DNA of 64,000 nucleotides from Flavobacterium aquidurense (GTDB taxonomy: Bacteria; Bacteroidota; Bacteroidia; Flavobacteriales; Flavobacteriaceae), in assembly GCA_900107365.1 (NCBI GenBank), contig FNPS01000008.1, positions 124,001 to 188,000 of the forward strand, written 5' to 3'. Both the position numbers and the translations under genes were made by a program. Positions 1-64,000 of this stretch are shown in pieces. The notes beneath the pieces were generated by a model. The model was given only the letters and a program-made list of their open reading frames with translations. It ran no database searches and had not been told where the DNA came from. Each line of letters starts with the position of its first letter. The first letter of the stretch is position 1.

Positions 1-25
1 TAAAAGTTATTTCAATAAAATCTTT

Positions 26-62
26 AAAAAAGCCTTACTAAGTATTTAGTAAGGCTTTTTTT
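26..62 (+). terminator. Rho-independent terminator of an upstream gene
   Basis: A perfect hairpin (AGCCTTACTA / TAGTAAGGCT with an AGTATT loop region) is preceded by A's and followed by a run of seven T's. The gene it ends lies to the left of the window. The flanking A and T runs mean it could work in both directions. Confidence 0.85.
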
Positions 63-125
63 ATGAATTTTTAGGTTTTAAGTTTTTGATTTTATATATT
101 TAAAAACCAAAACCAAACTAAACCT

Positions 126-990
126 ATGATCAAGAACTACTTGCTGTTGCTGTTTTTTTTATTTTCTTCTTTTATAAATGCCCAAACTATTAATTTTCCC
201 GATGCTAATTTTAAGGCTAAGTTACTGGAGGCTAATGAAACAAATAATATCGCTAATTTAAATGGAAAGTCCGTTAAAATAGACACAAATGAAAATGGAG
301 AAATTGAGAGTAGTGAAGCTTTAAAAATCACAGAATTGTTTCTGGCAAATTCTAATATTGTATCGTTGGAAGGTGTCAAAAATTTTTCGAATCTGAAATA
401 TCTTTCTTTTAACGATAATAAAGTTAGTGTATTTGATCTTAATGGAATGAAAATTATATCCCTGGAATGTTCCAGAAACCAAATTACAGATATTGATGTA
501 AGCGGATTACCCAATTTAATCAGTTTAGGATGTGGAGATAATCAGTTGACTAGTTTAAATTTATCCAGCCAAAACGTAAATACTTTTTTAACTTTAAATT
601 GTTCCGGTAACAAACTAACAAGTTTGAAAATAGATCAATTTAAAAATCTTCAAGGCTTATCTTGTTCTGACAATCAATTAACAAGCCTTAATATTACGAC
701 TTTACAAAGCTACTTCAACTTTTAAAACTTTAGGAATTAATGATTTCGAATTCTCGAATTATTTCAATCTTTATCCTAATCCAGTAAATGAAATTTTGAA
801 TATTTAGACTAAAAATGATGTTCGAATAGAGTCTGTTTCTATTTATGATGTTTTAGGCCAGTTGGTTATTGCAATTCCAAACACTGATAATATTTCTAAA
901 ATTGATGTTTCAAAACTTCATGTAGGCAATTATATTTTAAAGCTCAAAACACAAAAAGGTTTTTCAGCAGAGAAGTTTATTAAAAAATAG
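126..990 (+). pseudogene. Decayed secreted leucine-rich-repeat protein with type IX sorting domain
   Basis: The 199-residue open part starts with a signal peptide (ending ...SSFINAQ) and carries leucine-rich repeats of the form LxSLxCSxNQLTSLN from about residue 60 to 195. It stops at 723-725. In the +1 frame from 721 the sequence continues as a recognisable type IX secretion C-terminal sorting domain (FNLYPNPVNEILNI, then SVSIYDVLGQLV, then GNYILKLKTQKG and SAEKFIKK), ending at a TAG at 988-990. That second part is itself broken by an in-frame TAG at 805-807. The gene therefore carries at least a frameshift and a nonsense mutation. An intact ancestor would have been an LRR adhesin or surface protein exported by the type IX system. 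The short distance between repeats and sorting domain also suggests an internal deletion. A truncated LRR protein could still be made, but it would lack its sorting signal. Confidence 0.8.
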
Positions 991-1253
991 CGTATTGTGA
1001 AAACGAAGTAAAATCTTACACATAAAGCAATATGTTAAAGAAAGTATAATTTTAACATTTGACTTAAAACCCTAGTAAAATATGATAGAGGCACATCATA
1101 TTATATTAAGAAAATATTTCTTTTATGTGAAAAAATTGGTTTTTAAATATTTGCTTTTATATATTTATCGCACAATATGAACGGAAAATGTTAAAAAAAT
1201 AGATTCCTAACATTATGTGATAATTTTTATTTGTACGCTACCCAAATTTTACC

Positions 1254-1865
1254 ATGAAGACCGCAATTTTACCATTCAATAGTTTAGATGATAGTACGCT
1301 TTGGAATAATTTAAAGGAAGGTGATGAAAAATCATTTTCCATGTTATTCGAAAGATATTATGCCGATTTGGTACGTTATGGAAATTCACTTTCTCCGTAT
1401 GAAGAAAAAGTGCAGGATTGTATTCAGGATGTTTTTACTGATATTTGGGTGTACCGAAGTACATTGCAGAGTACGGTGATAGTAAAAGCTTATTTGTTAT
1501 CGTGTGTACGAAAAAGAATTGCTCGTTTATTCGAAAGAGATCATATTTTTCGCAAAACTACAAGTACAGATTCTATAGCTTTTCTTTTAGAATTTTCAGT
1601 AGAGCATGATCTCATTGATGATGACTACGCCACAAGAGAAAAAATCATTCACTTAAATAGATTATTAAACGATTTACCTTCACGTCAAAAAGAAGCGTTA
1701 TATCTGCGTTATCATCAGGGTTTAACTGTTGAACAAATTGCCGAAATGCTGGATGTTAATTACCAATCTGCAAGTAATTTGCTGCATCGTGGTTTACTTA
1801 GTCTTCGAAAAGAATGGAAAGGTGCTTTTTCGGTATTCCTTTTACTATCTTCAGGTAGTTTTTAA
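1254..1865 (+). CDS. ECF-type RNA polymerase sigma factor (FecI-like)
   Basis: This 203-residue protein directs RNA polymerase to promoters of a small regulon. Region 2 lies at about residues 24-90 (LFERYYADLVRYG, then IQDVFTDIWVYR) and region 4 at about 136-188 (LPSRQKEALYLRYHQGLT followed by the helix-turn-helix VEQIAEMLDVNYQSASNLL). Length and layout are normal for the family. It is followed 89 bases later by a FecR-like anti-sigma factor and then by SusC with an STN domain, the classic order for a Bacteroidota surface-signalling switch. Its expected target is the susC promoter downstream. The ATG at 1254 is the first in frame before region 2. No clear TAnnTTTG box was seen upstream, although TTTATTTG just before the gene is close to one. 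Confidence 0.92.
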   Translation: MKTAILPFNSLDDSTLWNNLKEGDEKSFSMLFERYYADLVRYGNSLSPYEEKVQDCIQDVFTDIWVYRSTLQSTVIVKAYLLSCVRKRIARLFERDHIFRKTTSTDSIAFLLEFSVEHDLIDDDYATREKIIHLNRLLNDLPSRQKEALYLRYHQGLTVEQIAEMLDVNYQSASNLLHRGLLSLRKEWKGAFSVFLLLSSGSF

Positions 1866-1954
1866 TTTTATTCTAAAAAAAATAAAAAAAATCACAATTT
1901 GGTGAGTATATAATAAGAGTGCTGTCCTCTATGTTTTTGTAACCTCATTTTTAG

Positions 1955-3067
1955 ATGCAAAAACGTAATACATATATCGAAATAGAAGACTTCTTGTCTG
2001 ACGAATCATTTCAATCATGGATTTTATTAAAAATTGATGAAGATGGTTGGGAAGAATGGACTTTAGAGAATCGCCAACGCGCTAAGTTGGTAGAAGACGC
2101 AAGACATTTGTTGCTGGCTATGAAAGTGCCGGAATCGGACTTATCATCTTCGGATATCCATAAAGCGTTACAATCAACCTGGATAAAAATCGGAGAAAAA
2201 GAAAATCACATCAATTTTGTTGAAAATTCACGAGCCCATTTCTTTAAAAAATATCTTCTTAGTGGAATTGCTGCGAGTTTGTTTTTTTGTTTGATGTCGG
2301 TTTGGTTTTATAAAAATCATTCCAGCAGAGACAATGTTGTAACTTACAAAGAGTTAATTGATGAAAATAGTGAAGGTTTAGTGGAGCAGACTAATAATTC
2401 CAGTAAACCACAAATCATCACATTGTCTGATGGTAGTTCTGTTTTGTTACAGCCCAATAGTAAATTAAGTTACCCTAAAATCTTTACCGGAAACGAAAGA
2501 AAGGTTTATTTATCCGGCGAAGGTTTCTTTGAAATTAGTAAAAATCCAAGAAAACCTTTTTACGTTTATGCAAACGAGATCGTTACAAAGGTCGTTGGAA
2601 CCAGTTTTAGAATAAAAGCTTATTCTGATCAACCTGATGTTGAAGTTCTTGTTCGCACCGGTAAAGTTAAGGTAAAATCAAATGATTTGGTGGCCAAGTC
2701 AGATCAGCCAGAAGTGGTACTGCTTCCTAATCAGGCACTTCGGTTTTTAAGGAGTGATTTGAAATTCAATAAAATAACAAATATTACGCAAGATGAGACG
2801 CTGGTACATAGTGTGGGTAATATTGAGCAATTAAGTTTTGAATTTACTGATATTCCGGTATCTCAAATTTTTGAAACAATCGAACAGGCTTATTTAGTTG
2901 ATATTGATTATCCTAAAAATAAACTGAAAGATTGCCATTTGACTACTTCACTAAGTGATCAGCCCTTAACAGAGAAATTAAAAATTGTCTGCAAAAGTAT
3001 TGGCACAAATACCAATTTTGAAATGAATGGCAATCAAATAACGATAACATCAGAAGGTTGTAACTAG
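1955..3067 (+). CDS. FecR-family anti-sigma factor
   Basis: This 370-residue inner-membrane protein should hold the neighbouring sigma factor in check and release it when the SusC receptor signals. A cytoplasmic N-terminal part (about residues 1-95) is followed by one membrane segment (about 99-118, GIAASLFFCLMSVWF). Next comes the periplasmic FecR domain (about 150-250, with ITLSDGSSVLLQPNSKLSYP and VYLSGEGFFEI). The C-terminal domain at about 290-365 resembles DUF4974 (FEFTDIPVSQIFETIEQAY). This architecture is standard for Bacteroidota FecR proteins. It is probably co-transcribed with the sigma factor. Confidence 0.92.
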   Translation: MQKRNTYIEIEDFLSDESFQSWILLKIDEDGWEEWTLENRQRAKLVEDARHLLLAMKVPESDLSSSDIHKALQSTWIKIGEKENHINFVENSRAHFFKKYLLSGIAASLFFCLMSVWFYKNHSSRDNVVTYKELIDENSEGLVEQTNNSSKPQIITLSDGSSVLLQPNSKLSYPKIFTGNERKVYLSGEGFFEISKNPRKPFYVYANEIVTKVVGTSFRIKAYSDQPDVEVLVRTGKVKVKSNDLVAKSDQPEVVLLPNQALRFLRSDLKFNKITNITQDETLVHSVGNIEQLSFEFTDIPVSQIFETIEQAYLVDIDYPKNKLKDCHLTTSLSDQPLTEKLKIVCKSIGTNTNFEMNGNQITITSEGCN

Positions 3068-3299
3068 CAATTTATATAGCTGTAACTATATAAATAACCC
3101 TTAATGCCAATATAAAAACTAAAAAATAACCAAACCAAACTAATATTAAATGCCTATGTAAAACAATATGCATAAAAAAAGTGCCGAAATGCTGTAACAT
3201 TATCGACACTTATAAAAATTGAATTCCTCTCTGTAAAGAGTAATTCAGTACGTTTCTTAAAATACACGCGAACAGTATTAATCAAAACAAACCAAAATT
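3068..3299 (+). promoter_or_regulatory. susC upstream region with three CTGTAA-loop hairpins
   Basis: Three stem-loops follow one another between fecR and susC. The first (3070-3095) has a perfect 10-bp stem ATTTATATAG / CTATATAAAT. The second (about 3179-3211) is imperfect, GTGcCGAaATG / CATtaTCGaCAC. The third (3221-3246) has GAATTCCTCT / AGAGTAATTC with one mismatch. All three expose exactly the same loop, CTGTAA (3080-3085, 3192-3197, 3231-3236). None is followed by a T run, so they do not look like simple terminators. The region probably also holds the promoter recognised by the ECF sigma factor, but no motif could be assigned. Confidence 0.6.
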
Positions 3300-6200
3300 A
3301 TGAAAAAACCAGTTGTTAAACAACGATTACTCCATCGAATCATGAAAATAACGCTATTTCAGTTTGTCCTAGCACTTGTATTTTCAAGTGTTACCATGGC
3401 GAACAGTGTAAATGGGCAAAGAAAACTAGATACAAAAGTTACGATTACAGTTGCAAATTTGAGTTTAGATAATGCATTATCAAAAATAGAAAAATCTGCA
3501 CATGTGAAATTTTCTTATAATTCAAGACTGCCACAATTAAATCAAAAGGTAAGCATCGAGGCAAACGAAGAAACTTTGTCGAGTATCCTTAATCGAATTT
3601 TAGTACCTTTTAATATTAGCTACTCAGAAGTTAGTAATCAGATTATTTTGCAAAAGAATGTGGCTGCAGATCCATTTTCAAGTGCAACTAATCATGATTC
3701 ATTGTTCGAAATATTGGTTGCGGGCCCAATCATAAAAGGAAAAGTGACCGATTCTAACGGAAGTCCTTTACCGGGAGCAACAGTTATGGCAAAAGGAACC
3801 AAAATTGCAGTCTTAACCGATTTTGATGGAAATTTTTCTATCGAAATGCCGGCAAATAGTACTACGATTGTGATTTCTTATGTTGGAATGGAAACAAAAG
3901 AAATTGGAACTTCAAATACTTCACCTACAATTGTTTTGACTGAATTAGGTCAAAACTTAAAAGAAGTTGTTGTTACTACAGGTTATGAGAAAACCTCTAA
4001 AAGAACTTTTACAGGAGCGATCAGTAAAATTTCGGGAACGGAATTAAAAGTGGATGGTGTAGTTGATGTAAGCAGAATGATCGAAGGAAAAGCGGCTGGG
4101 GTTACTGTTCAAAACGTAACGGGAACTTTTGGTACAGCACCAAAAATTACGGTTCGTGGATCATCTTCTATTTTTGGTGACACAAAACCATTATGGGTGA
4201 TTGATGGAGTTGTTCAGGAAGATATTATCAACTTGACATTTGCAGATTTGGCTTCAGGTAATTCTGAAACTTTATTAAGTTCATCTGTTGCGGGATTGAA
4301 TGCAAACGACATCCAAAGTATTGAAATTCTTAAAGATGCGTCTGCTACTTCAATCTATGGTTCAAGATCTTTAAATGGAGTGGTAGTTGTTACAACCAAA
4401 CAAGGCCGCAGAGATTCTCCTTTAAAAGTAAGTTATTCTATTGAACAAACGGCCAGAACAGTACCAAATTACAGTCAGTATGATATATTGAATTCTCAGG
4501 AATCAATGAGTATTTTTAAAGAAATGGAATCTAAAGGTTATCTTGATTTACCAACGACTGTAAACGGAAGATACGGTGGAGCTTATAATCTTTTAGGAAG
4601 AGCAATTAATACGTATGTTCCAGAAACGGATAGTTATTTAGTTAACAATGATCCTGTTAGCAGAAATAATTTCTTAAGAAAATACGAACAGGCTAATACA
4701 GACTGGTTTAATGTTTTGTTTAAACCTGCTTTTACACAAAATCACTCTTTGAGTTTTTCCGGAGGAGGAAAAAACAATACATTTTATGCCTCTTTAGGTT
4801 ATTATACAGATCCGGGATGGACTATTGCTGATGATGTAAAACAGCTTTCGTCAAACATTAAAGGAACATTTTATTTAAATGATAAATTAAATATTACGTT
4901 GTCAACTTTGGGTTCTATACGTGATCAGGGTGCTCCTGGTAGTTATGAAAGTGAAAAAGATGTTGTTTTTGGAAAAGTAACCCGTGATTTTGATATAAAT
5001 CCGTTCAACTATGTTTTAAATACAAGCAGAACACTTAGACCTTATGATGAGAATCGAAATTTAGAGTATTACAGAAATAACTGGGCTCCAATGAATATCA
5101 TCAATGAATTGGCTAACAATTTCATGGAGATTAAGGTAAAAGATATTCGTTTCCAAATGGATTTGGAATATAAAATTAATCCACACCTGACTTACAATTT
5201 TACTGGTTCGGCACGTTATGCAAATACAACTCGTGAGCATAAAATTCTGGAAGGATCAAATGTTGTTGGTGCTTACAATGCTATGGAAAATACAATTGTC
5301 AGAGATGCAAATATCTTTTTGTACCAAGATCCTAATGATTTAACGGCACCAAAAGTTTCGGTATTACCAAATGGAGGATTTTTGAGAAAGTTCACTAATG
5401 ATATGACTTCTTATAATGTTAGAAATAGTGTTACCTACAGAAATACATTCAATGTAAAACACGAATTAGAAGGTTTCTTTGGAACAGAAATGAGAGTTGT
5501 AGATAGGAGCAGCGATAATTTTGTTGCGGCGGGAATTCAGTACGACAGAGGACTTACAGCTTTTACTGATCCTAGATTGATTGAAAAAATTATTAATGCC
5601 GGAGATTCGTACTATGGCTTTAATGAAGAGAAAGAAAGAACTGTTGGTTTTTTCGGAAAAGTTGGTTATACCTATGATCGTCGTTATACCGCTTCGGTTA
5701 CTGGTCGTTATGACGGATCGAACAGACAAGGAGACAGTGGTTCATCAAGATGGTTGCCAACCTATACTGTAAGTGGGAAATGGAATCTTTCTGAAGAGAA
5801 TTTCATGAAAAATGTAGAATCTGTAAACAATTTAAGTTTAAGAGGTTCTTACGGACTTACTGCTACTGCGGGGCCAGCAACAAATTCATTGGCTATCTAC
5901 AAAAGTTTTATAACAGATCGTTTGAATCTTGCTGACAGAGAAAGCGGAATTAAAATAGATCAATTGCAGAATGGCGATTTGACTTGGGAAAAACAATACG
6001 AAACTAACTTAGGAGTTGATTTGGGAATGTTCAATAACAGAATACAATTGACAACAGATATTTACCGTCGTAAAGCTTTTGATTTAGTTGATTATGTTGT
6101 GACTTCCGGTATTGGAGGTCAAAGAATTAAGCAAGGAAATAATGCAAATATGGAAACTGAAGGTCTTGAGATAGGCTTTACTACAAGAAACATAAATGCT

Positions 6201-7007
6201 GAGAATTTTAAATGGTCTACAACGCTTAATTTTTCTGTTTACACGCAAAAAATTACAAAGTTAGAGAACAAGCCAACTTCATTCGATTTGATTGATGGAA
6301 ATGGCGGAAATACAATTGGACATCCAAGAAATTCATTGTATTCTTATCAATTTACAGGTTTAAATGAACAAGGATTGCCAACATTCATAATGCCTGAAGG
6401 TGAAAAAGATAATATTACAGGAGCTGATTTTCAGGATAACAAAGATGTTACCAACTATCTAAAATATGAAGGTTCAATTGAGCCAAACAAATCTATTGGT
6501 CTTGCTAATACCTTTACATACAAAAACTGGTCGTTATATGTGTTTTTCGTAGGTTCAGGTGGAAATAAAGTTCGTTTGAATCCTGTTTATGATAGTACTT
6601 ATGATGATTTAACGGTATTTACCAAAGATTTTACGAATCGTTGGATAAATCCTGGAGATGAAAACTTTACCAATGTGCCTGTAATTGCAGATAAACGATT
6701 GAATGAAAATTATGGTGGAGAGCGTACCCTCGCAAGAGCCTATAATACTTATAATTATTCTGATGTTCGTATTGCTGATGGTGATTTTGTAAGACTGAAA
6801 AACGTTTCGCTAAGCTGGGAATTTCCAAAGGATTTTAAGAGAAAAATTGGGGTAAGCACTTTTACGTTAAAAGGATCTGCTGTGAATCCGTGGTTAATTT
6901 ATTCTGATAAAAGATTAAATGGTCAGGATCCTGAATTCCGTAATTCCGGAGGTGTTGCTTTACCTGTTACATCTCAATACACTTTTACTTTAAACCTTTC
7001 ATTATAA
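3300..7007 (+). CDS. SusC/RagA TonB-linked outer-membrane protein with STN signalling domain
   Basis: This 1235-residue protein is the outer-membrane channel of a SusCD importer. After a signal peptide (about residues 1-40) come four parts. The first is a secretin/TonB short N-terminal (STN) domain at about 46-118, the signalling module that contacts FecR. The second is a carboxypeptidase-regulatory-like beta-sandwich at about 146-225 (KGKVTDSNGSPLPGATVMAKGT). The third is the plug at about 226-375 (GVTVQNVTGTFG, PLWVIDGVV, SIEILKDASATSIYGSRS). The rest is a 22-strand-type barrel ending in an aromatic/hydrophobic strand (YTFTLNLSL). The STN domain and the adjacent ECF/FecR pair mean expression is probably induced by the transported substrate. 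SusD follows after 11 bases. The substrate cannot be read from the sequence. Confidence 0.96.
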   Translation: MKKPVVKQRLLHRIMKITLFQFVLALVFSSVTMANSVNGQRKLDTKVTITVANLSLDNALSKIEKSAHVKFSYNSRLPQLNQKVSIEANEETLSSILNRILVPFNISYSEVSNQIILQKNVAADPFSSATNHDSLFEILVAGPIIKGKVTDSNGSPLPGATVMAKGTKIAVLTDFDGNFSIEMPANSTTIVISYVGMETKEIGTSNTSPTIVLTELGQNLKEVVVTTGYEKTSKRTFTGAISKISGTELKVDGVVDVSRMIEGKAAGVTVQNVTGTFGTAPKITVRGSSSIFGDTKPLWVIDGVVQEDIINLTFADLASGNSETLLSSSVAGLNANDIQSIEILKDASATSIYGSRSLNGVVVVTTKQGRRDSPLKVSYSIEQTARTVPNYSQYDILNSQESMSIFKEMESKGYLDLPTTVNGRYGGAYNLLGRAINTYVPETDSYLVNNDPVSRNNFLRKYEQANTDWFNVLFKPAFTQNHSLSFSGGGKNNTFYASLGYYTDPGWTIADDVKQLSSNIKGTFYLNDKLNITLSTLGSIRDQGAPGSYESEKDVVFGKVTRDFDINPFNYVLNTSRTLRPYDENRNLEYYRNNWAPMNIINELANNFMEIKVKDIRFQMDLEYKINPHLTYNFTGSARYANTTREHKILEGSNVVGAYNAMENTIVRDANIFLYQDPNDLTAPKVSVLPNGGFLRKFTNDMTSYNVRNSVTYRNTFNVKHELEGFFGTEMRVVDRSSDNFVAAGIQYDRGLTAFTDPRLIEKIINAGDSYYGFNEEKERTVGFFGKVGYTYDRRYTASVTGRYDGSNRQGDSGSSRWLPTYTVSGKWNLSEENFMKNVESVNNLSLRGSYGLTATAGPATNSLAIYKSFITDRLNLADRESGIKIDQLQNGDLTWEKQYETNLGVDLGMFNNRIQLTTDIYRRKAFDLVDYVVTSGIGGQRIKQGNNANMETEGLEIGFTTRNINAENFKWSTTLNFSVYTQKITKLENKPTSFDLIDGNGGNTIGHPRNSLYSYQFTGLNEQGLPTFIMPEGEKDNITGADFQDNKDVTNYLKYEGSIEPNKSIGLANTFTYKNWSLYVFFVGSGGNKVRLNPVYDSTYDDLTVFTKDFTNRWINPGDENFTNVPVIADKRLNENYGGERTLARAYNTYNYSDVRIADGDFVRLKNVSLSWEFPKDFKRKIGVSTFTLKGSAVNPWLIYSDKRLNGQDPEFRNSGGVALPVTSQYTFTLNLSL

Positions 7008-7018
7008 TATTTAAGATT

Positions 7019-8506
7019 ATGAAAAAGATAAAAATAACCTTATTTCTATTAGTACTTATAGGTATTACTAGTTGTGATGATTTCCTTTCTGAAAAGCCAG
7101 ATAATAGAACCGAAATAGATACTCCAGAAAAAATTTCTGAATTATTAGTAAACGCCTATCCACAAGAAAGTTATTTGGATTTTGCTGAGACAATGTCGGA
7201 TAATGTTTTTGATAGTGGTTTAACTAATACTTTAAGAAAAAACGAGCAAAACTACAATTGGGAAATTCAAAGTGAAACGGATACTGATACTCAGGCTGCG
7301 TATTGGGACGCTTGTTATAGTGCAATTGCACATGCGAACAAAGCGTTGGAAGCCATTGAAGAATTAGGAAGTCCGAAAAGTTTAAATCCGCAAAAAGGAG
7401 AAGCGCTACTTGCCAGAGCTTATGCGCATTATATGCTGGTTTCTTTCTGGTCACAACGTTATAATCCTGCAACAGCTGATAAAGATTTAGGAATTCCGTA
7501 TGTAACAAAACCAGAAACAGTGTTAGTAGCAAAATACAAACGTAATACTGTAGCTGAAGTTTTCGATTTTATTCAAAAAGATATTGAAGAAGGATTACCA
7601 TTTTTGACCAACGATTATTCAGAGCCTAAATTTCATTTTAATAAAGATGCCGGAAAAGCTTTTGCCAGCCGTTTTTATTTAATAAAAGGAAACTGGGACA
7701 GAGTTATTGAATTATCAAATGACTTAGGGTCAAAACCTGTTGGTAAACTTAGAGATTATGCTGCTTATAAACTAGATGATTTTCAGACTCAAAATATGCG
7801 TTATGCAAAAAGTGACGAACCAACAAATTTACTAGTTGTTTCTCCGGAATCATATTATGCCAGAGCTTCTTATTCAGGCACTAGCGCTTACAGATTTTTT
7901 CTTTCAGGAACTAGATATAATGAAATATTAGGTGCAGGAACAAATATTTTTGGTAAATCATGGTTGTATTCAATTTATTCGCGCAACAGTTTTGTTACAG
8001 CGTTTGTGCCAAAATTTTACGAGTATTTTAAATACACAAATGTAACAGCTAACATTGGTCAGGGTTTCTTAGCAGAAGTATTGCTAAGTAATGATGAGTT
8101 TTTCCTTAACAGAATTGAAGCACATATAATGAAAGGTCAGATCGCTTTAGCGAATACTGAATTGGAGTATTTCATGGCAACAAGAACAACAGGTTATACT
8201 GCAACTACAGATATCCTGACACAGGCCAAAGTAATAGCAAAATATCCGGTAATCGATAATGAATATACTCCGTTTTATGCTTTGACGCCAGTGCAAACTT
8301 CTTATATCAAGGCTATTGCCGAAACCAGAAGAAGAGATTTTATACATGAAGGCATGAGATGGTTTGATGTGAAACGTTTTAATATTGAGGTTAAACATGA
8401 AATTTTTAACCAGCCTACAAACATTTTGACTAAAGATGATAAACGTAGAGCTTTACAAATACCGCTTCATGCTTCTAGCAATGGTATTGAAACAAATCCT
8501 AGATAA
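7019..8506 (+). CDS. SusD/RagB-family substrate-binding lipoprotein
   Basis: This 495-residue lipoprotein forms the lid over the SusC channel at the cell surface. The signal peptide ends in a lipobox with Cys19 (GITSCDD), followed by the acidic residues typical of surface-exposed lipoproteins. SusD hallmarks are visible: the N-terminal helical part (YWDACYSAIAHANKALEAIEEL), a TPR-like segment (GEALLARAYAHYMLVSFWS) and the C-terminal signature (ETRRRDFIHEGMRWFDVKRF). The length is normal for the family. It is translated directly after susC and followed by an HExxH lipoprotein in the same operon. Confidence 0.96.
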   Translation: MKKIKITLFLLVLIGITSCDDFLSEKPDNRTEIDTPEKISELLVNAYPQESYLDFAETMSDNVFDSGLTNTLRKNEQNYNWEIQSETDTDTQAAYWDACYSAIAHANKALEAIEELGSPKSLNPQKGEALLARAYAHYMLVSFWSQRYNPATADKDLGIPYVTKPETVLVAKYKRNTVAEVFDFIQKDIEEGLPFLTNDYSEPKFHFNKDAGKAFASRFYLIKGNWDRVIELSNDLGSKPVGKLRDYAAYKLDDFQTQNMRYAKSDEPTNLLVVSPESYYARASYSGTSAYRFFLSGTRYNEILGAGTNIFGKSWLYSIYSRNSFVTAFVPKFYEYFKYTNVTANIGQGFLAEVLLSNDEFFLNRIEAHIMKGQIALANTELEYFMATRTTGYTATTDILTQAKVIAKYPVIDNEYTPFYALTPVQTSYIKAIAETRRRDFIHEGMRWFDVKRFNIEVKHEIFNQPTNILTKDDKRRALQIPLHASSNGIETNPR

Positions 8507-8525
8507 AAACTTTAATTCGAGATTT

Positions 8526-9386
8526 ATGAAATCATCAAAATATACTAAAATAACAGGACTGTTTCTATTGATAATAGCATTAGTTTCCTGTGCTCATGAA
8601 GAGCAACCCGGAGAAAGCCAGTTGGATTATACTCAACCAACAAAAACAGCTTTAGATAATTGGATTACTGTAAATTATCTAAATCCGTATAATATTAATG
8701 TACAGTATAAATGGAATCAAAATACGGTTGATAATAACCGATTTTTATTTCCTCCATTGATAGAAAAAGTACAACCTGCACTTGAAATCGTTCAGAAAAT
8801 TTGGTTGGATAGTTACCGCGTTGTCGGAGGTGCAGATTTTGTAAAAAAAATTGCACCAAGAGAAATCGTCTTAATTGGAGGTGTAAACTTAAATACGGTT
8901 GGAACAAGAACTTTAGGACTAGCCGAGGGTGGACAGCGTGTTACACTTTTTGAAACCGATTACGTTAATAAAAAAAACCGAGCTAATATCAAAGAATTTT
9001 TGCATACTATTCAACATGAATACATTCATATTTTAAATCAAAACAAACCATTTGATGAAAAATCATGGGCAGCAATTACGCCGGCTGGTTACACGGCAAG
9101 CTGGCATTTATACACTGATGAAGAGTCTAATGAAATTGGTTTTATAACTAATTATTCCAGAATGAATATCAATGAAGATTTTGCTGAAATGGCTTCTATG
9201 ATGTTGATTAATTCTAAAACAGAATATGCTGCAATATTAGCTGGAATTACAAGTCAGACTGCTGTTGCACAGATAAAGGCAAAAGAAGCTCTTGTTGTAA
9301 AATATTTCAAAGATGCGTACAATATGGATTTCTATGCCTTGCGCGATGAAGCAGAGAAAAATACAAACGCAGTACTAAATAATTAA
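8526..9386 (+). CDS. Putative zinc metallohydrolase lipoprotein, SusCD-associated
   Basis: This 286-residue lipoprotein has a lipobox at Cys22 (ALVSCAHEE) and a zinc-binding HExxH motif at residues 164-168 (HEYIH). A later acidic stretch (NEDFAEMASMM) may supply the third ligand. It matches the pattern of the 'substrate import-associated zinc metallohydrolase lipoprotein' family that accompanies SusCD pairs, so it probably cleaves the imported substrate at the cell surface. An in-frame start 90 bases upstream would overlap the susD end and would bury the signal peptide. The ATG at 8526 puts the signal sequence at the N-terminus and is preferred. A peptide or protein-derived substrate is a reasonable inference, but is not shown. 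Confidence 0.85.
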   Translation: MKSSKYTKITGLFLLIIALVSCAHEEQPGESQLDYTQPTKTALDNWITVNYLNPYNINVQYKWNQNTVDNNRFLFPPLIEKVQPALEIVQKIWLDSYRVVGGADFVKKIAPREIVLIGGVNLNTVGTRTLGLAEGGQRVTLFETDYVNKKNRANIKEFLHTIQHEYIHILNQNKPFDEKSWAAITPAGYTASWHLYTDEESNEIGFITNYSRMNINEDFAEMASMMLINSKTEYAAILAGITSQTAVAQIKAKEALVVKYFKDAYNMDFYALRDEAEKNTNAVLNN

Positions 9387-9388
9387 TA

Positions 9389-10768
9389 ATGAATGTTATG
9401 AAAGCAAAATATATATTAAAATATCTGATTGTAATAATAATTTCATTGCAATTTGGAAGCTGCAGCAGTAATGAGGCAGAGCAAAAATTTGAGCAAACAC
9501 CAACAGAAAGGTTAAATACTCAGAAAAAAGAACTAAACGATGTATTACTTTCTTCGGAGTTTGGATGGAAAGCGGTTTATTTTACAGATAATACAGTATT
9601 AGGTGGTTATACACATTTGTTCAAATTTGCAAATGATGGCACTGTGCAAATGGCATCTGATTTTGATAGTGACACCAAAACCTATAAAAGTGAATATGCA
9701 ATTCAGTTAGGAAGTACTGTAAGTTTGGTTTTTACTACTAAAAACAGAATTCACCTTTTATCAGATTCTAATGATTATCCAATTGATTTATTACGTGGAA
9801 AAGGGTATTTGGGAGATTTTCAGTTTTTGTATTATGGACAGGAAAATGGTGAAATCATTTTTAAAACGAACAGAAGTGTTCAGGAATTACGTTTTGTAAA
9901 AGCAAGTGCTGCAGATTGGGCAAATCTTCCTAAGAACATTGTTATGGAGCAAAATGTTATAGGAGCAGATACACGTCCTCTTTTCAGATTATTAGAAACG
10001 AATGACGGAACAACAAAACATCAATTTGATTTTTCGTTTAGTGATGTAACCCGTTTTGCAGAAGCTAATTCTGTTGAAACAGGATATGCGGTAAGTTATG
10101 ATATGGGAATTGGTTACACGCCAACCGGAATCATTGCTAGCCCTGCTGTTGAAGTGGGCGGACAAAAATTATCCGTATTCGTTTATGATGATGCTACAGG
10201 AAGTTTTACGGCAACGGGGACCAATGGAGTAAGTGCTGTAATAAAGTACTCTACAAAACCTCTTGTTTTAACTGATGATTATAAATTATTATTGCCTGCT
10301 AGCGGGAATAATGTTTATGCATATATCTACAATTTAACCAAAGCGGAACCTGCAAATTCTTCTTTATTTTTATCATTATTAGCAAATTCAGAAGCAAGTG
10401 CAGGAACGGGATTAATGATTAGTAGAATACAGCCTTGGTTTAATAATCCTGATGGAACAAGTTATATCGAATATAGATTTGCGGCTGTAGCGAACCCAGC
10501 GGTAACAGTAGCAAGAAGATATCACTATTTTAGTATAAAAACAGATGCCGTGAATAAAACTGTGACATTGACTCCAGGTGTTTGGAAATCAGTTGCAACT
10601 GCAGCTTCGCCGGCGATAGCAACACCATCTTTCTTAAAAGCACTTGACGATGAGTTTATGAATCCTCAGGGACTATATTTTGCGAAAACACCGGTTTCAG
10701 GTTATACAGCATATACATTTACAAGTACAACTACTCCTTTTAGAATGGTTGCATACTCGTTCCAGTAA
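9389..10768 (+). CDS. DUF4302-type lipoprotein of the SusCD locus
   Basis: This 459-residue lipoprotein starts 3 bases after the previous gene. Its lipobox is LQFGSCSSN. The segment right after it (TPTERLNTQKKELNDVLLSS, then EFGWKAVYFTD) is the characteristic opening of DUF4302 proteins, which are encoded beside SusCD-associated metallohydrolases in Bacteroidota. The rest looks like beta-rich repeats with no catalytic motif. It is probably a surface accessory that binds substrate or organises the complex. It is the last gene of the operon, followed by a strong terminator. The ATG at 9398 is an equally possible start, and both give the same mature protein. Confidence 0.85.
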   Translation: MNVMKAKYILKYLIVIIISLQFGSCSSNEAEQKFEQTPTERLNTQKKELNDVLLSSEFGWKAVYFTDNTVLGGYTHLFKFANDGTVQMASDFDSDTKTYKSEYAIQLGSTVSLVFTTKNRIHLLSDSNDYPIDLLRGKGYLGDFQFLYYGQENGEIIFKTNRSVQELRFVKASAADWANLPKNIVMEQNVIGADTRPLFRLLETNDGTTKHQFDFSFSDVTRFAEANSVETGYAVSYDMGIGYTPTGIIASPAVEVGGQKLSVFVYDDATGSFTATGTNGVSAVIKYSTKPLVLTDDYKLLLPASGNNVYAYIYNLTKAEPANSSLFLSLLANSEASAGTGLMISRIQPWFNNPDGTSYIEYRFAAVANPAVTVARRYHYFSIKTDAVNKTVTLTPGVWKSVATAASPAIATPSFLKALDDEFMNPQGLYFAKTPVSGYTAYTFTSTTTPFRMVAYSFQ

Positions 10769-10801
10769 AATATTATTTTTAGTTTGTTTTTAATTTTGGG
10801 G

Positions 10802-10828
10802 AAAAGCAGCTCTTTTTGAGCTGCTTTT
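10802..10828 (+). terminator. Terminator of the SusCD operon
   Basis: AAAAGCAGCTC and GAGCTGCTTTT form an 11-bp perfect stem around a T5 loop, 34 bases after the DUF4302 stop. The flanking A and T runs make it usable on both strands. Confidence 0.85.
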
Positions 10829-10855
10829 AATTAACTTTTTAAACTTCAGGTCTTT

Positions 10856-11032
10856 ATTGTAAAAAAAACTATTAGACCAATAAACATTGTTTTCTTTTTA
10901 TGGGCTCTTATACTTATTGCTATAACAGGATTTTATCCAGAATATAAAAGACATTACCTGTCGTTTTTTTTTATACTGATAAATCCGGCAATTGTTATTG
11001 ATCTGATAAAGAAAAAAAGAAGACATGCTTAA
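10856..11032 (+). CDS. Open frame for a small membrane protein without a standard start
   Basis: The frame is open from 10835 to the TAA at 11030-11032 and reads as a small membrane protein with two hydrophobic segments (NIVFFLWALILIAITGF and YLSFFFILINPAIVIDLI) and a basic end (KKKRRHA). No ATG, GTG or TTG lies in frame before the first hydrophobic segment. An ATT at 10856 (IVKKTIRPIN...) is the only plausible, and rare, start. It overlaps the next small frame by 8 bases and both sit between two terminators. It may be a real protein with an unusual start, or the 3' part of a truncated gene. Confidence 0.35.
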   Translation: MVKKTIRPINIVFFLWALILIAITGFYPEYKRHYLSFFFILINPAIVIDLIKKKRRHA

Positions 11033-11129
11033 TGATACAACAGAGTTTAAATCATCACTGTATAGAATGCTTATTGTAGGCGGAATGCTATTGGTGTTTT
11101 TTTTCATTACAAAGCAAAATCAAATATAA
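11025..11129 (+). CDS. 34-residue putative single-pass membrane peptide
   Basis: A short ATG-started frame encodes a polar N-terminus (MLNDTTEFKSSLYR), one hydrophobic segment (MLIVGGMLLVFFFI) and a polar tail (TKQNQI). Its start overlaps the end of the preceding open frame by 8 bases, the arrangement seen with translational coupling. A strong terminator follows 25 bases later. No family is recognised. Confidence 0.4.
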   Translation: MLNDTTEFKSSLYRMLIVGGMLLVFFFITKQNQI

Positions 11130-11154
11130 AGTTTAGTTTTAATTTATTTTGAAG

Positions 11155-11185
11155 AAGGAGCAACTCAATTTTGAGTTGCTTTTTT
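11155..11185 (+). terminator. Terminator after the small overlapping frames
   Basis: GCAACTCAA and TTGAGTTGC form a perfect stem followed by TTTTTT. It supports transcription of the small frames to the left as a separate unit. Confidence 0.85.
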
Positions 11186-11272
11186 GATTTTATGTAATCT
11201 ACAGAAAGCAGAAATATTTTGTAATGTTGAAAGGTTATTGCGATTGTTATTTTTTTAAAAAGGGAATTATCA

Positions 11273-11280
11273 TATATTTG
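11273..11280 (+). promoter_or_regulatory. Bacteroidota-type -7 box for fabG
   Basis: TATATTTG matches the TAnnTTTG consensus 56 bases before the fabG ATG. A matching TTTG -33 element is not obvious. Confidence 0.55.
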
Positions 11281-11336
11281 ACAAGTCATTCATAGCAGGA
11301 ATAGCTATAAATAAATATTAAAATTAATTTTTGAAT

Positions 11337-12083
11337 ATGAAATTACTAGAAGGAAAAGTTGCCATTATTACGGGCGCTAGTCGTGGAATTGGAAAAGGAA
11401 TTGCTGAAGTTTTTGCTAAACATGGAGCAAATGTTGCTTTTACATACAGTTCATCTGCAGCATCTGCAGAGGCTTTAGAAGCGGAATTGAATGCTTTAGG
11501 AGTTAAAGCAAAAGGATACCAATCAAATGCGGCCGATTTTAATGAAGCGCAAACTTTTGTTGATGCTGTTTTGGCTGATTTCGGAACAGTTGACATCTTA
11601 ATTAATAACGCCGGAATTACAAAAGATAATTTATTGATGCGTATGTCAGAAGCTGATTTTGATCAGGTTATTGATGTGAACTTAAAGTCAGTATTTAATA
11701 TGACCAAAGCGATTCAAAAAACTTTCTTAAAACAACGTGCAGGTTCTATTATTAATATTAGTTCTGTAGTTGGAGTTTCTGGAAATGCTGGTCAGACAAA
11801 TTATGCAGCGTCTAAAGCGGGTGCAATTGGTTTTACAAAATCTGTGGCGTTAGAATTAGGTTCTCGTAATATTCGTTGTAATGCTATCGCTCCTGGTTTT
11901 ATCGAAACAGAAATGACTGCAAAATTACCTGAAGATGTAGTAAAAGGATGGAGAGACGGAATTCCGTTGAAACGTGGCGGAACTACTGAAGATGTTGCAA
12001 ATGCATGTCTTTTCTTAGCTTCAGATATGAGTGCATACATTACTGGACAAGTACTTAATGTTTGTGGAGGAATGCTTACCTAA
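11337..12083 (+). CDS. fabG: 3-oxoacyl-[acyl-carrier-protein] reductase FabG
   Basis: This 248-residue short-chain dehydrogenase performs the NADPH-dependent reduction step of fatty-acid elongation. It has the nucleotide-binding motif TGASRGIG (residues 12-19), NNAG (90-93), and the catalytic Ser142/143, Tyr156 and Lys160 in the YxxxK arrangement. It also has the C-terminal GQVLNVCGGM typical of FabG. The length is normal. The ATG at 11337 is preferred over a TTG two codons upstream. No other fatty-acid genes are adjacent, so FabG is inferred from closeness to the family rather than from context. Some related SDRs act on other substrates. Confidence 0.9.
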   Translation: MKLLEGKVAIITGASRGIGKGIAEVFAKHGANVAFTYSSSAASAEALEAELNALGVKAKGYQSNAADFNEAQTFVDAVLADFGTVDILINNAGITKDNLLMRMSEADFDQVIDVNLKSVFNMTKAIQKTFLKQRAGSIINISSVVGVSGNAGQTNYAASKAGAIGFTKSVALELGSRNIRCNAIAPGFIETEMTAKLPEDVVKGWRDGIPLKRGGTTEDVANACLFLASDMSAYITGQVLNVCGGMLT

Positions 12084-12120
12084 GATGCTAAGGTTCTAAG
12101 TTGCTAAGATTCTAAGGTTT

Positions 12121-12197
12121 TAGTAATCAGTTTTTTCTGAAACTGGAACCAAAATAGTCGCAAATAATGACTTTTTAAATCTGATTACTGTAAACTG
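12121..12197. repeat. Inverted-repeat spacer between fabG and the VWA-like gene
   Basis: AGTAATCAG (12122-12130) is the exact complement of CTGATTACT (12181-12189), and the stem extends into CAGTTT / AAACTG. It is preceded by short tandem repeats of the form gctaaggttctaag. It belongs to the class of motif-built spacers seen throughout the window. Confidence 0.6.
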
Positions 12198-12217
12198 ATA
12201 CTGAACACTAAATAAAT

Positions 12218-14245
12218 ATGACTACAAATACGATTCTATTATTATTGCTTTCTTTAGTAATAGCGGGTGGTTTGTCGTATTTTCAATATTATTTCAAAGC
12301 TAAAAACAAATCCAATGTGATTGTGTTTTTGGCTTTTTTACGTTTTTTGGCCATTTTTGCTTTATTGGTTTTATTGATAAATCCGATAATTTCTAAAAAT
12401 TCATTAGAAATAACAAAAACTCCACTGGCAATTGCAGTTGATAATTCGAGTTCTATTGTTGCTTTGAAGTCAGATAAAAAAGTTGCCGAATTGTATCAAA
12501 AAATAATTTCAAATCCTGCACTTCAGGAGAAATTTGAAATACAGTCTTATCAATTTGATGCTGATTTTAAGCCTTCTTCTACATTTGATTTCAAAGGAAA
12601 ACAAACCAATCTTGACGAAGTTGCCAAGAATCTTAAAAGCATCAATAAAAATCTGATTTTCCCCACAATTATAATTACGGATGGAAATCAAACTACAGGA
12701 AATGATTACGTTTATCGTTTTGATCCTGTCAATAAAGTTTATCCTTTGGTTGTGGGAGATACAACCACTTTTTTTGATTTAAAAATCAATCAGCTTAACG
12801 TCAACAAATACGCTTTTCATAAAAATAAATTTCCTGTTGAAGTTTTCCTGCAATATGCCGGAGATAAGCCAACAACTGCAGATTTTACAATTTCGCAAGG
12901 AAATTCGGTGGTTGCAAAAGAAAAGGTTTCTTTTTCTCCTTCTAAAAAAACAGCAACTATAAATTTACTTTTGCCAGCTGATAAAGTAGGTTTACAAATT
13001 TTTAAAGCAAGTATTTCTTCCACTCAAAAGGAGAAAAACAGTTATAATAATATCAAAAATTTTGCTGTCGAAATTATTGACCAAAAATCAACCATTGCCA
13101 TTGTTTCGTCGATTAATCATCCGGATATTGCGTCTTTAAAACGTGCAATAGAAGTTAATGCGCAACGTAAAGTGATTTTGGTTAAACCAAATGATGTTAG
13201 TCAGTTACAAGATGCTTCAGTTTTAGTTCTGTATCAGCCGACAGCAGCCTTTAAAGCAATTTTTGATAATAATAAATTAGCCGGAAGAAACACTTTTATC
13301 ATTACCGGAAACAGCACCGATTTTAATTTTCTGAACCAACAACAAAATAATCTTGTTTTTAAAATGAGCGGACAAAGAGAAGATTATTTGTCAGAGTTTC
13401 AATCTCAATTTAATTTGTTTGCCATTGAAGATTTTGGTTTTGAAAATTTCCCGCCTTTGCAAAATTTATTTGGTACAATTTCTACCAACGGAAATGTATC
13501 TGTTTTACTTTCTTCAAAAATTAGAAACGTTTCTACCAATGCTCCTTTATTGGCTTTCGCCGAAAATCAAGGAAAAAGAACGGCTTTTTTATTGGGAGAA
13601 AATAGCTGGAAATGGCGTTTGCAAAGTCATATCGACAACCAATCATTTGAAAAGTATGATGTTTTTATAGATAAGATTATCCAATATTTGGCTTCTTCCA
13701 CTTCAAAAAAATCTCTAGTTGTAACGCACGAAAGCTTTTATAATTCAGGAGAAGCAATTGCAATCAATGCGCAGTATTTCAATAAAAATTATGAGTTTGA
13801 CGAGAAAGCAAGATTAACAATTACCGTTACAAATGCAGAAACGAAACAAAGTAAAAATTACGATTTGTTAAAAGGAAATAATTCTTTCTCAGTAAACCTC
13901 GATGGTTTAACAGCCGGAAAATATAATTTCTCTGTAAAAGAATTAAATTCAAACACATCTTATTCAAGTCATTTTGAAATCCTGGATTTTGATATCGAAA
14001 AGCAATTTGTAAATCCTGATGTTTTAAAATTGAATCAATTGGCATTACAAACCAACGGAAAAGCGTTCTTTGAAGATCAAGCCGATAATTTGATCAACAC
14101 ACTTCTTGAAAATAAAGAATACAAATCGATAGAAAAAAATATTTCGACCAAGACGCCGTTAATTGATTGGGTTTGGTTGTTGATTTTAATCGCTGTTTTA
14201 TTGACGACTGAGTGGTTTGTTAGGAAGTATAATGGATTGCTTTAA
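12218..14245 (+). CDS. VWA-like membrane protein, function unknown
   Basis: This 675-residue protein has two N-terminal membrane segments (about residues 4-25 and 36-58) and a third near the C-terminus (about 648-667, WVWLLILIAVLLTTEW). The large domain between them sits outside the cytoplasm. It starts with a von Willebrand factor A-like fold: IAVDNSSSI has the DxSxS metal-binding pattern and IIITDGNQTTG looks like the later MIDAS segment. The C-terminal third looks like beta-sandwich repeats. The layout resembles large Bacteroidota membrane proteins related to BatA or to GATase-like VWA proteins, but none of the usual partners (MoxR, Bat genes) is nearby. No specific function can be assigned. 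Confidence 0.75.
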   Translation: MTTNTILLLLLSLVIAGGLSYFQYYFKAKNKSNVIVFLAFLRFLAIFALLVLLINPIISKNSLEITKTPLAIAVDNSSSIVALKSDKKVAELYQKIISNPALQEKFEIQSYQFDADFKPSSTFDFKGKQTNLDEVAKNLKSINKNLIFPTIIITDGNQTTGNDYVYRFDPVNKVYPLVVGDTTTFFDLKINQLNVNKYAFHKNKFPVEVFLQYAGDKPTTADFTISQGNSVVAKEKVSFSPSKKTATINLLLPADKVGLQIFKASISSTQKEKNSYNNIKNFAVEIIDQKSTIAIVSSINHPDIASLKRAIEVNAQRKVILVKPNDVSQLQDASVLVLYQPTAAFKAIFDNNKLAGRNTFIITGNSTDFNFLNQQQNNLVFKMSGQREDYLSEFQSQFNLFAIEDFGFENFPPLQNLFGTISTNGNVSVLLSSKIRNVSTNAPLLAFAENQGKRTAFLLGENSWKWRLQSHIDNQSFEKYDVFIDKIIQYLASSTSKKSLVVTHESFYNSGEAIAINAQYFNKNYEFDEKARLTITVTNAETKQSKNYDLLKGNNSFSVNLDGLTAGKYNFSVKELNSNTSYSSHFEILDFDIEKQFVNPDVLKLNQLALQTNGKAFFEDQADNLINTLLENKEYKSIEKNISTKTPLIDWVWLLILIAVLLTTEWFVRKYNGLL

Positions 14246-14307
14246 TAACGAACAAAGGTTCATAGGGGCAAAGGCTCAAAGGTTTTCTTTACTTCAAACA
14301 TAATTAA

Positions 14308-14712
14308 ATGAATGATTTTCAAAGCATTTTAGATGAGATATTCCCATTTGTGGAACGTTTGCTAAAAGAATATGGAGAATTTTATCCCATATCAGCCGTT
14401 GTTAATATTGAACAAAAAGTTAAACACATAATAATTGAAGAAGATGAAGAAAATGATTTTCCACAATCGACTTCAATAATAACAGAACTTAAAAAAGAAT
14501 TACGTTGGAGAAAAAATGAATTTCTGGCTGTAGCAATTTTTTATGATGTTAAATTAAAAGAAGAACAAACTGACGCTATTGCTGTTTTTGTTGAGCATAA
14601 AAAAGAAATGGAAGCTTACACTTTTTATTATCCTTATGAATTGAACGATAATGATTTAATATTTGGGAAATCTTGGAAAGTAATTGAAAAAATGCAAATC
14701 TTTGTGAACTAG
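14308..14712 (+). CDS. Hypothetical 134-residue soluble protein
   Basis: A small, very acidic cytoplasmic protein with no signal peptide or membrane segment. The family is not recognised. It looks like an alpha/beta fold with a helical N-terminus (FQSILDEIFPFVERLLKEYG) and several beta strands. It is followed after 53 bases by a DUF1444-like protein in the same direction, and the two may form a small unit. The size and acidity would fit an immunity-type or accessory protein, but there is no toxin partner and this is only a guess. Confidence 0.65.
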   Translation: MNDFQSILDEIFPFVERLLKEYGEFYPISAVVNIEQKVKHIIIEEDEENDFPQSTSIITELKKELRWRKNEFLAVAIFYDVKLKEEQTDAIAVFVEHKKEMEAYTFYYPYELNDNDLIFGKSWKVIEKMQIFVN

Positions 14713-14765
14713 AAACTGTAATTTCTGAGGAACGTTTAATTTAAATAAAATATAAATATTTTAAT

Positions 14766-15551
14766 ATGTCTAATTCATTCAAAAGTAATAGCAAAGAAGA
14801 TGTTGTTTTTAATACGTTTAAAATACAACTTGAAAATAAAGGCTTAACTATTGATTTTATTGATAAAGACGGATTTATTCTTATAAATGTAGAAGAATCT
14901 GAATTAAAAGTAAGTTTAGAAAATGTTAGACGTAACTACGAAAGAGATAATGATGAAAGTTATATCACAGATTTAGTTAATACAATTGTTTCGCATTCAT
15001 CAAAAAAAGAAGATTGGGAGAATATAAAAGATAAAATATACGTTCAATTTTTCCCTAATGACTTTGAGTTTGAAAATCTGATATATGAAAAGGTGACAGA
15101 TGAATTTAGTAAAGTTTTTATGGTAAATACTAATAATAACTTTTCATTTATTTCTGAAGATGATTTGATCGACTGGAACTTAGACTTAGAAGAACTAAAA
15201 AATCAAGTTGATTTAAATTTAGATACTTTTTCAGATAAAGTAAAGATTGAAATTGAAGATGTTGAAAATCATAAACTTGGAATGATTGATATTGAGGAAG
15301 TCTGGCTTAAAAGCGCTTGTCTCTTTTCGTCAAAAATTAAGTATTTAGTTCAAGGTAATATTGGTTTTCCATTTTATGCTGTTATTCCTGTGAGAGACTT
15401 TTGTTACATTTTTGGAGAGCAAGATTTTGAATATTTTTCTGAACGTTTGGGCTCTGTTATAGTAGAAGAATATGAGAAATCGGGATATCCAATTACAACC
15501 GAAATTTTGAAATTCACCGAAAATGGGGTTCAGGCAATGGGAAAATACTAA
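14766..15551 (+). CDS. DUF1444 (YtpQ)-like protein
   Basis: This acidic 261-residue soluble protein resembles DUF1444/YtpQ in overall plan. It has an N-terminal part with LENVRRNYER, a middle part following residues of the type VFMVNTNNNF, and a C-terminal stretch (FYAVIPVRDFCYIFGEQ, then SGYPITTEILKF) that aligns with the YtpQ end (VPxxDVLxIxD, then GHVPITSLSF). The molecular role of this family is unknown. The match is by eye and low in identity. The gene follows the 134-residue protein and is followed by 292 bases without a gene. Confidence 0.6.
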   Translation: MSNSFKSNSKEDVVFNTFKIQLENKGLTIDFIDKDGFILINVEESELKVSLENVRRNYERDNDESYITDLVNTIVSHSSKKEDWENIKDKIYVQFFPNDFEFENLIYEKVTDEFSKVFMVNTNNNFSFISEDDLIDWNLDLEELKNQVDLNLDTFSDKVKIEIEDVENHKLGMIDIEEVWLKSACLFSSKIKYLVQGNIGFPFYAVIPVRDFCYIFGEQDFEYFSERLGSVIVEEYEKSGYPITTEILKFTENGVQAMGKY

Positions 15552-15810
15552 ATATATTGTAGTTAATTTTTACCACAACCTTAACCTGAAATAGCGAACA
15601 GACAAAGTAATTTTACGAATAAACTCGAATTACTTTCATTGAATAGCCTCCTGATAAAGCTGGAGTCAATTTAAAAAGTTATAATTTGGCTTTAGCAGAA
15701 CGGCATATTATAACTAATTCGGCTAAAGCAGGAAGCATAAAAAAAAATATTCTTATTCTTTAATTCGTTACATCCGTCGATAAAAACAAAGTCTCAAAGT
15801 TTTGCTTAAC

Positions 15811-15834
15811 TTGAAACATGAAACTTGAAACAAA
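15811..15834. repeat. Single arm of the GTTTCA/TGAAAC spacer repeat
   Basis: TTGAAACATGAAACTTGAAA followed by CAAA, directly before the lysR start, is one arm of the tandem TGAAAC motif that elsewhere forms hairpins. No matching opposite arm is seen here. The preceding part of the 15552-15843 gap shows nothing else. Confidence 0.55.
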
Positions 15835-15843
15835 AAATAAACA

Positions 15844-16740
15844 ATGGATTTCAGGCTAAAAGTATTCTATACCGTTGCACTCCGCTTAAATTTTACTAAA
15901 GCGGCAACAGAGTTGTATATATCTCAGCCAGCGGTTTCAAAACATATTCAAGAATTAGAGGAAACCTATAAAACCAAACTTTTTGAGCGAAACGGCTCAA
16001 AAATAGCCTTGACTCCGGCTGGAGAAATTCTGCTAAAGCATACTAAGAACATCTTCGAAATCTATCGTGAAATCGACTTTGATATGAGTTCGTTTATTAA
16101 TGAACGACAAGGTTTATTAAGGTTAGGAGCAAGTACAACAATTTCTCAGTATATTATTTCTCCTGTTTTAGCGCGTTTTCATCAAAAGCAAAAAGATATA
16201 AAAGTCAATTTGTTAAATGGAAATACAGAGCAAATCGAAAATGCGTTAATCAACAAAGAAATTGAAATCGGAATTGTTGAAGGACAATCTAAGAATCAAT
16301 CGATTAAATATATTCCATTTTTAAAAGACGAATTGGTTTTGGTTTGCAATACAAAAAATCCTTTGGTAAAACAGAATAGAATTTCATTAGAAGATTTAAA
16401 AATGATGAAATTCATAACGCGTGAAAGAGGTTCTGGAACACTTGAAGTTATAGAATATGCACTAAAACAATTAAATGTAAAACTAACTGATTTGCAAATC
16501 GAAATGCAATTGGGAAGTACAGAAAGTATAAAATCATATTTACTAAACTCAGATTGTTTTGCTTTCATGTCAATACACGCTGTTAATAATGAATTAAAAA
16601 ATAATGAGTTGATTGTTTTAGATGTTGAAACTTTAACTATCGAAAGATACTTTTACATCATTACTTTAATCGGAAAATCAGATTCTTTATCGGAACTTTT
16701 TATCCAAAATTTATCATCTTACTATAATTTAAAGTTATAA
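15844..16740 (+). CDS. LysR-family transcriptional regulator (CysB/YeiE-like)
   Basis: This 298-residue regulator has an N-terminal winged helix-turn-helix (residues 1-60, FTKAATELYISQPAVSKHIQ) and a periplasmic-binding-protein-like effector domain (about 90-295). It sits 74 bases upstream of, and in the same direction as, a YeiH-type transporter. This pairing is common in bacteria (YeiE next to YeiH), so it probably controls that transporter. The family is mostly linked to sulfur metabolism or sulfite stress, which is the likeliest signal here. Confidence 0.9.
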   Translation: MDFRLKVFYTVALRLNFTKAATELYISQPAVSKHIQELEETYKTKLFERNGSKIALTPAGEILLKHTKNIFEIYREIDFDMSSFINERQGLLRLGASTTISQYIISPVLARFHQKQKDIKVNLLNGNTEQIENALINKEIEIGIVEGQSKNQSIKYIPFLKDELVLVCNTKNPLVKQNRISLEDLKMMKFITRERGSGTLEVIEYALKQLNVKLTDLQIEMQLGSTESIKSYLLNSDCFAFMSIHAVNNELKNNELIVLDVETLTIERYFYIITLIGKSDSLSELFIQNLSSYYNLKL

Positions 16741-16814
16741 TCAATTGTATTTTACGATTGGTGTTTTCAAGATATAGGAGCGACCTTTGTACAATAATTA
16801 TTAATTAGCCTATT

Positions 16815-17792
16815 TTGAAAACAAAGCAACATTCTGAAACCCATTTACTCGAAGTGAATCTTTATTTACAACAAGCCGTTTTTGTGTTAATAATCGCATT
16901 GTGTTTATTTTCGCTAATTTCTCCGCCAATCGCGTTGTTATTGGGCGTTTTAACCGTAAATATTTTTGGAAATCCATTTGTTGCATTCAATCATAAAGCC
17001 ATTACTTTTTTATTGCAATTTTCGGTTATTGGTTTAGGTTTCGGAATGAACGCCACATCAGCAATTTCTGCAGGAAAGGAAGGTTTTCTATTGACGATAT
17101 TTTCCATTTTCAGCACTTTAATCTTTGGAACACTTTTAGGAAAATGGCTTAAAACAGAGAAAAAGACTTCGCATTTAATCTCTTGCGGGACAGCTATTTG
17201 CGGCGGAAGTGCTATCGCAGCAATTTCTCCTGTAATTAAATCAAATGAAAATCAAACTTCAATAGCTTTGGGTGTTATTTTTATTCTAAATTCAATTGCT
17301 CTATTTGTTTTTCCTTTTATCGGTCATCAGCTCGATCTGTCTCAAAAAGATTTTGGTTTGTGGTGTGCGATAGCTATTCACGATACCAGCTCAGTAGTTG
17401 GTGCAGCTAACAAATATGGAACAGAAGCTTTACAGGTTGCCACAACAGTAAAATTGGCCAGAGCTTTATGGATTATTCCAATTTCATTAGGAACTGCCGT
17501 AATTTTTAAAAATCAATCTGGAAGTGTCGGGAAAAAAATTAAAATTCCTTATTTTATTGGTTTATTTATTTTGGCAATGCTTTTTAATACTTACTTGCCT
17601 GCAACTGCTGTTATTGCACCACATATTGTAGGTGTTGCAAAAATTGGTTTGACTATAACTTTGTTTTTAATTGGTGCAACTTTAAATGTAAATACTTTAA
17701 AATCAGTAGGAGTGAAGCCTTTGTTGCAAGGATTTTTTCTTTGGATATTTATTGCTGGTTTAAGCTTGATTTCAATTATTTATTTAAATTAA
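16815..17792 (+). CDS. yeiH: YeiH/UPF0324 family putative sulfate exporter
   Basis: This 325-residue inner-membrane protein has about ten hydrophobic segments. Family hallmarks are VIGLGFGMN, a conserved CGTAICGGSAIAAISPVI segment (cysteine and glycine rich, central helix), AIAIHDTSSVVGAA, and the C-terminal FLIGATLN. The frame has no ATG until residue 77, inside the conserved region, and a stop codon lies just upstream at 16806. Translation must therefore start at the TTG at 16815, which gives a normal N-terminus (KTKQHSETHLLEVNLY). It probably exports an oxidised sulfur compound and is likely controlled by the LysR gene before it. Confidence 0.88.
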   Translation: MKTKQHSETHLLEVNLYLQQAVFVLIIALCLFSLISPPIALLLGVLTVNIFGNPFVAFNHKAITFLLQFSVIGLGFGMNATSAISAGKEGFLLTIFSIFSTLIFGTLLGKWLKTEKKTSHLISCGTAICGGSAIAAISPVIKSNENQTSIALGVIFILNSIALFVFPFIGHQLDLSQKDFGLWCAIAIHDTSSVVGAANKYGTEALQVATTVKLARALWIIPISLGTAVIFKNQSGSVGKKIKIPYFIGLFILAMLFNTYLPATAVIAPHIVGVAKIGLTITLFLIGATLNVNTLKSVGVKPLLQGFFLWIFIAGLSLISIIYLN

Positions 17793-17807
17793 AGAACCTC
17801 AATTGTA

Positions 17808-18758
17808 TTATTTTACATCAGAAAATTTTACAACTGGCTTAGCAGCGACTTTATAACCTTTACCACTAAAAGAATAGCGTTTTTCTATAATGAACTTAAA
17901 TTGCTTTTTTGATTTGGCCATTTCGACTATTTCCTCAGGCAGGTTGACTTCAAATTCATCGTCAGCTTTTGGTTTATGATACGAACCATTTGTTGTAATG
18001 ATAATATCTCTGAAAAACTTTTTATTAGTATCACGTACGACTTTACAAGAGCTTGACCAATCTATATTTGGAACGTTAAACATTCTATATCCAGATGTTT
18101 CCAGTATGGGTTGATATTTTCCGTCAAGTCCCGCAATAACATAAAAAAAGCCTTCATATGGGCCGCCCGCACCGCCATTTGAATGAACTAATGTAAAAGC
18201 ATATTGATCTTCTCCAATTTGTAAAAGTTCAGGTTTTGGACATTGGGCAAAAGATCCAAAGGCTGACATCGCGGGTTGAAAAGATCTCATTTCCCATAAA
18301 TTATTATTTTTTGCAAATTTAGCAATACCTAATAAACCACCTGTAAATCTGCTTGTTTGCAATCCGTCTTCGTCGTAAACAGAATGATTGAAGAACAATA
18401 ATTTGAATTGATTTCCTTTTGAATCTGTATAATCTTTAGTGGTAAGAAGCCTTGTAGCAACGCCTTCATTATAAGGAAAAATCTGATCACCTTCTTCGCC
18501 ATTAGCATCAATATATGACATTGGTTTACATTTTTTGCAATTCCAGCTTACAAAAGTATTGTGATCAGAAAGGTTATATAATTTTCCCGGAAACAACTTT
18601 TGCATTGTTTTTACAGGATCCATCGGATCGGCAATAGACAGCGTTCTTTTAGGGTTTAAAATAGTATCACTGACACTTTTTAATTGCACAATATCTTCTT
18701 GTGCAAAACAAACAGAATTAAATATCAAAAAAAGAAAACTAAGATGAATAAGCCTCAT
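17808..18758 (-). CDS. Secreted protein of unknown function
   Basis: A 316-residue protein with a clear signal peptide (FLFLIFNSVCFAQE). The mature part has six cysteines, two in a WNCKKCKPM motif that could be a metal-binding or redox pair, and glycine-rich segments (SNGGAGGPYEGFFYVIAGLD) suggesting a beta-propeller or beta-sandwich. It is periplasmic or secreted, with no sorting domain or lipobox. It ends 15 bases from the end of the convergent YeiH gene. The family is not recognised. Confidence 0.75.
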   Translation of the reverse strand: MRLIHLSFLFLIFNSVCFAQEDIVQLKSVSDTILNPKRTLSIADPMDPVKTMQKLFPGKLYNLSDHNTFVSWNCKKCKPMSYIDANGEEGDQIFPYNEGVATRLLTTKDYTDSKGNQFKLLFFNHSVYDEDGLQTSRFTGGLLGIAKFAKNNNLWEMRSFQPAMSAFGSFAQCPKPELLQIGEDQYAFTLVHSNGGAGGPYEGFFYVIAGLDGKYQPILETSGYRMFNVPNIDWSSSCKVVRDTNKKFFRDIIITTNGSYHKPKADDEFEVNLPEEIVEMAKSKKQFKFIIEKRYSFSGKGYKVAAKPVVKFSDVK

Positions 18759-18902
18759 ACATTAAAATTTAGAAGAAATATAAAACGAATTTACAAAGAA
18801 ACTTTTAATATGAACTTAAATCATTTATAGGGTTTAAAAGTTAAGAAAAAATTAATTTACATAATATTTGCTCCTATTCTTTTGAATTATCTTTAAATGA
18901 GA

Positions 18903-18910
18903 TAAATTTG
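18903..18910 (+). promoter_or_regulatory. -7 box for the phospholipase-like gene
   Basis: TAAATTTG matches TAnnTTTG 22 bases before the ATG at 18932. A TTG at 18908 that would extend the frame lies inside this box, which argues against it as a start. Confidence 0.6.
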
Positions 18911-18931
18911 ACCCCTCAAACAAATTTACAA

Positions 18932-19930
18932 ATGAAAAACTTTAGAATGAAGCCAAGACTAATCGCCTTTTTTGTATTAGCTATTGGATTTTTGACCTTA
19001 TCATGGGGTATCGTTGGCCACGAGCGTATTAATAAAGCTGCTGTAATGGCTTTGCCTCAACCGCTACAAATATTCTTTTATAATCACATTGATTTTATAA
19101 CACAAGAAGCCTCTGTTCCGGACATTCGTAAATATGCCCTGAATTATAAAGACGAGAATCCAAGACATTACTTTGATATGGAAAACTTTGGTTCTGCTGA
19201 CAGTTTGCCAAAAACGATGGAAGAAGCAAAGAAGAAATACAATGCTAAATTTTTGAATGATAACGGGATTTTACCTTGGTATATTGAAGATATGATGGTG
19301 AAATTAACTAAGGCTTTTAAGGATAAAAATAGAGCTGAAATTTTATTTCTTGCTGCAGACTTAGGTCATTATATAGGTGATGCGCATATGCCACTTCATA
19401 CTTCTGCAAATCATGACGGACAATTAAGCGATCAAAAAGGAATTCATTCACTTTGGGAAAGCAGATTACCTGAATTATTTGCTAAAAATTATAAGTTAAA
19501 TGTTCCGCAGGCACAATATTATGAAGATGTTCATAAAGCAACCTGGGATATGATTAATGATACACATAGTTTAGCGAAACCGTTATTAGACATTGATAAA
19601 AAACTGAGAACTGCAACTCCCGAAAATGAAGTTTTTAAAATGGATGCTGATGGAAAAGTATTGAAAAGTAAATACAATACAGCTCTCTTCTCTGATGAAT
19701 ACGCTAAGAAATTGAATAAAGAGTTAAACGGAATGGTTGAAAATCAAATGAAAAAAGCCATTAGTGCAACGGCTAGTTTTTGGTACACTGCATGGGTAAA
19801 TGCAGGAAAACCTGATTTAAGCGATTTAGATTCACCAGCTGTTACACAAAGAAATAATCAGTCTCTAAAAGATGATTTAAAATTATATCAAAGCGGAGAT
19901 TTATTTGGAATGAAAAATCAGAACGATTAA
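18932..19930 (+). CDS. Zinc-dependent phospholipase C / S1-P1 nuclease-like secreted protein
   Basis: This 332-residue protein has an N-terminal hydrophobic export signal. The likely mature start, WGIVGHERI (Trp25, His30), matches the family rule that the N-terminal tryptophan helps bind zinc. The central motif DLGHYIGDAHMPLHTSANHDG supplies more zinc ligands. These features place it in the S1/P1 nuclease and bacterial phospholipase C superfamily, and sequence alone does not tell nuclease from phospholipase. It acts outside the cytoplasm. The ATG at 18932 follows the promoter box at the usual distance. A later ATG at 18947 would also keep the signal peptide. Confidence 0.85.
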   Translation: MKNFRMKPRLIAFFVLAIGFLTLSWGIVGHERINKAAVMALPQPLQIFFYNHIDFITQEASVPDIRKYALNYKDENPRHYFDMENFGSADSLPKTMEEAKKKYNAKFLNDNGILPWYIEDMMVKLTKAFKDKNRAEILFLAADLGHYIGDAHMPLHTSANHDGQLSDQKGIHSLWESRLPELFAKNYKLNVPQAQYYEDVHKATWDMINDTHSLAKPLLDIDKKLRTATPENEVFKMDADGKVLKSKYNTALFSDEYAKKLNKELNGMVENQMKKAISATASFWYTAWVNAGKPDLSDLDSPAVTQRNNQSLKDDLKLYQSGDLFGMKNQND

Positions 19931-19940
19931 AAGGGTTTAT

Positions 19941-20116
19941 TTTGTTTCAGGTTTCAAGTTTCAAGTTGAAATCTCAATAAAAAAAACGCCTCAAATTCTA
20001 ATTGAATTTGAGGCGTTTTTTTATCACACATTCTTGCGCCATCCTTATTTCTATGATAAAAATGCGGTAGAAACGTCGGTTAAATCTGAAACCTGAAACC
20101 TGAAACCTGAAACAAA
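19941..20116. repeat. GTTTCAGG inverted repeat enclosing a terminator
   Basis: The left arm (19941-19964) starts TTTGTTTCAGGTTTCAAG. The right arm (20085-20116) is a tandem of CTGAAAC units ending CCTGAAACAAA. The arms are complementary over most of their length and enclose the strong terminator at 19979-20022, between convergent genes. Confidence 0.7.
19979..20022. terminator. Bidirectional terminator between convergent genes
   Basis: AACGCCTCAAATTC and GAATTTGAGGCGTT pair perfectly around a short TAATT loop, with A's on one side and T's on the other. It ends both the phospholipase-like gene and the sulfatase gene. Confidence 0.9.
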
Positions 20117-20122
20117 AAATTT

Positions 20123-22213
20123 TTACTTTTGATATTTCTTCTGTTTCAACATATCCGAAGCCGTTTGATAGAATGAAATAGTCTCATTCACCAAATCAGT
20201 TCTTTCTGTTTCTAATGGAATTTCATCATAATATATTTGGAATTCCGGTGCAACACCAGGTTTTGGCTTTAGTTTTAAAGCGAATTGTTTTACGGTTTGT
20301 TTTGGTGATAAAATAGTCAAAACATTATCTTTTATTAGGCCAAGATCCTGATAAGTAGCTATAAAAGCTCTCGGTTTATAATCTTGTTTTAAAACATCCT
20401 GACCAAAAAACTTACTTTGATAATTAAAATGTAATAATCCAAAAAGTGTTGGCATCAAATCAATTTGTGACATTAACTGATTGTATTTTGAAGGTCTTCC
20501 GGTTGGATCGTAAATAAAAGCCGGAATTCTATATTTGTCTAACGGAAGCTGTGTTTTTCCCGCACTAGAAGCACAGTGATCAGCAACAATAACAAATACA
20601 GTATTGTCGAACCACGGTTGTTTACTCGCCATTTCAAAGAATTTTCTCAATGAATAATCGGTATATTTAACACCTCCATCACGAGATTTAATATCACCAG
20701 GAATATCAATTTTGTTGTTAGGATAGGTAAAAGGCCTGTGATTGCTCACTGTCATAATATGATTGAAGAAAGGTTTGTTTTCCTTAGCTTCAGCATTCAT
20801 AACCTTTATGGCTTTGTTATACATATCTTCATCGCAAACTCCCCAAACATTCGAAAATGTGATTTCTTCCGGAGAAAAACTTGATTTGTCTACAATTTGA
20901 TAGCCGTTTCCAGAGTAGAAATCCTGCATATTATCAAAAAAAGCATCTCCTCCATACATGAATTTTACATTGTAACCTTTTTGTTTAAAGATAGCTCCAG
21001 TTGAGAATTTGTTTTTATTATCTTCTCTTTTTACCACACTTTCTCCGGCAGTTGGAGGTAAACACAAAGTCACAGCTTCAAGTCCGCGAACGGTTCTGTT
21101 TCCTGCTGCATACAGATTTGTAAACTCAAGACTTTTTTGTGCCAGACTGTCTAAAAAAGGTGTAATATTCTGCTCATTTCCATAAGACTTCATAAATTCG
21201 GCACTATAACTTTCAATAGTAATTAAAACTACATTTTTATGATTTTCAATAGAATCACTAGTAATAGCTCTTTGAATATCTTTTCCTGAAATAGCCGGGA
21301 ACTGTTTTTTTAGCAGGGTAAAAGCCTCTTGATTTGGAAGCGATTTATAAAATTTAAAATAGTCTAATTTGTTATTTTGAAAAGCCAAATAGAATTTATA
21401 TAATCCGTTAGATTGCAATTCATTAACAAAGACATTTTTAGAATTTTCTGTTTTGGCTAAAGTTGGAATAGCAATTAAGGAAATCGCAAATAAAAAAATA
21501 TAAACGACAGAAAGTTTTATTTTTTCGTTAAGATTAGGAATTTCTTTAATGAAGTTTTTAGAATTTCTAAGAATAAAATATGTAGCAATTCCAGTTACCA
21601 GAAATAAAGCAGAAAATAAAGGAATAACGGGATAGGATTGCATAATATTTCCAATAACTTCATTTGTGTAAATTAGGTAGTTAACTGCAATAAAGTTGTA
21701 TTTAACACCAAATTCATTCCAAAAGAAATATTCGCTTAAAGCATTTTGAAGAATCAATAAAACATATAAAAAGAGCACAAAAGCAAATAACCAAAATCTA
21801 ATTTTGTCTCTCCATTTTGGAAGAAAAAGTAAAAGAGCAAAAAGGGCTGTTTTTATTCCGATAAAAATTAAAACAATTCCTGGCAATGCACCTCCGTATT
21901 CATCAAATATGCTTTTTCCGGAAGCTACGTATATAAATAGGGCCAGAAAGATGCCAAGAATAATATATCCTGAAGGTTTGCTATATTTTGAATTCGAAAT
22001 AAAAACCAAGTACAACCATAGAAAGACGCTTGCTATCACAAACACAAAAAAATCAGAAAGAAGACCTAAACTAAAGATTTTCAGGCTCTGAAGAATGGTG
22101 AAGCAGCTTTGTGTAATGGGATGGAAAAATAGAACAATTCGCAACAGAAAACTTATAATGAAATAGAATAATGCAAGATTGTAAAACGGGGAAATCTTCT
22201 TGTAAAAAGTCAT
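20123..22213 (-). CDS. LtaS-family sulfatase-like membrane protein (alkaline phosphatase superfamily)
   Basis: This 696-residue protein has five N-terminal membrane helices (residues about 10-225) followed by an extracytoplasmic sulfatase-type domain. The domain keeps the metal and nucleophile signatures of the LtaS group: VVLITIESYSAEFMKSYG, AGNRTVRGLEAVTL (Thr nucleophile), FFNHIMTVSNHRPFTYP and VFVIVADHCA. In Gram-negative bacteria such proteins transfer phosphoglycerol or phosphoethanolamine to envelope glycans. The exact substrate is unknown. A TTG six codons upstream is open, but the ATG at 22213 is a better start. Confidence 0.9.
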   Translation of the reverse strand: MTFYKKISPFYNLALFYFIISFLLRIVLFFHPITQSCFTILQSLKIFSLGLLSDFFVFVIASVFLWLYLVFISNSKYSKPSGYIILGIFLALFIYVASGKSIFDEYGGALPGIVLIFIGIKTALFALLLFLPKWRDKIRFWLFAFVLFLYVLLILQNALSEYFFWNEFGVKYNFIAVNYLIYTNEVIGNIMQSYPVIPLFSALFLVTGIATYFILRNSKNFIKEIPNLNEKIKLSVVYIFLFAISLIAIPTLAKTENSKNVFVNELQSNGLYKFYLAFQNNKLDYFKFYKSLPNQEAFTLLKKQFPAISGKDIQRAITSDSIENHKNVVLITIESYSAEFMKSYGNEQNITPFLDSLAQKSLEFTNLYAAGNRTVRGLEAVTLCLPPTAGESVVKREDNKNKFSTGAIFKQKGYNVKFMYGGDAFFDNMQDFYSGNGYQIVDKSSFSPEEITFSNVWGVCDEDMYNKAIKVMNAEAKENKPFFNHIMTVSNHRPFTYPNNKIDIPGDIKSRDGGVKYTDYSLRKFFEMASKQPWFDNTVFVIVADHCASSAGKTQLPLDKYRIPAFIYDPTGRPSKYNQLMSQIDLMPTLFGLLHFNYQSKFFGQDVLKQDYKPRAFIATYQDLGLIKDNVLTILSPKQTVKQFALKLKPKPGVAPEFQIYYDEIPLETERTDLVNETISFYQTASDMLKQKKYQK

Positions 22214-22363
22214 GAAATTATTTTTCTGCAAAATTAATTCCGATTCATTAATTCGGGATTAAGTTACCCTTTTACCTTACTTAGTGTTAACTTAATGTTT
22301 CCTTAAGATGATTAAGTTTGTTTTAATCTAACGTTTGGATTCCTTAATGCGTGTTAAAATATT

Positions 22364-22371
22364 TATCTTTG
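22364..22371 (+). promoter_or_regulatory. -7 box for the two-component operon
   Basis: TATCTTTG matches TAnnTTTG 39 bases before the regulator ATG. A TTTG at 22334-22337 is the nearest -33 candidate, at a rather long spacing. Confidence 0.55.
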
Positions 22372-22410
22372 ACTAATTCAAAAGTAATCTAATCTAAATT
22401 ATAGCGATAA

Positions 22411-23076
22411 ATGCACATTTTAATAGTTGAAGATGAATTAGGAATTGTTCAGTTTCTGCAACAAGGCTTACAGGAGGAAGGCTACGAGGTAACTACGGCT
22501 AATGATGGCTCGAAAGGGTTTGAATTGGTTCAAAACCAACAATTTGATCTAATTTTATTGGATTGGATGTTGCCAAAAATTAATGGTTTAGATCTATGTA
22601 AAGCCATTAGGATAAAAGATCAGAAAACGCCAATAATCTTTTTAACGGCAAAAGATACTGTTCACGAAACTATTGAAGGTTTAAAAGCTGGCGCGAATGA
22701 CTACATCAAAAAGCCTTTTAGTTTTGAAGAATTAGTAGAGCGCATAAAAGTTCATTTTAGAAACAGAAAAGGAAGTGAAATTTTAACCTTAGGTGCTATT
22801 AAGATTGATTTGTCGAAACATATTGTGCTGAAAAATGAGGAAGAAATAGCGTTAACACAAAGAGAGTTCGAATTATTGACTTATTTAGTTCAGAATAAGG
22901 GAAAGGTTTGTACCCGAAATCAGATCTTAAAAGACGTCTGGGAAATCAATTTTGAGTATGATACCGGTGTAATTGATGTTTTTATGAATGCAATTCGAAA
23001 AAAACTCAATTTAAAAATTGAAGAAGATTATATAAAAACAATCCGCGGTATCGGCTATATCGCAAATGACTTATAG
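22411..23076 (+). CDS. OmpR/PhoB-type response regulator
   Basis: This 221-residue two-domain regulator has a receiver domain with the acidic pocket (Glu7, Asp8), phosphoacceptor Asp51 (LILLDWMLP), the Thr of FLTAKD and Lys of IKKPF. The winged-helix DNA-binding domain is at about 130-220 (ALTQREFELLTYL, VIDVFMNAIRKKL, IRGIGY). It overlaps nothing, and its TAG stop is immediately followed by the ATG of the histidine kinase, so the pair is translated as a unit. The signal and regulon are unknown. Confidence 0.95.
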   Translation: MHILIVEDELGIVQFLQQGLQEEGYEVTTANDGSKGFELVQNQQFDLILLDWMLPKINGLDLCKAIRIKDQKTPIIFLTAKDTVHETIEGLKAGANDYIKKPFSFEELVERIKVHFRNRKGSEILTLGAIKIDLSKHIVLKNEEEIALTQREFELLTYLVQNKGKVCTRNQILKDVWEINFEYDTGVIDVFMNAIRKKLNLKIEEDYIKTIRGIGYIANDL

Positions 23077-24474
23077 ATGGCACAACTTTCTTTTAAAAAC
23101 AGAATAGCCTTAAACTATATAATCACTACTGGTTTACTGATTTTAGTGGTGTTTTCGGTAATTTATTCTATTGTAAAACATACTGTTTACAGTCATATCG
23201 ACGAAAATATAAAGGTTGAAATACAAAATCATTTAGCAGAAATTAAAGTAGTAGGTGATAAAGTAATTTTAATTGATGAAGAAGAATGGAATGAGCGTGA
23301 GCACAATTCAGTAGATGTAAATCCCGTTTTTGTCGAGTTCTTAGATTTGAACAAAAAGATTATCGATAAAGCACCTAATCTAAAAACAGAAACGCTTGAA
23401 TTTAATGATTCTGTTGAAGACTATGAATTGTTTGATACCAAAATGGGAAATCATGCCATTCGCCAAATTCAGGTTCCGCTTCATATAAAGAAGAAACAGA
23501 TTGGTTATGTGATTGTAGCCATGTCTTTAGCAGATTCTAAAATGGTGCTGAATAATCTGTTTGACATCATGAGTTTGTCTTTTCTGGCGATTTTACTATT
23601 GTTGTTTTTTATTGCACGATTTTTTGCCGGAAGAAGTATAAAACCAATAAATGCAATTATAAATACGTCTAAAATTATTACGAAAGATAGCCTTAAAACA
23701 CGTATTCCGTTACCCAAAACCCGCGACGAATTGTATATACTTTCGAAAACAATAAACAATTTATTAAATCGAATTGAAGATGCAATTGAACGTGAAAAAC
23801 AATTTACTTCTGATGCTTCGCACGAATTAAGAACACCTTTAACCGTTATTAAAGGAACGCTGGAAGTTTTAATTCGTAAACCTCGTGATAACAAAGAATA
23901 TGAGGAAAAAATTAATTACTGCATAAATGAAGTTGACCATTTAAATATGCTGGTCGATCAGCTTCTTTTAATGGCTCGTTTTGAGAATCAAAAAAAAACT
24001 GTAAACAGAGAACCGGTTTATTTGAATGCTTTAATTTTGGATGTTTTGACATTAAATTCTGAAAAAATAAAAAATAAGAAGGTCAATATCAAATTTGATG
24101 CTGTTCAGGATTTTTATATTAAATCGGATACTTTTTTAGTCATTACTATTTTAAGAAATATTATTTCGAATGCAATTAAGTATTCTAATACGAAAGGAGA
24201 AATTTTAATTTTACTTTCAGAACAAAATGGGAAAACAGTTTGTAAAATTTCAGACAACGGAATTGGAATTGCAAAAGAAGATTTGGCTAATATTTTAAAT
24301 CCATTTTTCAGATCAAATTCTACGGATCACCCTGAGATTAAAGGGACAGGTTTAGGTTTGTCTATTGTTAAAAGAACAACTGAACTGCTTGGAATTAAGT
24401 TTAAAATTGAGAGTGAAATAGGAGCAGGAACGACAGTTATACTAACTTTTAACGAAAATATGAAAACGTTATAG
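23077..24474 (+). CDS. Membrane sensor histidine kinase
   Basis: This 465-residue kinase partners the response regulator directly upstream. It has a membrane segment (about residues 14-34), a periplasmic sensor of about 120 residues, a second membrane segment (about 165-187, LSFLAILLLLFFIA), a HAMP linker, the HisKA domain with His249 (SDASHELRTPLTVIKG) and an HATPase domain (NAIKYS, DNGIGI, GTGLGLSIV). The overall plan resembles the CusS/heavy-metal sensor group, but no metal transporter is adjacent. Confidence 0.95.
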   Translation: MAQLSFKNRIALNYIITTGLLILVVFSVIYSIVKHTVYSHIDENIKVEIQNHLAEIKVVGDKVILIDEEEWNEREHNSVDVNPVFVEFLDLNKKIIDKAPNLKTETLEFNDSVEDYELFDTKMGNHAIRQIQVPLHIKKKQIGYVIVAMSLADSKMVLNNLFDIMSLSFLAILLLLFFIARFFAGRSIKPINAIINTSKIITKDSLKTRIPLPKTRDELYILSKTINNLLNRIEDAIEREKQFTSDASHELRTPLTVIKGTLEVLIRKPRDNKEYEEKINYCINEVDHLNMLVDQLLLMARFENQKKTVNREPVYLNALILDVLTLNSEKIKNKKVNIKFDAVQDFYIKSDTFLVITILRNIISNAIKYSNTKGEILILLSEQNGKTVCKISDNGIGIAKEDLANILNPFFRSNSTDHPEIKGTGLGLSIVKRTTELLGIKFKIESEIGAGTTVILTFNENMKTL

Positions 24475-24574
24475 TGAATTGAGAAAATCTAATAAAAATT
24501 GCTGCTGAAATATTTTTTAACAATAAACTATCGTTAAGTTAAATTAAAAATAGCTTTTTTATGAAATTAACTAG

Positions 24575-24582
24575 TATATTTG
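24575..24582 (+). promoter_or_regulatory. -7 box of the histidine operon
   Basis: TATATTTG matches TAnnTTTG. A transcript starting about 7 bases downstream would carry the leader peptide start roughly 30 bases from its 5' end, as expected for an attenuator. Confidence 0.65.
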
Positions 24583-24617
24583 CAACCGAATCAAAGAATT
24601 ATAAAATAAACCAAACA

Positions 24618-24677
24618 ATGATTTCAAATCAATTACATCATCATCATTTTCATTATTGCTCTCAAGCGATGTGTTAA
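24618..24677 (+). CDS. hisL: his operon leader peptide
   Basis: A 19-residue frame reads MISNQLHHHHFHYCSQAMC and contains five His codons in six positions (24636-24653). Its only role should be to let a ribosome measure charged tRNA-His. It lies between the promoter box and a terminator hairpin upstream of hisG. The end of the frame (24661-24668) overlaps the antiterminator arm, so the position of the ribosome decides which RNA fold forms. Confidence 0.9.
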   Translation: MISNQLHHHHFHYCSQAMC

Positions 24678-24737
24678 TGGTATGCATGTAAATCATCATA
24701 TTTTAAAACCCGTTTGAGTACATCAAGCGGGTTTTTT
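24661..24737 (+). promoter_or_regulatory. his operon attenuator (terminator/antiterminator switch)
   Basis: The terminator stem is AACCCGTTTGA (24707-24717) with TCAAGCGGGTT (24723-24733), loop GTACA, followed by T's to 24737. The competing arm CTCAAGCG (24661-24668) can pair along its full length with CGTTTGAG (24711-24718), counting one G-U pair, and would break the terminator. TCAAGCG thus occurs twice, once in each competing arm. A ribosome stalled at the His codons leaves 24661-24668 free, so transcription continues. A ribosome reaching the stop covers that arm, so transcription ends. Confidence 0.9.
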
Positions 24738-24785
24738 AATTCCAATTCTTTGTACTCAAACTATTAATCAGCAAACAACTAAAAA

Positions 24786-25643
24786 ATGAGTACTTTAAAA
24801 ATTGCAATTCAAAAATCAGGTCGTTTAAACGAAGACAGCATTCAAATCTTAAAAGATTGCGGTATTTCGATTAATAATGGTAACGACCAGTTAAAAGCCG
24901 AAGCTTCAAATTTTCCTTTAGAAGTTTTATACCTTAGAAATTCAGATATTCCTCAGTATTTGATTGATGGAGTAGTAGATTTAGCTATTGTTGGAGATAA
25001 TTTATTAGTAGAAAAAGGAAAACATATTGAAGTAATTCAGAAACTTGGATTTTCAAAATGTAAGGTTTCCGTAGCTGTTCCTAAAACTTTCGAATACAAT
25101 TCTATTCAGGATCTAGCAGGTTTACGAATTGCAACATCTTATCCAAACACAGTTAACGAATATTTTAATTCTTTCGGATTAACAGTTGATATTCACCAAA
25201 TTTCAGGCTCAGTCGAAATTGCACCAAATATTGGCCTTGCTGATGCTATTGTAGATATCGTCTCAAGTGGAAGCACTTTGTTCAAAAATAATTTAAGAGA
25301 AGTTGAAGTGATTCTTAAAAGTGAAGCTGTTCTGGCGGTTTCTCCAAAAGTTTCTCCGGAAATTCAGAAACACATCGATACTTTAAAATTCAGAATCCAA
25401 TCGGTTTTAAGAGCTCGAAATTCGAAATATATCCTGATGAATGTGCCAAACGATAAAATTGACGAAATTGGTAAAATTCTACCGGTTTTAAGAAGTTTAA
25501 CTGTTTTACCATTAGCTCAGGAAGGCTGGAGCAGTGTTCACTCGGTAATCGATAAAGATACTTTTTGGGACGTAATCGATAAATTAAAAGAGGCTGGAGC
25601 CGAAGGAATTTTAGTTTGCCCGATTGAGAAAATGGTACTGTAA
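24786..25643 (+). CDS. hisG: ATP phosphoribosyltransferase HisG (long form)
   Basis: This 285-residue enzyme makes phosphoribosyl-ATP from ATP and PRPP, the first step of histidine synthesis. The catalytic part includes AIVGDNLLVEKG and the PRPP-binding segment DAIVDIVSSGSTL. The C-terminal regulatory domain (about 215-285, AEGILVCPIEKMVL) marks the long, hexameric form that senses histidine by itself and needs no HisZ. It is the first gene after the attenuator. Confidence 0.97.
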   Translation: MSTLKIAIQKSGRLNEDSIQILKDCGISINNGNDQLKAEASNFPLEVLYLRNSDIPQYLIDGVVDLAIVGDNLLVEKGKHIEVIQKLGFSKCKVSVAVPKTFEYNSIQDLAGLRIATSYPNTVNEYFNSFGLTVDIHQISGSVEIAPNIGLADAIVDIVSSGSTLFKNNLREVEVILKSEAVLAVSPKVSPEIQKHIDTLKFRIQSVLRARNSKYILMNVPNDKIDEIGKILPVLRSLTVLPLAQEGWSSVHSVIDKDTFWDVIDKLKEAGAEGILVCPIEKMVL

Positions 25644-25649
25644 AAATTT

Positions 25650-25766
25650 AAATTCCAATTTTTAAATTCCAAATTCCAAAATTCGACAACAGCTTTGCGA
25701 ACTTTGCGTTTTTTTTAGATAAAGAATAGTAAAAAACCTTGCGCCCTTTGCGGTTAAATTATACAG
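25650..25766. repeat. hisG-hisD spacer with AATTCCAA and TTTGCGAAC motifs
   Basis: The spacer has repeated AATTCCAA units (25651-25680), then CTTTGCGAACTTTGCG (25693-25708) and a degenerate second copy, CCTTGCGCCCTTTGCGG (25738-25754). The same two motif families form inverted repeats at 53682-53806, 56560-56646 and 60556-60655. Here mainly one orientation is present. Confidence 0.6.
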
Positions 25767-25767
25767 C

Positions 25768-27051
25768 ATGAATAAAATAGACAATCCAAAACCAGATACC
25801 TGGTCAGAAATATTAAAAAGACCAACCAAAACCATCGATGATATCGAAGTTACGGTTAAAGAAATTTTTAAAGAAGTACAGAAAAAAGGTGATGAAGCTG
25901 TTGCAAAATACACTTCAATCTTTGACGGAATCACTTTAGAGAATTACGAAGTTACGCCAGCGGAAATTGAGGAGGCAATTAATTCAATTTCTGACGAATT
26001 GAAAAGTTCAATTCAATTGGCGAAAGCAAATATTCTGAAGTTTCACACCGCTCAAAAAACAGATCGAATTTCAGTTGAAACAATTGAAGGAGTAAATTGT
26101 TGGCAGGAAAAAAGACCAATTCAAAAAATTGGTTTATATATTCCGGGTGGAACAGCGCCTTTGTTTTCAACAGTTTTAATGTTGGCGGTTCCGGCTGAAA
26201 TTGCAGGTTGCAAAGAGATTGTTTTATGTTCGCCTCCGGATAAAACAGGAAAAATAAATCCGGCGATTTTGTATACTGCTCATTTATGCGGTGTTACTAA
26301 AATATTAAAAGTGGGGGGGATTCAGGCAATTGCAGGAATGACGTTTGGAACACAATCAATTCCGAAAGTATATAAGATTTTTGGACCAGGAAATCAGTTT
26401 GTAACGGTTGCAAAACAATTAGCAACTCAATTTGGAGTCGCAATCGATATGCCAGCTGGACCTTCAGAACTATTAATTGTAGCTGATGACACAGCAGTTC
26501 CTGCATTTGTCGCTTCAGACTTATTATCTCAGGCAGAACACGGAACAGACAGTCAGGTAATTTTAGTTTCTACTTCAATACGATTGATCGAGGCGGTAGA
26601 AGCAGAAATTCAAAGCCAAATTGAAGAACTTCCCAGAAAAGAAATCGCTAAAAAAGCAATTGAAAATTCGAAATTGATTTATATAGAAAATGATCAGATT
26701 GCTTTAGATCTTATCAATGAATATGGACCGGAACACTTTATAATATGTTCAGAATTTGATGATTTTTATTGTAACGGAATTGTAAATGCAGGTTCGGTTT
26801 TTATTGGAAATTATACACCTGAAAGTGCTGGAGATTATGCTTCAGGAACGAATCATACCTTGCCTACAAATGGTTATGCTAAGAATTATAGCGGAGTAAA
26901 TCTGGATAGTTTTATGAAATCGATGACGTTTCAGAAAATATCTAAAACCGGAATTCAAAATATTGGCCGAGCTATTGAGGTTATGGCTGAAGCCGAAGGT
27001 TTACAGGCGCATAAAAATGCTGTAACGCTGAGATTAAAGAGTATAGAGTAA
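25768..27051 (+). CDS. hisD: Histidinol dehydrogenase HisD
   Basis: This 427-residue zinc enzyme carries out the last two steps, from histidinol to histidine, using two NAD+. Family motifs are the substrate/NAD segment YIPGGTAPLFSTVLM, the GPGNQFVTVAKQ motif, MPAGPSELLIVADD, the zinc-ligand region LSQAEHGTDSQ, and the catalytic YGPEHFII. The length is typical. It follows hisG in the operon. Confidence 0.97.
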   Translation: MNKIDNPKPDTWSEILKRPTKTIDDIEVTVKEIFKEVQKKGDEAVAKYTSIFDGITLENYEVTPAEIEEAINSISDELKSSIQLAKANILKFHTAQKTDRISVETIEGVNCWQEKRPIQKIGLYIPGGTAPLFSTVLMLAVPAEIAGCKEIVLCSPPDKTGKINPAILYTAHLCGVTKILKVGGIQAIAGMTFGTQSIPKVYKIFGPGNQFVTVAKQLATQFGVAIDMPAGPSELLIVADDTAVPAFVASDLLSQAEHGTDSQVILVSTSIRLIEAVEAEIQSQIEELPRKEIAKKAIENSKLIYIENDQIALDLINEYGPEHFIICSEFDDFYCNGIVNAGSVFIGNYTPESAGDYASGTNHTLPTNGYAKNYSGVNLDSFMKSMTFQKISKTGIQNIGRAIEVMAEAEGLQAHKNAVTLRLKSIE

Positions 27052-27059
27052 AGAAAATA

Positions 27060-27133
27060 GAGTCAAGAAGCAAGAAGCAAGAGAAAGAGAGCTAAAAGTA
27101 TAGATTTGAATCTTGCTTCTTGCCTCTTGATTC
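27060..27133. repeat. hisD-hisC spacer inverted repeat of CAAGAAG units
   Basis: The left arm (27060-27082) is built from CAAGAAG units. The right arm (27111-27133) is its complement, built from CTTGCTTCTTGCC and CTCTTG, with about 21 of 23 positions matching. The RNA would fold into a long hairpin between two co-transcribed genes. Confidence 0.7.
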
Positions 27134-27155
27134 TTTCTTCTCAAAACAAAAAGAA

Positions 27156-28202
27156 ATGAAATTCGATATAAATACAATAACACGTGAAAACGTAAAAACC
27201 TTAAAACCATATTCATCAGCACGAGATGAGTTTGAAGATTTTGATACTGCCGAAATGATTTTTTTGGATGCCAATGAAAATCCTTTTCAGAATGGTGTAA
27301 ATCGTTATCCTGATCCGCAACAAAGTTCGGTGAAAGCGATTTTGGCTAAGAATAATAGTGTAAAATCAAGTCAGATTTTGTTAGGAAACGGAAGTGATGA
27401 AGTTTTAGATTTACTTTTCAGGGCTTTTTGTGAGCCAAAAATCGATAATATTATTTCGTTGCCACCAACGTACGGAATGTATAGTGTTTTAGCGAATATT
27501 AATGCAGTTGAAAATAGAGAAGTTTTACTCTCAACAGATTTTCAGCCACAAGTGGAGAAAATTTTAGAAGCTGTTGACCAGAATACTAAAATCATCTTTT
27601 TGTGCTCGCCGAATAATCCAACCGGAAATTCTTTCTCTGACGAAAGTGTGGTGAAATTGCTTCAGAACTTTAAAGGTTTGGTTGTAATTGATGAAGCTTA
27701 TATTGATTTTTCAGGTAAAGAAAGCTGGTTGATCGAAATTGATGAATATCCAAATTTGGTTATTACACAAACACTTTCAAAAGCATATGGTTTAGCTGGA
27801 ATTCGTTTAGGAATTTGTTATGCTTCTGAAGCTGTAATTTCGGTTTTAAATAAAATTAAGCCTCCTTATAATGTAAATGAATTAACGCAGCAAAGAGCAA
27901 TTTTACGTTTGAATGATTCTGATAAAATAAAACAAGAAATAGCTTCAATTATTGAGCAAAGAGAAGAGTTGCTTAAAGTCTTACTTGAAGTAAGTTTTGT
28001 AGAAAAGGTTTATCCTACAGAAGCCAATTTTGTCTTGGTTAAAGTAGATGATGCCAACAAAAGATACGGTGAATTAATTGCAAAAGGAATTGTGATTCGC
28101 AACAGAAATACTCAGCCTTTATGTGAAAACTGCCTTCGTTTTACGATTGGTATTCCAGAAGAAAATGCAGTTTTGATTAAGGAATTGAAGTTATTAAAAT
28201 AG
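27156..28202 (+). CDS. hisC: Histidinol-phosphate aminotransferase HisC
   Basis: This 348-residue PLP enzyme converts imidazole-acetol phosphate to histidinol phosphate. The Schiff-base lysine is Lys209 (TLSKAYGLAGIRLG). Other hallmarks are NPFQNGVNRYPDP, the substrate loop LGNGSDEVLDLLF, CSPNNPTGN, and the C-terminal arginine segment ENCLRFTIGIPEEN. A TTG 36 bases upstream is in frame, but it lies within the repeat arm of the spacer. The ATG at 27156 gives the normal N-terminus. Confidence 0.96.
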   Translation: MKFDINTITRENVKTLKPYSSARDEFEDFDTAEMIFLDANENPFQNGVNRYPDPQQSSVKAILAKNNSVKSSQILLGNGSDEVLDLLFRAFCEPKIDNIISLPPTYGMYSVLANINAVENREVLLSTDFQPQVEKILEAVDQNTKIIFLCSPNNPTGNSFSDESVVKLLQNFKGLVVIDEAYIDFSGKESWLIEIDEYPNLVITQTLSKAYGLAGIRLGICYASEAVISVLNKIKPPYNVNELTQQRAILRLNDSDKIKQEIASIIEQREELLKVLLEVSFVEKVYPTEANFVLVKVDDANKRYGELIAKGIVIRNRNTQPLCENCLRFTIGIPEENAVLIKELKLLK

Positions 28203-28300
28203 AAGAAAGATTATAGAGCAAAGAAGAAAGAAAAAATTGAAAGCGCTTTTTTGGATAGAATTAAAAGTCTATTTTCTTTACTCTTTTTTCTTTATTCTCA
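28203..28300. repeat. hisC-hisB spacer of AAAGAAGAAAG units
   Basis: The left half is a tandem of AGAAGAAAG and GCAAAGAAGAAAG. The right half (about 28269-28300) is rich in the complementary TTTCTTTACTC and TTTCTTTATTC. Together they form an imperfect purine/pyrimidine inverted repeat. Confidence 0.55.
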
Positions 28301-28311
28301 AAAAATAAATT

Positions 28312-29448
28312 ATGAAAAAAGTACTTTTTATCGATCGTGATGGAACGATTGTTTTAGAACCAGAAAATTTACAATTAGATAGCCTGGATAAATTGGAATT
28401 TTATCCGAAAGCTTTTCAATATTTGGCTAAAATTGCTAGTGAATTAGATTACGAATTGGCGATGGTGACCAATCAGGACGGACTTGGAACGGATAGTTTT
28501 CCTGAAGATACGTTTTGGCCAACACACAATTTTATTTTAAAAGCCTTCCAGAATGAAGGAGTTTTGTTTGATGATATTTTTGTGGATCGATCGTTTCCTG
28601 AAGATAATGCACCAACACGTAAGCCAAGAACAGGAATGCTGACGAAATATTTGAATAATCCGGAATATGATTTAGCTAATTCTTTTGTTTTGGGAGATCG
28701 TTTGACAGATGTTGAATTAGCAAAAAATCTTGGGGCAAAAGCAATTTTCATGAATGTGACAGATGGGGCCGGAAGTAATGAAATTTCGTCTAAACGGGAA
28801 CAATTAAACGATTCAATAATTCTTCAGACAACCGATTGGAAACAGATATATGAGTTTTTAAAATTAGAAGCACGTTCGGCTTCTATTACCCGTAAAACCC
28901 ATGAAACAGATATTTTTATTAATGTGAATTTAGATGGAACCGGGAAAAGTAAAATAGATACCGGAATTGCATTTTTTGATCATATGTTAGATCAGATTTC
29001 ACGTCATGGTCAAATGGATCTGGAAATCTTTGTAAAAGGCGATTTAGAAGTAGATGAACACCACACAATTGAAGATACCGCAATTGCTTTAGGCGAAGTT
29101 TTTGCTAAAGCACTCGGAAATAAATTAGGAATTGAACGTTACGGATTCTGTCTTCCAATGGATGATTGTTTAGCGCAGGTGGCGATTGATTTTGGCGGTA
29201 GAAACTGGTTAGTTTGGGAAACTGAATTTAAACGTGAAATGGTAGGTAAAATGCCAACAGAAATGTTTTACCATTTCTTTAAATCGTTCTCTGACGGTGC
29301 CAAAGCGAATATCAACATAAAAGCGGAAGGTACCAACGAGCACCACAAAATTGAAGCGATTTTTAAAGCTTTCGCGAAAGCAATAAAAGTAGCGGTGAAA
29401 AGAGATACAGAAAAAATGATTTTGCCTTCGACGAAAGGAATGTTGTAA
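28312..29448 (+). CDS. hisB: Bifunctional histidinol-phosphatase / imidazoleglycerol-phosphate dehydratase HisB
   Basis: This 378-residue fusion enzyme has an N-terminal HAD-type phosphatase (about residues 1-165) with catalytic FIDRDGTI (Asp8, Asp10), MVTNQDG and [12 protein letters not shown]. The C-terminal IGP dehydratase (about 185-378) has the metal-binding motifs [39 protein letters not shown] and [16 protein letters not shown]. It thus catalyses the sixth and eighth steps of the pathway in one chain, as in enterobacteria. It sits in the middle of the his operon. Confidence 0.97.
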
Positions 29449-29453
29449 TGAAT

Positions 29454-29526
29454 TTTGTTTCAAGTTTCAAGTTTCAGGTTTCACGTTTTGTTGAGTAACT
29501 TGAAACATGAAACCTGAAACAAAACA
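29454..29526. repeat. hisB-hisH spacer hairpin of GTTTCA units
   Basis: TTTGTTTCAAGTTTCAAG (from about 29455) and its continuation pair with AACTTGAAACATGAAACCTG and AAACAAAAC (29497-29526), apart from a few mismatches. The loop is around 29483-29495. It is the same motif family as at 19941-20116, 32473-32521 and 43551-43614. Confidence 0.7.
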
Positions 29527-29538
29527 AACAAAAAGTAA

Positions 29539-30120
29539 ATGAAAATAGTAATTATAAATTACGGAGCAGGAAATATTCAGAGCATTATGTTTGCTATTGA
29601 AAGGCTTGGTTATAAAGCTGTATTGAGTAATGATCCGAACGAAATTCAACAAGCTGATAAAGTGATTTTTCCTGGTGTTGGAGAAGCAAGTTCGGCTATG
29701 AAAAAACTGAAAGAAAGTGGTTTGGATAGTTTGATTCCGAATTTGAAACAACCGGTTTTAGGAATTTGTTTGGGAATGCAATTGATGTGTAAATCATCTG
29801 AAGAAGGCGACACCAAAGGGTTGAGTATTTTTGATGTTGATGTGATTAAGTTCACGCCAAATGTAAAAGTACCGCAAATGGGGTGGAATCAGATCTATAA
29901 TTTAAAATCGGATTTGTTCAAAGGAATTTCCGAAAATGAATTTATGTATTTGGTTCATAGTTTTTATGCACCAGATTGTGCTGAAGCCATTGCCACAACA
30001 AATTATGAGTTAGAATACGCATCGGCATTACAAAAAGATAATTTTTACGGAACACAGTTTCATCCCGAAAAAAGTGGTGCTGTAGGGGAAAAGATACTTG
30101 ATAATTTTTTAAAAATATAA
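29539..30120 (+). CDS. hisH: Imidazole glycerol phosphate synthase glutaminase subunit HisH
   Basis: This 193-residue class I glutamine amidotransferase supplies ammonia to HisF. The nucleophile is Cys77 (LGICLGMQL) and the catalytic His/Glu pair is in GTQFHPEKS near the end. Also present are the N-terminal NYGAGNIQS and the oxyanion-side FPGVGE. HisF is encoded two genes downstream. The length is normal. Confidence 0.97.
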   Translation: MKIVIINYGAGNIQSIMFAIERLGYKAVLSNDPNEIQQADKVIFPGVGEASSAMKKLKESGLDSLIPNLKQPVLGICLGMQLMCKSSEEGDTKGLSIFDVDVIKFTPNVKVPQMGWNQIYNLKSDLFKGISENEFMYLVHSFYAPDCAEAIATTNYELEYASALQKDNFYGTQFHPEKSGAVGEKILDNFLKI

Positions 30121-30172
30121 AGAGAGATTTAAAGACTTTACGACTTTAGACTTTTAAACTTTAAGACTTAAA
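30121..30172. repeat. hisH-hisA spacer of GACTTTA tandem units
   Basis: The spacer is a short tandem array of AAAGACTTTACGACTTTAGA-like units and gives only weak self-complementarity. It differs in motif from the neighbouring spacers. Confidence 0.5.
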
Positions 30173-30174
30173 TA

Positions 30175-30897
30175 ATGAGAATAATACCAGCCATAGATAT
30201 CATTGAAGGAAAATGTGTTCGTTTGTCAAAAGGCGATTACGATACGAAGATAATTTACAATGAGAACCCGCTTGAAGTAGCAAAATCATTTGAAGCGCAC
30301 GGAATCGAATATTTACATTTAGTAGATTTAGACGGTGCAAAATCGAGTAAAATTGTAAATTATAAAATCCTGGAACAAATAGCGACACAAACCAGTTTGC
30401 AAATTGATTTTGGCGGAGGCTTAAAATCGGATGAGGATTTGAAAATTGCTTTTGAAAGTGGTGCAAGTCAGATTACTGGTGGAAGTATTGCTGTAAAAAA
30501 CAAAGCAATTTTCGAAAAATGGATTTCAGAATACGGTTCAGAAAAAATCATTTTAGGTGCTGATGCTAAAGACGAAAAAGTCGCAATTTCGGGTTGGTTA
30601 GAAGATTCAGATGAAGATTTAGTTCCGTTTATTCAGAATTATCAAACTAAAGGAATTCAATACGTTATTTGTACTGATATTGCAAAAGACGGCATGCTGG
30701 AAGGACCTAGTTTTGATTTGTACGGTAAAATTTTGAAAGAAGCGAATGGCATAAAACTAATAGCTTCTGGAGGAATTTCAACTTTTGATGAATTGCCAAA
30801 ATTAGCTCATTTAGGTTGTGAAGGAACGATAATCGGAAAAGCGATTTATGAGGGTAGAATTTCCTTGAAACAACTAGAAAATTTTATAATTAGATAA
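30175..30897 (+). CDS. hisA: ProFAR isomerase HisA
   Basis: This 240-residue (beta/alpha)8 barrel carries out the Amadori rearrangement of ProFAR to PRFAR. Catalytic Asp8 is in [10 protein letters not shown], and the second acid lies in [20 protein letters not shown]. Phosphate-binding loops are DFGGGLKS and [11 protein letters not shown]. It is followed by hisF, its paralogous barrel. Confidence 0.97.
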
Positions 30898-30899
30898 TG

Positions 30900-30971
30900 A
30901 GAAAATTAGTCAATTAGATAATTTTATGCGAAACGTCAAAAATTATCTAATTATCAAATTTTCTAATTGAC
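30900..30971. repeat. hisA-hisF spacer inverted repeat AATTAGATAATTTT
   Basis: AATTAGATAATTTT (30912-30925) and AAAATTATCTAATT (30939-30952) are perfect complements. An outer pair, AAAATTAGTCAATTAGA and AAATTTTCTAATTGAC (to 30971), repeats the same words in shuffled order. The loop is rich in G and C relative to the arms. Confidence 0.7.
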
Positions 30972-30982
30972 ACATTAAAAAA

Positions 30983-31738
30983 ATGTTAGCAAAAAGAATC
31001 ATTCCTTGTTTGGATATAAAAAACGGAAGAACCGTAAAAGGCGTTAACTTTGTTGACTTGCGCGATGCTGGTGATCCTGTAGAATTGGCAGAAATTTATT
31101 CGGCTGAAGGGGCTGATGAATTGGTTTTTCTCGATATTTCGGCTACCGAAGAACGTCGTAAAACTTTGGTCAATATGGTGCGAAGTGTGGCGGAGAAAAT
31201 CAATATTCCGTTTACAGTTGGTGGTGGAATCTCATCTGTTGAAGATGTTGAAATTCTGCTGAATAATGGCGCTGATAAAGTTTCGATTAATTCATCTGCA
31301 GTAAAAAATCCGCAATTAATTAATGACTTAGCTCAGAAATTCGGAAGCCAATGTGTTGTTGTTGCTATCGACGCCAAACAAATTGACGGACAATGGATCG
31401 TGCATTTAGTGGGTGGAAAAGTACCAACAAAATTAAATTTATTCGATTGGGCTGTAGAAGTTGCTGAACGTGGCGCGGGAGAAATTTTATTTACCTCAAT
31501 GGACAATGACGGAACCAAAAATGGTTTTGCAAATGAAGCTTTGGCTAAATTATCAGAACTAATCAATATTCCGATTATTGCTTCGGGAGGTGCGGGAAAT
31601 ATACAGCATTTTGTAGATTCTTTTAAAGTAGGTAAGGCTGACGCTGCTTTGGCAGCAAGTGTTTTTCACTTTAAAGAAATCGAAATTAAGGCTTTGAAAG
31701 AAGAATTGAGGAATAATGATATTGAGGTTAGACTTTAG
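30983..31738 (+). CDS. hisF: Imidazole glycerol phosphate synthase cyclase subunit HisF
   Basis: This 251-residue barrel closes the imidazole ring using ammonia from HisH. It releases IGP for histidine synthesis and AICAR for purine synthesis. Catalytic Asp11 is in [15 protein letters not shown], and the second Asp is in VVAIDAKQ. Phosphate loops are VGGGISS and ASGGAGN. The hisHAF order places both subunits of the synthase in one transcript. Confidence 0.98.
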
Positions 31739-31860
31739 AGAATAGAGTATAGAACAAAGAATATAGAGTTTAGAAGAATATAGAGAATAGAACATAGAAT
31801 AAGGAGTAAAGAGAGAATCTAAAATCTGAATTCTAAAATCTAAAATAATAAATAATCTAA
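31739..31860. repeat. hisF-hisIE spacer of AGAATA and ATCTAAAAT units
   Basis: The first part (31739-31816) repeats variants of AGAATAGAGTATAGAACAAA. The second (31817-31860) repeats AATCTAAAATCTGAATTC-like words. Only direct repeats are seen, so this spacer resembles one unfolded arm of the class. Confidence 0.6.
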
Positions 31861-31866
31861 AATAAA

Positions 31867-32463
31867 ATGAATATAGATATTAAAAGCGCACACGGCTTGA
31901 TTCCAGCCATAATTCAGGATTCAGAAACAAAAAATGTTTTGATGCTGGGATATATGAATGAAGAGTCGCTTCAAAAAACAATAGAAACTCAAAAAGTTAC
32001 TTTTTTTAGCCGTTCTAAGCAAAGACTTTGGACAAAAGGCGAGGAGAGTGGTAACTTTCTAGAACTCGTAGATATTAAAAATGATTGCGATGGCGATACA
32101 CTTTTGATTCAGGCGAAACCAGTTGGACCAACTTGTCATACAGGAGCGGATACTTGCTGGCAGGAATCGAATGCAGCAAATTATGGGTTTATTTCTCATT
32201 TGGAAAATACTATTAAAACCAGAAGAGAAAATGCTGATTCTGAGAAAAGTTATGTTGCTTCTTTATTTGAAAAAGGAATCAATAAAATTGCTCAAAAAGT
32301 TGGTGAAGAAGCCGTGGAAGTGGTTATTGAAGCAAAAGATGACAACGACGATTTATTTCTTAGCGAAAGTGCCGATTTATTGTTTCATTATTTGATTTTA
32401 TTGCAGGCAAAAGGATTTCAATTGAATGATGTTGTTGATGTTTTGAAGAAACGTCAGAAGTAA
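31867..32463 (+). CDS. hisI: Bifunctional phosphoribosyl-AMP cyclohydrolase / PR-ATP pyrophosphatase HisIE
   Basis: This 198-residue fusion catalyses the second and third steps of the pathway. The HisI part (about residues 1-110) has the zinc and magnesium sites KNDCDGDTLL and GPTCHTGADTCW. The HisE part (about 112-198) is helical, with KVGEEAVEVVIEAKD and ESADLLFHYLILL. It is the last gene of the operon. With it the operon encodes every histidine enzyme. Confidence 0.97.
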   Translation: MNIDIKSAHGLIPAIIQDSETKNVLMLGYMNEESLQKTIETQKVTFFSRSKQRLWTKGEESGNFLELVDIKNDCDGDTLLIQAKPVGPTCHTGADTCWQESNAANYGFISHLENTIKTRRENADSEKSYVASLFEKGINKIAQKVGEEAVEVVIEAKDDNDDLFLSESADLLFHYLILLQAKGFQLNDVVDVLKKRQK

Positions 32464-32472
32464 AAGATTTTA

Positions 32473-32521
32473 TTTCAGGTTTCAGGTTTCAAGTTATGCG
32501 CGATAACCTGAAACCTGAAAC
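32473..32521. repeat. Strong GTTTCAGG hairpin after the his operon
   Basis: GTTTCAGGTTTCAAGTTAT (32479-32497) pairs with ATAACCTGAAACCTGAAAC (32503-32521), 18 of 19 matched plus one G-U, around a GCGCG loop. There is no T run, so it is not a classic intrinsic terminator, but it is the only strong structure between the his operon and the convergent gene. It may end transcripts or protect their 3' ends. Confidence 0.7.
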
Positions 32522-32536
32522 AAATTAAACCAATAA

Positions 32537-33234
32537 CTACTCCACAAACTCAAATACCGCAAATTCCTGCGGTTGATGAAATCCAAATTTCAGACTTTTA
32601 TAAGGCTGTAACGCAAGGTATTCGGTTGTATTACCGTAATCAATTCTAAAAGCATTTCCTTTCCATTTTGTTCCTGCTATAGGTTTCTTAAAATTACCAT
32701 TTTGAATCTTTTCTAAGCTTGAAAACGGAATCTTAATTTCGGTGGTAAATCCTTCAGCTGTTATTTTACTAGCCGTTTCAAGTCCTTCTATGTCGTAAAT
32801 CATTGATGTTTTCCATCCACCACAATTAGAAGAAATACATTTTAAAAGCATGTCATAATTGGTTGAAAAAGCATTTACGCCCAGCTCAATATAATCTTGT
32901 CCATTTCCATCGGCATCAATAAAAATTTCTACCAAATCATCTGTACTGAAAATTTTTGAATCTTTTTTCTGATTTGATCCGATGATCTTAGAATCAACTG
33001 AATTATACGCAATATAAAGGCTCTCGTTATTCCACGAAAGTGAAACCATTGTGCTTTGTGTCGCTTTTTCTCCTGAATTATGAATAACAAATGGGCCGGT
33101 AAAAGGTGTTTCCAATCAGCTAAATCACCATCAATAATCATTTTACTATTAGTCGTATGAACGGGTATGTTTTGTGAATAAACTGTTATCGAGCACAAAA
33201 AATATAAAAAAGAAATAATTGAAATAGATTTCAT
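32537..33234 (-). pseudogene. Secreted CBM9-like sugar-binding protein, frameshifted
   Basis: The gene starts at 33234 with a signal peptide (SFLYFLCSITVYSQN) and the opening of a family 9 carbohydrate-binding-like (DOMON-like) domain, MIIDGDLADWK. The frame is then wrong. The domain continues in another frame from about 33115 as ETPFTGPFVIHNSGE, LSWNNESLYIAYNSVD, FSTDDLVEIFIDADGNG and KWKGNAFRIDYG. Loss of one G at DW/E (TGGAAA for an expected TGGGAA, near 33114) would explain it. The reading parts are otherwise intact, so the mutation is recent, or this is a sequencing error. Function before disruption was probably polysaccharide or oligosaccharide binding in the periplasm or outside. Confidence 0.75.
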
Positions 33235-33344
33235 AATGTATTAGTGAAAAAATGAACTAGCTAAAATAAAGAACAATAATGAATTTTAACATTAAATTAT
33301 CCGAATTGAAATTATAAAATTATTATAAACTTGATATGAATGTT

Positions 33345-33352
33345 TACATTTG
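33345..33352 (+). promoter_or_regulatory. -7 box for the M1 peptidase gene
   Basis: TACATTTG matches TAnnTTTG 50 bases before the ATG at 33402. It lies inside the longer open frame that begins at 33336, so that upstream start cannot be on this transcript. Confidence 0.65.
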
Positions 33353-33401
33353 TTACAGATTAAGTTCACTTGATTACCCTATTTATTTCAAATTTCTATT
33401 T

Positions 33402-35057
33402 ATGAAAAATTACTTTGGAGGCGTTTTTATTGCCTTTTTGGTTGGTTTTAATGCCAATGCGCAAGGACTTTTAAATAAGTCTGAAACCGTTTTTACACAT
33501 CAGGACACTTTACGCGGAAGCATTACAAAAGAAAGAGCCTGGTGGGATTTAAAATACTATCATCTTGATGTAAAAGTAAATCCTTCTGATAAAACTATTA
33601 AAGGCTCAAATACCGTTAAATATACTGTTTTAAAAGAATACAATAAAATGCAGATTGATTTGCAGGAACCAATGCAAATTTATAAGGTCACGCAGGACGG
33701 AAAAGAATTGAAATTTGAAAGAGATGGTAATGCTTTCTTTATTCAGTTAACAGCAAAACAAAAAATAGGCGAAACCAAAGAAATTGTAATATCTTTTGGA
33801 GGAATACCTAAAGAAGCTATTAAACCACCGTGGGACGGAGGAATTACATGGAAGAAAGACAATAACGGAAAAGATTTTATAGCTTCATCTTGTCAGGGTT
33901 TAGGTGCAAGCGTTTGGTGGCCGTGTAAAGATCATATGTATGATGAAGTAGAAAATATGTTGATTAGCGTAAATGTTCCCGGAGATTTGACAGATGTTTC
34001 GAACGGAAGACTTCAAAGCGTTAAAAAGGAAAAAGATGGTACAAAAACCTTTAACTGGTATGTTTCGAACCCAATTAATAACTACGGTGTAAACATCAAC
34101 ATTGGAGATTATGTTAATTTCTCTGAAAAGTATAAAGGTGAAAAAGGTGATTTAGATTGTAATTATTACGTTTTGCGTGATAATTTAGCTAAGGCCAAGG
34201 AACAATTTAAAGATGCTCCAAGAATGTTAAAAGCATTTGAAAACTGGTTTGGACCTTATCCATTTTACGAAGACAGTTATAAATTAGTTGAAGCTCCTTA
34301 TTTAGGTATGGAACACCAAAGTAGTGTAACTTATGGAAACGGGTATAAAAACGGTTATTTAGGTCGTGATTTAAGTGGAACGGGTTGGGGGTTAAAATTT
34401 GATTTTATCATTATTCACGAATCCGGACATGAATGGTTTGCCAACAATATTACGTATAAAGATATTGCAGATATGTGGATCCATGAGAGTTTTACCAATT
34501 ATTCTGAAAGCCTTTTTGTGGAATATTATTATGGAAAAGAAGCCGGAGCTGAATATGTTATTGGATGTAGGAAAAACATCCATAACGACACACCAATTAT
34601 TGGTCATTATGATGTAAATAATGAAGGATCAGGTGATATGTATCCTAAAGGAGCAAACATGTTACATACCATTCGCCAAATTATTAATGATGATGCAAAA
34701 TGGAAATCGATTTTGAGAGGTTTAAACAGTACTTTTTATCACCAAACAGTTACCTCGAAACAAATTGAAGATTATATCAATGCGCAATCCGGAATTAATT
34801 TCAACAGAGTTTTTGCTCAGTATTTAACCACAACTCAAATTCCGGTTTTTGAATACATGTTCAAAAATGGAACTTTAGGATATCACTGGACTAATTGTGT
34901 CTCTAAATTTGATATGGCTGTAAAAGTGAAAATAAACGGAGTAGAAACCTGGTTGAAACCAACAACAGAATGGCAGTCATTAAAAACAACAAATGAAAAT
35001 CGAGCGTTAGAAGTTGATAAAAACTTTTATGTAACGAGTTCTAATATTGTGGAATAA
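33402..35057 (+). CDS. M1-family zinc aminopeptidase, exported
   Basis: This 551-residue protein starts with a signal peptide (GVFIAFLVGFNANAQG). The zinc site is His339-Glu-Ser-Gly-His343 and, after exactly 18 residues, Glu362 (HESGHEWFANN ... WIHESFTNYSE), as in M1 peptidases. The exopeptidase motif that usually reads GAMEN is LGMEHQSS. The N-terminal beta domain precedes the catalytic part. The C-terminal helical domain is short, as in many Bacteroidota M1 enzymes of 550-620 residues. It probably trims peptides in the periplasm. The start is set at 33402 because a promoter box lies between it and the earlier frame start. Confidence 0.93.
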   Translation: MKNYFGGVFIAFLVGFNANAQGLLNKSETVFTHQDTLRGSITKERAWWDLKYYHLDVKVNPSDKTIKGSNTVKYTVLKEYNKMQIDLQEPMQIYKVTQDGKELKFERDGNAFFIQLTAKQKIGETKEIVISFGGIPKEAIKPPWDGGITWKKDNNGKDFIASSCQGLGASVWWPCKDHMYDEVENMLISVNVPGDLTDVSNGRLQSVKKEKDGTKTFNWYVSNPINNYGVNINIGDYVNFSEKYKGEKGDLDCNYYVLRDNLAKAKEQFKDAPRMLKAFENWFGPYPFYEDSYKLVEAPYLGMEHQSSVTYGNGYKNGYLGRDLSGTGWGLKFDFIIIHESGHEWFANNITYKDIADMWIHESFTNYSESLFVEYYYGKEAGAEYVIGCRKNIHNDTPIIGHYDVNNEGSGDMYPKGANMLHTIRQIINDDAKWKSILRGLNSTFYHQTVTSKQIEDYINAQSGINFNRVFAQYLTTTQIPVFEYMFKNGTLGYHWTNCVSKFDMAVKVKINGVETWLKPTTEWQSLKTTNENRALEVDKNFYVTSSNIVE

Positions 35058-35078
35058 CTTAAGTGAATTTCAAATTAT

Positions 35079-35119
35079 AAAATCCCAAATTCCAATTGCT
35101 GGAGTTTGGGATTTTTTTA
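35079..35119 (+). terminator. Terminator of the M1 peptidase gene
   Basis: AAAATCCCAAA pairs with TTTGGGATTTT across a 13-base loop and is followed by T's. The rest of the 35058-35356 gap is AT-rich with no further feature seen, apart from AATATTTG near 35225, which is one base off a -7 box. Confidence 0.8.
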
Positions 35120-35356
35120 TTGCAAGGTGGATTATAAAGAGATGAGACTTTTAAAATTTGCCTAATGGTTGTAAATAAAGGCTTCTTACAAATTTTCAGA
35201 TATTTTCTAATTTTAATTTAAATATTTGTACGAATATTACCATTTTATTATGTAATTTAGATTTTAATAACCTGAAATAAAGCGATTTATGGTTATTAAA
35301 AGCGTCATCCGAAAAGCTAATAGAGTAGGAAACAAACAAAACAAATCAAAACCATT

Positions 35357-35563
35357 ATGAAAAATTTAAAAAACATGAAAAATGCAGAAATCTTAAGTAA
35401 AGACGCTCAAAAGTATATTTTTGGAGGCCAACTTCCGTATGTAAATCCAACAATTGGTTTGTGCGATAGATTGTGTGGTCCTGCAGGAGGAGTCCTGAGC
35501 ATTGCGCCAGGCAAAGGAGATGTTTGCCTGGAAGGTACTTCTACGTGCTGTTACTGCAGATAA
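35357..35563 (+). CDS. Double-glycine leader peptide with six-cysteine core (bacteriocin-like)
   Basis: This 68-residue peptide has the leader pattern of Bacteroidota double-glycine precursors: a charged N-terminus with MKNLKNMKNAEILSKDAQK and the cleavage signal IFGG at residues 21-24. The predicted core of 44 residues holds six cysteines (36, 40, 57, 64, 65, 67) and is rich in glycine and proline. Such peptides are normally cut and exported by a peptidase-containing ABC transporter and act as antimicrobials or signals. No transporter, immunity or modifying gene is next to it, so it would rely on one elsewhere. It is a lone gene between two terminators. The disulfide-rich core sets it apart from the usual short precursors. 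Confidence 0.75.
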   Translation: MKNLKNMKNAEILSKDAQKYIFGGQLPYVNPTIGLCDRLCGPAGGVLSIAPGKGDVCLEGTSTCCYCR

Positions 35564-35566
35564 AAA

Positions 35567-35610
35567 AACAAACCCGACAAGATTTACAACTTGTCGGGTT
35601 TGTTTTGTAT
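35567..35610 (+). terminator. Terminator of the peptide gene
   Basis: AACAAACCCGACAAG and CTTGTCGGGTTTGTT form a long perfect stem around ATTTACAA and run into T-rich sequence. The strength of this structure, only a few bases after the stop, shows that the peptide gene is its own unit. Confidence 0.9.
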
Positions 35611-35660
35611 AAATAATTCTTATTGGAATTTGGATTTTTTTAGATTGAATTTTTAACCTT

Positions 35661-37205
35661 CTACCTGCTGCTCAATTTCGCCTTTTCCTTAATAATATCA
35701 GCAATTTTTCGGTTTTCAATTTTACTTTCCAGCCAGGAAATAATATCTAAATACAGGAAAGCTCTTTTTTCGTAAGTGTTTTTCTCTAATTCAATAAAAC
35801 GTTCCCGCATCTTAATAAATTCCTTTTTAATGTCTGCCGGATAGAAGTTATTCAGGTTTCTTAAGAATTTGATAATTTCCTTTTGAACTTCATGTAAATC
35901 ATTCATTTTCAATAAAAACTTGTACGTACTCTTAAGATGATTTTCTAAGTAATAGTCTTTTCCTAACTCATAATGTGCAATCAACGATAATAGTCTCGCA
36001 AAACACATTAAATCCTCTCGCATCGATAAGTTCTTATTATTGATGATTTTATCTAAATAAAAAATACATTCGTTGTACTTTTCATTTCCAAAATATATAG
36101 ATGCAATTTTATAGAAAAATAACATTTCATGATGTTCATCAAGATGTTCACTATGAATTTTTATTTTCTCTAAAATCTCCGGAATCAAATATTCGCTTTC
36201 AGCAAATGTACCTTCAAGGATGTGTAAATTTAACTTATTGTTATATACATATAAAAAGGATAGCGATGCAATGTTATCGTTTACCGGAAATTTTGGATCT
36301 GCAATTGTTTCTTCTAATAAAGTTAAATATTTCTTGAAATTAGATTGATATTTCAACATATATAAAGACTCTAAAAAGTAATGATTTCCTTTTAGAAAAA
36401 ATACAGGGTTTTGATAAATCATATTTGAATTATCATAAAACAGTCTAACCCATTTATAAGCATATTTATAACTGGCTAAAAAATCCTGAACAAGGAAACT
36501 ACGCCAAAGATTAGCATTGTAAAACCAGTATTTTTCGCGGAAACCAAATTTGCTTTCGTCTAATTTGGCGATATGTTTATTGAAATAATCATCAATATAT
36601 TTATACTCTTCATCATTTTTTACATAACCAGTTTTCAGCATAATTCCGTATAACTGAAGTGATAAATTTGATAGTTTGCTTGAAATTGTATTTCGATAAT
36701 TCAGTTCTTTTGCCTGAATAACTAATTCATCTGCACGCCCCTGAATACTTCGTGTAATATATTGCGATTCGATTAGCTTTTCGAATTCCACAATTTCATA
36801 CGCCATATATTTTTCATCATTTTCAAGTGCAATGATTTTTGTCTTATCCAGAATTTTTAAACTCTGTTTGTAAAGACCTTTATTATATAAAATACCTGCA
36901 AAATCAATTTGTTCACGCAATTGATATCGAATATTCTGACTAGGAATATTCAATCGAATGCTTACTAAAATCTGTTTGTATAAATATGATTTTAAATTAG
37001 ATAACTGTATTTTTTTGATGATTCCGCTCTTTAAAATCAGCTTTTCATCATAGGTTTCGGACTTGTCTAAAATATTAAATAACTCGATGAATTTAGTATT
37101 GGAACTGGTCTCTAATCGGCTCGCAAAAATTTTAAACTGTCTTTTCTCGGATTTGGAAAGCGATTTTATCAGAACAAATAAGAAATCTTTTTGATGGTTA
37201 GCCAT
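35661..37205 (-). CDS. Helical-repeat (TPR-like) protein of unknown function
   Basis: This 514-residue cytoplasmic protein is almost entirely alpha-helical. Pairs of helices of about 35 residues are visible throughout (for example LYNKGLYKQSLKILDKTKII, FYKIASIYFGNEKYNECIFY followed by LDKIINN), as in divergent TPR repeats. There is no signal peptide or membrane segment. The family is common in Flavobacteriia, but no function is recognised. It is divergent from leuA, with a 149-base shared upstream region. Confidence 0.75.
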   Translation of the reverse strand: MANHQKDFLFVLIKSLSKSEKRQFKIFASRLETSSNTKFIELFNILDKSETYDEKLILKSGIIKKIQLSNLKSYLYKQILVSIRLNIPSQNIRYQLREQIDFAGILYNKGLYKQSLKILDKTKIIALENDEKYMAYEIVEFEKLIESQYITRSIQGRADELVIQAKELNYRNTISSKLSNLSLQLYGIMLKTGYVKNDEEYKYIDDYFNKHIAKLDESKFGFREKYWFYNANLWRSFLVQDFLASYKYAYKWVRLFYDNSNMIYQNPVFFLKGNHYFLESLYMLKYQSNFKKYLTLLEETIADPKFPVNDNIASLSFLYVYNNKLNLHILEGTFAESEYLIPEILEKIKIHSEHLDEHHEMLFFYKIASIYFGNEKYNECIFYLDKIINNKNLSMREDLMCFARLLSLIAHYELGKDYYLENHLKSTYKFLLKMNDLHEVQKEIIKFLRNLNNFYPADIKKEFIKMRERFIELEKNTYEKRAFLYLDIISWLESKIENRKIADIIKEKAKLSSR

Positions 37206-37317
37206 TGTAAAATATAATAATGTAACTTATTGATTACTAAATAATTAACTCGTTATAAATTGTGTTATGAACAGTATAATTTCATTAAAATGAATTTCAT
37301 ACTGCGTAAGTACAATA

Positions 37318-37325
37318 TATATTTG
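37318..37325 (+). promoter_or_regulatory. -7 box for leuA
   Basis: TATATTTG matches TAnnTTTG 30 bases before the leuA ATG. No leader peptide lies between, so leuAB is not attenuated in the way his and ilv are. Confidence 0.6.
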
Positions 37326-37354
37326 TTATCAAGATGTGAAATTACATTAAATAA

Positions 37355-38562
<1,208 letters not shown>

Positions 38563-38621
38563 AAAGAAAATAGAACAAAGAACAAAAATAAAAGATTTAA
38601 ATACATAAAGAACGAGACGTT

Positions 38622-39740
38622 ATGAATTTGAAAATAGCAGTTTTACCAGGAGACGGAATTGGACCGGAAGTAATTTTACAAGCCAAAAAAGCGTTGTACG
38701 CAATTGGCGAAGTGTACAATCATGAATTTGTTTTTGAGGAAGCGCTGATGGGGGCGATTGCCATTGACAAAACGGGAAATCCGCTGCCGGAACAAACGCT
38801 TAATCTTTGCCTGAATACTGATGCTGTTTTATTTGGAGCAATCGGAGATCCTAAATACGATAATAATCCAAATGCAAAAGTTCGTCCGGAGCAGGGATTA
38901 TTGAAATTGAGAAAAGAATTGGGATTGTTCGCGAATATTCGTCCAATTAAACCTTATAAATCATTACTTGATGCTTCTCCTTTAAAAAGAGAAATTATCG
39001 AAGGCGCAGATTTTACTATTTTCAGAGAATTAACAGGTGGAGCTTATTTTGGAGCTAAAACATTAAATGAAGAAGGAACACATGCTTCTGATTTATGTGA
39101 GTATTCAGAAGAAGAAATTACCAGAATTGCACATTTAGCTTTTAAGTCGGCACAAAATCGTCGTAAAAAGTTAACAATGGTAGACAAAGCAAATGTTTTG
39201 GAAACGTCAAGATTATGGAGAAAAGTAGTTCAGAAAGTGGGCGAAAGTTATCCTGATGTGGCTTTAGACTTTTTATTTGTGGATAATGCAGCAATGCAGA
39301 TCATCTTAAATCCAAAACAATTTGATGTGATTTTGACAGAGAATTTATTTGGAGATATTTTATCAGATGAAGCAAGTGTTATTACAGGTTCTATTGGTTT
39401 ATTGGCTTCGGCATCTTTAGGAGAAAAAAATGCATTGTTTGAACCTATTCACGGTTCGTATCCACAAGCAAAAGGAAAAAATATTGCCAATCCAATTGCT
39501 TCAATTTTATCAGCGGCCATGCTGTTAGAACATTTTGGCTTATTTAAAGAAGCCAATGTAATTTATCAGGCAATTGAAAAAGCTATTGAATTTAAAGTGG
39601 TTACTGTTGATTTAAAAGCGGATTCAAAATTCGGTACAAATGAAGTAGGGGAGTTTGTTTCTAATTTTATTTTCAGCAAAGACGATTTGCTATATTTTAA
39701 TAATGACAACGTTCATATCGGACAATCGACAATTGTTTAA
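38622..39740 (+). CDS. leuB: 3-isopropylmalate dehydrogenase LeuB
   Basis: This 372-residue NAD-dependent enzyme oxidises 3-isopropylmalate. Motifs are LPGDGIGPEV, the substrate-binding RPEQGLLKLRKELGLFANIR, FTIFRELTGGAYFG, the metal-binding TENLFGDILSDEASV and the NAD motif EPIHGSYPQAKGKNIANP. It is the second gene after leuA. leuC and leuD, which encode the isomerase between the two enzymes, are not nearby, so that step is encoded elsewhere. Confidence 0.96.
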   Translation: MNLKIAVLPGDGIGPEVILQAKKALYAIGEVYNHEFVFEEALMGAIAIDKTGNPLPEQTLNLCLNTDAVLFGAIGDPKYDNNPNAKVRPEQGLLKLRKELGLFANIRPIKPYKSLLDASPLKREIIEGADFTIFRELTGGAYFGAKTLNEEGTHASDLCEYSEEEITRIAHLAFKSAQNRRKKLTMVDKANVLETSRLWRKVVQKVGESYPDVALDFLFVDNAAMQIILNPKQFDVILTENLFGDILSDEASVITGSIGLLASASLGEKNALFEPIHGSYPQAKGKNIANPIASILSAAMLLEHFGLFKEANVIYQAIEKAIEFKVVTVDLKADSKFGTNEVGEFVSNFIFSKDDLLYFNNDNVHIGQSTIV

Positions 39741-39822
39741 TATTTTTTGTTAAAACTTAAAAGAAATAACAAGAAGTATCTAAAATGTTGAGATTTTATT
39801 TTTTTAGTAACGTAAGTTTTTA

Positions 39823-39830
39823 TACTTTTG
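39823..39830 (+). promoter_or_regulatory. -7 box of the ilv operon
   Basis: TACTTTTG matches TAnnTTTG 22 bases before the leader peptide ATG. TTG at 39788-39790 is the nearest upstream element of -33 type. Read-through from leuAB remains possible because no terminator lies in between. Confidence 0.6.
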
Positions 39831-39851
39831 TCACACTAAAAAAATAACAAG

Positions 39852-39926
39852 ATGCAAATCTCAATTATTATTACTTCTGTCGTTGTTGTCAATGTGATTT
39901 TCACATCTGCATCGGGAATGGTATAA
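39852..39926 (+). CDS. ilv operon leader peptide
   Basis: A 24-residue frame reads MQISIIITSVVVVN and continues VIFTSASGMV. It holds five Ile and six Val codons in 24, matching the amino acids made by the operon behind it, and no Leu codon. It lies between a promoter box and a terminator hairpin, as required for ribosome-mediated attenuation. Confidence 0.9.
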   Translation: MQISIIITSVVVVNVIFTSASGMV

Positions 39927-39981
39927 ATATAATTGAAAAACTATATTATAAACCTTCCAAATACTGGAAGGTTTTTTTTTG
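39914..39981 (+). promoter_or_regulatory. ilv operon attenuator
   Basis: The terminator has a perfect 9-bp stem AACCTTCCA (39951-39959) / TGGAAGGTT (39965-39973), loop AATAC, and a T run to 39980. A competing arm lies at the end of the leader frame: GGGAATGGTATA (39914-39925) can pair with UUAUAAACCUUCC (from about 39947), with a bulged U and a mismatch. The Ile/Val codons end about 15-20 bases before this arm, so a stalled ribosome leaves it free, while a ribosome at the stop covers it. The antiterminator is less perfect than in his. Confidence 0.8.
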
Positions 39982-40009
39982 AATAAAAATTAAAATAAAT
40001 TAATACATA

Positions 40010-41683
40010 ATGGAATTAAATAAGTACAGCAAAACCATCACTCAAGATCAAACACAACCTGCGGCGCAAGCGATGTTGTATGGGATTGGTTTAACTGAAG
40101 AAGATTTGAAAAAAGCACAAGTAGGTATTGTGAGCATGGGTTACGATGGTAACACTTGCAACATGCACCTGAACGATTTAGCAAAAGATGTTAAAAAAGG
40201 TGTTTGGGATGCAGATCTGGTCGGACTTATTTTTAATACTATTGGTGTTAGTGACGGAATTTCTAACGGTACTGAAGGAATGCGTTTTTCATTGGTTTCT
40301 CGTGATGTAATTGCAGATTCTATTGAAACTGTTGTGGGAGCACAATGGTATGATGGTGTAATTGCCATTCCTGGTTGTGATAAAAATATGCCTGGTGCAT
40401 TAATTGCAATGGGGAGATTAAACCGCCCATCGATGATGGTGTACGGAGGATCAATTCATTCAGGAAAATGGAAAGGAGAATCTTTAAATATTGTATCTGC
40501 TTTTGAAGCTTTAGGAAAAAAAGTAAAAAACGAAATCACTCCTGAAGATTTTAAAGGAGTAATTCAAAATGCATGTCCTGGTGCTGGTGCTTGTGGCGGA
40601 ATGTATACAGCAAATACAATGTCTTCAGCAATCGAAGCATTAGGTATGAGCTTACCATACAGTTCTTCAAATCCTGCTTTGAGTCAGGAAAAAAGAGACG
40701 AGTGTCTGGCTGCAGGTGAAGCAATCAAAATATTATTAGAAAAAGATATTAAGCCAAGAGATATTATGACTCGCAAAGCTTTCGAAAATGCTATTACAAT
40801 AGTAGCTGTTTTAGGAGGTTCTACAAATGCAGTTATGCACTTAATTGCCATGGCACACGCTGTTGATATTAAGATTACTTTGGATGATTTTCAGGCAATT
40901 AATGACAGAACACCAGTATTGGCTGATATGAAGCCAAGTGGTAAATATATGATGGAAGATATTCATGAAGCGGGAGGAATTCCTTCAGTAATGAAATATT
41001 TATTAAAAGTAGGATTGATTCACGGAGATTGTTTAACGGTAACCGGAAAAACAGTAGCTGAGAATTTAGCATCTACTCCGGATTTACAAGATGGACAACA
41101 AGTAATTCATGAAATTCAAAAAGCATTAAAACCAACTGGAAATATTCAGGTTTTATACGGAAATCTTGCTTCTGAAGGTGCTGTTGCAAAAATCAGCGGA
41201 AAAGAAGGAGAATATTTTGAAGGACCAGCTGTTGTATTTGAAGGTGAATTTGAAGTGATTCCTGGTCTTGAGGCCGGAAAAATAAAACCAGGCAATGTAG
41301 TCGTCATCAGGTATTGTGGACCAAAAGGTGGTCCGGGGATGCCTGAAATGCTAAAACCTACATCAGCTATTATTGGTGCTGGATTAGGAAGTACTTGTGC
41401 TCTTATCACAGACGGCAGATTCTCTGGAGGTTCACATGGCTTTGTCGTAGGACATATTACACCAGAGGCTTATGATGGTGGTGGTATTGCACTTGTAAAA
41501 GATGGTGATTTAATTGCTATCGATGCAGTAAAAAATACAATCGACCTGAAAATTTCCGACGAAGAATTTGCGGCTAGAAAAGCGGCTTGGGTTCAACCAC
41601 CGTTAAAAGTTACAAAAGGAGTTTTGCTAAAATACGCCAGATCGGTTTCAAGCGCTTCTACAGGTTGCGTTACCGATAACTAA
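40010..41683 (+). CDS. ilvD: Dihydroxy-acid dehydratase IlvD
   Basis: This 557-residue iron-sulfur enzyme dehydrates the dihydroxy acids of the isoleucine and valine pathways. The cluster ligands and signatures are visible in [38 protein letters not shown] and the C-terminal [20 protein letters not shown]. The length is normal. It is the first structural gene after the attenuator. Confidence 0.97.
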
Positions 41684-41689
41684 TTAAAT

Positions 41690-41847
41690 AACAATATCAA
41701 AAATCAATGACAATGACAATAACTATATCAAAAATCAAATAGCAAAAAAAAACAAAAAATCAATTTAGAATTTATCATTGAAATTGATTTTTGACATTGC
41801 GATTGAATTTTGATATTGATTTTTGAAATTGACATTGATAAAACAAA
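41690..41847. repeat. ilvD-ilvB spacer inverted repeat of ATCAAAAATCAAT
   Basis: The left half repeats CAATATCAAAAATCAATGAC and CAATGACAAT. The right half repeats the complements: TTGATTTTTGACATTG, GAATTTTGATATTGATTTTTG and AATTGACATTG. Several registers can pair, giving a hairpin of more than 20 bp between co-transcribed genes. Confidence 0.7.
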
Positions 41848-41854
41848 ATATACT

Positions 41855-43543
41855 ATGAAAATATCAGGGGCAGAAGCCGTTATAAGATGTTTATTAGAAG
41901 AAGGAGTAGACTTAGTTTATGGATATCCTGGAGGAGCCATAATGCCGGTTTATGACGAATTATATAAATTTCAGGACCAATTACACCACGTTTTAGTACG
42001 TCACGAACAAGGTGCAACTCACGCAGCTCAGGGATATGCCAGAGCTACAGGAAAAGTTGGAGTAGCCATTGCTACTTCAGGTCCGGGAGCAACAAATTTA
42101 GTTACCGGAATAGCAGATGCTCAAATTGATTCAACTCCAATGGTTTGTATTACAGGCCAGGTTGGAAGACATTTATTAGGATCTGATGCATTTCAGGAAA
42201 CAGACATTATTGGAATTTCAACTCCGGTAACCAAATGGAATTTTCAGATTACTGAAGCTTCTCAAATTCCTGAAATCATTGCAAAAGCATTTTATATTGC
42301 ACGTTCTGGACGTCCAGGGCCTGTATTAATTGATATTACTAAAAATGCTCAATTTGATGAGTTTGATTTTAGTTATGAAAAATGTACTTCAATAAGAAGT
42401 TATGTTCCGGTTCCAAAATTAAAACTAGACAAAGTGGCTGAAGCTGCTGCTTTAATTAATAGTGCTAAAAAACCTTTCATAGTTTTTGGTCAGGGAATTA
42501 TTTTGGGTCAGGCCGAAGAGCAATTGAAAGCTTTTATTGAAAAATCAGGAATTCCTGCAGGTTGGACTATTTTAGGTCTTTCAGCTTTGCCAACAGATCA
42601 TCCTTTAAACGTTGGGATGTTAGGAATGCATGGAAATTATGGACCAAATATGCTGACTAACGAATGTGATGTTTTAATTGCATTAGGAATGCGTTTTGAT
42701 GACCGTGTTACCGGAAAGTTAGCTACATATGCTAAGCAGGCAAAAGTAATTCACTTTGAAATTGATCCTGCTGAAGTTGATAAAAACGTAAAAACAGAAG
42801 TAGCTGTTCTAGGAGATGTAAAAGAAGCTTTAAGTGCACTATTGCCTTTAATTGAGAAAAAATCTCATGATTTATGGCATAATGAGTTTAAAGAATTGTA
42901 CAAAATAGAAGTTGAATCTGTTATAAATGAAGAATTAAATCCAACGAATGGAAAAGGTATTTCTATGGGTGAAACTATGGAGATGATCAACAAACATTCA
43001 AAAGGGGATGCGATTATTGTTTCTGATGTTGGCCAACACCAAATGTTTGCCTGCCGTTATGCGAAATTTAATTCAACTAAAAGTAATATTACTTCTGGTG
43101 GTTTAGGAACAATGGGATTTGCTTTACCAGCGGCTATCGGGGCTAAAATGGGAAGACCGGATCGTGAAGTTGTTGCTATTATTGGTGATGGTGGATTCCA
43201 GATGACTATTCAGGAATTAGGAACTATTTTCCAGACAAAAGTACCTGTAAAAATTGTTATTTTAAATAATGAGTTTTTAGGAATGGTGCGTCAATGGCAG
43301 GAATTGTTCTTTGATAACAGATATGCATCAACAAAAATGATTAATCCAAATTTTGTCGCTATCGCTGAAGGATATCATATTAAATCTAAAAAAGTAACAC
43401 AGAGAGAAGATTTGGATGCAGCTGTCGCAGAAATGATGGCTTCAAAAGATTCTTATTTCTTAGAAGTTATGGTAGAAAAGGAGAATAATGTTTTCCCCAT
43501 GATACCAACAGGAGCCTGTGTTTCAGAGATTAGATTAAGCTAA
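41855..43543 (+). CDS. ilvB: Acetolactate synthase large (catalytic) subunit IlvB
   Basis: This 562-residue thiamine-diphosphate enzyme makes acetolactate or acetohydroxybutyrate from pyruvate. The activating Glu is in VRHEQGATHAAQGYAR. The central FAD-binding domain follows. The ThDP motif runs from IIGDGGFQM to ILNNEF (GDG followed by NN). An open frame extends 45 bases upstream from a TTG at 41810, but that part is spacer repeat. The ATG at 41855 gives the usual start MKISGAEAVIRCL. Its regulatory subunit is the next gene. Confidence 0.96.
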   Translation: MKISGAEAVIRCLLEEGVDLVYGYPGGAIMPVYDELYKFQDQLHHVLVRHEQGATHAAQGYARATGKVGVAIATSGPGATNLVTGIADAQIDSTPMVCITGQVGRHLLGSDAFQETDIIGISTPVTKWNFQITEASQIPEIIAKAFYIARSGRPGPVLIDITKNAQFDEFDFSYEKCTSIRSYVPVPKLKLDKVAEAAALINSAKKPFIVFGQGIILGQAEEQLKAFIEKSGIPAGWTILGLSALPTDHPLNVGMLGMHGNYGPNMLTNECDVLIALGMRFDDRVTGKLATYAKQAKVIHFEIDPAEVDKNVKTEVAVLGDVKEALSALLPLIEKKSHDLWHNEFKELYKIEVESVINEELNPTNGKGISMGETMEMINKHSKGDAIIVSDVGQHQMFACRYAKFNSTKSNITSGGLGTMGFALPAAIGAKMGRPDREVVAIIGDGGFQMTIQELGTIFQTKVPVKIVILNNEFLGMVRQWQELFFDNRYASTKMINPNFVAIAEGYHIKSKKVTQREDLDAAVAEMMASKDSYFLEVMVEKENNVFPMIPTGACVSEIRLS

Positions 43544-43550
43544 AGAAAAA

Positions 43551-43614
43551 GTTTCAGGTTTCAGGTTTATATTGTTTCAGGTTGTACAACTTGAAACTTG
43601 AAACCTGAAACAAA
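43551..43614. repeat. ilvB-ilvN spacer hairpin of GTTTCAGG units
   Basis: GTTTCAGGTTGT (43574-43585) pairs with ACAACTTGAAAC (43586-43597) with one G-U, and flanking GTTTCAGG copies on both sides can extend the fold. The motif family is the same as after hisB and hisIE. Confidence 0.7.
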
Positions 43615-43631
43615 ATAAACTATAAAAAAAC

Positions 43632-44153
43632 ATGGAAGATAAAACATTTACCATATCGGTATATTCAGAAAATAATGTTGGATTGTTGAACAGAATATCT
43701 GGAATATTCTTAAAGCGTCACATTAATATATTAAGCCTAAACGTTTCAGAATCAGAAATAGAGAATGTTTCTAGATTTATTATTGTTGTAAATACAACAG
43801 AAAAATGGGTTCAGAATATCGTGGGACAAATTGAAAAACAAATTGAAGTTATTAAAGCATTTTATCATACTGATGAAGAAACAATTTTCTTAGAAAATGC
43901 TTTGTTTAAAATACAGTCAAGTTTGTTGTTTGATGAAAAACAAATTCAGAATATCATTAAAGAAAGTCAGTCTACAATTGTGACGGTTTCTCGTGATTTC
44001 TTTGTGATTTCAAAATCAGGAAGACGTTCTGAGATAGAAGAATTATACGCAAAATTCAAACCTTACGGCATTATGCAATTTGTTCGTTCAGGCAGAATAT
44101 CAGTTTCTAAAGAAAAAATGGAAATTTCATCATTGTTAGAAGCGTTTAACTAG
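43632..44153 (+). CDS. ilvN: Acetolactate synthase small (regulatory) subunit IlvN
   Basis: This 173-residue protein has an N-terminal ACT domain (about residues 4-76, FTISVYSENNVGLLNRISGI then FLKRHINILSLNV) and a C-terminal ACT-like half. It binds valine and regulates IlvB. Its position between ilvB and ilvC is standard. Confidence 0.94.
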   Translation: MEDKTFTISVYSENNVGLLNRISGIFLKRHINILSLNVSESEIENVSRFIIVVNTTEKWVQNIVGQIEKQIEVIKAFYHTDEETIFLENALFKIQSSLLFDEKQIQNIIKESQSTIVTVSRDFFVISKSGRRSEIEELYAKFKPYGIMQFVRSGRISVSKEKMEISSLLEAFN

Positions 44154-44195
44154 TATCAATTATAAATTACATATCATTAAATATTATTAAAAAAA

Positions 44196-45665
44196 ATGGC
44201 AAATTATTTCAACACATTACCACTTAGATTACAATTAGAACAATTAGGAGTTTGTGAATTTATGGAGCAATCTGAATTTGCAGACGGAATCGCAGCATTG
44301 GCAGGGAAAAAAGTTGTTATTGTAGGTTGTGGTGCACAAGGTTTGAATCAAGGTTTAAACATGAGAGATTCTGGTTTAGATATTTCTTATGCATTACGTG
44401 CAGATGCAATCGCTGAAAAAAGAGCTTCTTATAAAAATGCTACTGAAAACGGTTTTAAGGTAGGTACATATGAAGAATTAATTCCAACTGCAGACTTAGT
44501 TTGTAATTTAACTCCGGATAAACAACATACTGCTGTAGTTACTGCTATTATGCCATTAATGAAAAACGGGTCAACTTTAGCATACTCTCACGGATTTAAT
44601 ATCGTTGAAGAAGGAATGCAGATTCGTGAAGATATAACAGTAATTATGTGTGCTCCTAAATGTCCTGGTTCTGAGGTTCGTGAAGAGTACAAAAGAGGAT
44701 TTGGTGTGCCAACACTTATCGCTGTTCACCCTGAAAATGATCCAAATGGAGCTGGTTTAGATCAGGCAAAAGCTTACGCAGTTGCAACTGGTGGTCACAA
44801 AGCAGGAGTTTTGAAATCATCATTCGTAGCTGAAGTAAAATCAGATTTAATGGGTGAGCAAACTATTCTTTGTGGTTTATTGCAAACGGGATCTATTTTA
44901 TGTTTTGATAAAATGGTTGAAAAAGGAATCGATGCTGCATATGCTTCAAAATTAATTCAATACGGATGGGAAACAATCACTGAAGCTTTGAAACATGGTG
45001 GTATCACCAATATGATGGATCGTCTTTCTAATCCTGCAAAAATTGAAGCTTACGAACTTGCTGAAGAATTAAAAGACATTATGCGTCCGTTATTTCAAAA
45101 ACACCAGGATGATATTATTTCAGGAGAATTCTCAAGAACTATGATGCTTGACTGGGCTAATGATGATGTAAATTTATTGAAATGGAGAGCAGCAACTGGA
45201 GAAACTAACTTCGAGAAAACAGCACCACAAGAAGCTGCAATTCCAGAACAAGAATATTTTGATAATGGAGTTTTAATGATTGCAATGGTAAAAGCAGGAG
45301 TTGAGTTAGCTTTTGAAACTATGACAGAGGCTGGAATCATTGAAGAGTCTGCTTACTATGAGTCATTGCACGAATTGCCATTAATTGCTAACACAATTGC
45401 AAGAAAGAAATTGTTTGAAATGAACCGCGTTATTTCGGATACTGCTGAGTACGGATGTTATTTATTTGATCACGCTTGTAAGCCGTTATTGACTGAATTC
45501 ATGAAAACGGTTGAAACAAATATAATAGGAAAACCATTCTCAACTTCAAATGGAGTAGATAATGCTATTTTAATTGCCGTAAATAAAGAAATTCGTCAAC
45601 ATCCTATCGAAGAAGTAGGAGCTTGGTTGAGAGAATCTATGACTGCAATGAAAAAAATTGGATAA
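44196..45665 (+). CDS. ilvC: Ketol-acid reductoisomerase IlvC (class II)
   Basis: This 489-residue NADPH enzyme makes the dihydroxy acids used by IlvD. The length marks the class II (enterobacterial/plant type) enzyme with two C-terminal knotted domains, rather than the ~330-residue class I. The nucleotide-binding motif is [16 protein letters not shown]. The metal-binding acidic residues lie in [13 protein letters not shown]. It is the last gene of the ilv operon. No ilvA or ilvE is in the window. Confidence 0.97.
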
Positions 45666-45670
45666 TAAAT

Positions 45671-45860
45671 TGGGAATTACCACACATTCGACTGTGATGG
45701 GATTTGCACTGTATCTCTGTTTTATGTAATATTTTGAATTAGTAAGCACTTATTAAGAAAAAGGATATAGATGCAATATTGCATTCACTTAACTTCTGCG
45801 AGCAAGTGAGTTAAGTGAGGTAATCCCGTATAATGGGGTGTATTTAGCAATAAATATGCT
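45671..45860 (+). ncRNA. Candidate structured RNA between ilvC and acs
   Basis: No gene is seen in 45666-46163, but the first 200 bases are highly structured. GGGAATTACC (45672-45681) can close with GGTAATCCC (45819-45827) with one bulge. Inside are CACA-TTCGAC-TGTG (45683-45696), the palindrome TGCAATATTGCA (45772-45783) and a perfect 10-bp hairpin TCACTTAACT / AGTTAAGTGA (45785-45818). A closing stem, a large internal loop and a terminal hairpin over roughly 160 bases recall 6S RNA, but the identity is not established. It could equally be the 3' untranslated region of the ilv transcript. Confidence 0.35.
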
Positions 45861-45969
45861 TGTTGAGATTTCTATTTTAATTAATAAAGCTGCTACTATT
45901 TTCAAAATAGAATCGCAGATTGTAAGACAGAATTACAAAAAATTAATTGTTATTGAAATTGTTAAAATT

Positions 45970-46003
45970 AAAAAGGCATGGTATTATTTATCATGCCTTT
46001 TTT
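45970..46003 (+). terminator. Terminator after the ilv operon or the candidate RNA
   Basis: AAAAAGGCATG and CATGCCTTTTTT enclose a 10-base AT loop. It lies 305 bases after ilvC, an unusually long way for a simple operon end, which leaves room for an RNA gene. Confidence 0.85.
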
Positions 46004-46163
46004 GCACTATGTAATTTTGTCTAAAAAAGTAAATTTTTAAATTATATACATTAAAAGATTGTATTTTTTTTAATATGTGTTTTTTTTTGTCAAAATTTAT
46101 GAATTAAATAATTTTAAGAATACGCTGATATTTAATACATTTATAAAAAAATTCCAAAAACAT

Positions 46164-48074
46164 ATGAGTTATTATAAAATTGAAAATTTAGAACAATATT
46201 TTAAACATTACAATAAGTCAATAAGAGAACCAAGGAAATTCTGGGGAAAAATAGCTGAAGAAAATTTTACTTGGTACCAACAATGGGAAAAAGTAGTTGA
46301 TTTTAATATGGCTGATGCTGAAGTAAAATGGTTTACTGAAGCTAAAGTTAATATTACAAAAAACTGTATCGATAGACATTTAAGCAAAAGAGGAGAAAAG
46401 ACGGCAATTATTTTTGAACCGAATGATCCTTCTGAAGAAGCTTTACATATAACATATAACGAACTTTACGAAAGAGTTTCAAAAATGGCGAATGTTTTGC
46501 GTGAGCAAGGAGTTCGTAAAGGAGACAGAGTTTGTATTTACTTACCAATGATTCCTGAATTGGCTGTTGCTGTTTTGGCTTGTGCGAGAATAGGGGCAAT
46601 TCACTCCGTAATTTTTGCTGGATTCTCTGCTTCTGCCGTTTCTGCAAGAATCAATGATTGCGAATGTAAAATGGTAATTACATCTGATGGAGGTTACAGA
46701 GGGAATAAAACTATTGACTTGAAAGGAATTGTTGACGAAGCATTAGATTCTTGTCCATCAGTTTCTAAAGTTTTGGTGGTTAAAAGAACTCAGACTGAAA
46801 TTAAAATGAAAGAAGGTCGTGACCAATGGTTGCAACCATTATTAGATGTAGCGCTGGATAACAGCGTTGCTGAAATTATGGATGCTGAAGATCCTCTGTT
46901 TATCTTGTATACTTCTGGTTCTACAGGAAAACCAAAAGGTATGGTTCATACTACTGCAGGTTATATGGTTTATACGGCCTATACTTTTAAAAATGTTTTC
47001 AGTCACGAAGAAAATGATATTTTCTGGTGTACTGCTGATATTGGTTGGATTACGGGTCACTCCTATATTTTATATGGTCCATTGTTGAACGGAGGAACAA
47101 CTGTTATTTTTGAAGGTGTTCCATCTTATCCGGATTTTAGCCGTTTTTGGGATATCATCGAAAAACATAAAATCACACAATTTTATACAGCTCCAACAGC
47201 AATTCGTTCGTTAGCAAAAGAAAGTTTAGATTATATTCAAAAATATCCTCTAAAATCACTAAAAGTTATTGGATCTGTTGGAGAACCAATTAACGAAGAG
47301 GCTTGGCACTGGTTTAATGACCACGTTGGAGATAAAAGATGTCCTGTGGTTGATACCTGGTGGCAAACAGAAACTGGTGGAATCATGATTTCTCCAATTG
47401 CTTTCGTAACACCAACAAAACCAACGTATGCAACTTTACCATTACCTGGAATTCAACCTGTTTTAATGGATGAAAAACGTAATGAGATTGAAGGAAATCA
47501 AGTAGTTGGAAGTTTATGTATTAAATTTCCCTGGCCCGGAATTGCCAGAACTATTTGGGGAGATCACGATCGTTATAAAGAAACTTATTTCTCTGCTTTC
47601 CCTGGAAAATATTTTACAGGAGATGGTGCACTTAGGGATGAAGTTGGTTACTACAGAATTACCGGTAGAGTAGATGACGTGGTTATCGTTTCTGGACACA
47701 ATTTAGGAACAGCTCCTATCGAGGATGCAATTAACGAGCATCAGGCTGTTGCAGAATCTGCAATTGTTGGTTTCCCACATGAAATTAAAGGAAATGCTCT
47801 TTATGGTTATGTAATCTTAAAAGAAACTGGAGAAGTTAGAAATAAAGAAAACCTAACTAAAGAGATTAATCAATATATTGCAGACCACATTGGGCCAATT
47901 GCTAAACTAGATAAAATTCAGTTTGTTTCTGGTTTACCAAAAACACGTTCCGGAAAAATTATGCGTAGAATTTTACGTAAAATTGCTGAAGGAGATTTTT
48001 CTAATTTTGGAGATACTTCGACATTATTAAATCCTGAAATTGTTGAAGAAATTATGAAAGAAAGAATTTCTTAA
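46164..48074 (+). CDS. acs: Acetyl-coenzyme A synthetase Acs
   Basis: This 636-residue ligase activates acetate to acetyl-CoA through acetyl-AMP. Motifs in order: the ATP-binding loop YTSGSTGKPKGMVHT, the WWQTETGG substrate/ATP motif, GDGALRDEVGYYRITGRVDD, and the C-terminal catalytic lysine in KTRSGKIMRR, which is the site of regulatory acetylation in this family. The open frame extends 87 bases upstream from 46077, but that part has no similarity and is very AT-rich. The ATG at 46164 gives the normal N-terminus and length. Confidence 0.96.
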   Translation: MSYYKIENLEQYFKHYNKSIREPRKFWGKIAEENFTWYQQWEKVVDFNMADAEVKWFTEAKVNITKNCIDRHLSKRGEKTAIIFEPNDPSEEALHITYNELYERVSKMANVLREQGVRKGDRVCIYLPMIPELAVAVLACARIGAIHSVIFAGFSASAVSARINDCECKMVITSDGGYRGNKTIDLKGIVDEALDSCPSVSKVLVVKRTQTEIKMKEGRDQWLQPLLDVALDNSVAEIMDAEDPLFILYTSGSTGKPKGMVHTTAGYMVYTAYTFKNVFSHEENDIFWCTADIGWITGHSYILYGPLLNGGTTVIFEGVPSYPDFSRFWDIIEKHKITQFYTAPTAIRSLAKESLDYIQKYPLKSLKVIGSVGEPINEEAWHWFNDHVGDKRCPVVDTWWQTETGGIMISPIAFVTPTKPTYATLPLPGIQPVLMDEKRNEIEGNQVVGSLCIKFPWPGIARTIWGDHDRYKETYFSAFPGKYFTGDGALRDEVGYYRITGRVDDVVIVSGHNLGTAPIEDAINEHQAVAESAIVGFPHEIKGNALYGYVILKETGEVRNKENLTKEINQYIADHIGPIAKLDKIQFVSGLPKTRSGKIMRRILRKIAEGDFSNFGDTSTLLNPEIVEEIMKERIS

Positions 48075-48092
48075 TTCTGAAATAAATAAAAT

Positions 48093-48123
48093 AAATGCCT
48101 CTTAGTTTTAAGAGGCATTTTTG
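48093..48123. terminator. Terminator after acs
   Basis: AAATGCCTCTTA and TAAGAGGCATTT pair perfectly around GTTT, with T's beyond. It lies between acs and a convergent small gene. Confidence 0.85.
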
Positions 48124-48229
48124 CTTTATAAGACAATAGTGAATAAAAAAAGGATTTGTCTATTTTGTATTATTAGTCTATTTGTAAAAAGTACTTAAAT
48201 GCTAAAAAAAAAAGCATCTTTATTAATTG

Positions 48230-48622
48230 TTATTGTGTTATTTTTAAATTTAAATCATTTACAAAAACGAGAGGCTCCATATTACTTAAGTTAGTTAGTA
48301 ATAAAATACCATTTTTATTTTCGTTTATTCCGTTTATTTTAAAACAAAACTCATCACCGTCCTTGTCTCTAAGCGTTACAAATTCAGTACTTTCATCAGA
48401 ATAGTTTTGACAGCTGTGCGAAATAGTATATTTATACATCACTTTCATTATATCATTATTGTAATTATAAACTTTTCCATCTTGTGTAAAAATCCATTTT
48501 ATACTTCGGTTGGTATTAGAATACCAGCTTCCTAAAATACGTCGAGATGAAGGATCTTGATCTTGTGCGAAAATTGCTGAAACAAGAAATAACAAGGGTA
48601 TTATAAATAATAGCTTTTTCAT
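48230..48622 (-). CDS. Small exported lipocalin-like protein
   Basis: This 130-residue protein has a clear signal peptide (LLFLVSAIFAQD). The mature part opens with ILGSWYSNTNRSIKWIFTQD, the GxW-type start common to small Bacteroidota lipocalin-like domains, followed by alternating strands. Two cysteines could form a disulfide bond. Function unknown. Confidence 0.7.
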   Translation of the reverse strand: MKKLLFIIPLLFLVSAIFAQDQDPSSRRILGSWYSNTNRSIKWIFTQDGKVYNYNNDIMKVMYKYTISHSCQNYSDESTEFVTLRDKDGDEFCFKINGINENKNGILLLTNLSNMEPLVFVNDLNLKITQ

Positions 48623-48700
48623 AGACTTTTAATTTTAAAATAGGTTGGTCTAATATCTTTGTTACTACTTAAAACTTCGAATATTTTATATTAGATAAAG

Positions 48701-49297
48701 TTATTTTATTCCCAATCTTGATTTTAGTTTTAGAAATAAAAGCGCAATTCTATATGCATCTTCAGAGGAAGAATTTCTATCACTTTTTGGAATTTTATAG
48801 ATTTCGCATAAATCGTCCAAAGAAAACTGTTTGTCATTCACATCCATTAATTTTCTATACATGACATCAACATCCAAAGCTTCATTTTTTATTCGGCCAC
48901 AATCCAGGCGTTCTAAAGCTGAATTTAGCATTTCGATATCAAAATTAATATGATGACCAACTAAGATAGCATTTCCCAGAAAGTTTATAAAAGCTTCTAA
49001 TGCATCAGGTTCCGGCATTTTTATCATTTTACTTTCTATGATAAACTCGTTCGAAAGTCCGTTATCCTGCAGGTATTTATATTGCAACAAAACCGATTCA
49101 AAATTATCTTTAATTACAATACCATCGTCAATAACTGAAAATGCTCCCAGAGATAAAATAACATCTTTATCAGGATTTAATCCTGAAGTTTCAGTTGACA
49201 AAACCACGAATCGATTGGGCTTTGTCTCAAATTTTGTTAAATAGTCTTTCCAGAAATCCGGATATTCTTTATTGATATTTTTCAGCCAGTCTAGCAT
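48701..49297 (-). CDS. DnaQ-like exonuclease fold protein with altered active site
   Basis: This 198-residue protein has the RNase H-like 3'-5' exonuclease fold of DnaQ/PolC epsilon proteins. In the usual ExoI motif DxE the Asp is replaced by Ser (Ser34-Thr35-Glu36, VVLSTETSGL). In the ExoIII motif HxxxxD the His is replaced by Asn (Asn175, Asp180, SDRNSSSEDAYRIA). Only Glu36, Asp120 (HHINFDIEML) and Asp180 of the DEDDh set remain. It starts 3 bases after the nucleotidyltransferase gene and belongs with it. It is probably a non-catalytic or much altered member. In related gene pairs the exonuclease is normally intact. Confidence 0.85.
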   Translation of the reverse strand: MLDWLKNINKEYPDFWKDYLTKFETKPNRFVVLSTETSGLNPDKDVILSLGAFSVIDDGIVIKDNFESVLLQYKYLQDNGLSNEFIIESKMIKMPEPDALEAFINFLGNAILVGHHINFDIEMLNSALERLDCGRIKNEALDVDVMYRKLMDVNDKQFSLDDLCEIYKIPKSDRNSSSEDAYRIALLFLKLKSRLGIK

Positions 49298-49300
49298 ATT

Positions 49301-51217
49301 TTATGAGAATTGGGTAAGTTGAAATTTACTCTTAATTAATTCCTCAAGGTCTTTCATTGGTGTTAAAGCATTTTTCAATTTTTCCTTATCTGTTTTAGAC
49401 ATTTCTCTAAGATTGATGAATTGTCCTGAATCATCATTTTTCAATCCTTCAACAGTTCTAAATTTAGATAAAATTAAAAAAGCTTCAGCACAACTTAAGT
49501 AAATCTCTGCATTTTTAGAGTCAGTTATCGCTAACTGTTTAAATCTTAAATAGGTGTTTTTTATTCCTTTAATATTTGCATTCAAAATTAATAAACGTGC
49601 ACCATCAATCAAAGGCATTAATGCACGGGTTTTAATATCAAATTTTGTTTTATTCGGACCTTCTTCTTCTACAATGAATTTCTTGAAGAAGCTTAATGGA
49701 GAATTTCTTTTTAAAGCATCATTTCCTAGAAAGTCAAAGAATAAAGTATTGTTTACAGCATTTTTAAAAATAACATTTTCAATTACTTCTTCGATTTTTG
49801 GTTCTCCAAAAACAATTTCGTAATCAAAGAAAATACTACTCAAATCATTGCTGTTTTCACCTGGAGTATTCATCCAGCTGTTGTATTGTTTTGTCCAGTC
49901 TGTCAGTGATTTACACCATAACATATTGCTTCCCATATGACCATTTGGGCAGTACTCGTAACCTACTTTTTCTAAGATAGCAGTTGTTCTTTTTGCTAAT
50001 CTTAAAAAGTAATCTTTTGTTTCTCTGTATTTTTCCGGAGTAACATCTTCAAAAATTAAAATACTATCCTGGTCAGTTAGTAAAAGTTGTTCTTTACGAC
50101 CCTGGCTACCAATACTTAACCATGCAAATCGGGCAGGAGGTGAGCCTAAGTCTAAAATTGATAATTCAACGGCACGTTTAATAATAGCAAGATTAATTTC
50201 ACTGGCAATATTACTGATATGTGAAATTGGAATGTTTTTCTGAATTGAGTTCTGAATCAAATCAGACAAACGATCACGTATTTGTTTTAAATCTTTAGGA
50301 AGCTGAGAACGCTTGATTTCTTTGATCAAAACACCAGGATTACTGGCTTGAGCAACAATCAAATCATGCTCAGAAATAATTCCTTTAACAGCAGATTTAT
50401 TTGTACCATCCTTAGTAACACATAAATGCGTTACATTATGCTTTAACATCAATAATTGTGCTTCAGCAAGTGACACGTTTTCAATTACAGTAACTACTGG
50501 CGAAGACATAATCTTATCAATGGTTTCCGTAATAGGATAACGGCCTGTGGCAATTTTAGATGATAAATCTGCAGCAGTAACAATACCAATTGGTTTGTTT
50601 TTTTCGCACACAATAATGTTATCAACCATAGCCTCAGTCATTAATATGGCAACATCTTTAACAACATGGCTAGCTTCAGTAGTTAAAGGTGAATTATTAT
50701 AACTAAGCGATTGAATATATTGCATTTCAGATTGCTGATCTACATAGAATGAAGTATCAGAAATCAATTTTCCGTTTGAATTTACACTATCTTTTGTATG
50801 TCTTGAATTTACAGCAAAACTTTCCAGTAAAAAGTTTAAAACATCAGAATTATTAGCTACAAAAGGTCTAAAAACAGCGATTGGAATAGCATATACAATA
50901 CTTTCCTCGCGTGCTTTCGCAGTCATCATATAGTTATTTTTGGCAAAAAATGGTCTTAAGCCAAAAATATCTCCTTCGTGACATTTATTGATAATTGTCT
51001 CTTCAGCATCAGCAATTGTAGTCAAATTTATGACACCAGATGCCACAACATAAAAACTATCATGAAGTACGTCGTTGTTTTGAAACAATACAGTATGCTT
51101 TTCTAAATTTAGCACTCTGATGTTAGTAGCAATATCAGATAATTCCTGAAAAGTCAAATTATCAAATGGCGGGTATTCTTTTAAAAAATCGGCAATATGC
51201 TCAGCAATTGTATTCAT
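49301..51217 (-). CDS. cNMP-binding / CBS / DUF294 nucleotidyltransferase-like protein
   Basis: This 638-residue protein has four parts. A cyclic-nucleotide-binding domain comes first (about residues 5-125, HEGDIFGLRPF). Two CBS domains follow (about 165-300, IVTAADLSS and GIISEHDLIVA). The third is a DUF294 putative nucleotidyltransferase with the motif IGSQGRKEQLLLTDQDS (about 370-395), and the fourth a C-terminal helical substrate-binding domain. Such proteins are thought to be nucleotide-sensing signal-transduction nucleotidyltransferases. The exonuclease-like gene follows at once, so the two are transcribed and probably work together. Confidence 0.93.
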   Translation of the reverse strand: MNTIAEHIADFLKEYPPFDNLTFQELSDIATNIRVLNLEKHTVLFQNNDVLHDSFYVVASGVINLTTIADAEETIINKCHEGDIFGLRPFFAKNNYMMTAKAREESIVYAIPIAVFRPFVANNSDVLNFLLESFAVNSRHTKDSVNSNGKLISDTSFYVDQQSEMQYIQSLSYNNSPLTTEASHVVKDVAILMTEAMVDNIIVCEKNKPIGIVTAADLSSKIATGRYPITETIDKIMSSPVVTVIENVSLAEAQLLMLKHNVTHLCVTKDGTNKSAVKGIISEHDLIVAQASNPGVLIKEIKRSQLPKDLKQIRDRLSDLIQNSIQKNIPISHISNIASEINLAIIKRAVELSILDLGSPPARFAWLSIGSQGRKEQLLLTDQDSILIFEDVTPEKYRETKDYFLRLAKRTTAILEKVGYEYCPNGHMGSNMLWCKSLTDWTKQYNSWMNTPGENSNDLSSIFFDYEIVFGEPKIEEVIENVIFKNAVNNTLFFDFLGNDALKRNSPLSFFKKFIVEEEGPNKTKFDIKTRALMPLIDGARLLILNANIKGIKNTYLRFKQLAITDSKNAEIYLSCAEAFLILSKFRTVEGLKNDDSGQFINLREMSKTDKEKLKNALTPMKDLEELIKSKFQLTQFS

Positions 51218-51634
<417 letters not shown>

Positions 51635-51808
51635 CTAATTGATCTTCGTGAGAATTGTTTCTTTCGGAACTAAATCTGCACCACCACGTTTATTGAATTC
51701 TAATAATCCTTCATTCACAAATAAAACCGCACTTGCTGAACCATCTTTTCCTTTGATGTTTATTTGGGCTTTTTCGCCATGTGAAGCAACATGTCCTGTA
51801 ACTTCCAT
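51635..51808 (-). CDS. Hypothetical small protein
   Basis: A 57-residue frame from the ATG at 51808 (MEVTGHVASHGEKAQINIKG and so on) ends at 51635. The frame is open 33 bases further, to an ATG at 51841, but those codons sit on the terminator of the upstream gene (TATGCTTTTTTGG). No family is recognised. The peptide looks beta-rich and soluble. It may be a real small protein or the 3' part of a truncated one. Confidence 0.4.
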   Translation of the reverse strand: MEVTGHVASHGEKAQINIKGKDGSASAVLFVNEGLLEFNKRGGADLVPKETILTKIN

Positions 51809-51831
51809 GACGCCGGTAACAAATATAAACC

Positions 51832-51858
51832 AAAAAAGCATACGTTTATGGCGTATGC
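51832..51858 (-). terminator. Terminator of the 51884-52303 gene
   Basis: Read on the reverse strand, GCATACG and CGTATGC enclose a CCATAAA loop and are followed by six T's. It lies 26 bases after that gene's stop. Confidence 0.85.
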
Positions 51859-51883
51859 TCTTGTTTTGAATCTAAATAGTTGT

Positions 51884-52303
51884 TTACATTAGTTTCTTCA
51901 AAAAAACGGATTTACCGTTTAAGGAAACTTCAATTTCATTAGTTTTATCAGAAAACGTCGTTCTTAGGGCGTTTCCTTTAAAAAGCTGAACATCTCCAAA
52001 AACTTTTCCGGTTTCATCCGAAACATATTCAAATAACAATTTTTTATTGCCAGGCTCGATACCAATTTTATAACTTGAAAATTTTGTTCCTTTTAAATCG
52101 AATTGTTGTTGTGAATCGATAATTTTTCCATCAGCATAAAAATTCGTAATTGTTTTGTTTAATGTAATGTCGGGATAATACTGATTTACTTTTGTAAGCA
52201 ATGCGTATTGTTCTACATTTGCATCTTCTTGTTTAGATGTAATTGTTTGCGCAAATGAAATTGTTGTAAAAATAAGCGCTAATAGTAAAGTGATTTTTTT
52301 CAT
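51884..52303 (-). CDS. Small exported protein of unknown function
   Basis: This 139-residue protein has a typical signal peptide (TLLLALIFTTISFAQT). The mature part of about 120 residues has no cysteines and reads as alternating strands. The family is not recognised. It is transcribed alone, with its own terminator. Confidence 0.7.
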   Translation of the reverse strand: MKKITLLLALIFTTISFAQTITSKQEDANVEQYALLTKVNQYYPDITLNKTITNFYADGKIIDSQQQFDLKGTKFSSYKIGIEPGNKKLLFEYVSDETGKVFGDVQLFKGNALRTTFSDKTNEIEVSLNGKSVFLKKLM

Positions 52304-52444
52304 AATTTAAATTTTATGGTTAAAGTTTCAAAACATTTTTGAAAACTTACATAATAGCCACTTTTTGTATAAAATGGTTATTATATCTAACAAGATAGTA
52401 AATATTAATTGATATTTTAAATTAAAAAGCAATTTTTTAAGAAA

Positions 52445-53674
52445 ATGACAACAAAAAAATATATTCAACTCATCCTTATTTTAGGTTCTTTAACAGCGCT
52501 TGGTCCTTTTTCAATCGATATGTATTTGCCAGGTTTTGCAGGTATTGCTAAGGATTTACATACTACTGTGGCCAAAGTATCAATGAGTTTGTCAAGTTAT
52601 TTTATTGGAATTTCCGCCGGACAATTACTTTATGGGCCTTTGTTGGATCGTTTTGGAAGAAAAAAACCTTTATTTATTGGTTTAATGGTCTATATTCTTG
52701 CTTCTTTAGGCTGTATATATGTTAATAATATTGATACTTTTATCTTTTTACGTTTTATCCAGGCTATTGGAAGCTGTGCTGCAACTGTAGCTTCAGTAGC
52801 AATGGTTCGTGATTTGTTCCCTGTAAAAGATATACCGAAAGTATTTTCTTTACTAATGCTTGTTCTTGGACTTTCGCCTATGTTAGCACCAACAATTGGT
52901 GGTTATGTAACAGAAGATTTTGGATGGCACATTGTGTTCCTTATATTAATGTGTATGGGAATAGCGATTTTAATTGCTTCACAGGTTGGTTTGCCTAATT
53001 CTTATAAAGCAGATACCTCAATTTCACTAAAGCCGAAACCAATTATTTCTAATTTTATGAAAGTACTAAAAGAACCTCAGTTTTACACCTACGCGTTTAC
53101 TGGTTCGATAGCTTTTTCCGGATTGTTTACTTACGTAGCGGCCTCTCCTATTGTTTTTATGGACATTTACCATGTCGATGCCAAAACATACGGATGGATC
53201 TTTGCTTTTATGTCTGTAAGTTTTATTGGTTCAAGCCAGTTAAATTCTCTTTTATTAAAGAAATTTTCTAGTGAACAAATGATTTTGGCAGCTTTGATCT
53301 CGCAATCTGCAATCAGTATTGTTTTCTTGCTACTTTCAGTGAATAATCTTTTGGGACTGTACGAAACCATTGCAATGTTATTTTTGTTTTTAGGTTGTTT
53401 GGGAATTTCAAACCCAAATACTGCCGGGTTAACAATGGCTCCTTTTGCTAAAAATGCCGGAAGTGCTTCTGCTTTAATGGGTGCAATTCAATTAGGTTTG
53501 GGCGCATTAGCTTCTTTTGCAGTTGGCGTTTTTGTTAAAGATTCTGTGGCTCCAATGGTTCTTATTATGACGGTGACGACTTTAATTGCGCTTGTTGTTT
53601 TGAATATAGGTAAAAGGTTTATTAAAGAAAAAGTAGAAGTTTCTATAGAGGATGATATGGTGGTTGGGCATTAG
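52445..53674 (+). CDS. Bcr/CflA-type MFS drug exporter
   Basis: This 409-residue inner-membrane protein has twelve hydrophobic segments. The family signature of the drug:H+ antiporter 1 group is seen in FSIDMYLPGF, the loop motif DRFGRKKPLF, RFIQAIGSCAATVASVAMVRD, and the antiporter motif LGLSPMLAPTIGGY. It should expel small toxic compounds. The natural substrate is unknown. Confidence 0.92.
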   Translation: MTTKKYIQLILILGSLTALGPFSIDMYLPGFAGIAKDLHTTVAKVSMSLSSYFIGISAGQLLYGPLLDRFGRKKPLFIGLMVYILASLGCIYVNNIDTFIFLRFIQAIGSCAATVASVAMVRDLFPVKDIPKVFSLLMLVLGLSPMLAPTIGGYVTEDFGWHIVFLILMCMGIAILIASQVGLPNSYKADTSISLKPKPIISNFMKVLKEPQFYTYAFTGSIAFSGLFTYVAASPIVFMDIYHVDAKTYGWIFAFMSVSFIGSSQLNSLLLKKFSSEQMILAALISQSAISIVFLLLSVNNLLGLYETIAMLFLFLGCLGISNPNTAGLTMAPFAKNAGSASALMGAIQLGLGALASFAVGVFVKDSVAPMVLIMTVTTLIALVVLNIGKRFIKEKVEVSIEDDMVVGH

Positions 53675-53681
53675 GAATAAT

Positions 53682-53806
53682 AAATTACAATTTTTAAATT
53701 CCAAATTCCAATTCTTTAATAAAGTAATAGAATATAAAAAGCCAAAATCTATTAGATTTTGGCTTTTTTGTGAAGCCTGGAATTTGGAATTTAAAAATTG
53801 GAATTT
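53682..53806. repeat. Near-perfect 29-bp inverted repeat around a terminator
   Basis: The left arm 53682-53710 (AATTCCAA words) and the right arm 53778-53806 are complementary at 28 of 29 positions. They enclose the terminator at 53737-53770, and the right arm ends 3 bases before the stop of the convergent dehydrogenase gene. Confidence 0.85.
53737..53770. terminator. Bidirectional terminator between convergent genes
   Basis: AAAAGCCAAAATCTA and TAGATTTTGGCTTTTTT pair around a TT loop, with A's and T's on either side. It serves both the exporter and the dehydrogenase genes. Confidence 0.88.
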
Positions 53807-53809
53807 ATT

Positions 53810-55078
53810 TTATTCAATCTGTTGCTTTTTATCTGGTCTGATAATCATTCTAAGAGATTGATCCCTTGCAAAATAAGCTACCATCCAATTCCAAAAAGTA
53901 TTTAATCTGTTTCTATAAGTGATCAAAGAAATTAAATGGATAAACAACCAAATTACCCATGCAAAAAAGCCTTTAAAATGCCATTTTGGACTTGGTAGAT
54001 CAACAACAGCCTGATTTTTTCCTATAATTGCCATTGAGCCTTTGTCTTTGTATGCGAATGGTTTCAAAGGTTTATTTTGAACCATTGCTTTAAAGTTTTT
54101 TGCTAAATTCAAACCCTGCTGAATGGCAACCTGAGCAACCTGTGGGTGTCCGTCAGGGAATTTTGCATCTCCAGCTAAAATGGCAGTATCGCCAATAGCA
54201 TAAATATTCTGAAAACCGTTTACTTTATTAAATTGATCCGTTGCCATACGTCTGCCACGTCCATAACTTTCTTTCGGAATTCCGTCAAAAAGTTTAGCAG
54301 AAACACCGGCTGCCCAGATTAAGTTTTTAGTTTTAATAGTTTCGCCGTTTTCAAAAAAGACAGTATCGTCAACGTAGTCTGTAACGCGGGTGTGTAATTT
54401 AACTACAACACCCAGTTTTGTAAGCGCATCTAAAGTGTCTTTTTGAGAAGCTTCACTCATAGGAGAGAGTAGTGAGTCTCCCCCATCGACCAAATAAACA
54501 TTGCTTGCAGAGGTTTCTAATTCCGGATATTCTTTTAGTAAAATATTTTTACGCATTTCTGCAAACATTCCAGAAACTTCTACTCCGGTTGGTCCTCCTC
54601 CTGCCACAACGATCGTTAGTAATTTACGACGTTTTCTAATGTCCTTACAGATAGCTGCTTTTTCAAGGTTTTTAAGCAACGCATTCCGCATTTCGATGGC
54701 ATCATTTAAGGTTTTCATCGGAATAGCGTTTTTCATTACGTTTTCCATTCCAAAATAGCTCGTTTCAGCTCCTGTAGCGAAAACTAAATGATCGTAGGTT
54801 AGTTCTCCATTACTGAGAATTATTTTGTTTTCTTCCGGAACAACAGAAAGTAATTCTCCCAAACGAAACTGCAGGTTTTTTTTACCTGCAAAAAATTTCC
54901 TGAAAGGATAACTAATGCTTGAAGGCTCTAAAAATGCAGTTGCAACCTGATATATAAGTGGAGGGAAAAAGTTATAATTGTTTTTGTCTACAAGTGTTAC
55001 CTGTATCTGAGGATGGTTGACAAGCTCTTTTGCGAGATTGATGCCTGCAAAGCCACCTCCTATAATGACTATCTTCAT
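53810..55078 (-). CDS. NADH:quinone oxidoreductase, type II (NDH-2-like)
   Basis: This 422-residue flavoprotein has two Rossmann motifs: an N-terminal FAD-binding VIIGGGFAGINLAKEL and an NAD-binding VVAGGGPTGVEVSGMFAE near residue 160. Other hallmarks are YQVATAFLEPSSISYPFR and AIGDTAILAG. A C-terminal amphipathic and hydrophobic tail (FFAWVIWLFIHLISL) attaches it to the membrane. It passes electrons from NADH to quinone without pumping protons. The specific acceptor is inferred from the family. Confidence 0.92.
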   Translation of the reverse strand: MKIVIIGGGFAGINLAKELVNHPQIQVTLVDKNNYNFFPPLIYQVATAFLEPSSISYPFRKFFAGKKNLQFRLGELLSVVPEENKIILSNGELTYDHLVFATGAETSYFGMENVMKNAIPMKTLNDAIEMRNALLKNLEKAAICKDIRKRRKLLTIVVAGGGPTGVEVSGMFAEMRKNILLKEYPELETSASNVYLVDGGDSLLSPMSEASQKDTLDALTKLGVVVKLHTRVTDYVDDTVFFENGETIKTKNLIWAAGVSAKLFDGIPKESYGRGRRMATDQFNKVNGFQNIYAIGDTAILAGDAKFPDGHPQVAQVAIQQGLNLAKNFKAMVQNKPLKPFAYKDKGSMAIIGKNQAVVDLPSPKWHFKGFFAWVIWLFIHLISLITYRNRLNTFWNWMVAYFARDQSLRMIIRPDKKQQIE

Positions 55079-55161
55079 ATATGTTGTCGATTAAGTAGGT
55101 TTTATAAAAATTTACCTTATAAATATACAACATAAATTGGAAAAGTCATTTACCCGAAATG

Positions 55162-56496
55162 TTACTTTTTGAATTTTTTAACAGGTTTTTCGGCTACTTC
55201 AACTTTGTTTTGTAACACATAATTAGCCATCAGTTTCTCTATTAATTCCTCTTTTGTAAGATGATGGAAAACCGTTTTCACTTTTGTTTTTAAATCAGCT
55301 GAAATATCGTGATTGGGTTTTGTTTTGAAAATTTGTTTTGCCCATAGAAGCGTATTATTTTCTTCTAAACTAACAACAGATGGTTTTTGGAATTTAGTGA
55401 ATTTAATTCCTAATTCTTTTTCAAATTCCGGAATTTCAATTACTTCCTCTTCTTGTAAAACAGTTAATGAAAGTCCTTTTGCTCCTGCCCTTGCCGTTCT
55501 TCCGCTTCTGTGAACGTAAGTTTCGTAAGTGTCCGGCAAATGGTAATTCACAACATAAGAGATTTCTTTTACATCGATTCCTCTTGCAGCTAAGTCTGTA
55601 GCAACTAAGATATTGATATGTCCTTCACGAAATTGCTCCATAATTCTGTCACGGATTCCCTGAGATAAACTTCCATGCAATGCTCCTGAAGAAAAACGAT
55701 TTATAGCCAGATTTTTGGCCAATTTATTAACTGCAGCTTTGGTTTTACAGAAAATGATTCCGCGTTCTCCTTCTTTTGAGTTTAAAAAATGCATTAAAAC
55801 ATCTAATTTCTCAATCGGGTCAACTACAATATATTCGTGATCAATTCCTTGGTTACCTACCGTTTCCATGTTGGCACTAACATGAACTACATTTTTATTT
55901 AAGTAATTTTGAATCAATTGTTTGACTGTTCCAGGCAAAGTGGCTGAAAACAATAAAGTGCGGTGTTTTTTAGGAAGTTCAGCAACGATTTCGTCTAAAC
56001 TTTCTTTTAGGATCGAAACCATTTCATCGGCTTCATCCAGAACTAGATATTCCGTTTGTTTTAAATCAATTGCTTTGCGTTGAATCAAGTCGATTAAACG
56101 TCCTGGTGTAGCCACAACAATTTGTGTTGGCTGTGTTAGGCGTTCAATTTGTGGTTTTATTGGGATTCCACCACAAGTTGAAGCTATAGAGATATTCGGA
56201 ATATGTTTTCCAAAATCTTCTAAATTTCTAAATATTTGTTGTCCAAGTTCTCTGGTTGGAACCAAAATTACAGCCTGAACAGTTGTGATTTCAGTATTAA
56301 TCAATTGCAATAAAGGCAATCCAAAAGCAGCAGTTTTTCCTGTTCCTGTTTTTGCCAAACCTACAACATCATGACTTTCAGCTAAAAGTAATGGAATCGT
56401 TTTTTGTTGAATTTCTGTTGGTTCAACAATGTTCAATTCGCTTAACGCTTTTAAAATTGGTGCTGAAACTCCTAATGCTGAGAATTGTTTAGACAT
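55162..56496 (-). CDS. DEAD-box ATP-dependent RNA helicase
   Basis: This 444-residue helicase has the ordered motifs Q (FSALGVSAPILKAL ... TEIQQKTIP), I (AKTGTGKTAAF), Ia (PTRELGQQ), II (DEADEMV), III (SATLP), V (ATDLAARGIDV) and VI (HRSGRTARAG). A short basic tail (KPVKKFKK) follows. It unwinds or remodels RNA, probably in ribosome assembly or mRNA turnover. It is preceded by a large inverted-repeat spacer shared with the next helicase gene. Confidence 0.96.
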   Translation of the reverse strand: MSKQFSALGVSAPILKALSELNIVEPTEIQQKTIPLLLAESHDVVGLAKTGTGKTAAFGLPLLQLINTEITTVQAVILVPTRELGQQIFRNLEDFGKHIPNISIASTCGGIPIKPQIERLTQPTQIVVATPGRLIDLIQRKAIDLKQTEYLVLDEADEMVSILKESLDEIVAELPKKHRTLLFSATLPGTVKQLIQNYLNKNVVHVSANMETVGNQGIDHEYIVVDPIEKLDVLMHFLNSKEGERGIIFCKTKAAVNKLAKNLAINRFSSGALHGSLSQGIRDRIMEQFREGHINILVATDLAARGIDVKEISYVVNYHLPDTYETYVHRSGRTARAGAKGLSLTVLQEEEVIEIPEFEKELGIKFTKFQKPSVVSLEENNTLLWAKQIFKTKPNHDISADLKTKVKTVFHHLTKEELIEKLMANYVLQNKVEVAEKPVKKFKK

Positions 56497-56523
56497 GTTT
56501 TGATTTTTGTTTTTATTGTTTTT

Positions 56524-56686
56524 TTTGTTTCAGGTTTCAAGTTATTGGATGGTGTATTTAACCACAAAGTTCGCAAAGATTTACGCTATGAACGCAAAGT
56601 TAATCCTTGGGGACTTTGCTAAAAAAACTTTGCGAACTTTGCGGTTAGACTATATTCAAAGAAAATAACCTGAAACCTGAAACTTT
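56524..56686. repeat. Nested inverted repeats between two helicase genes
   Basis: The outer pair is TTTGTTTCAGGTTTCAAG (from 56524) with CCTGAAACCTGAAACTTT (to 56686). The inner pair is AACCACAAAGTTCGCAAAGA (56560-56579) with ACTTTGCGAACTTTGCGGTT (56627-56646), complementary at about 18 of 20 positions. Two different spacer motif families are thus nested in one structure. Confidence 0.8.
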
Positions 56687-56702
56687 TTTAACCTTTACCA
56701 GA

Positions 56703-58241
56703 TCAATCCGGTTCGTTCATGATTTTTTCACGGTATTTTTTACCGATTAATAAAGTCATATTCTTTTTATAATCTTCAACCAACCATTCACGGTAGTTTT
56801 TACTACATTGGCTCAAACATTTTGCGTAACGTTTGATACGGCATTCGATATCATCATCAAGTTCTTTTCCTAATGATTTTGCTTCCTGCAACGTTTCAGT
56901 ATTGTCTACACACATTGAAGCGTGTTGCTCTAACGATTTGTCTAATACTACTTTCGAACGTAAATTTTGTTTGATAATTAATTTATGTTCTTCATCAACA
57001 TCAAAAGTAACATCAGCAGTTTTACTGAATTTTGCTCTTAATTCCGGCGGCATACTGTATTTGAAATACAATTCAATTTCAGTATCATCACGCAGATTTT
57101 CTAAATAAAATTCAGGTGATTTAAAAATGTGTTGCCAGTTAACCGGCTCGCTCCATAAACCAAAACGTGCAGCATTATTACCCAAATCGATTACTGTAAA
57201 CTCGTCTTTACCAGGTAATTTACGAGATCCACGACCAATCATTTGGTAGTATAAAGTTAATGATTTTGTTGCTCTGTTTAAGATAATCGTTTCAACAGTT
57301 GGCTCATCAAAACCGGTAGTCAAAATTCCAACAGAAGTTAAAATTGCATCCGGAGTCTTTTTGAACCAGGCCAAAATATCTTTACGTTCCTCAGAACTAC
57401 TTGTGTTGTCAAGGTGTCTGATATCGTAACCAGCTTCTCTAAACGTTTCATATACATATAATGAGGTATGAATACCGTTATTGAAAATCAAAGTCTTTTT
57501 ACCTAAAGAACGTTCTGTATAAGCATGCAAAAGTTTCTCTTGCATGATTGTATTGGTATATAAATCATCAGATGATTTTACCGTATAATCTCCATTAATA
57601 CCAACTTTTAAGGATGTTAATCCAACATCATAACTGTAAGTTGTAGCCCTTGCAAGGAAACCTTTGTCGATCAATGAACTAATAGTGTCACCCACAATAA
57701 GTTCATCATAACTCTGGTGCATTGGTAATTTTATATTTGAACTCAAAGGTGTTGCTGTTACTCCAAGAATAAAGGCATTTTTGAATGAGTTTAATAACTT
57801 TCTAAAGGAATTGTAATGTGCCTCGTCAATAATAACCAAACCAATGTTGTCAAGATGTAATTTCTCGTCATTGATACGGTTTTTTAAAGTTTCAACCATC
57901 GCCACAAAACAAGAATACTCGTTTTGATCAGGTAGTTCTTTTACTTTACTATTGATTATTTTGTTGCTGACACCGAAACCTTTAAGCATTTTTGAAGTTT
58001 GCTTACAAAGTTCAATACGGTGTGTTAAGACAACCACTTTTTTATCGTTATTAGCTAAATAACGACGAACGATTTCGGAAAAAATTACTGTTTTTCCACC
58101 ACCTGTCGGTAATTGATACAATAAATGATGTTGAGCTGGAGCATTATCTAAACGTTCAAAAATGGCATCAATATCGCCTTTTTGGTATGCATAAAGTTCT
58201 TTTTTCTCTTCTCTTTCTATTTCTAAAGTGTTTTGAGACAT
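56703..58241 (-). CDS. DEAD/DEAH-box superfamily 2 helicase
   Basis: This 512-residue protein has a helicase core of the type I restriction/UvrB-like SF2 group: motif I LPTGGGKTVIFSEI, DEAH-type motif II (IIDEAHYNSF), motif III GVTATPL, and motif VI QMIGRGSRKLPG. The C-terminal ~120 residues have six cysteines in loose pairs (SMCVDNTE, ECRIKRYAKCLSQC) that may bind a metal. There is no nuclease or modification gene next to it, so it is not part of an obvious restriction system. It probably acts in DNA or RNA repair. Confidence 0.9.
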   Translation of the reverse strand: MSQNTLEIEREEKKELYAYQKGDIDAIFERLDNAPAQHHLLYQLPTGGGKTVIFSEIVRRYLANNDKKVVVLTHRIELCKQTSKMLKGFGVSNKIINSKVKELPDQNEYSCFVAMVETLKNRINDEKLHLDNIGLVIIDEAHYNSFRKLLNSFKNAFILGVTATPLSSNIKLPMHQSYDELIVGDTISSLIDKGFLARATTYSYDVGLTSLKVGINGDYTVKSSDDLYTNTIMQEKLLHAYTERSLGKKTLIFNNGIHTSLYVYETFREAGYDIRHLDNTSSSEERKDILAWFKKTPDAILTSVGILTTGFDEPTVETIILNRATKSLTLYYQMIGRGSRKLPGKDEFTVIDLGNNAARFGLWSEPVNWQHIFKSPEFYLENLRDDTEIELYFKYSMPPELRAKFSKTADVTFDVDEEHKLIIKQNLRSKVVLDKSLEQHASMCVDNTETLQEAKSLGKELDDDIECRIKRYAKCLSQCSKNYREWLVEDYKKNMTLLIGKKYREKIMNEPD

Positions 58242-58349
58242 TGTTTATTTTTGGATTTTTGCAAAAATACACCTAAAAAACAGTTATTCATCTTATTTTA
58301 ACGTAAAATAAATGATTTTTTTAAATAAGATTTTTTATGAGAAGTGTTT

Positions 58350-58883
58350 TTATAAGTCGATTTTATCTAAAATTGCCTCAAAATCATACTTATTTTTCCA
58401 TTTCTGTTGAATAGTTTGCTGTTGAATTTCTAAAATCCGGGATTTAAATTCAGATAAAATTCCGTTAGAAATTATAAAATTTACAGCTTGTTCGAAAGAA
58501 TTGAACATGCTTTTGTAGAATAATTCCTGCTTTATAAAATTTCCTGAAGAAAACGTTTGCGCTATTTCGATATTATACAACATCAAATCGGCAATAATAA
58601 AAGGATCAACTCCTAACACAATAAAATGTTTGATCATTTTTTGCGCTACAGAACGACGCATTTTTGCTTTTGGACGCCATTTTGCATTCGGTTTTTTAAT
58701 CGGAAAATATTCGTGAGAAATCTTTGTTTTACTTTCCTGTAAAAGTTTGTCTTCTTTTGGATTAAAAACAAAATCGTAAAAGGTTTTTACCGGAACAAAT
58801 TTCTCGTATAATTCGATAATTTGTTCTTCGAGTTGTTCCTTGTTTAATTCGGCTAAATATTTTTTTAAATCGCGCTTACTCAT
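58350..58883 (-). CDS. DUF6155-family protein
   Basis: This 177-residue soluble helical protein has the conserved opening MSKRDLKKYLAELNKEQLEEQ and a basic middle part (PNAKWRPKAKMRRSVAQKM). The family is conserved in Bacteroidota and has no known function. The ATG at 58883 is preferred over a TTG two codons upstream. Confidence 0.8.
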   Translation of the reverse strand: MSKRDLKKYLAELNKEQLEEQIIELYEKFVPVKTFYDFVFNPKEDKLLQESKTKISHEYFPIKKPNAKWRPKAKMRRSVAQKMIKHFIVLGVDPFIIADLMLYNIEIAQTFSSGNFIKQELFYKSMFNSFEQAVNFIISNGILSEFKSRILEIQQQTIQQKWKNKYDFEAILDKIDL

Positions 58884-58986
58884 TATCAAAGTTTAAGAAT
58901 ACAAAAATAAATTAGTTTCCGGATTCATACCACAAAAACCAACGATAATACTTAATTTTGCTTGTATAAATTCAAAAAACAGATAC

Positions 58987-59274
58987 ATGCTCAAGATTTT
59001 CAAAGTTACTGCAATTTTAGAAGGAATCTCCTATTTAGTTTTATTCGCAAACATGCTTATTATTAAAAATAACAATCCGGAACTTTATCATACTATATTA
59101 CGCCCGCTAGGAATGACGCATGGTGTATTGTTTATTGGATATATTATATTGGCATTTTTACTAAGAAAATCTCAAAATTGGGATTTAAAAACCTTTGGAA
59201 TTATTTTGATAGCCTCTCTTATTCCGTTTGGAACTTTCTACATTGAGAAAAAATATTTAGAAAATAATGCATAA
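58987..59274 (+). CDS. DUF3817-family small membrane protein
   Basis: This 95-residue inner-membrane protein has three hydrophobic segments and the family pattern AILEGISYLVLFANM near the N-terminus and LGMTHGVLFIGYIILAF in the middle. Function is unknown. Its last 8 bases overlap the start of the mechanosensitive channel gene, so the two are translationally coupled. Confidence 0.88.
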   Translation: MLKIFKVTAILEGISYLVLFANMLIIKNNNPELYHTILRPLGMTHGVLFIGYIILAFLLRKSQNWDLKTFGIILIASLIPFGTFYIEKKYLENNA

Positions 59275-60523
59275 GCCTTTGGATAAAATATTTAACTTTT
59301 TATATCCGCTCTTTAGAGATTGGGGAATGAGCCGCAACTTTGCGTCTTATATCAGCCTTATCTTTAATATCGCCATTATGGTGGCTTTGGCTTTTGCCAT
59401 TTATTATGTTGCAAAATTTGTGTTAGTTACTTTGACCGCCATTTTTGCACAAAAAACCAAAACAAAGTTTGACGACTATTTAATTCACAACAAAACCACA
59501 AAATACACGGCGTATTTAATTCCGTTTTTCTTTATTTATAAAGCCGTTCCAATAATTTTGGATCGATACGAATACTGGGAATCTTTGTTTGGAAAAATCG
59601 TTGGGATTTACATCGTTTTGATCAGTTTGTGGATCATTAGAACGATTTTTAATGCTTTACGTGATTACTTAAAGCAAAAACCAGAATACAGCGATAAACC
59701 AATCGATAGTTTCGTTCAGGTTATTATGATTGTGCTCTGGATTTTTGGAGTTGCGATGATTATTTCCACTTTATTCGGAATCAAGAAAGGCGAATTGCTC
59801 ACTATTTTAGGAACACTTTCGGCAATTATTATCTTGATTTTCAGGGATACAATTTTAGGATTTGTTTCGAGTGTTCAGGTTGCCATTAACGATATGGTTC
59901 GTATTGGTGACTGGATTACGATGGATAAATTTGGTGCCGATGGAGATGTTATTGAAATCAATTTAACAACGGTAAAAGTTCGAAATTTTGATAATACAAT
60001 AACTACGATTCCAACGTATGCCTTAAGTTCAGATTCTTTTCAGAATTGGCGCGGTATGCAAAAATCGGATGGAAGACGTATTAAAAGACATGTTTTGATT
60101 AAAAGCAGCAGCATTCGTTTTTTGAATGATGAAGATTTGAATCAGATGAAAAAGGTACAGCTGATTAGCACTTATATTGAAACCAGACAAGCTGAAATTG
60201 AGAAATATAACGATTTACGCGGCATTGATAAAACTCTGGCGTTAAACGGACGTAATATGACTAATTTAGGTTTGTATCGAAAATATATCATGCAATATTT
60301 GATCACACATCCAGGTTTGAATAAAGATATGCATATGATGTGTCGTCAACTACAATCGTCTGCACATGGTGTTCCTTTGGAAATTTATGCGTTTTCGAGT
60401 GATAAACGCTGGGCAAACTACGAATATATTATGGCTGATATTTTTGATCACATAATGGCTTCTGTAGAATATTTTGATTTAGAAATATTCGAATTGCCTT
60501 CAAAGATTGGTCGATTCGAGTAG
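59267..60523 (+). CDS. MscS-type mechanosensitive ion channel
   Basis: This 418-residue inner-membrane protein has four to five hydrophobic segments in the first 190 residues. The pore-lining and beta-domain signature of MscS follows (TLSAIIILIFRDTILGFVSS, VRIGDWITMD, VIEINLTTVKVRNFDNTITT, IPTYAL). The C-terminal part is cytoplasmic. It should open under membrane tension and release solutes. The start overlaps the preceding gene. Confidence 0.93.
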   Translation: MHKPLDKIFNFLYPLFRDWGMSRNFASYISLIFNIAIMVALAFAIYYVAKFVLVTLTAIFAQKTKTKFDDYLIHNKTTKYTAYLIPFFFIYKAVPIILDRYEYWESLFGKIVGIYIVLISLWIIRTIFNALRDYLKQKPEYSDKPIDSFVQVIMIVLWIFGVAMIISTLFGIKKGELLTILGTLSAIIILIFRDTILGFVSSVQVAINDMVRIGDWITMDKFGADGDVIEINLTTVKVRNFDNTITTIPTYALSSDSFQNWRGMQKSDGRRIKRHVLIKSSSIRFLNDEDLNQMKKVQLISTYIETRQAEIEKYNDLRGIDKTLALNGRNMTNLGLYRKYIMQYLITHPGLNKDMHMMCRQLQSSAHGVPLEIYAFSSDKRWANYEYIMADIFDHIMASVEYFDLEIFELPSKIGRFE

Positions 60524-60532
60524 GTTTATTTT

Positions 60533-60673
60533 GTTTCAGGTTGTTAGCCTTTGGACATAATTTAACTGCAAAGTTCGCAAGGTTTTTTCGCAAGGTTCGC
60601 AAAGACAGCTTTGCATTCATAGCGTAAATCTTAGCGAACTTTTCGGTTAAATTATGTTAAAGTAAAAAAAACT
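60533..60673. repeat. Inverted-repeat spacer with TTCGCAAAG motif
   Basis: CATAATTTAACTGCAAAGTT and CGCAAGG (60556-60582) pair with GCGAACTTTTCGGTTAAATTATG near 60633-60655, with a few mismatches. Further copies of CGCAAGGTTCGCAAAG lie in between. An outer GTTTCAG (60533) and CTGAAAC (60671) frame them. It is the same nested plan as at 56524-56686. Confidence 0.75.
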
Positions 60674-60677
60674 GAAA

Positions 60678-61109
60678 CTAATTTTCAATCCTTTCGAAAA
60701 CAAACTGAGAGTTGTTGTACTCTATAGGAACGTCTGGAAGAAAAAGCGGAAGATTAAAATAGGTTCCAATAACACCTTTCCCTAAAATCAGTTTATTATC
60801 CTTTTGCAATAAAGCGATTGGAGTTCTTTTCCAGCTTCCTCCATTTGAGATAAAATGAAAATCACCTCTAAGTGTGTCTCCATGCATGTCTCCTCTTACA
60901 TCGCCTGAATCTTTTCCGATTTTATGATATAGTATTTCATAACGTCCGTAAAATCTTTTATCGTTTATTTTAAGGTCTAGAATTGCGGTGTCTTTGCCAT
61001 TTACTGCTCGATAAAAAACATGATTGTATTTATCCTTTTCTTCTTTAGAATTGCAGGAAAATAAAAATGCAGAAAATAAACAAACGGTAAGAAAATTTTT
61101 AAGCGTCAT
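60678..61109 (-). CDS. Small lipoprotein of unknown function
   Basis: A 143-residue protein with a lipobox (AFLFSCNSKEEK) and a mature part of beta strands (ILDLKINDKRFYGRYEILYH). The layout resembles small beta-barrel lipoproteins of Bacteroidota, but no family is recognised. The ATG at 61109 is preferred over a TTG one codon upstream. Confidence 0.75.
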   Translation of the reverse strand: MTLKNFLTVCLFSAFLFSCNSKEEKDKYNHVFYRAVNGKDTAILDLKINDKRFYGRYEILYHKIGKDSGDVRGDMHGDTLRGDFHFISNGGSWKRTPIALLQKDNKLILGKGVIGTYFNLPLFLPDVPIEYNNSQFVFERIEN

Positions 61110-61169
61110 CAATTGTTTTTTTAAGCCTGGTTAAAATGAAGTTATACTACTTACTATGTTGGGAAAAAT

Positions 61170-61553
61170 TTATAAGCGATCTTTTACGAATTCGATTTGG
61201 GTTTTTCCGTGGGCTTTTGGTTTACCATCTTCATCCAGATTAACCATCGTGGTTTGATCGATTGTAATAATAATTTCACGTGTCATCATGTTTCGTACGG
61301 CACATTTTAAAACCAGTGATGTATTTCCGAATTTAACGACATCTATTCCAATTTCTACAATATCACCTTGGCGTGCAGAGCTTTTAAAATTGATTTCCGA
61401 CATGTATTTAGTAACCACTCTGGTGTTTTCTAACTGAATAATGGTGTATAATGCCAGTTCTTCATCAATCCACGCTAATAATTTTCCGCCAAATAAAGTT
61501 CCGTTTGGATTTAAATCTTCGGGCTTAACCCACTTTCTGGTATGAAATCGCAT
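61170..61553 (-). CDS. Acyl-CoA thioesterase (hotdog fold, YciA-like)
   Basis: This 127-residue cytoplasmic enzyme should hydrolyse acyl-CoA. The hotdog signature is NPNGTLFGGKLLAWIDEELA with the central helix, then strands MSEINFKSSARQGDIVEIG and LVLKCAVRNM. Chain-length preference cannot be judged. It is a single gene followed by the small lipoprotein in the same direction. Confidence 0.88.
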   Translation of the reverse strand: MRFHTRKWVKPEDLNPNGTLFGGKLLAWIDEELALYTIIQLENTRVVTKYMSEINFKSSARQGDIVEIGIDVVKFGNTSLVLKCAVRNMMTREIIITIDQTTMVNLDEDGKPKAHGKTQIEFVKDRL

Positions 61554-61621
61554 AATTTTAATTTATAAGAATAAAAATAGATTTTTTGTATTGGAATTTT
61601 TTCTAAATTTAAAGAAAAAAC

Positions 61622-62029
61622 ATGGCAGATAGAGACACTTTTTTAAGAGAATTCAGAGGCGAAACTTTAGGAACTGTAAGTGCTCAATCTTCGGCAGATG
61701 AGTTGTTTCAAAATCAGACGATTAGGCCTATTTTAAAACTGCAAAATGATTTGTTTATTGCGGTGTTTGTCAACTATGTAAATAAAAACAAAGCCGATTT
61801 CTATTCGTACACCGTCGAAAAGAAACTCCAGGTCATAGAAAATTCCATTCAGAAAGACATTAAATTCAGAAATTCTTTAAAAGGAATTGTGATGGCACTT
61901 TTTACGATTGAAGAATATGAAACGTACATTCAAAATTCTTCAAGCTTAAACAAAAGAATGATGAATTTATTGATTGATCGCTTGAAAAGTCAGGTGCAGT
62001 TGTTTGAATTGGAATCGAATTCGAACTAG
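61622..62029 (+). CDS. Conserved hypothetical protein
   Basis: A 135-residue soluble helical protein without recognisable catalytic residues. Related Flavobacterium proteins have been loosely labelled 'glyoxalase', but no glyoxalase metal-binding motif is visible here, so that name is not used. It may be co-transcribed with the membrane protein 6 bases downstream. Confidence 0.7.
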   Translation: MADRDTFLREFRGETLGTVSAQSSADELFQNQTIRPILKLQNDLFIAVFVNYVNKNKADFYSYTVEKKLQVIENSIQKDIKFRNSLKGIVMALFTIEEYETYIQNSSSLNKRMMNLLIDRLKSQVQLFELESNSN

Positions 62030-62035
62030 AGATTT

Positions 62036-62461
62036 ATGTTAATAAAACCTTACCATTATTTGTACTATAGAACATATGAAGTCATTTTAAAAACTAATAA
62101 AACTTCTCCTGAATCATCTACAGCAAGATTTTTATCTATTTTGTTTCTAATTAATATAGGAAGCATATATCTATTTTTTTTTAAAGAATATAATAATATT
62201 ATTTTTTTTGCCTTTTGTAGCATTGGTTTTGGTTTGTCCATTTATAATTTGAAATATTTTAATAACGCAAGAAGTAAATCAATTATTTATGAATTTAAAA
62301 ATTTAAAAATAAATTTTGTTACTAGATTTTTAGTAGATAGCTACCCATACTTAACGTTTATAGTATTTTTTAATTCTTTGAAATTAAGTTACATTACTAT
62401 GATTTATTATTTAGCACTATTAATATTATTTAAGTTGATTACTTATTTTTGGAATGCCTAG
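62036..62461 (+). CDS. Four-helix membrane protein of unknown function
   Basis: A 141-residue protein with four hydrophobic segments (for example FLSILFLINIGSIYLFFF, IIFFAFCSIGFGLSIY, MIYYLALLILFKLITYF). It is more AT-rich and more biased to Ile/Phe/Tyr than its neighbours, which could point to later arrival. It starts 6 bases after the preceding stop. No family is recognised. Confidence 0.7.
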   Translation: MLIKPYHYLYYRTYEVILKTNKTSPESSTARFLSILFLINIGSIYLFFFKEYNNIIFFAFCSIGFGLSIYNLKYFNNARSKSIIYEFKNLKINFVTRFLVDSYPYLTFIVFFNSLKLSYITMIYYLALLILFKLITYFWNA

Positions 62462-62490
62462 TTTGATATTGTTACTAATTAATCGTAATT

Positions 62491-63066
62491 ATGCTTGACC
62501 AATTCCGAAATAAATTCCCTCTAAACGATTCAAAATGGATTGAATATACAAACCATTTCAATCGGCTTGAAGTTGCTGCAAAAACGATACTTCTGGAAGA
62601 AGGAGAAATCTCAAAAAAGCTTTTTATAATTGAAGAAGGATGTATCAGGGTTTGGTTTAATAATAACGGAAAAGATTTAACAACTCAGTTTTTCTTCGAA
62701 AATCAAAGTGTAGCTTCTATCGAAAGTTTCATGAAAAAAATACCAAGTCCGGTTGTTATGGAAACCATTGAACCTTCTGTTATTTGGTGGATCTCTAAAA
62801 ATGATCTGGATAAAATTTTGGAAGAAATTAAAGAAATTCCAGAATTAAGAGATCGTTTCATCAACATGCTTTTTGAACGTACTTTTGATTATATGAAGCA
62901 TTTTGTTTCCTTTATAAAAGACTCTCCTACTCAGCGTTATCTTAATTTAATTGAAGAAAGGCCTCAGGTGCTGCAGCGAGTGCCACAACATTATATTGCT
63001 TCGTATCTCGGAGTAAGCACTGTTCATTTAAGCCGAATCAAAAGTCAATTGCTTCACGCAAAATAA
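62491..63066 (+). CDS. Crp/Fnr-family transcriptional regulator
   Basis: This 191-residue regulator has an N-terminal cyclic-nucleotide-binding-type fold (about residues 15-120, LEEGEISKKLFIIEEGCIRV) and a C-terminal helix-turn-helix (about 150-190, HYIASYLGVSTVHLSRIKSQ). The ligand is not predictable. Many Bacteroidota members of this group regulate an adjacent redox or detoxification gene. Here an oxidoreductase follows in the same direction, behind a palindrome that may be the operator. Confidence 0.92.
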   Translation: MLDQFRNKFPLNDSKWIEYTNHFNRLEVAAKTILLEEGEISKKLFIIEEGCIRVWFNNNGKDLTTQFFFENQSVASIESFMKKIPSPVVMETIEPSVIWWISKNDLDKILEEIKEIPELRDRFINMLFERTFDYMKHFVSFIKDSPTQRYLNLIEERPQVLQRVPQHYIASYLGVSTVHLSRIKSQLLHAK

Positions 63067-63084
63067 TTGAATTTTACTAAATAA

Positions 63085-63168
63085 CTTATATGATAAATTA
63101 TAAGCCAAGTTTAAATGAGCTTATATAACTTATATGGTGGGAAATTTCATTTGATAACAAATGTTATC
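63085..63168 (+). promoter_or_regulatory. Candidate operator region for the oxidoreductase gene
   Basis: The perfect palindrome GATAACAAATGTTATC (63153-63168) lies 21 bases upstream of the -7 box, where an activator could contact RNA polymerase. Further upstream is CTTATA-N8-TATAAG (63085-63104), and the word AACTTATATG occurs twice (63084-63093 and again at 63127). The Crp/Fnr regulator is the obvious candidate to bind here. Confidence 0.5.
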
Positions 63169-63189
63169 GTCGGCTCCTGTAATGCTCTC

Positions 63190-63197
63190 TAACTTTG
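63190..63197 (+). promoter_or_regulatory. -7 box of the oxidoreductase gene
   Basis: TAACTTTG matches TAnnTTTG 20 bases before the ATG at 63218. Confidence 0.65.
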
Positions 63198-63217
63198 CAT
63201 GATAAAATTAAATAATT

Positions 63218-64000
63218 ATGAAAGCAGCAGTAGTTTATAAAAGAGGCGAATCGCCAAAATATGCAGAATTTGCAGAACCAATTCCACAGAATGAAAATCA
63301 AATTTTACTTTTGGTCAAAGCCGTAGCCATTACCAATTTAGATAAAGGAAAAGCAAACGGTAAACATTATTCTTCGGAGAATCTCAGTGAAAACGGATTT
63401 GTTGTAAGCAGTGATGCCGTTGGTTTATTGGAAAACGGAACAAGAGTTTACGCTCGCGGAATAACCGGTACAATGGCAGAGAAAACAATTATTGATAAAA
63501 ATATTTTGGTGCCATTACCAGAAGGAATTAGCAATACGATAGCGGCCGCAATGCCAAATGCAGTTGCAGGCTCTGCGATGGCACTTAAATTTAGAGCACG
63601 AATAAATCCGGGAGAAACTGTTTTGATAAACGGAGGAGCTGGTTTTACAGGACAAATGGCTATTCAGATTGCAAAGCATTACGGGGCAAAAAGAATAATT
63701 GTTACCGCAAGAAATGAAAAAACATTTCAAAAGCTTTTAGAATTAGGTGCTGACGAGATTATCTCACTAAAACAAGACGATGAAGTAATTAAAAAACAAC
63801 TGAAGGGAATTCATCAGACTACATCAATTGATATTATTTTGGATTATTTGTGGGGACACACAGCAGAATTAATTCTTTCAGCCTTAAAAGGAAATGGCTC
63901 CTTTTCTCATAAAGTTCGTTATGTAAATATTGGGGGAATGACTGGTGATTCGATTCAATTGTCAGCTGGAATTTTGAGAAGCGTTGATCTTCAATTATCA
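63218..64000 (+). CDS. Zinc-type alcohol dehydrogenase / quinone oxidoreductase, 5' part
   Basis: The first 261 codons are present, and the gene runs past the end of the window. The N-terminal GroES-like domain (MKAAVVYKRGESPKYAEFAE, ILLLVKAVAITNLDKGKANG) is followed by a Rossmann domain with the nucleotide motif VLINGGAGFTGQMAIQIAKH and LELGADEIISL. It lacks the cysteine cluster of structural zinc, so it belongs to the quinone-oxidoreductase type, using NADPH. It has its own promoter box behind a palindrome and follows a Crp/Fnr regulator that probably controls it. Confidence 0.88.
   Translation, partial: MKAAVVYKRGESPKYAEFAEPIPQNENQILLLVKAVAITNLDKGKANGKHYSSENLSENGFVVSSDAVGLLENGTRVYARGITGTMAEKTIIDKNILVPLPEGISNTIAAAMPNAVAGSAMALKFRARINPGETVLINGGAGFTGQMAIQIAKHYGAKRIIVTARNEKTFQKLLELGADEIISLKQDDEVIKKQLKGIHQTTSIDIILDYLWGHTAELILSALKGNGSFSHKVRYVNIGGMTGDSIQLSAGILRSVDLQLS

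Follow-up and report, generated by a model that had tools for sequence, protein, structure and literature searches.

A predicted histidine attenuator upstream of hisG in Flavobacteriales with a conserved fifth arm

Histidine operon leaders with alternative structures are represented by the gammaproteobacterial family His_leader (RF00514). An abstract by Vitreschak from 2004 is said to name Bacteroidetes/Chlorobi. In 2010, as worded in the accessible part of one paper, its authors knew of no leader-peptide system outside Proteobacteria and Actinobacteria (PMC2965389). For Flavobacterium psychrophilum, the available text of PMC9723704 reports strong clues for leader-peptide attenuation 5' of amino-acid operons, leaving the operons unspecified, and separately describes, in front of hisG, a structured 5' element without an Rfam match whose conservation extends to other genera of the Flavobacteriaceae. 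A further relevant system is the vmlR leader of Bacillus subtilis, in which transcription attenuation by a stalled ribosome is combined with a downstream hairpin over the initiation region of the gene; this hairpin is proposed, in the portion of the article available, to silence non-terminated transcripts and to be relieved by an alternative pairing (PMC9226507). Initiation in F. johnsoniae is reported, in the accessible text, as tuned by mRNA structure (PMC6847099).

The locus described here lies within a 64,000-nucleotide stretch of Flavobacterium aquidurense DNA (GCA_900107365.1, contig FNPS01000008.1, positions 124,001 to 188,000), which we call the window and which belongs to a genome of 5.44 Mb. 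It contains a histidine operon that starts with hisG (ATG at 24786; 191.5 bits against the NCBIfam hisG cut-off of 75.75) and continues with hisD, hisC, hisB, hisH, hisA, hisF and hisIE. The original prediction had read a complete histidine attenuator in front of it, and the promoter box, the five-His leader, the competing arm and the terminator were each located at the positions it gave (Table 1). For the stretch 24575-24800 the predicted structure has -48.5 kcal/mol (z -6.07), a value equalled by none of 200 shuffles. Judging from the promoter box, a transcript would be expected to start near 24588 and, if terminated, to end near 24737.

Table 1. Features of the hisG leader region (positions in the window)
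Feature	Positions	Strand	Basis
Promoter -7 box TATATTTG (TAnnTTTG)	24575..24582	+	read from sequence
Leader ORF MISNQLHHHHFHYCSQAMC*, 19 codons, five His, no Shine-Dalgarno	24618..24677 (ATG to TAA)	+	sequence reading
1:2 hairpin, predicted to hide arm 2; would form without a ribosome on the leader	24633..24691	+	folding
Antiterminator strand (arm 2), CTCAAGCG, lying in leader codons 15-17	24661..24668	+	sequence, folding, arm swaps
Arm 3, 5' side of the terminator (AAAACCCGTTTGA, 24705-24717) plus its loop GTACA (24718-24722)	24705..24722	+	folding
Arm 4, 3' side of the terminator with its T-run (TTTTTT, 24732-24737)	24723..24737	+	folding
Arm 5 TGTACTCAAAC	24751..24761	+	complement of arm 3 24712-24722 (11 pairs); locus reading, swaps, folding
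Arm 6, ATG of hisG with codons 2-3 (ATGAGTAC)	24786..24793	+	locus reading, swaps
his operon (putative single transcript) hisG-D-C-B-H-A-F-IE	24786..32463	+	profile matches of eight genes

Ribosome-mediated amino-acid attenuators are recognised by a short leader ORF with cognate codons, a terminator between leader and first gene, and an antiterminator strand that overlaps the leader and competes for the terminator 5' arm, and all three are found here. The five His codons of the leader are all CAT and fall within 24636-24653. Arm 2 (CTCAAGCG) occupies the last leader codons and is the complement of CGTTTGAG in arm 3, the strand common to the 2:3, 3:4 and 3:5 pairings. The terminator hairpin (24705-24737) folds by itself at -17.5 kcal/mol (z -6.94; 0 of 200 shuffles as good); it had been called perfect and is actually made of 13 pairs, one of them U-G, followed by six T's, and it is the TCAAACGGG of 13 aligned relatives that makes theirs perfect. 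An automatic terminator scan of the window did not flag this hairpin. The repeated word TCAAGCG, to which attention had been drawn, is indeed present in the competing arms, but the word itself is ordinary (8 occurrences in the window against 4.7 expected) and is absent from arm 4 of the 13 aligned relatives; what is conserved is the pairing. A feature absent from the original prediction is the 1:2 hairpin (24633-24691), which alone reaches -17.8 kcal/mol (z -4.24). By analogy, the window leader would work like the enteric his attenuator. With ample charged His-tRNA the ribosome would reach the leader stop and cover arm 2, 3:4 would form and transcription would stop at the T-run. With His-tRNA scarce, a ribosome stalled at the His codons would block 1:2, 2:3 would form and RNA polymerase would enter hisG.

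The recurrence of these parts was examined in 310 hisG loci (genus 66+10+80, family 74, order 26, class 34, phylum 20), drawn from 76 of the 82 genus matches, the best 80 of 343 relatives (by title, 77 Flavobacterium, 2 Flavobacteriaceae bacterium and 1 [Flexibacter] sp.), 74 of 212 family and 60 of 332 phylum loci among the matches listed, and 20 of 91 from the order. Some genomes appear twice, the 156 genus loci representing 144 distinct 250-base upstream stretches, and distant HisG (e.g. the large f18 group) lie outside, so that all counts are those of the sample and imply nothing phylum-wide. Within the genus, 39 of 121 genomes gave no hisG match and 15 of the 82 matches were just 50-57% identical to the query, as if the genus held two HisG lineages; the 10 of these 15 divergent loci that were examined all had a leader.

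A leader ORF was scored as His-rich when 8 of its residues included at least 3 His. By this criterion, 299 of the 310 loci have one before hisG, versus 10 of 310 on the reverse strand. By set, leaders were found in 66/66, 79/80 and 10/10 Flavobacterium loci (the last being the set with HisG ~53% identical) and in 72/74 (family), 25/26 (order), 33/34 (class) and 14/20 (phylum) of the wider groups; the ORF scored may be the wrong one in some loci (L297, probably another ORF), and one of the eleven leader-less loci has just 40 bases upstream. When the same search was applied to other residues (first 270 loci, ATG starts only), His gave 254 loci and the runner-up, Lys, 70. A chance origin of the leader is ruled out by these reverse-strand and residue controls. 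At most 90 nt 5' of the leader, the TAnnTTTG box appears in 207 of 246 Flavobacteriales loci versus 8 of 246 on the reverse strand, and Shine-Dalgarno-like words in front of the leader in none of the 246. A hisG of the same order in a reduced genome of 0.6 Mb (L290) has, by eye, a hairpin with T's and no His leader, possibly an attenuator minus its sensor.

By the rule of our script, a terminator follows the leader in 272 of the 299 loci, both parts being present in 19 of 34 class and 11 of 20 phylum loci. The paired-arm tests leave out 36 of the 310 loci (1 without an ORF, 7 with fewer than 2 His and 28 without a rule-based terminator); among these 28 some show a terminator by eye (L147, L154, L155), and some terminators elsewhere were called with shortened stems. 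Two loci whose kinship is only the same phylum (L251, L259) were placed in the Flavobacteriales set because their leaders resemble it; the first of them has arm 5 and ATGAGT, and was thus kept out of the control outside this order. Since arm 2 coincides with their last codons, most of the Flavobacteriaceae leaders that were read end in Q-A-R, Q-A-S or Q-A-M. Own 2:3 pairing was better than that of swapped arms in the Flavobacteriales (reached by 0 of 2000 permutations; 60 different arm 3 sequences), in all loci together (0/2000, N=89) and outside the Flavobacteriales (0/2000, N=28), where leader end and terminator differ in sequence yet match each other; single loci outside this order were significant at p 0.05 in 12 of 19 cases for the class and 5 of 11 for the phylum. 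The recurrence of the parts in the relatives makes the attenuator real and widespread in the sample. With leader, competing arms, terminator, promoter box and his operon all in place, the reading as a histidine attenuator stands, and the region is almost certainly a ribosome-mediated one, the response to histidine being what we infer from it.

The earlier reading was incomplete, not wrong, because the Flavobacteriales have a conserved fifth arm beyond it. This arm starts 13 bases past the T-run and had gone unremarked. In Flavobacterium it appears as a constant element after the T-run (TTTGTACTCAAAC), the complement of the upper half of arm 3 and of the terminator loop. In 60 Flavobacteriales loci that were unselected for pairing, 3:5 reaches -13.9 kcal/mol with the own arms and -9.7 with permuted ones (0/2000), and when a single locus was kept for each of the 29 loop 5-mers, none of 20 draws was reached by its 2000 permutations. 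Outside the Flavobacteriales set there is no 3:5 signal (1212 of 2000 permutations as good, N=26), and arm 5 as a general trait of the sampled his leaders is rejected.

The changes in both arms are those of a pairing. Co-varying pairs in the relatives include GTTTGAGACAA with TTGTTTCAAAC, GTCTGAGTATA with TATACTCAGAT, and ATCTGAATAAT with ATTGTTCAGAT; in the last of these (L168) the terminator stem has changed too, so that all three arms agree. The 83 distinct combinations, which were chosen for significant 3:5, contain 763 Watson-Crick pairs, 94 G-U, 4 A-C and 41 others. On a HisG tree with 46 tips of significant 3:5, about 22 double changes keep the pairing and 0.8 break it, while single changes keep it 49 times and break it about 20 times in arm 5 (7 and 2.6 in arm 3); at one base, four independent contrasts on supported branches gave 3.9 in the same direction. 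This tree, made by a quick method, holds 52 of the 60 loci (8 were lost to the motif search), carries a long-branch warning and is rooted for drawing only. Since tree tips, register and pair-type combinations were all pre-chosen for pairing, the swap test and the 29-loop test are the unbiased ones. The co-variation, together with the excess of G-U over A-C, indicates that arm 5 acts as RNA, and 3:5 is, judging from the sequences, very probably a selected RNA pairing.

The distribution of arm 5 is uneven. With shuffling of the stretch (245 of the 248 deduplicated loci computed), it was significant at p<=0.01 in 65/66, 54/54 and 5/5 loci of the Flavobacterium sets, in 33/73 of the family and 18/19 of the order (one of the latter, L280, with Ser2 TCA and a different kind of terminator, is probably a false positive), and in 0/17 of the class and 1/11 of the phylum. 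Nine family loci (L161, L176, L185, L191, L196, L197, L200, L203, L209) have just 22-35 bases from hairpin to hisG. Their 3:5 pairing is slight (z -2.2 to 0.4), which looks like the loss of arm 5 through a deletion. Another complementarity, between CAAAGAATT at the presumed 5' end (24592-24600) and AATTCTTTG just 5' of arm 5 (24744-24752), was also better with own than with swapped strands when the 5' UTR was compared with the stretch past the terminator (0/500), and was set aside as too redundant to use, its 150 loci including many close relatives.

Other leaders were seen in the same genome. In the window, the region before ilvD (ATG at 40010) encodes an Ile/Val leader peptide (MQISIIITSVVVVNVIFTSASGMV, 39852-39926) and contains a hairpin with a U tail, likely a second attenuator; its stretch 39852-40010 has no Rfam match at gathering, and the sole gathering match within the window is a DUF805b RNA (RF02914) at 35299-35331. 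Elsewhere, a Phe-rich leader (MASNRFYFSNSFYFFFSRSKDCAMVI; L311, ~1342-1488) with a hairpin and T-run ends right before pheA, and a Bacteroid-trp leader (RF01692, 72.6 bits; L312, 1263-1387) with the leader peptide MNNTWWWKNLRQTS lies before trpE. No arm 5 was found behind the pheA, trpE and ilvD attenuators, the pheA test covering only 7 bases, and arm 5 as a general trait of the attenuators of this genome is likewise rejected.

Arm 5 has a second complement, also missing from the original prediction, in that its bases 24752-24758 match the hisG start (24787-24793) over 7 pairs. The hairpin 24751-24800 alone folds at -6.2 kcal/mol (z -2.51), a value matched by 5 of 200 shuffles, and this 5:6 pairing competes with 3:5 for the bases of arm 5. 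The complementarity is present in Flavobacterium, in most sampled loci of the other families of the order and in part of the Flavobacteriaceae. A F. johnsoniae locus (L050) shares its leader peptide, arm 5 and hisG start with the window. Among the loci where hisG begins with ATGAGT, arm 5 mostly matches the start too: ATGAGTAC goes with GTACTCA (MST), ATGAGTAAA with TTTACTCA (MSK) and ATGAGTAT with ATACTCA (MSI), the exceptions being ATGAGT loci with the loop GAGACAA, where arm 5 and start pair poorly. Own 5:6 pairing averages -8.93 against -7.69 for swapped partners (0/2000, N=37), in 51 of 57 ATGAGT loci arm 5 has its best downstream target beginning between -1 and +2 relative to the ATG, and the mispairs are 16 G-U, 3 A-C and 9 others. 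The second codon of hisG points the same way, Ser2 being AGT in 65 of 67 distinct arm-5 loci versus 5 of 8 loci that lack the arm (Fisher p 0.007, kinship ignored), while in the window AGT makes up 234 of the 1051 Ser codons in mechanical ORFs of at least 200 aa. On the other side, AGT is used by 3 of the 6 Met-Ser ORFs in the window, and ATGAGT may be a common start.

These observations suggest a mechanism in two tiers. In the Flavobacteriales, arm 5 would compete for arm 3, 3:5 and 3:4 being mutually exclusive, and in most sampled ATGAGT lineages it could alternatively close over the hisG start. In a transcript that leaks past a formed terminator, arm 3 would be occupied and arm 5 would shut the hisG start; where the terminator never formed, arm 3 would hold arm 5 and leave the start open. 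That arm 5 is such a translational lock on leaky transcripts seems to us somewhat more probable than its contrary, with direction and kinetics deduced from the model.

Folding gave mixed answers on the direction of the lock. In 95 ATGAGT loci with arm 5, the hisG start was 18-19% open with arm 4 free and 33-40% open with arm 4 masked, 3:5 then rising to 0.59-0.88 (p34 is understated by definition in this folding and was left unused); a start closed with arm 4 free and opened with arm 4 out fits a lock on leaky transcripts. In 27 arm-5 loci without ATGAGT, masking arm 4 brought no comparable shift in the openness of the start. In the window, 3:4 beats both 3:5 and 2:3 for all ribosome states that were modelled, except when arm 4 is masked, and the open state must therefore be kinetically trapped. 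When arm 4 was masked and the ribosome stalled, the window gave 2:3 at 0.94 and 5:6 closed at 0.92, the opposite of what the lock needs during a stall, and the 95 loci gave 3:5 at 0.59 and 5:6 at 0.36. It is because arm 4 has to be masked, and because the stalled state of the window is closed, that we infer the direction of the lock and go no further.

The alternative that survives best is that arm 5 acts by 3:5 alone, unfolding the terminator hairpin in read-through mRNA, with mRNA stability, processing or ribosome passage as suggested purposes and the match to the hisG start as a by-product. In 20 of the 33 arm-5 loci of the family hisG lacks a Met-Ser start and 3:5 is retained; this persistence of 3:5 where the start is unpaired means that 5:6 cannot be the sole job of arm 5. 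Swapped hisG starts are almost as good in the arm-5 loci of the family (31/1000, in stretches pre-chosen for pairing), and a search for other targets of arm 5 in hisG without ATGAGT returned a weak signal only (80/2000). On the tree, 5:6 has three independent contrasts at the informative base (1.6 in the same direction, 0.4 opposite, 1.1 without difference); with so few, the start-codon tier rests mainly on conservation, and 5:6 is less firmly supported than the co-variation of 2:3 and 3:5. A by-product would not explain why the start codon is the best downstream target in nearly all ATGAGT loci, with own starts better than swapped ones, nor the skew of Ser2 towards AGT, and we regard 3:5 alone as possible, if on the unlikely side.

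A plain four-arm histidine attenuator, in which arm 5 is an idle relic or chance, is improbable. Four arms would by themselves account for the control of the operon, at equilibrium the terminator is stronger than either 3:5 or 5:6, and 40 of 73 family loci are without significant arm 5. A relic, however, would not track the terminator loop, and 3:5 co-varies: own pairing was reached by no permutation (0/2000), some 22 double changes keep the pair, and G-U outnumbers A-C by 94 to 4. Repression in trans, with the loop of the terminated leader RNA pairing to arm 5 of the his mRNA, is very unlikely. Leader RNA, once released, would include the loop and the upper stem of the terminator, to which arm 5 is complementary, but the loop is a poor seed (5 nt in the window and, by eye, GCAA or GAAA in some loci of the family) and proximity favours pairing in cis. 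An attenuator-derived RNA, rnTrpL, reportedly acts in trans in Sinorhizobium. Finally, although GTTTGAGTACA and TGTACTCAAAC form a perfect inverted repeat in the window, arms 3 and 5 are extremely unlikely to be a DNA operator for a his operon repressor, which would treat G-U (94 kept) and A-C (4) alike.

As an explanation of the whole region we consider probable a ribosome-mediated attenuator for histidine that carries an additional arm, the fifth, and a translational layer. That a single strand, the terminator 5' arm, governs both transcription and translation of hisG, keeping leaked transcripts silent, and does so as an old trait of the Flavobacteriales, is for us evenly balanced. The start-codon tier is found on both sides of the midpoint root and may thus be old in the order, and it looks as if it had been lost in part of the family with 3:5 kept. 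If the leaders are attenuators, close coupling of ribosome and RNA polymerase would be required in bacteria that initiate without Shine-Dalgarno pairing; if the whole proposal is true, such bacteria would have a two-tier attenuator whose start-codon tier was lost in part of the family. The fifth arm predicts that transcriptional and translational control should be separable by point changes in its 11 bases and by one synonymous codon change.

How does this leader compare with known systems? With RF00514 it shares a histidine operon leader with alternative structures, and its stretch scores 32.7 bits (E 0.00093), the top bit score among the matches listed; since the gathering score of 49 is not reached, it is kept out of that family, from which it also differs in having no Shine-Dalgarno and in its extra arm 5 with start-codon complementarity. 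The Bacteroid-trp leader of the same genome is likewise a leader-peptide attenuator of Bacteroidota, but with Trp codons and no arm-5-like pairing past the terminator (252 of 500 shuffles as good). Nearest in print, as far as the available text goes, is the F. psychrophilum element, upstream of the same gene in the same family (PMC9723704), which is described in the accessible main text without leader sequence, arms or start-codon pairing. The consulted parts of PMC9723704, PMC7366714, PMC4833913 and PMC2864571, and of PMC2965389, PMC6847099 and PMC9226507, report neither a fifth arm nor pairing with the start codon for any his leader of Bacteroidota. For the two-tier logic the precedent, judging from the text available, is vmlR, where the signal is an antibiotic, the hairpin sequesters a Shine-Dalgarno and the host is a Bacillus (PMC9226507). 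Like vmlR, the his leader has a predicted hairpin over the downstream initiation site (5:6, recurring in ATGAGT loci) and an alternative pairing that excludes it, 3:5 using the same bases of arm 5; unlike vmlR, it serves an amino-acid operon without Shine-Dalgarno, the predicted hairpin pairs the start codon itself, and relief would come from the 5' arm of the terminator. The novelty that the original prediction implied is therefore to be relocated, since the F. psychrophilum element makes the attenuator part known in kind: this is a known kind of attenuator, and the arm 5 of the Flavobacteriales is what is new.
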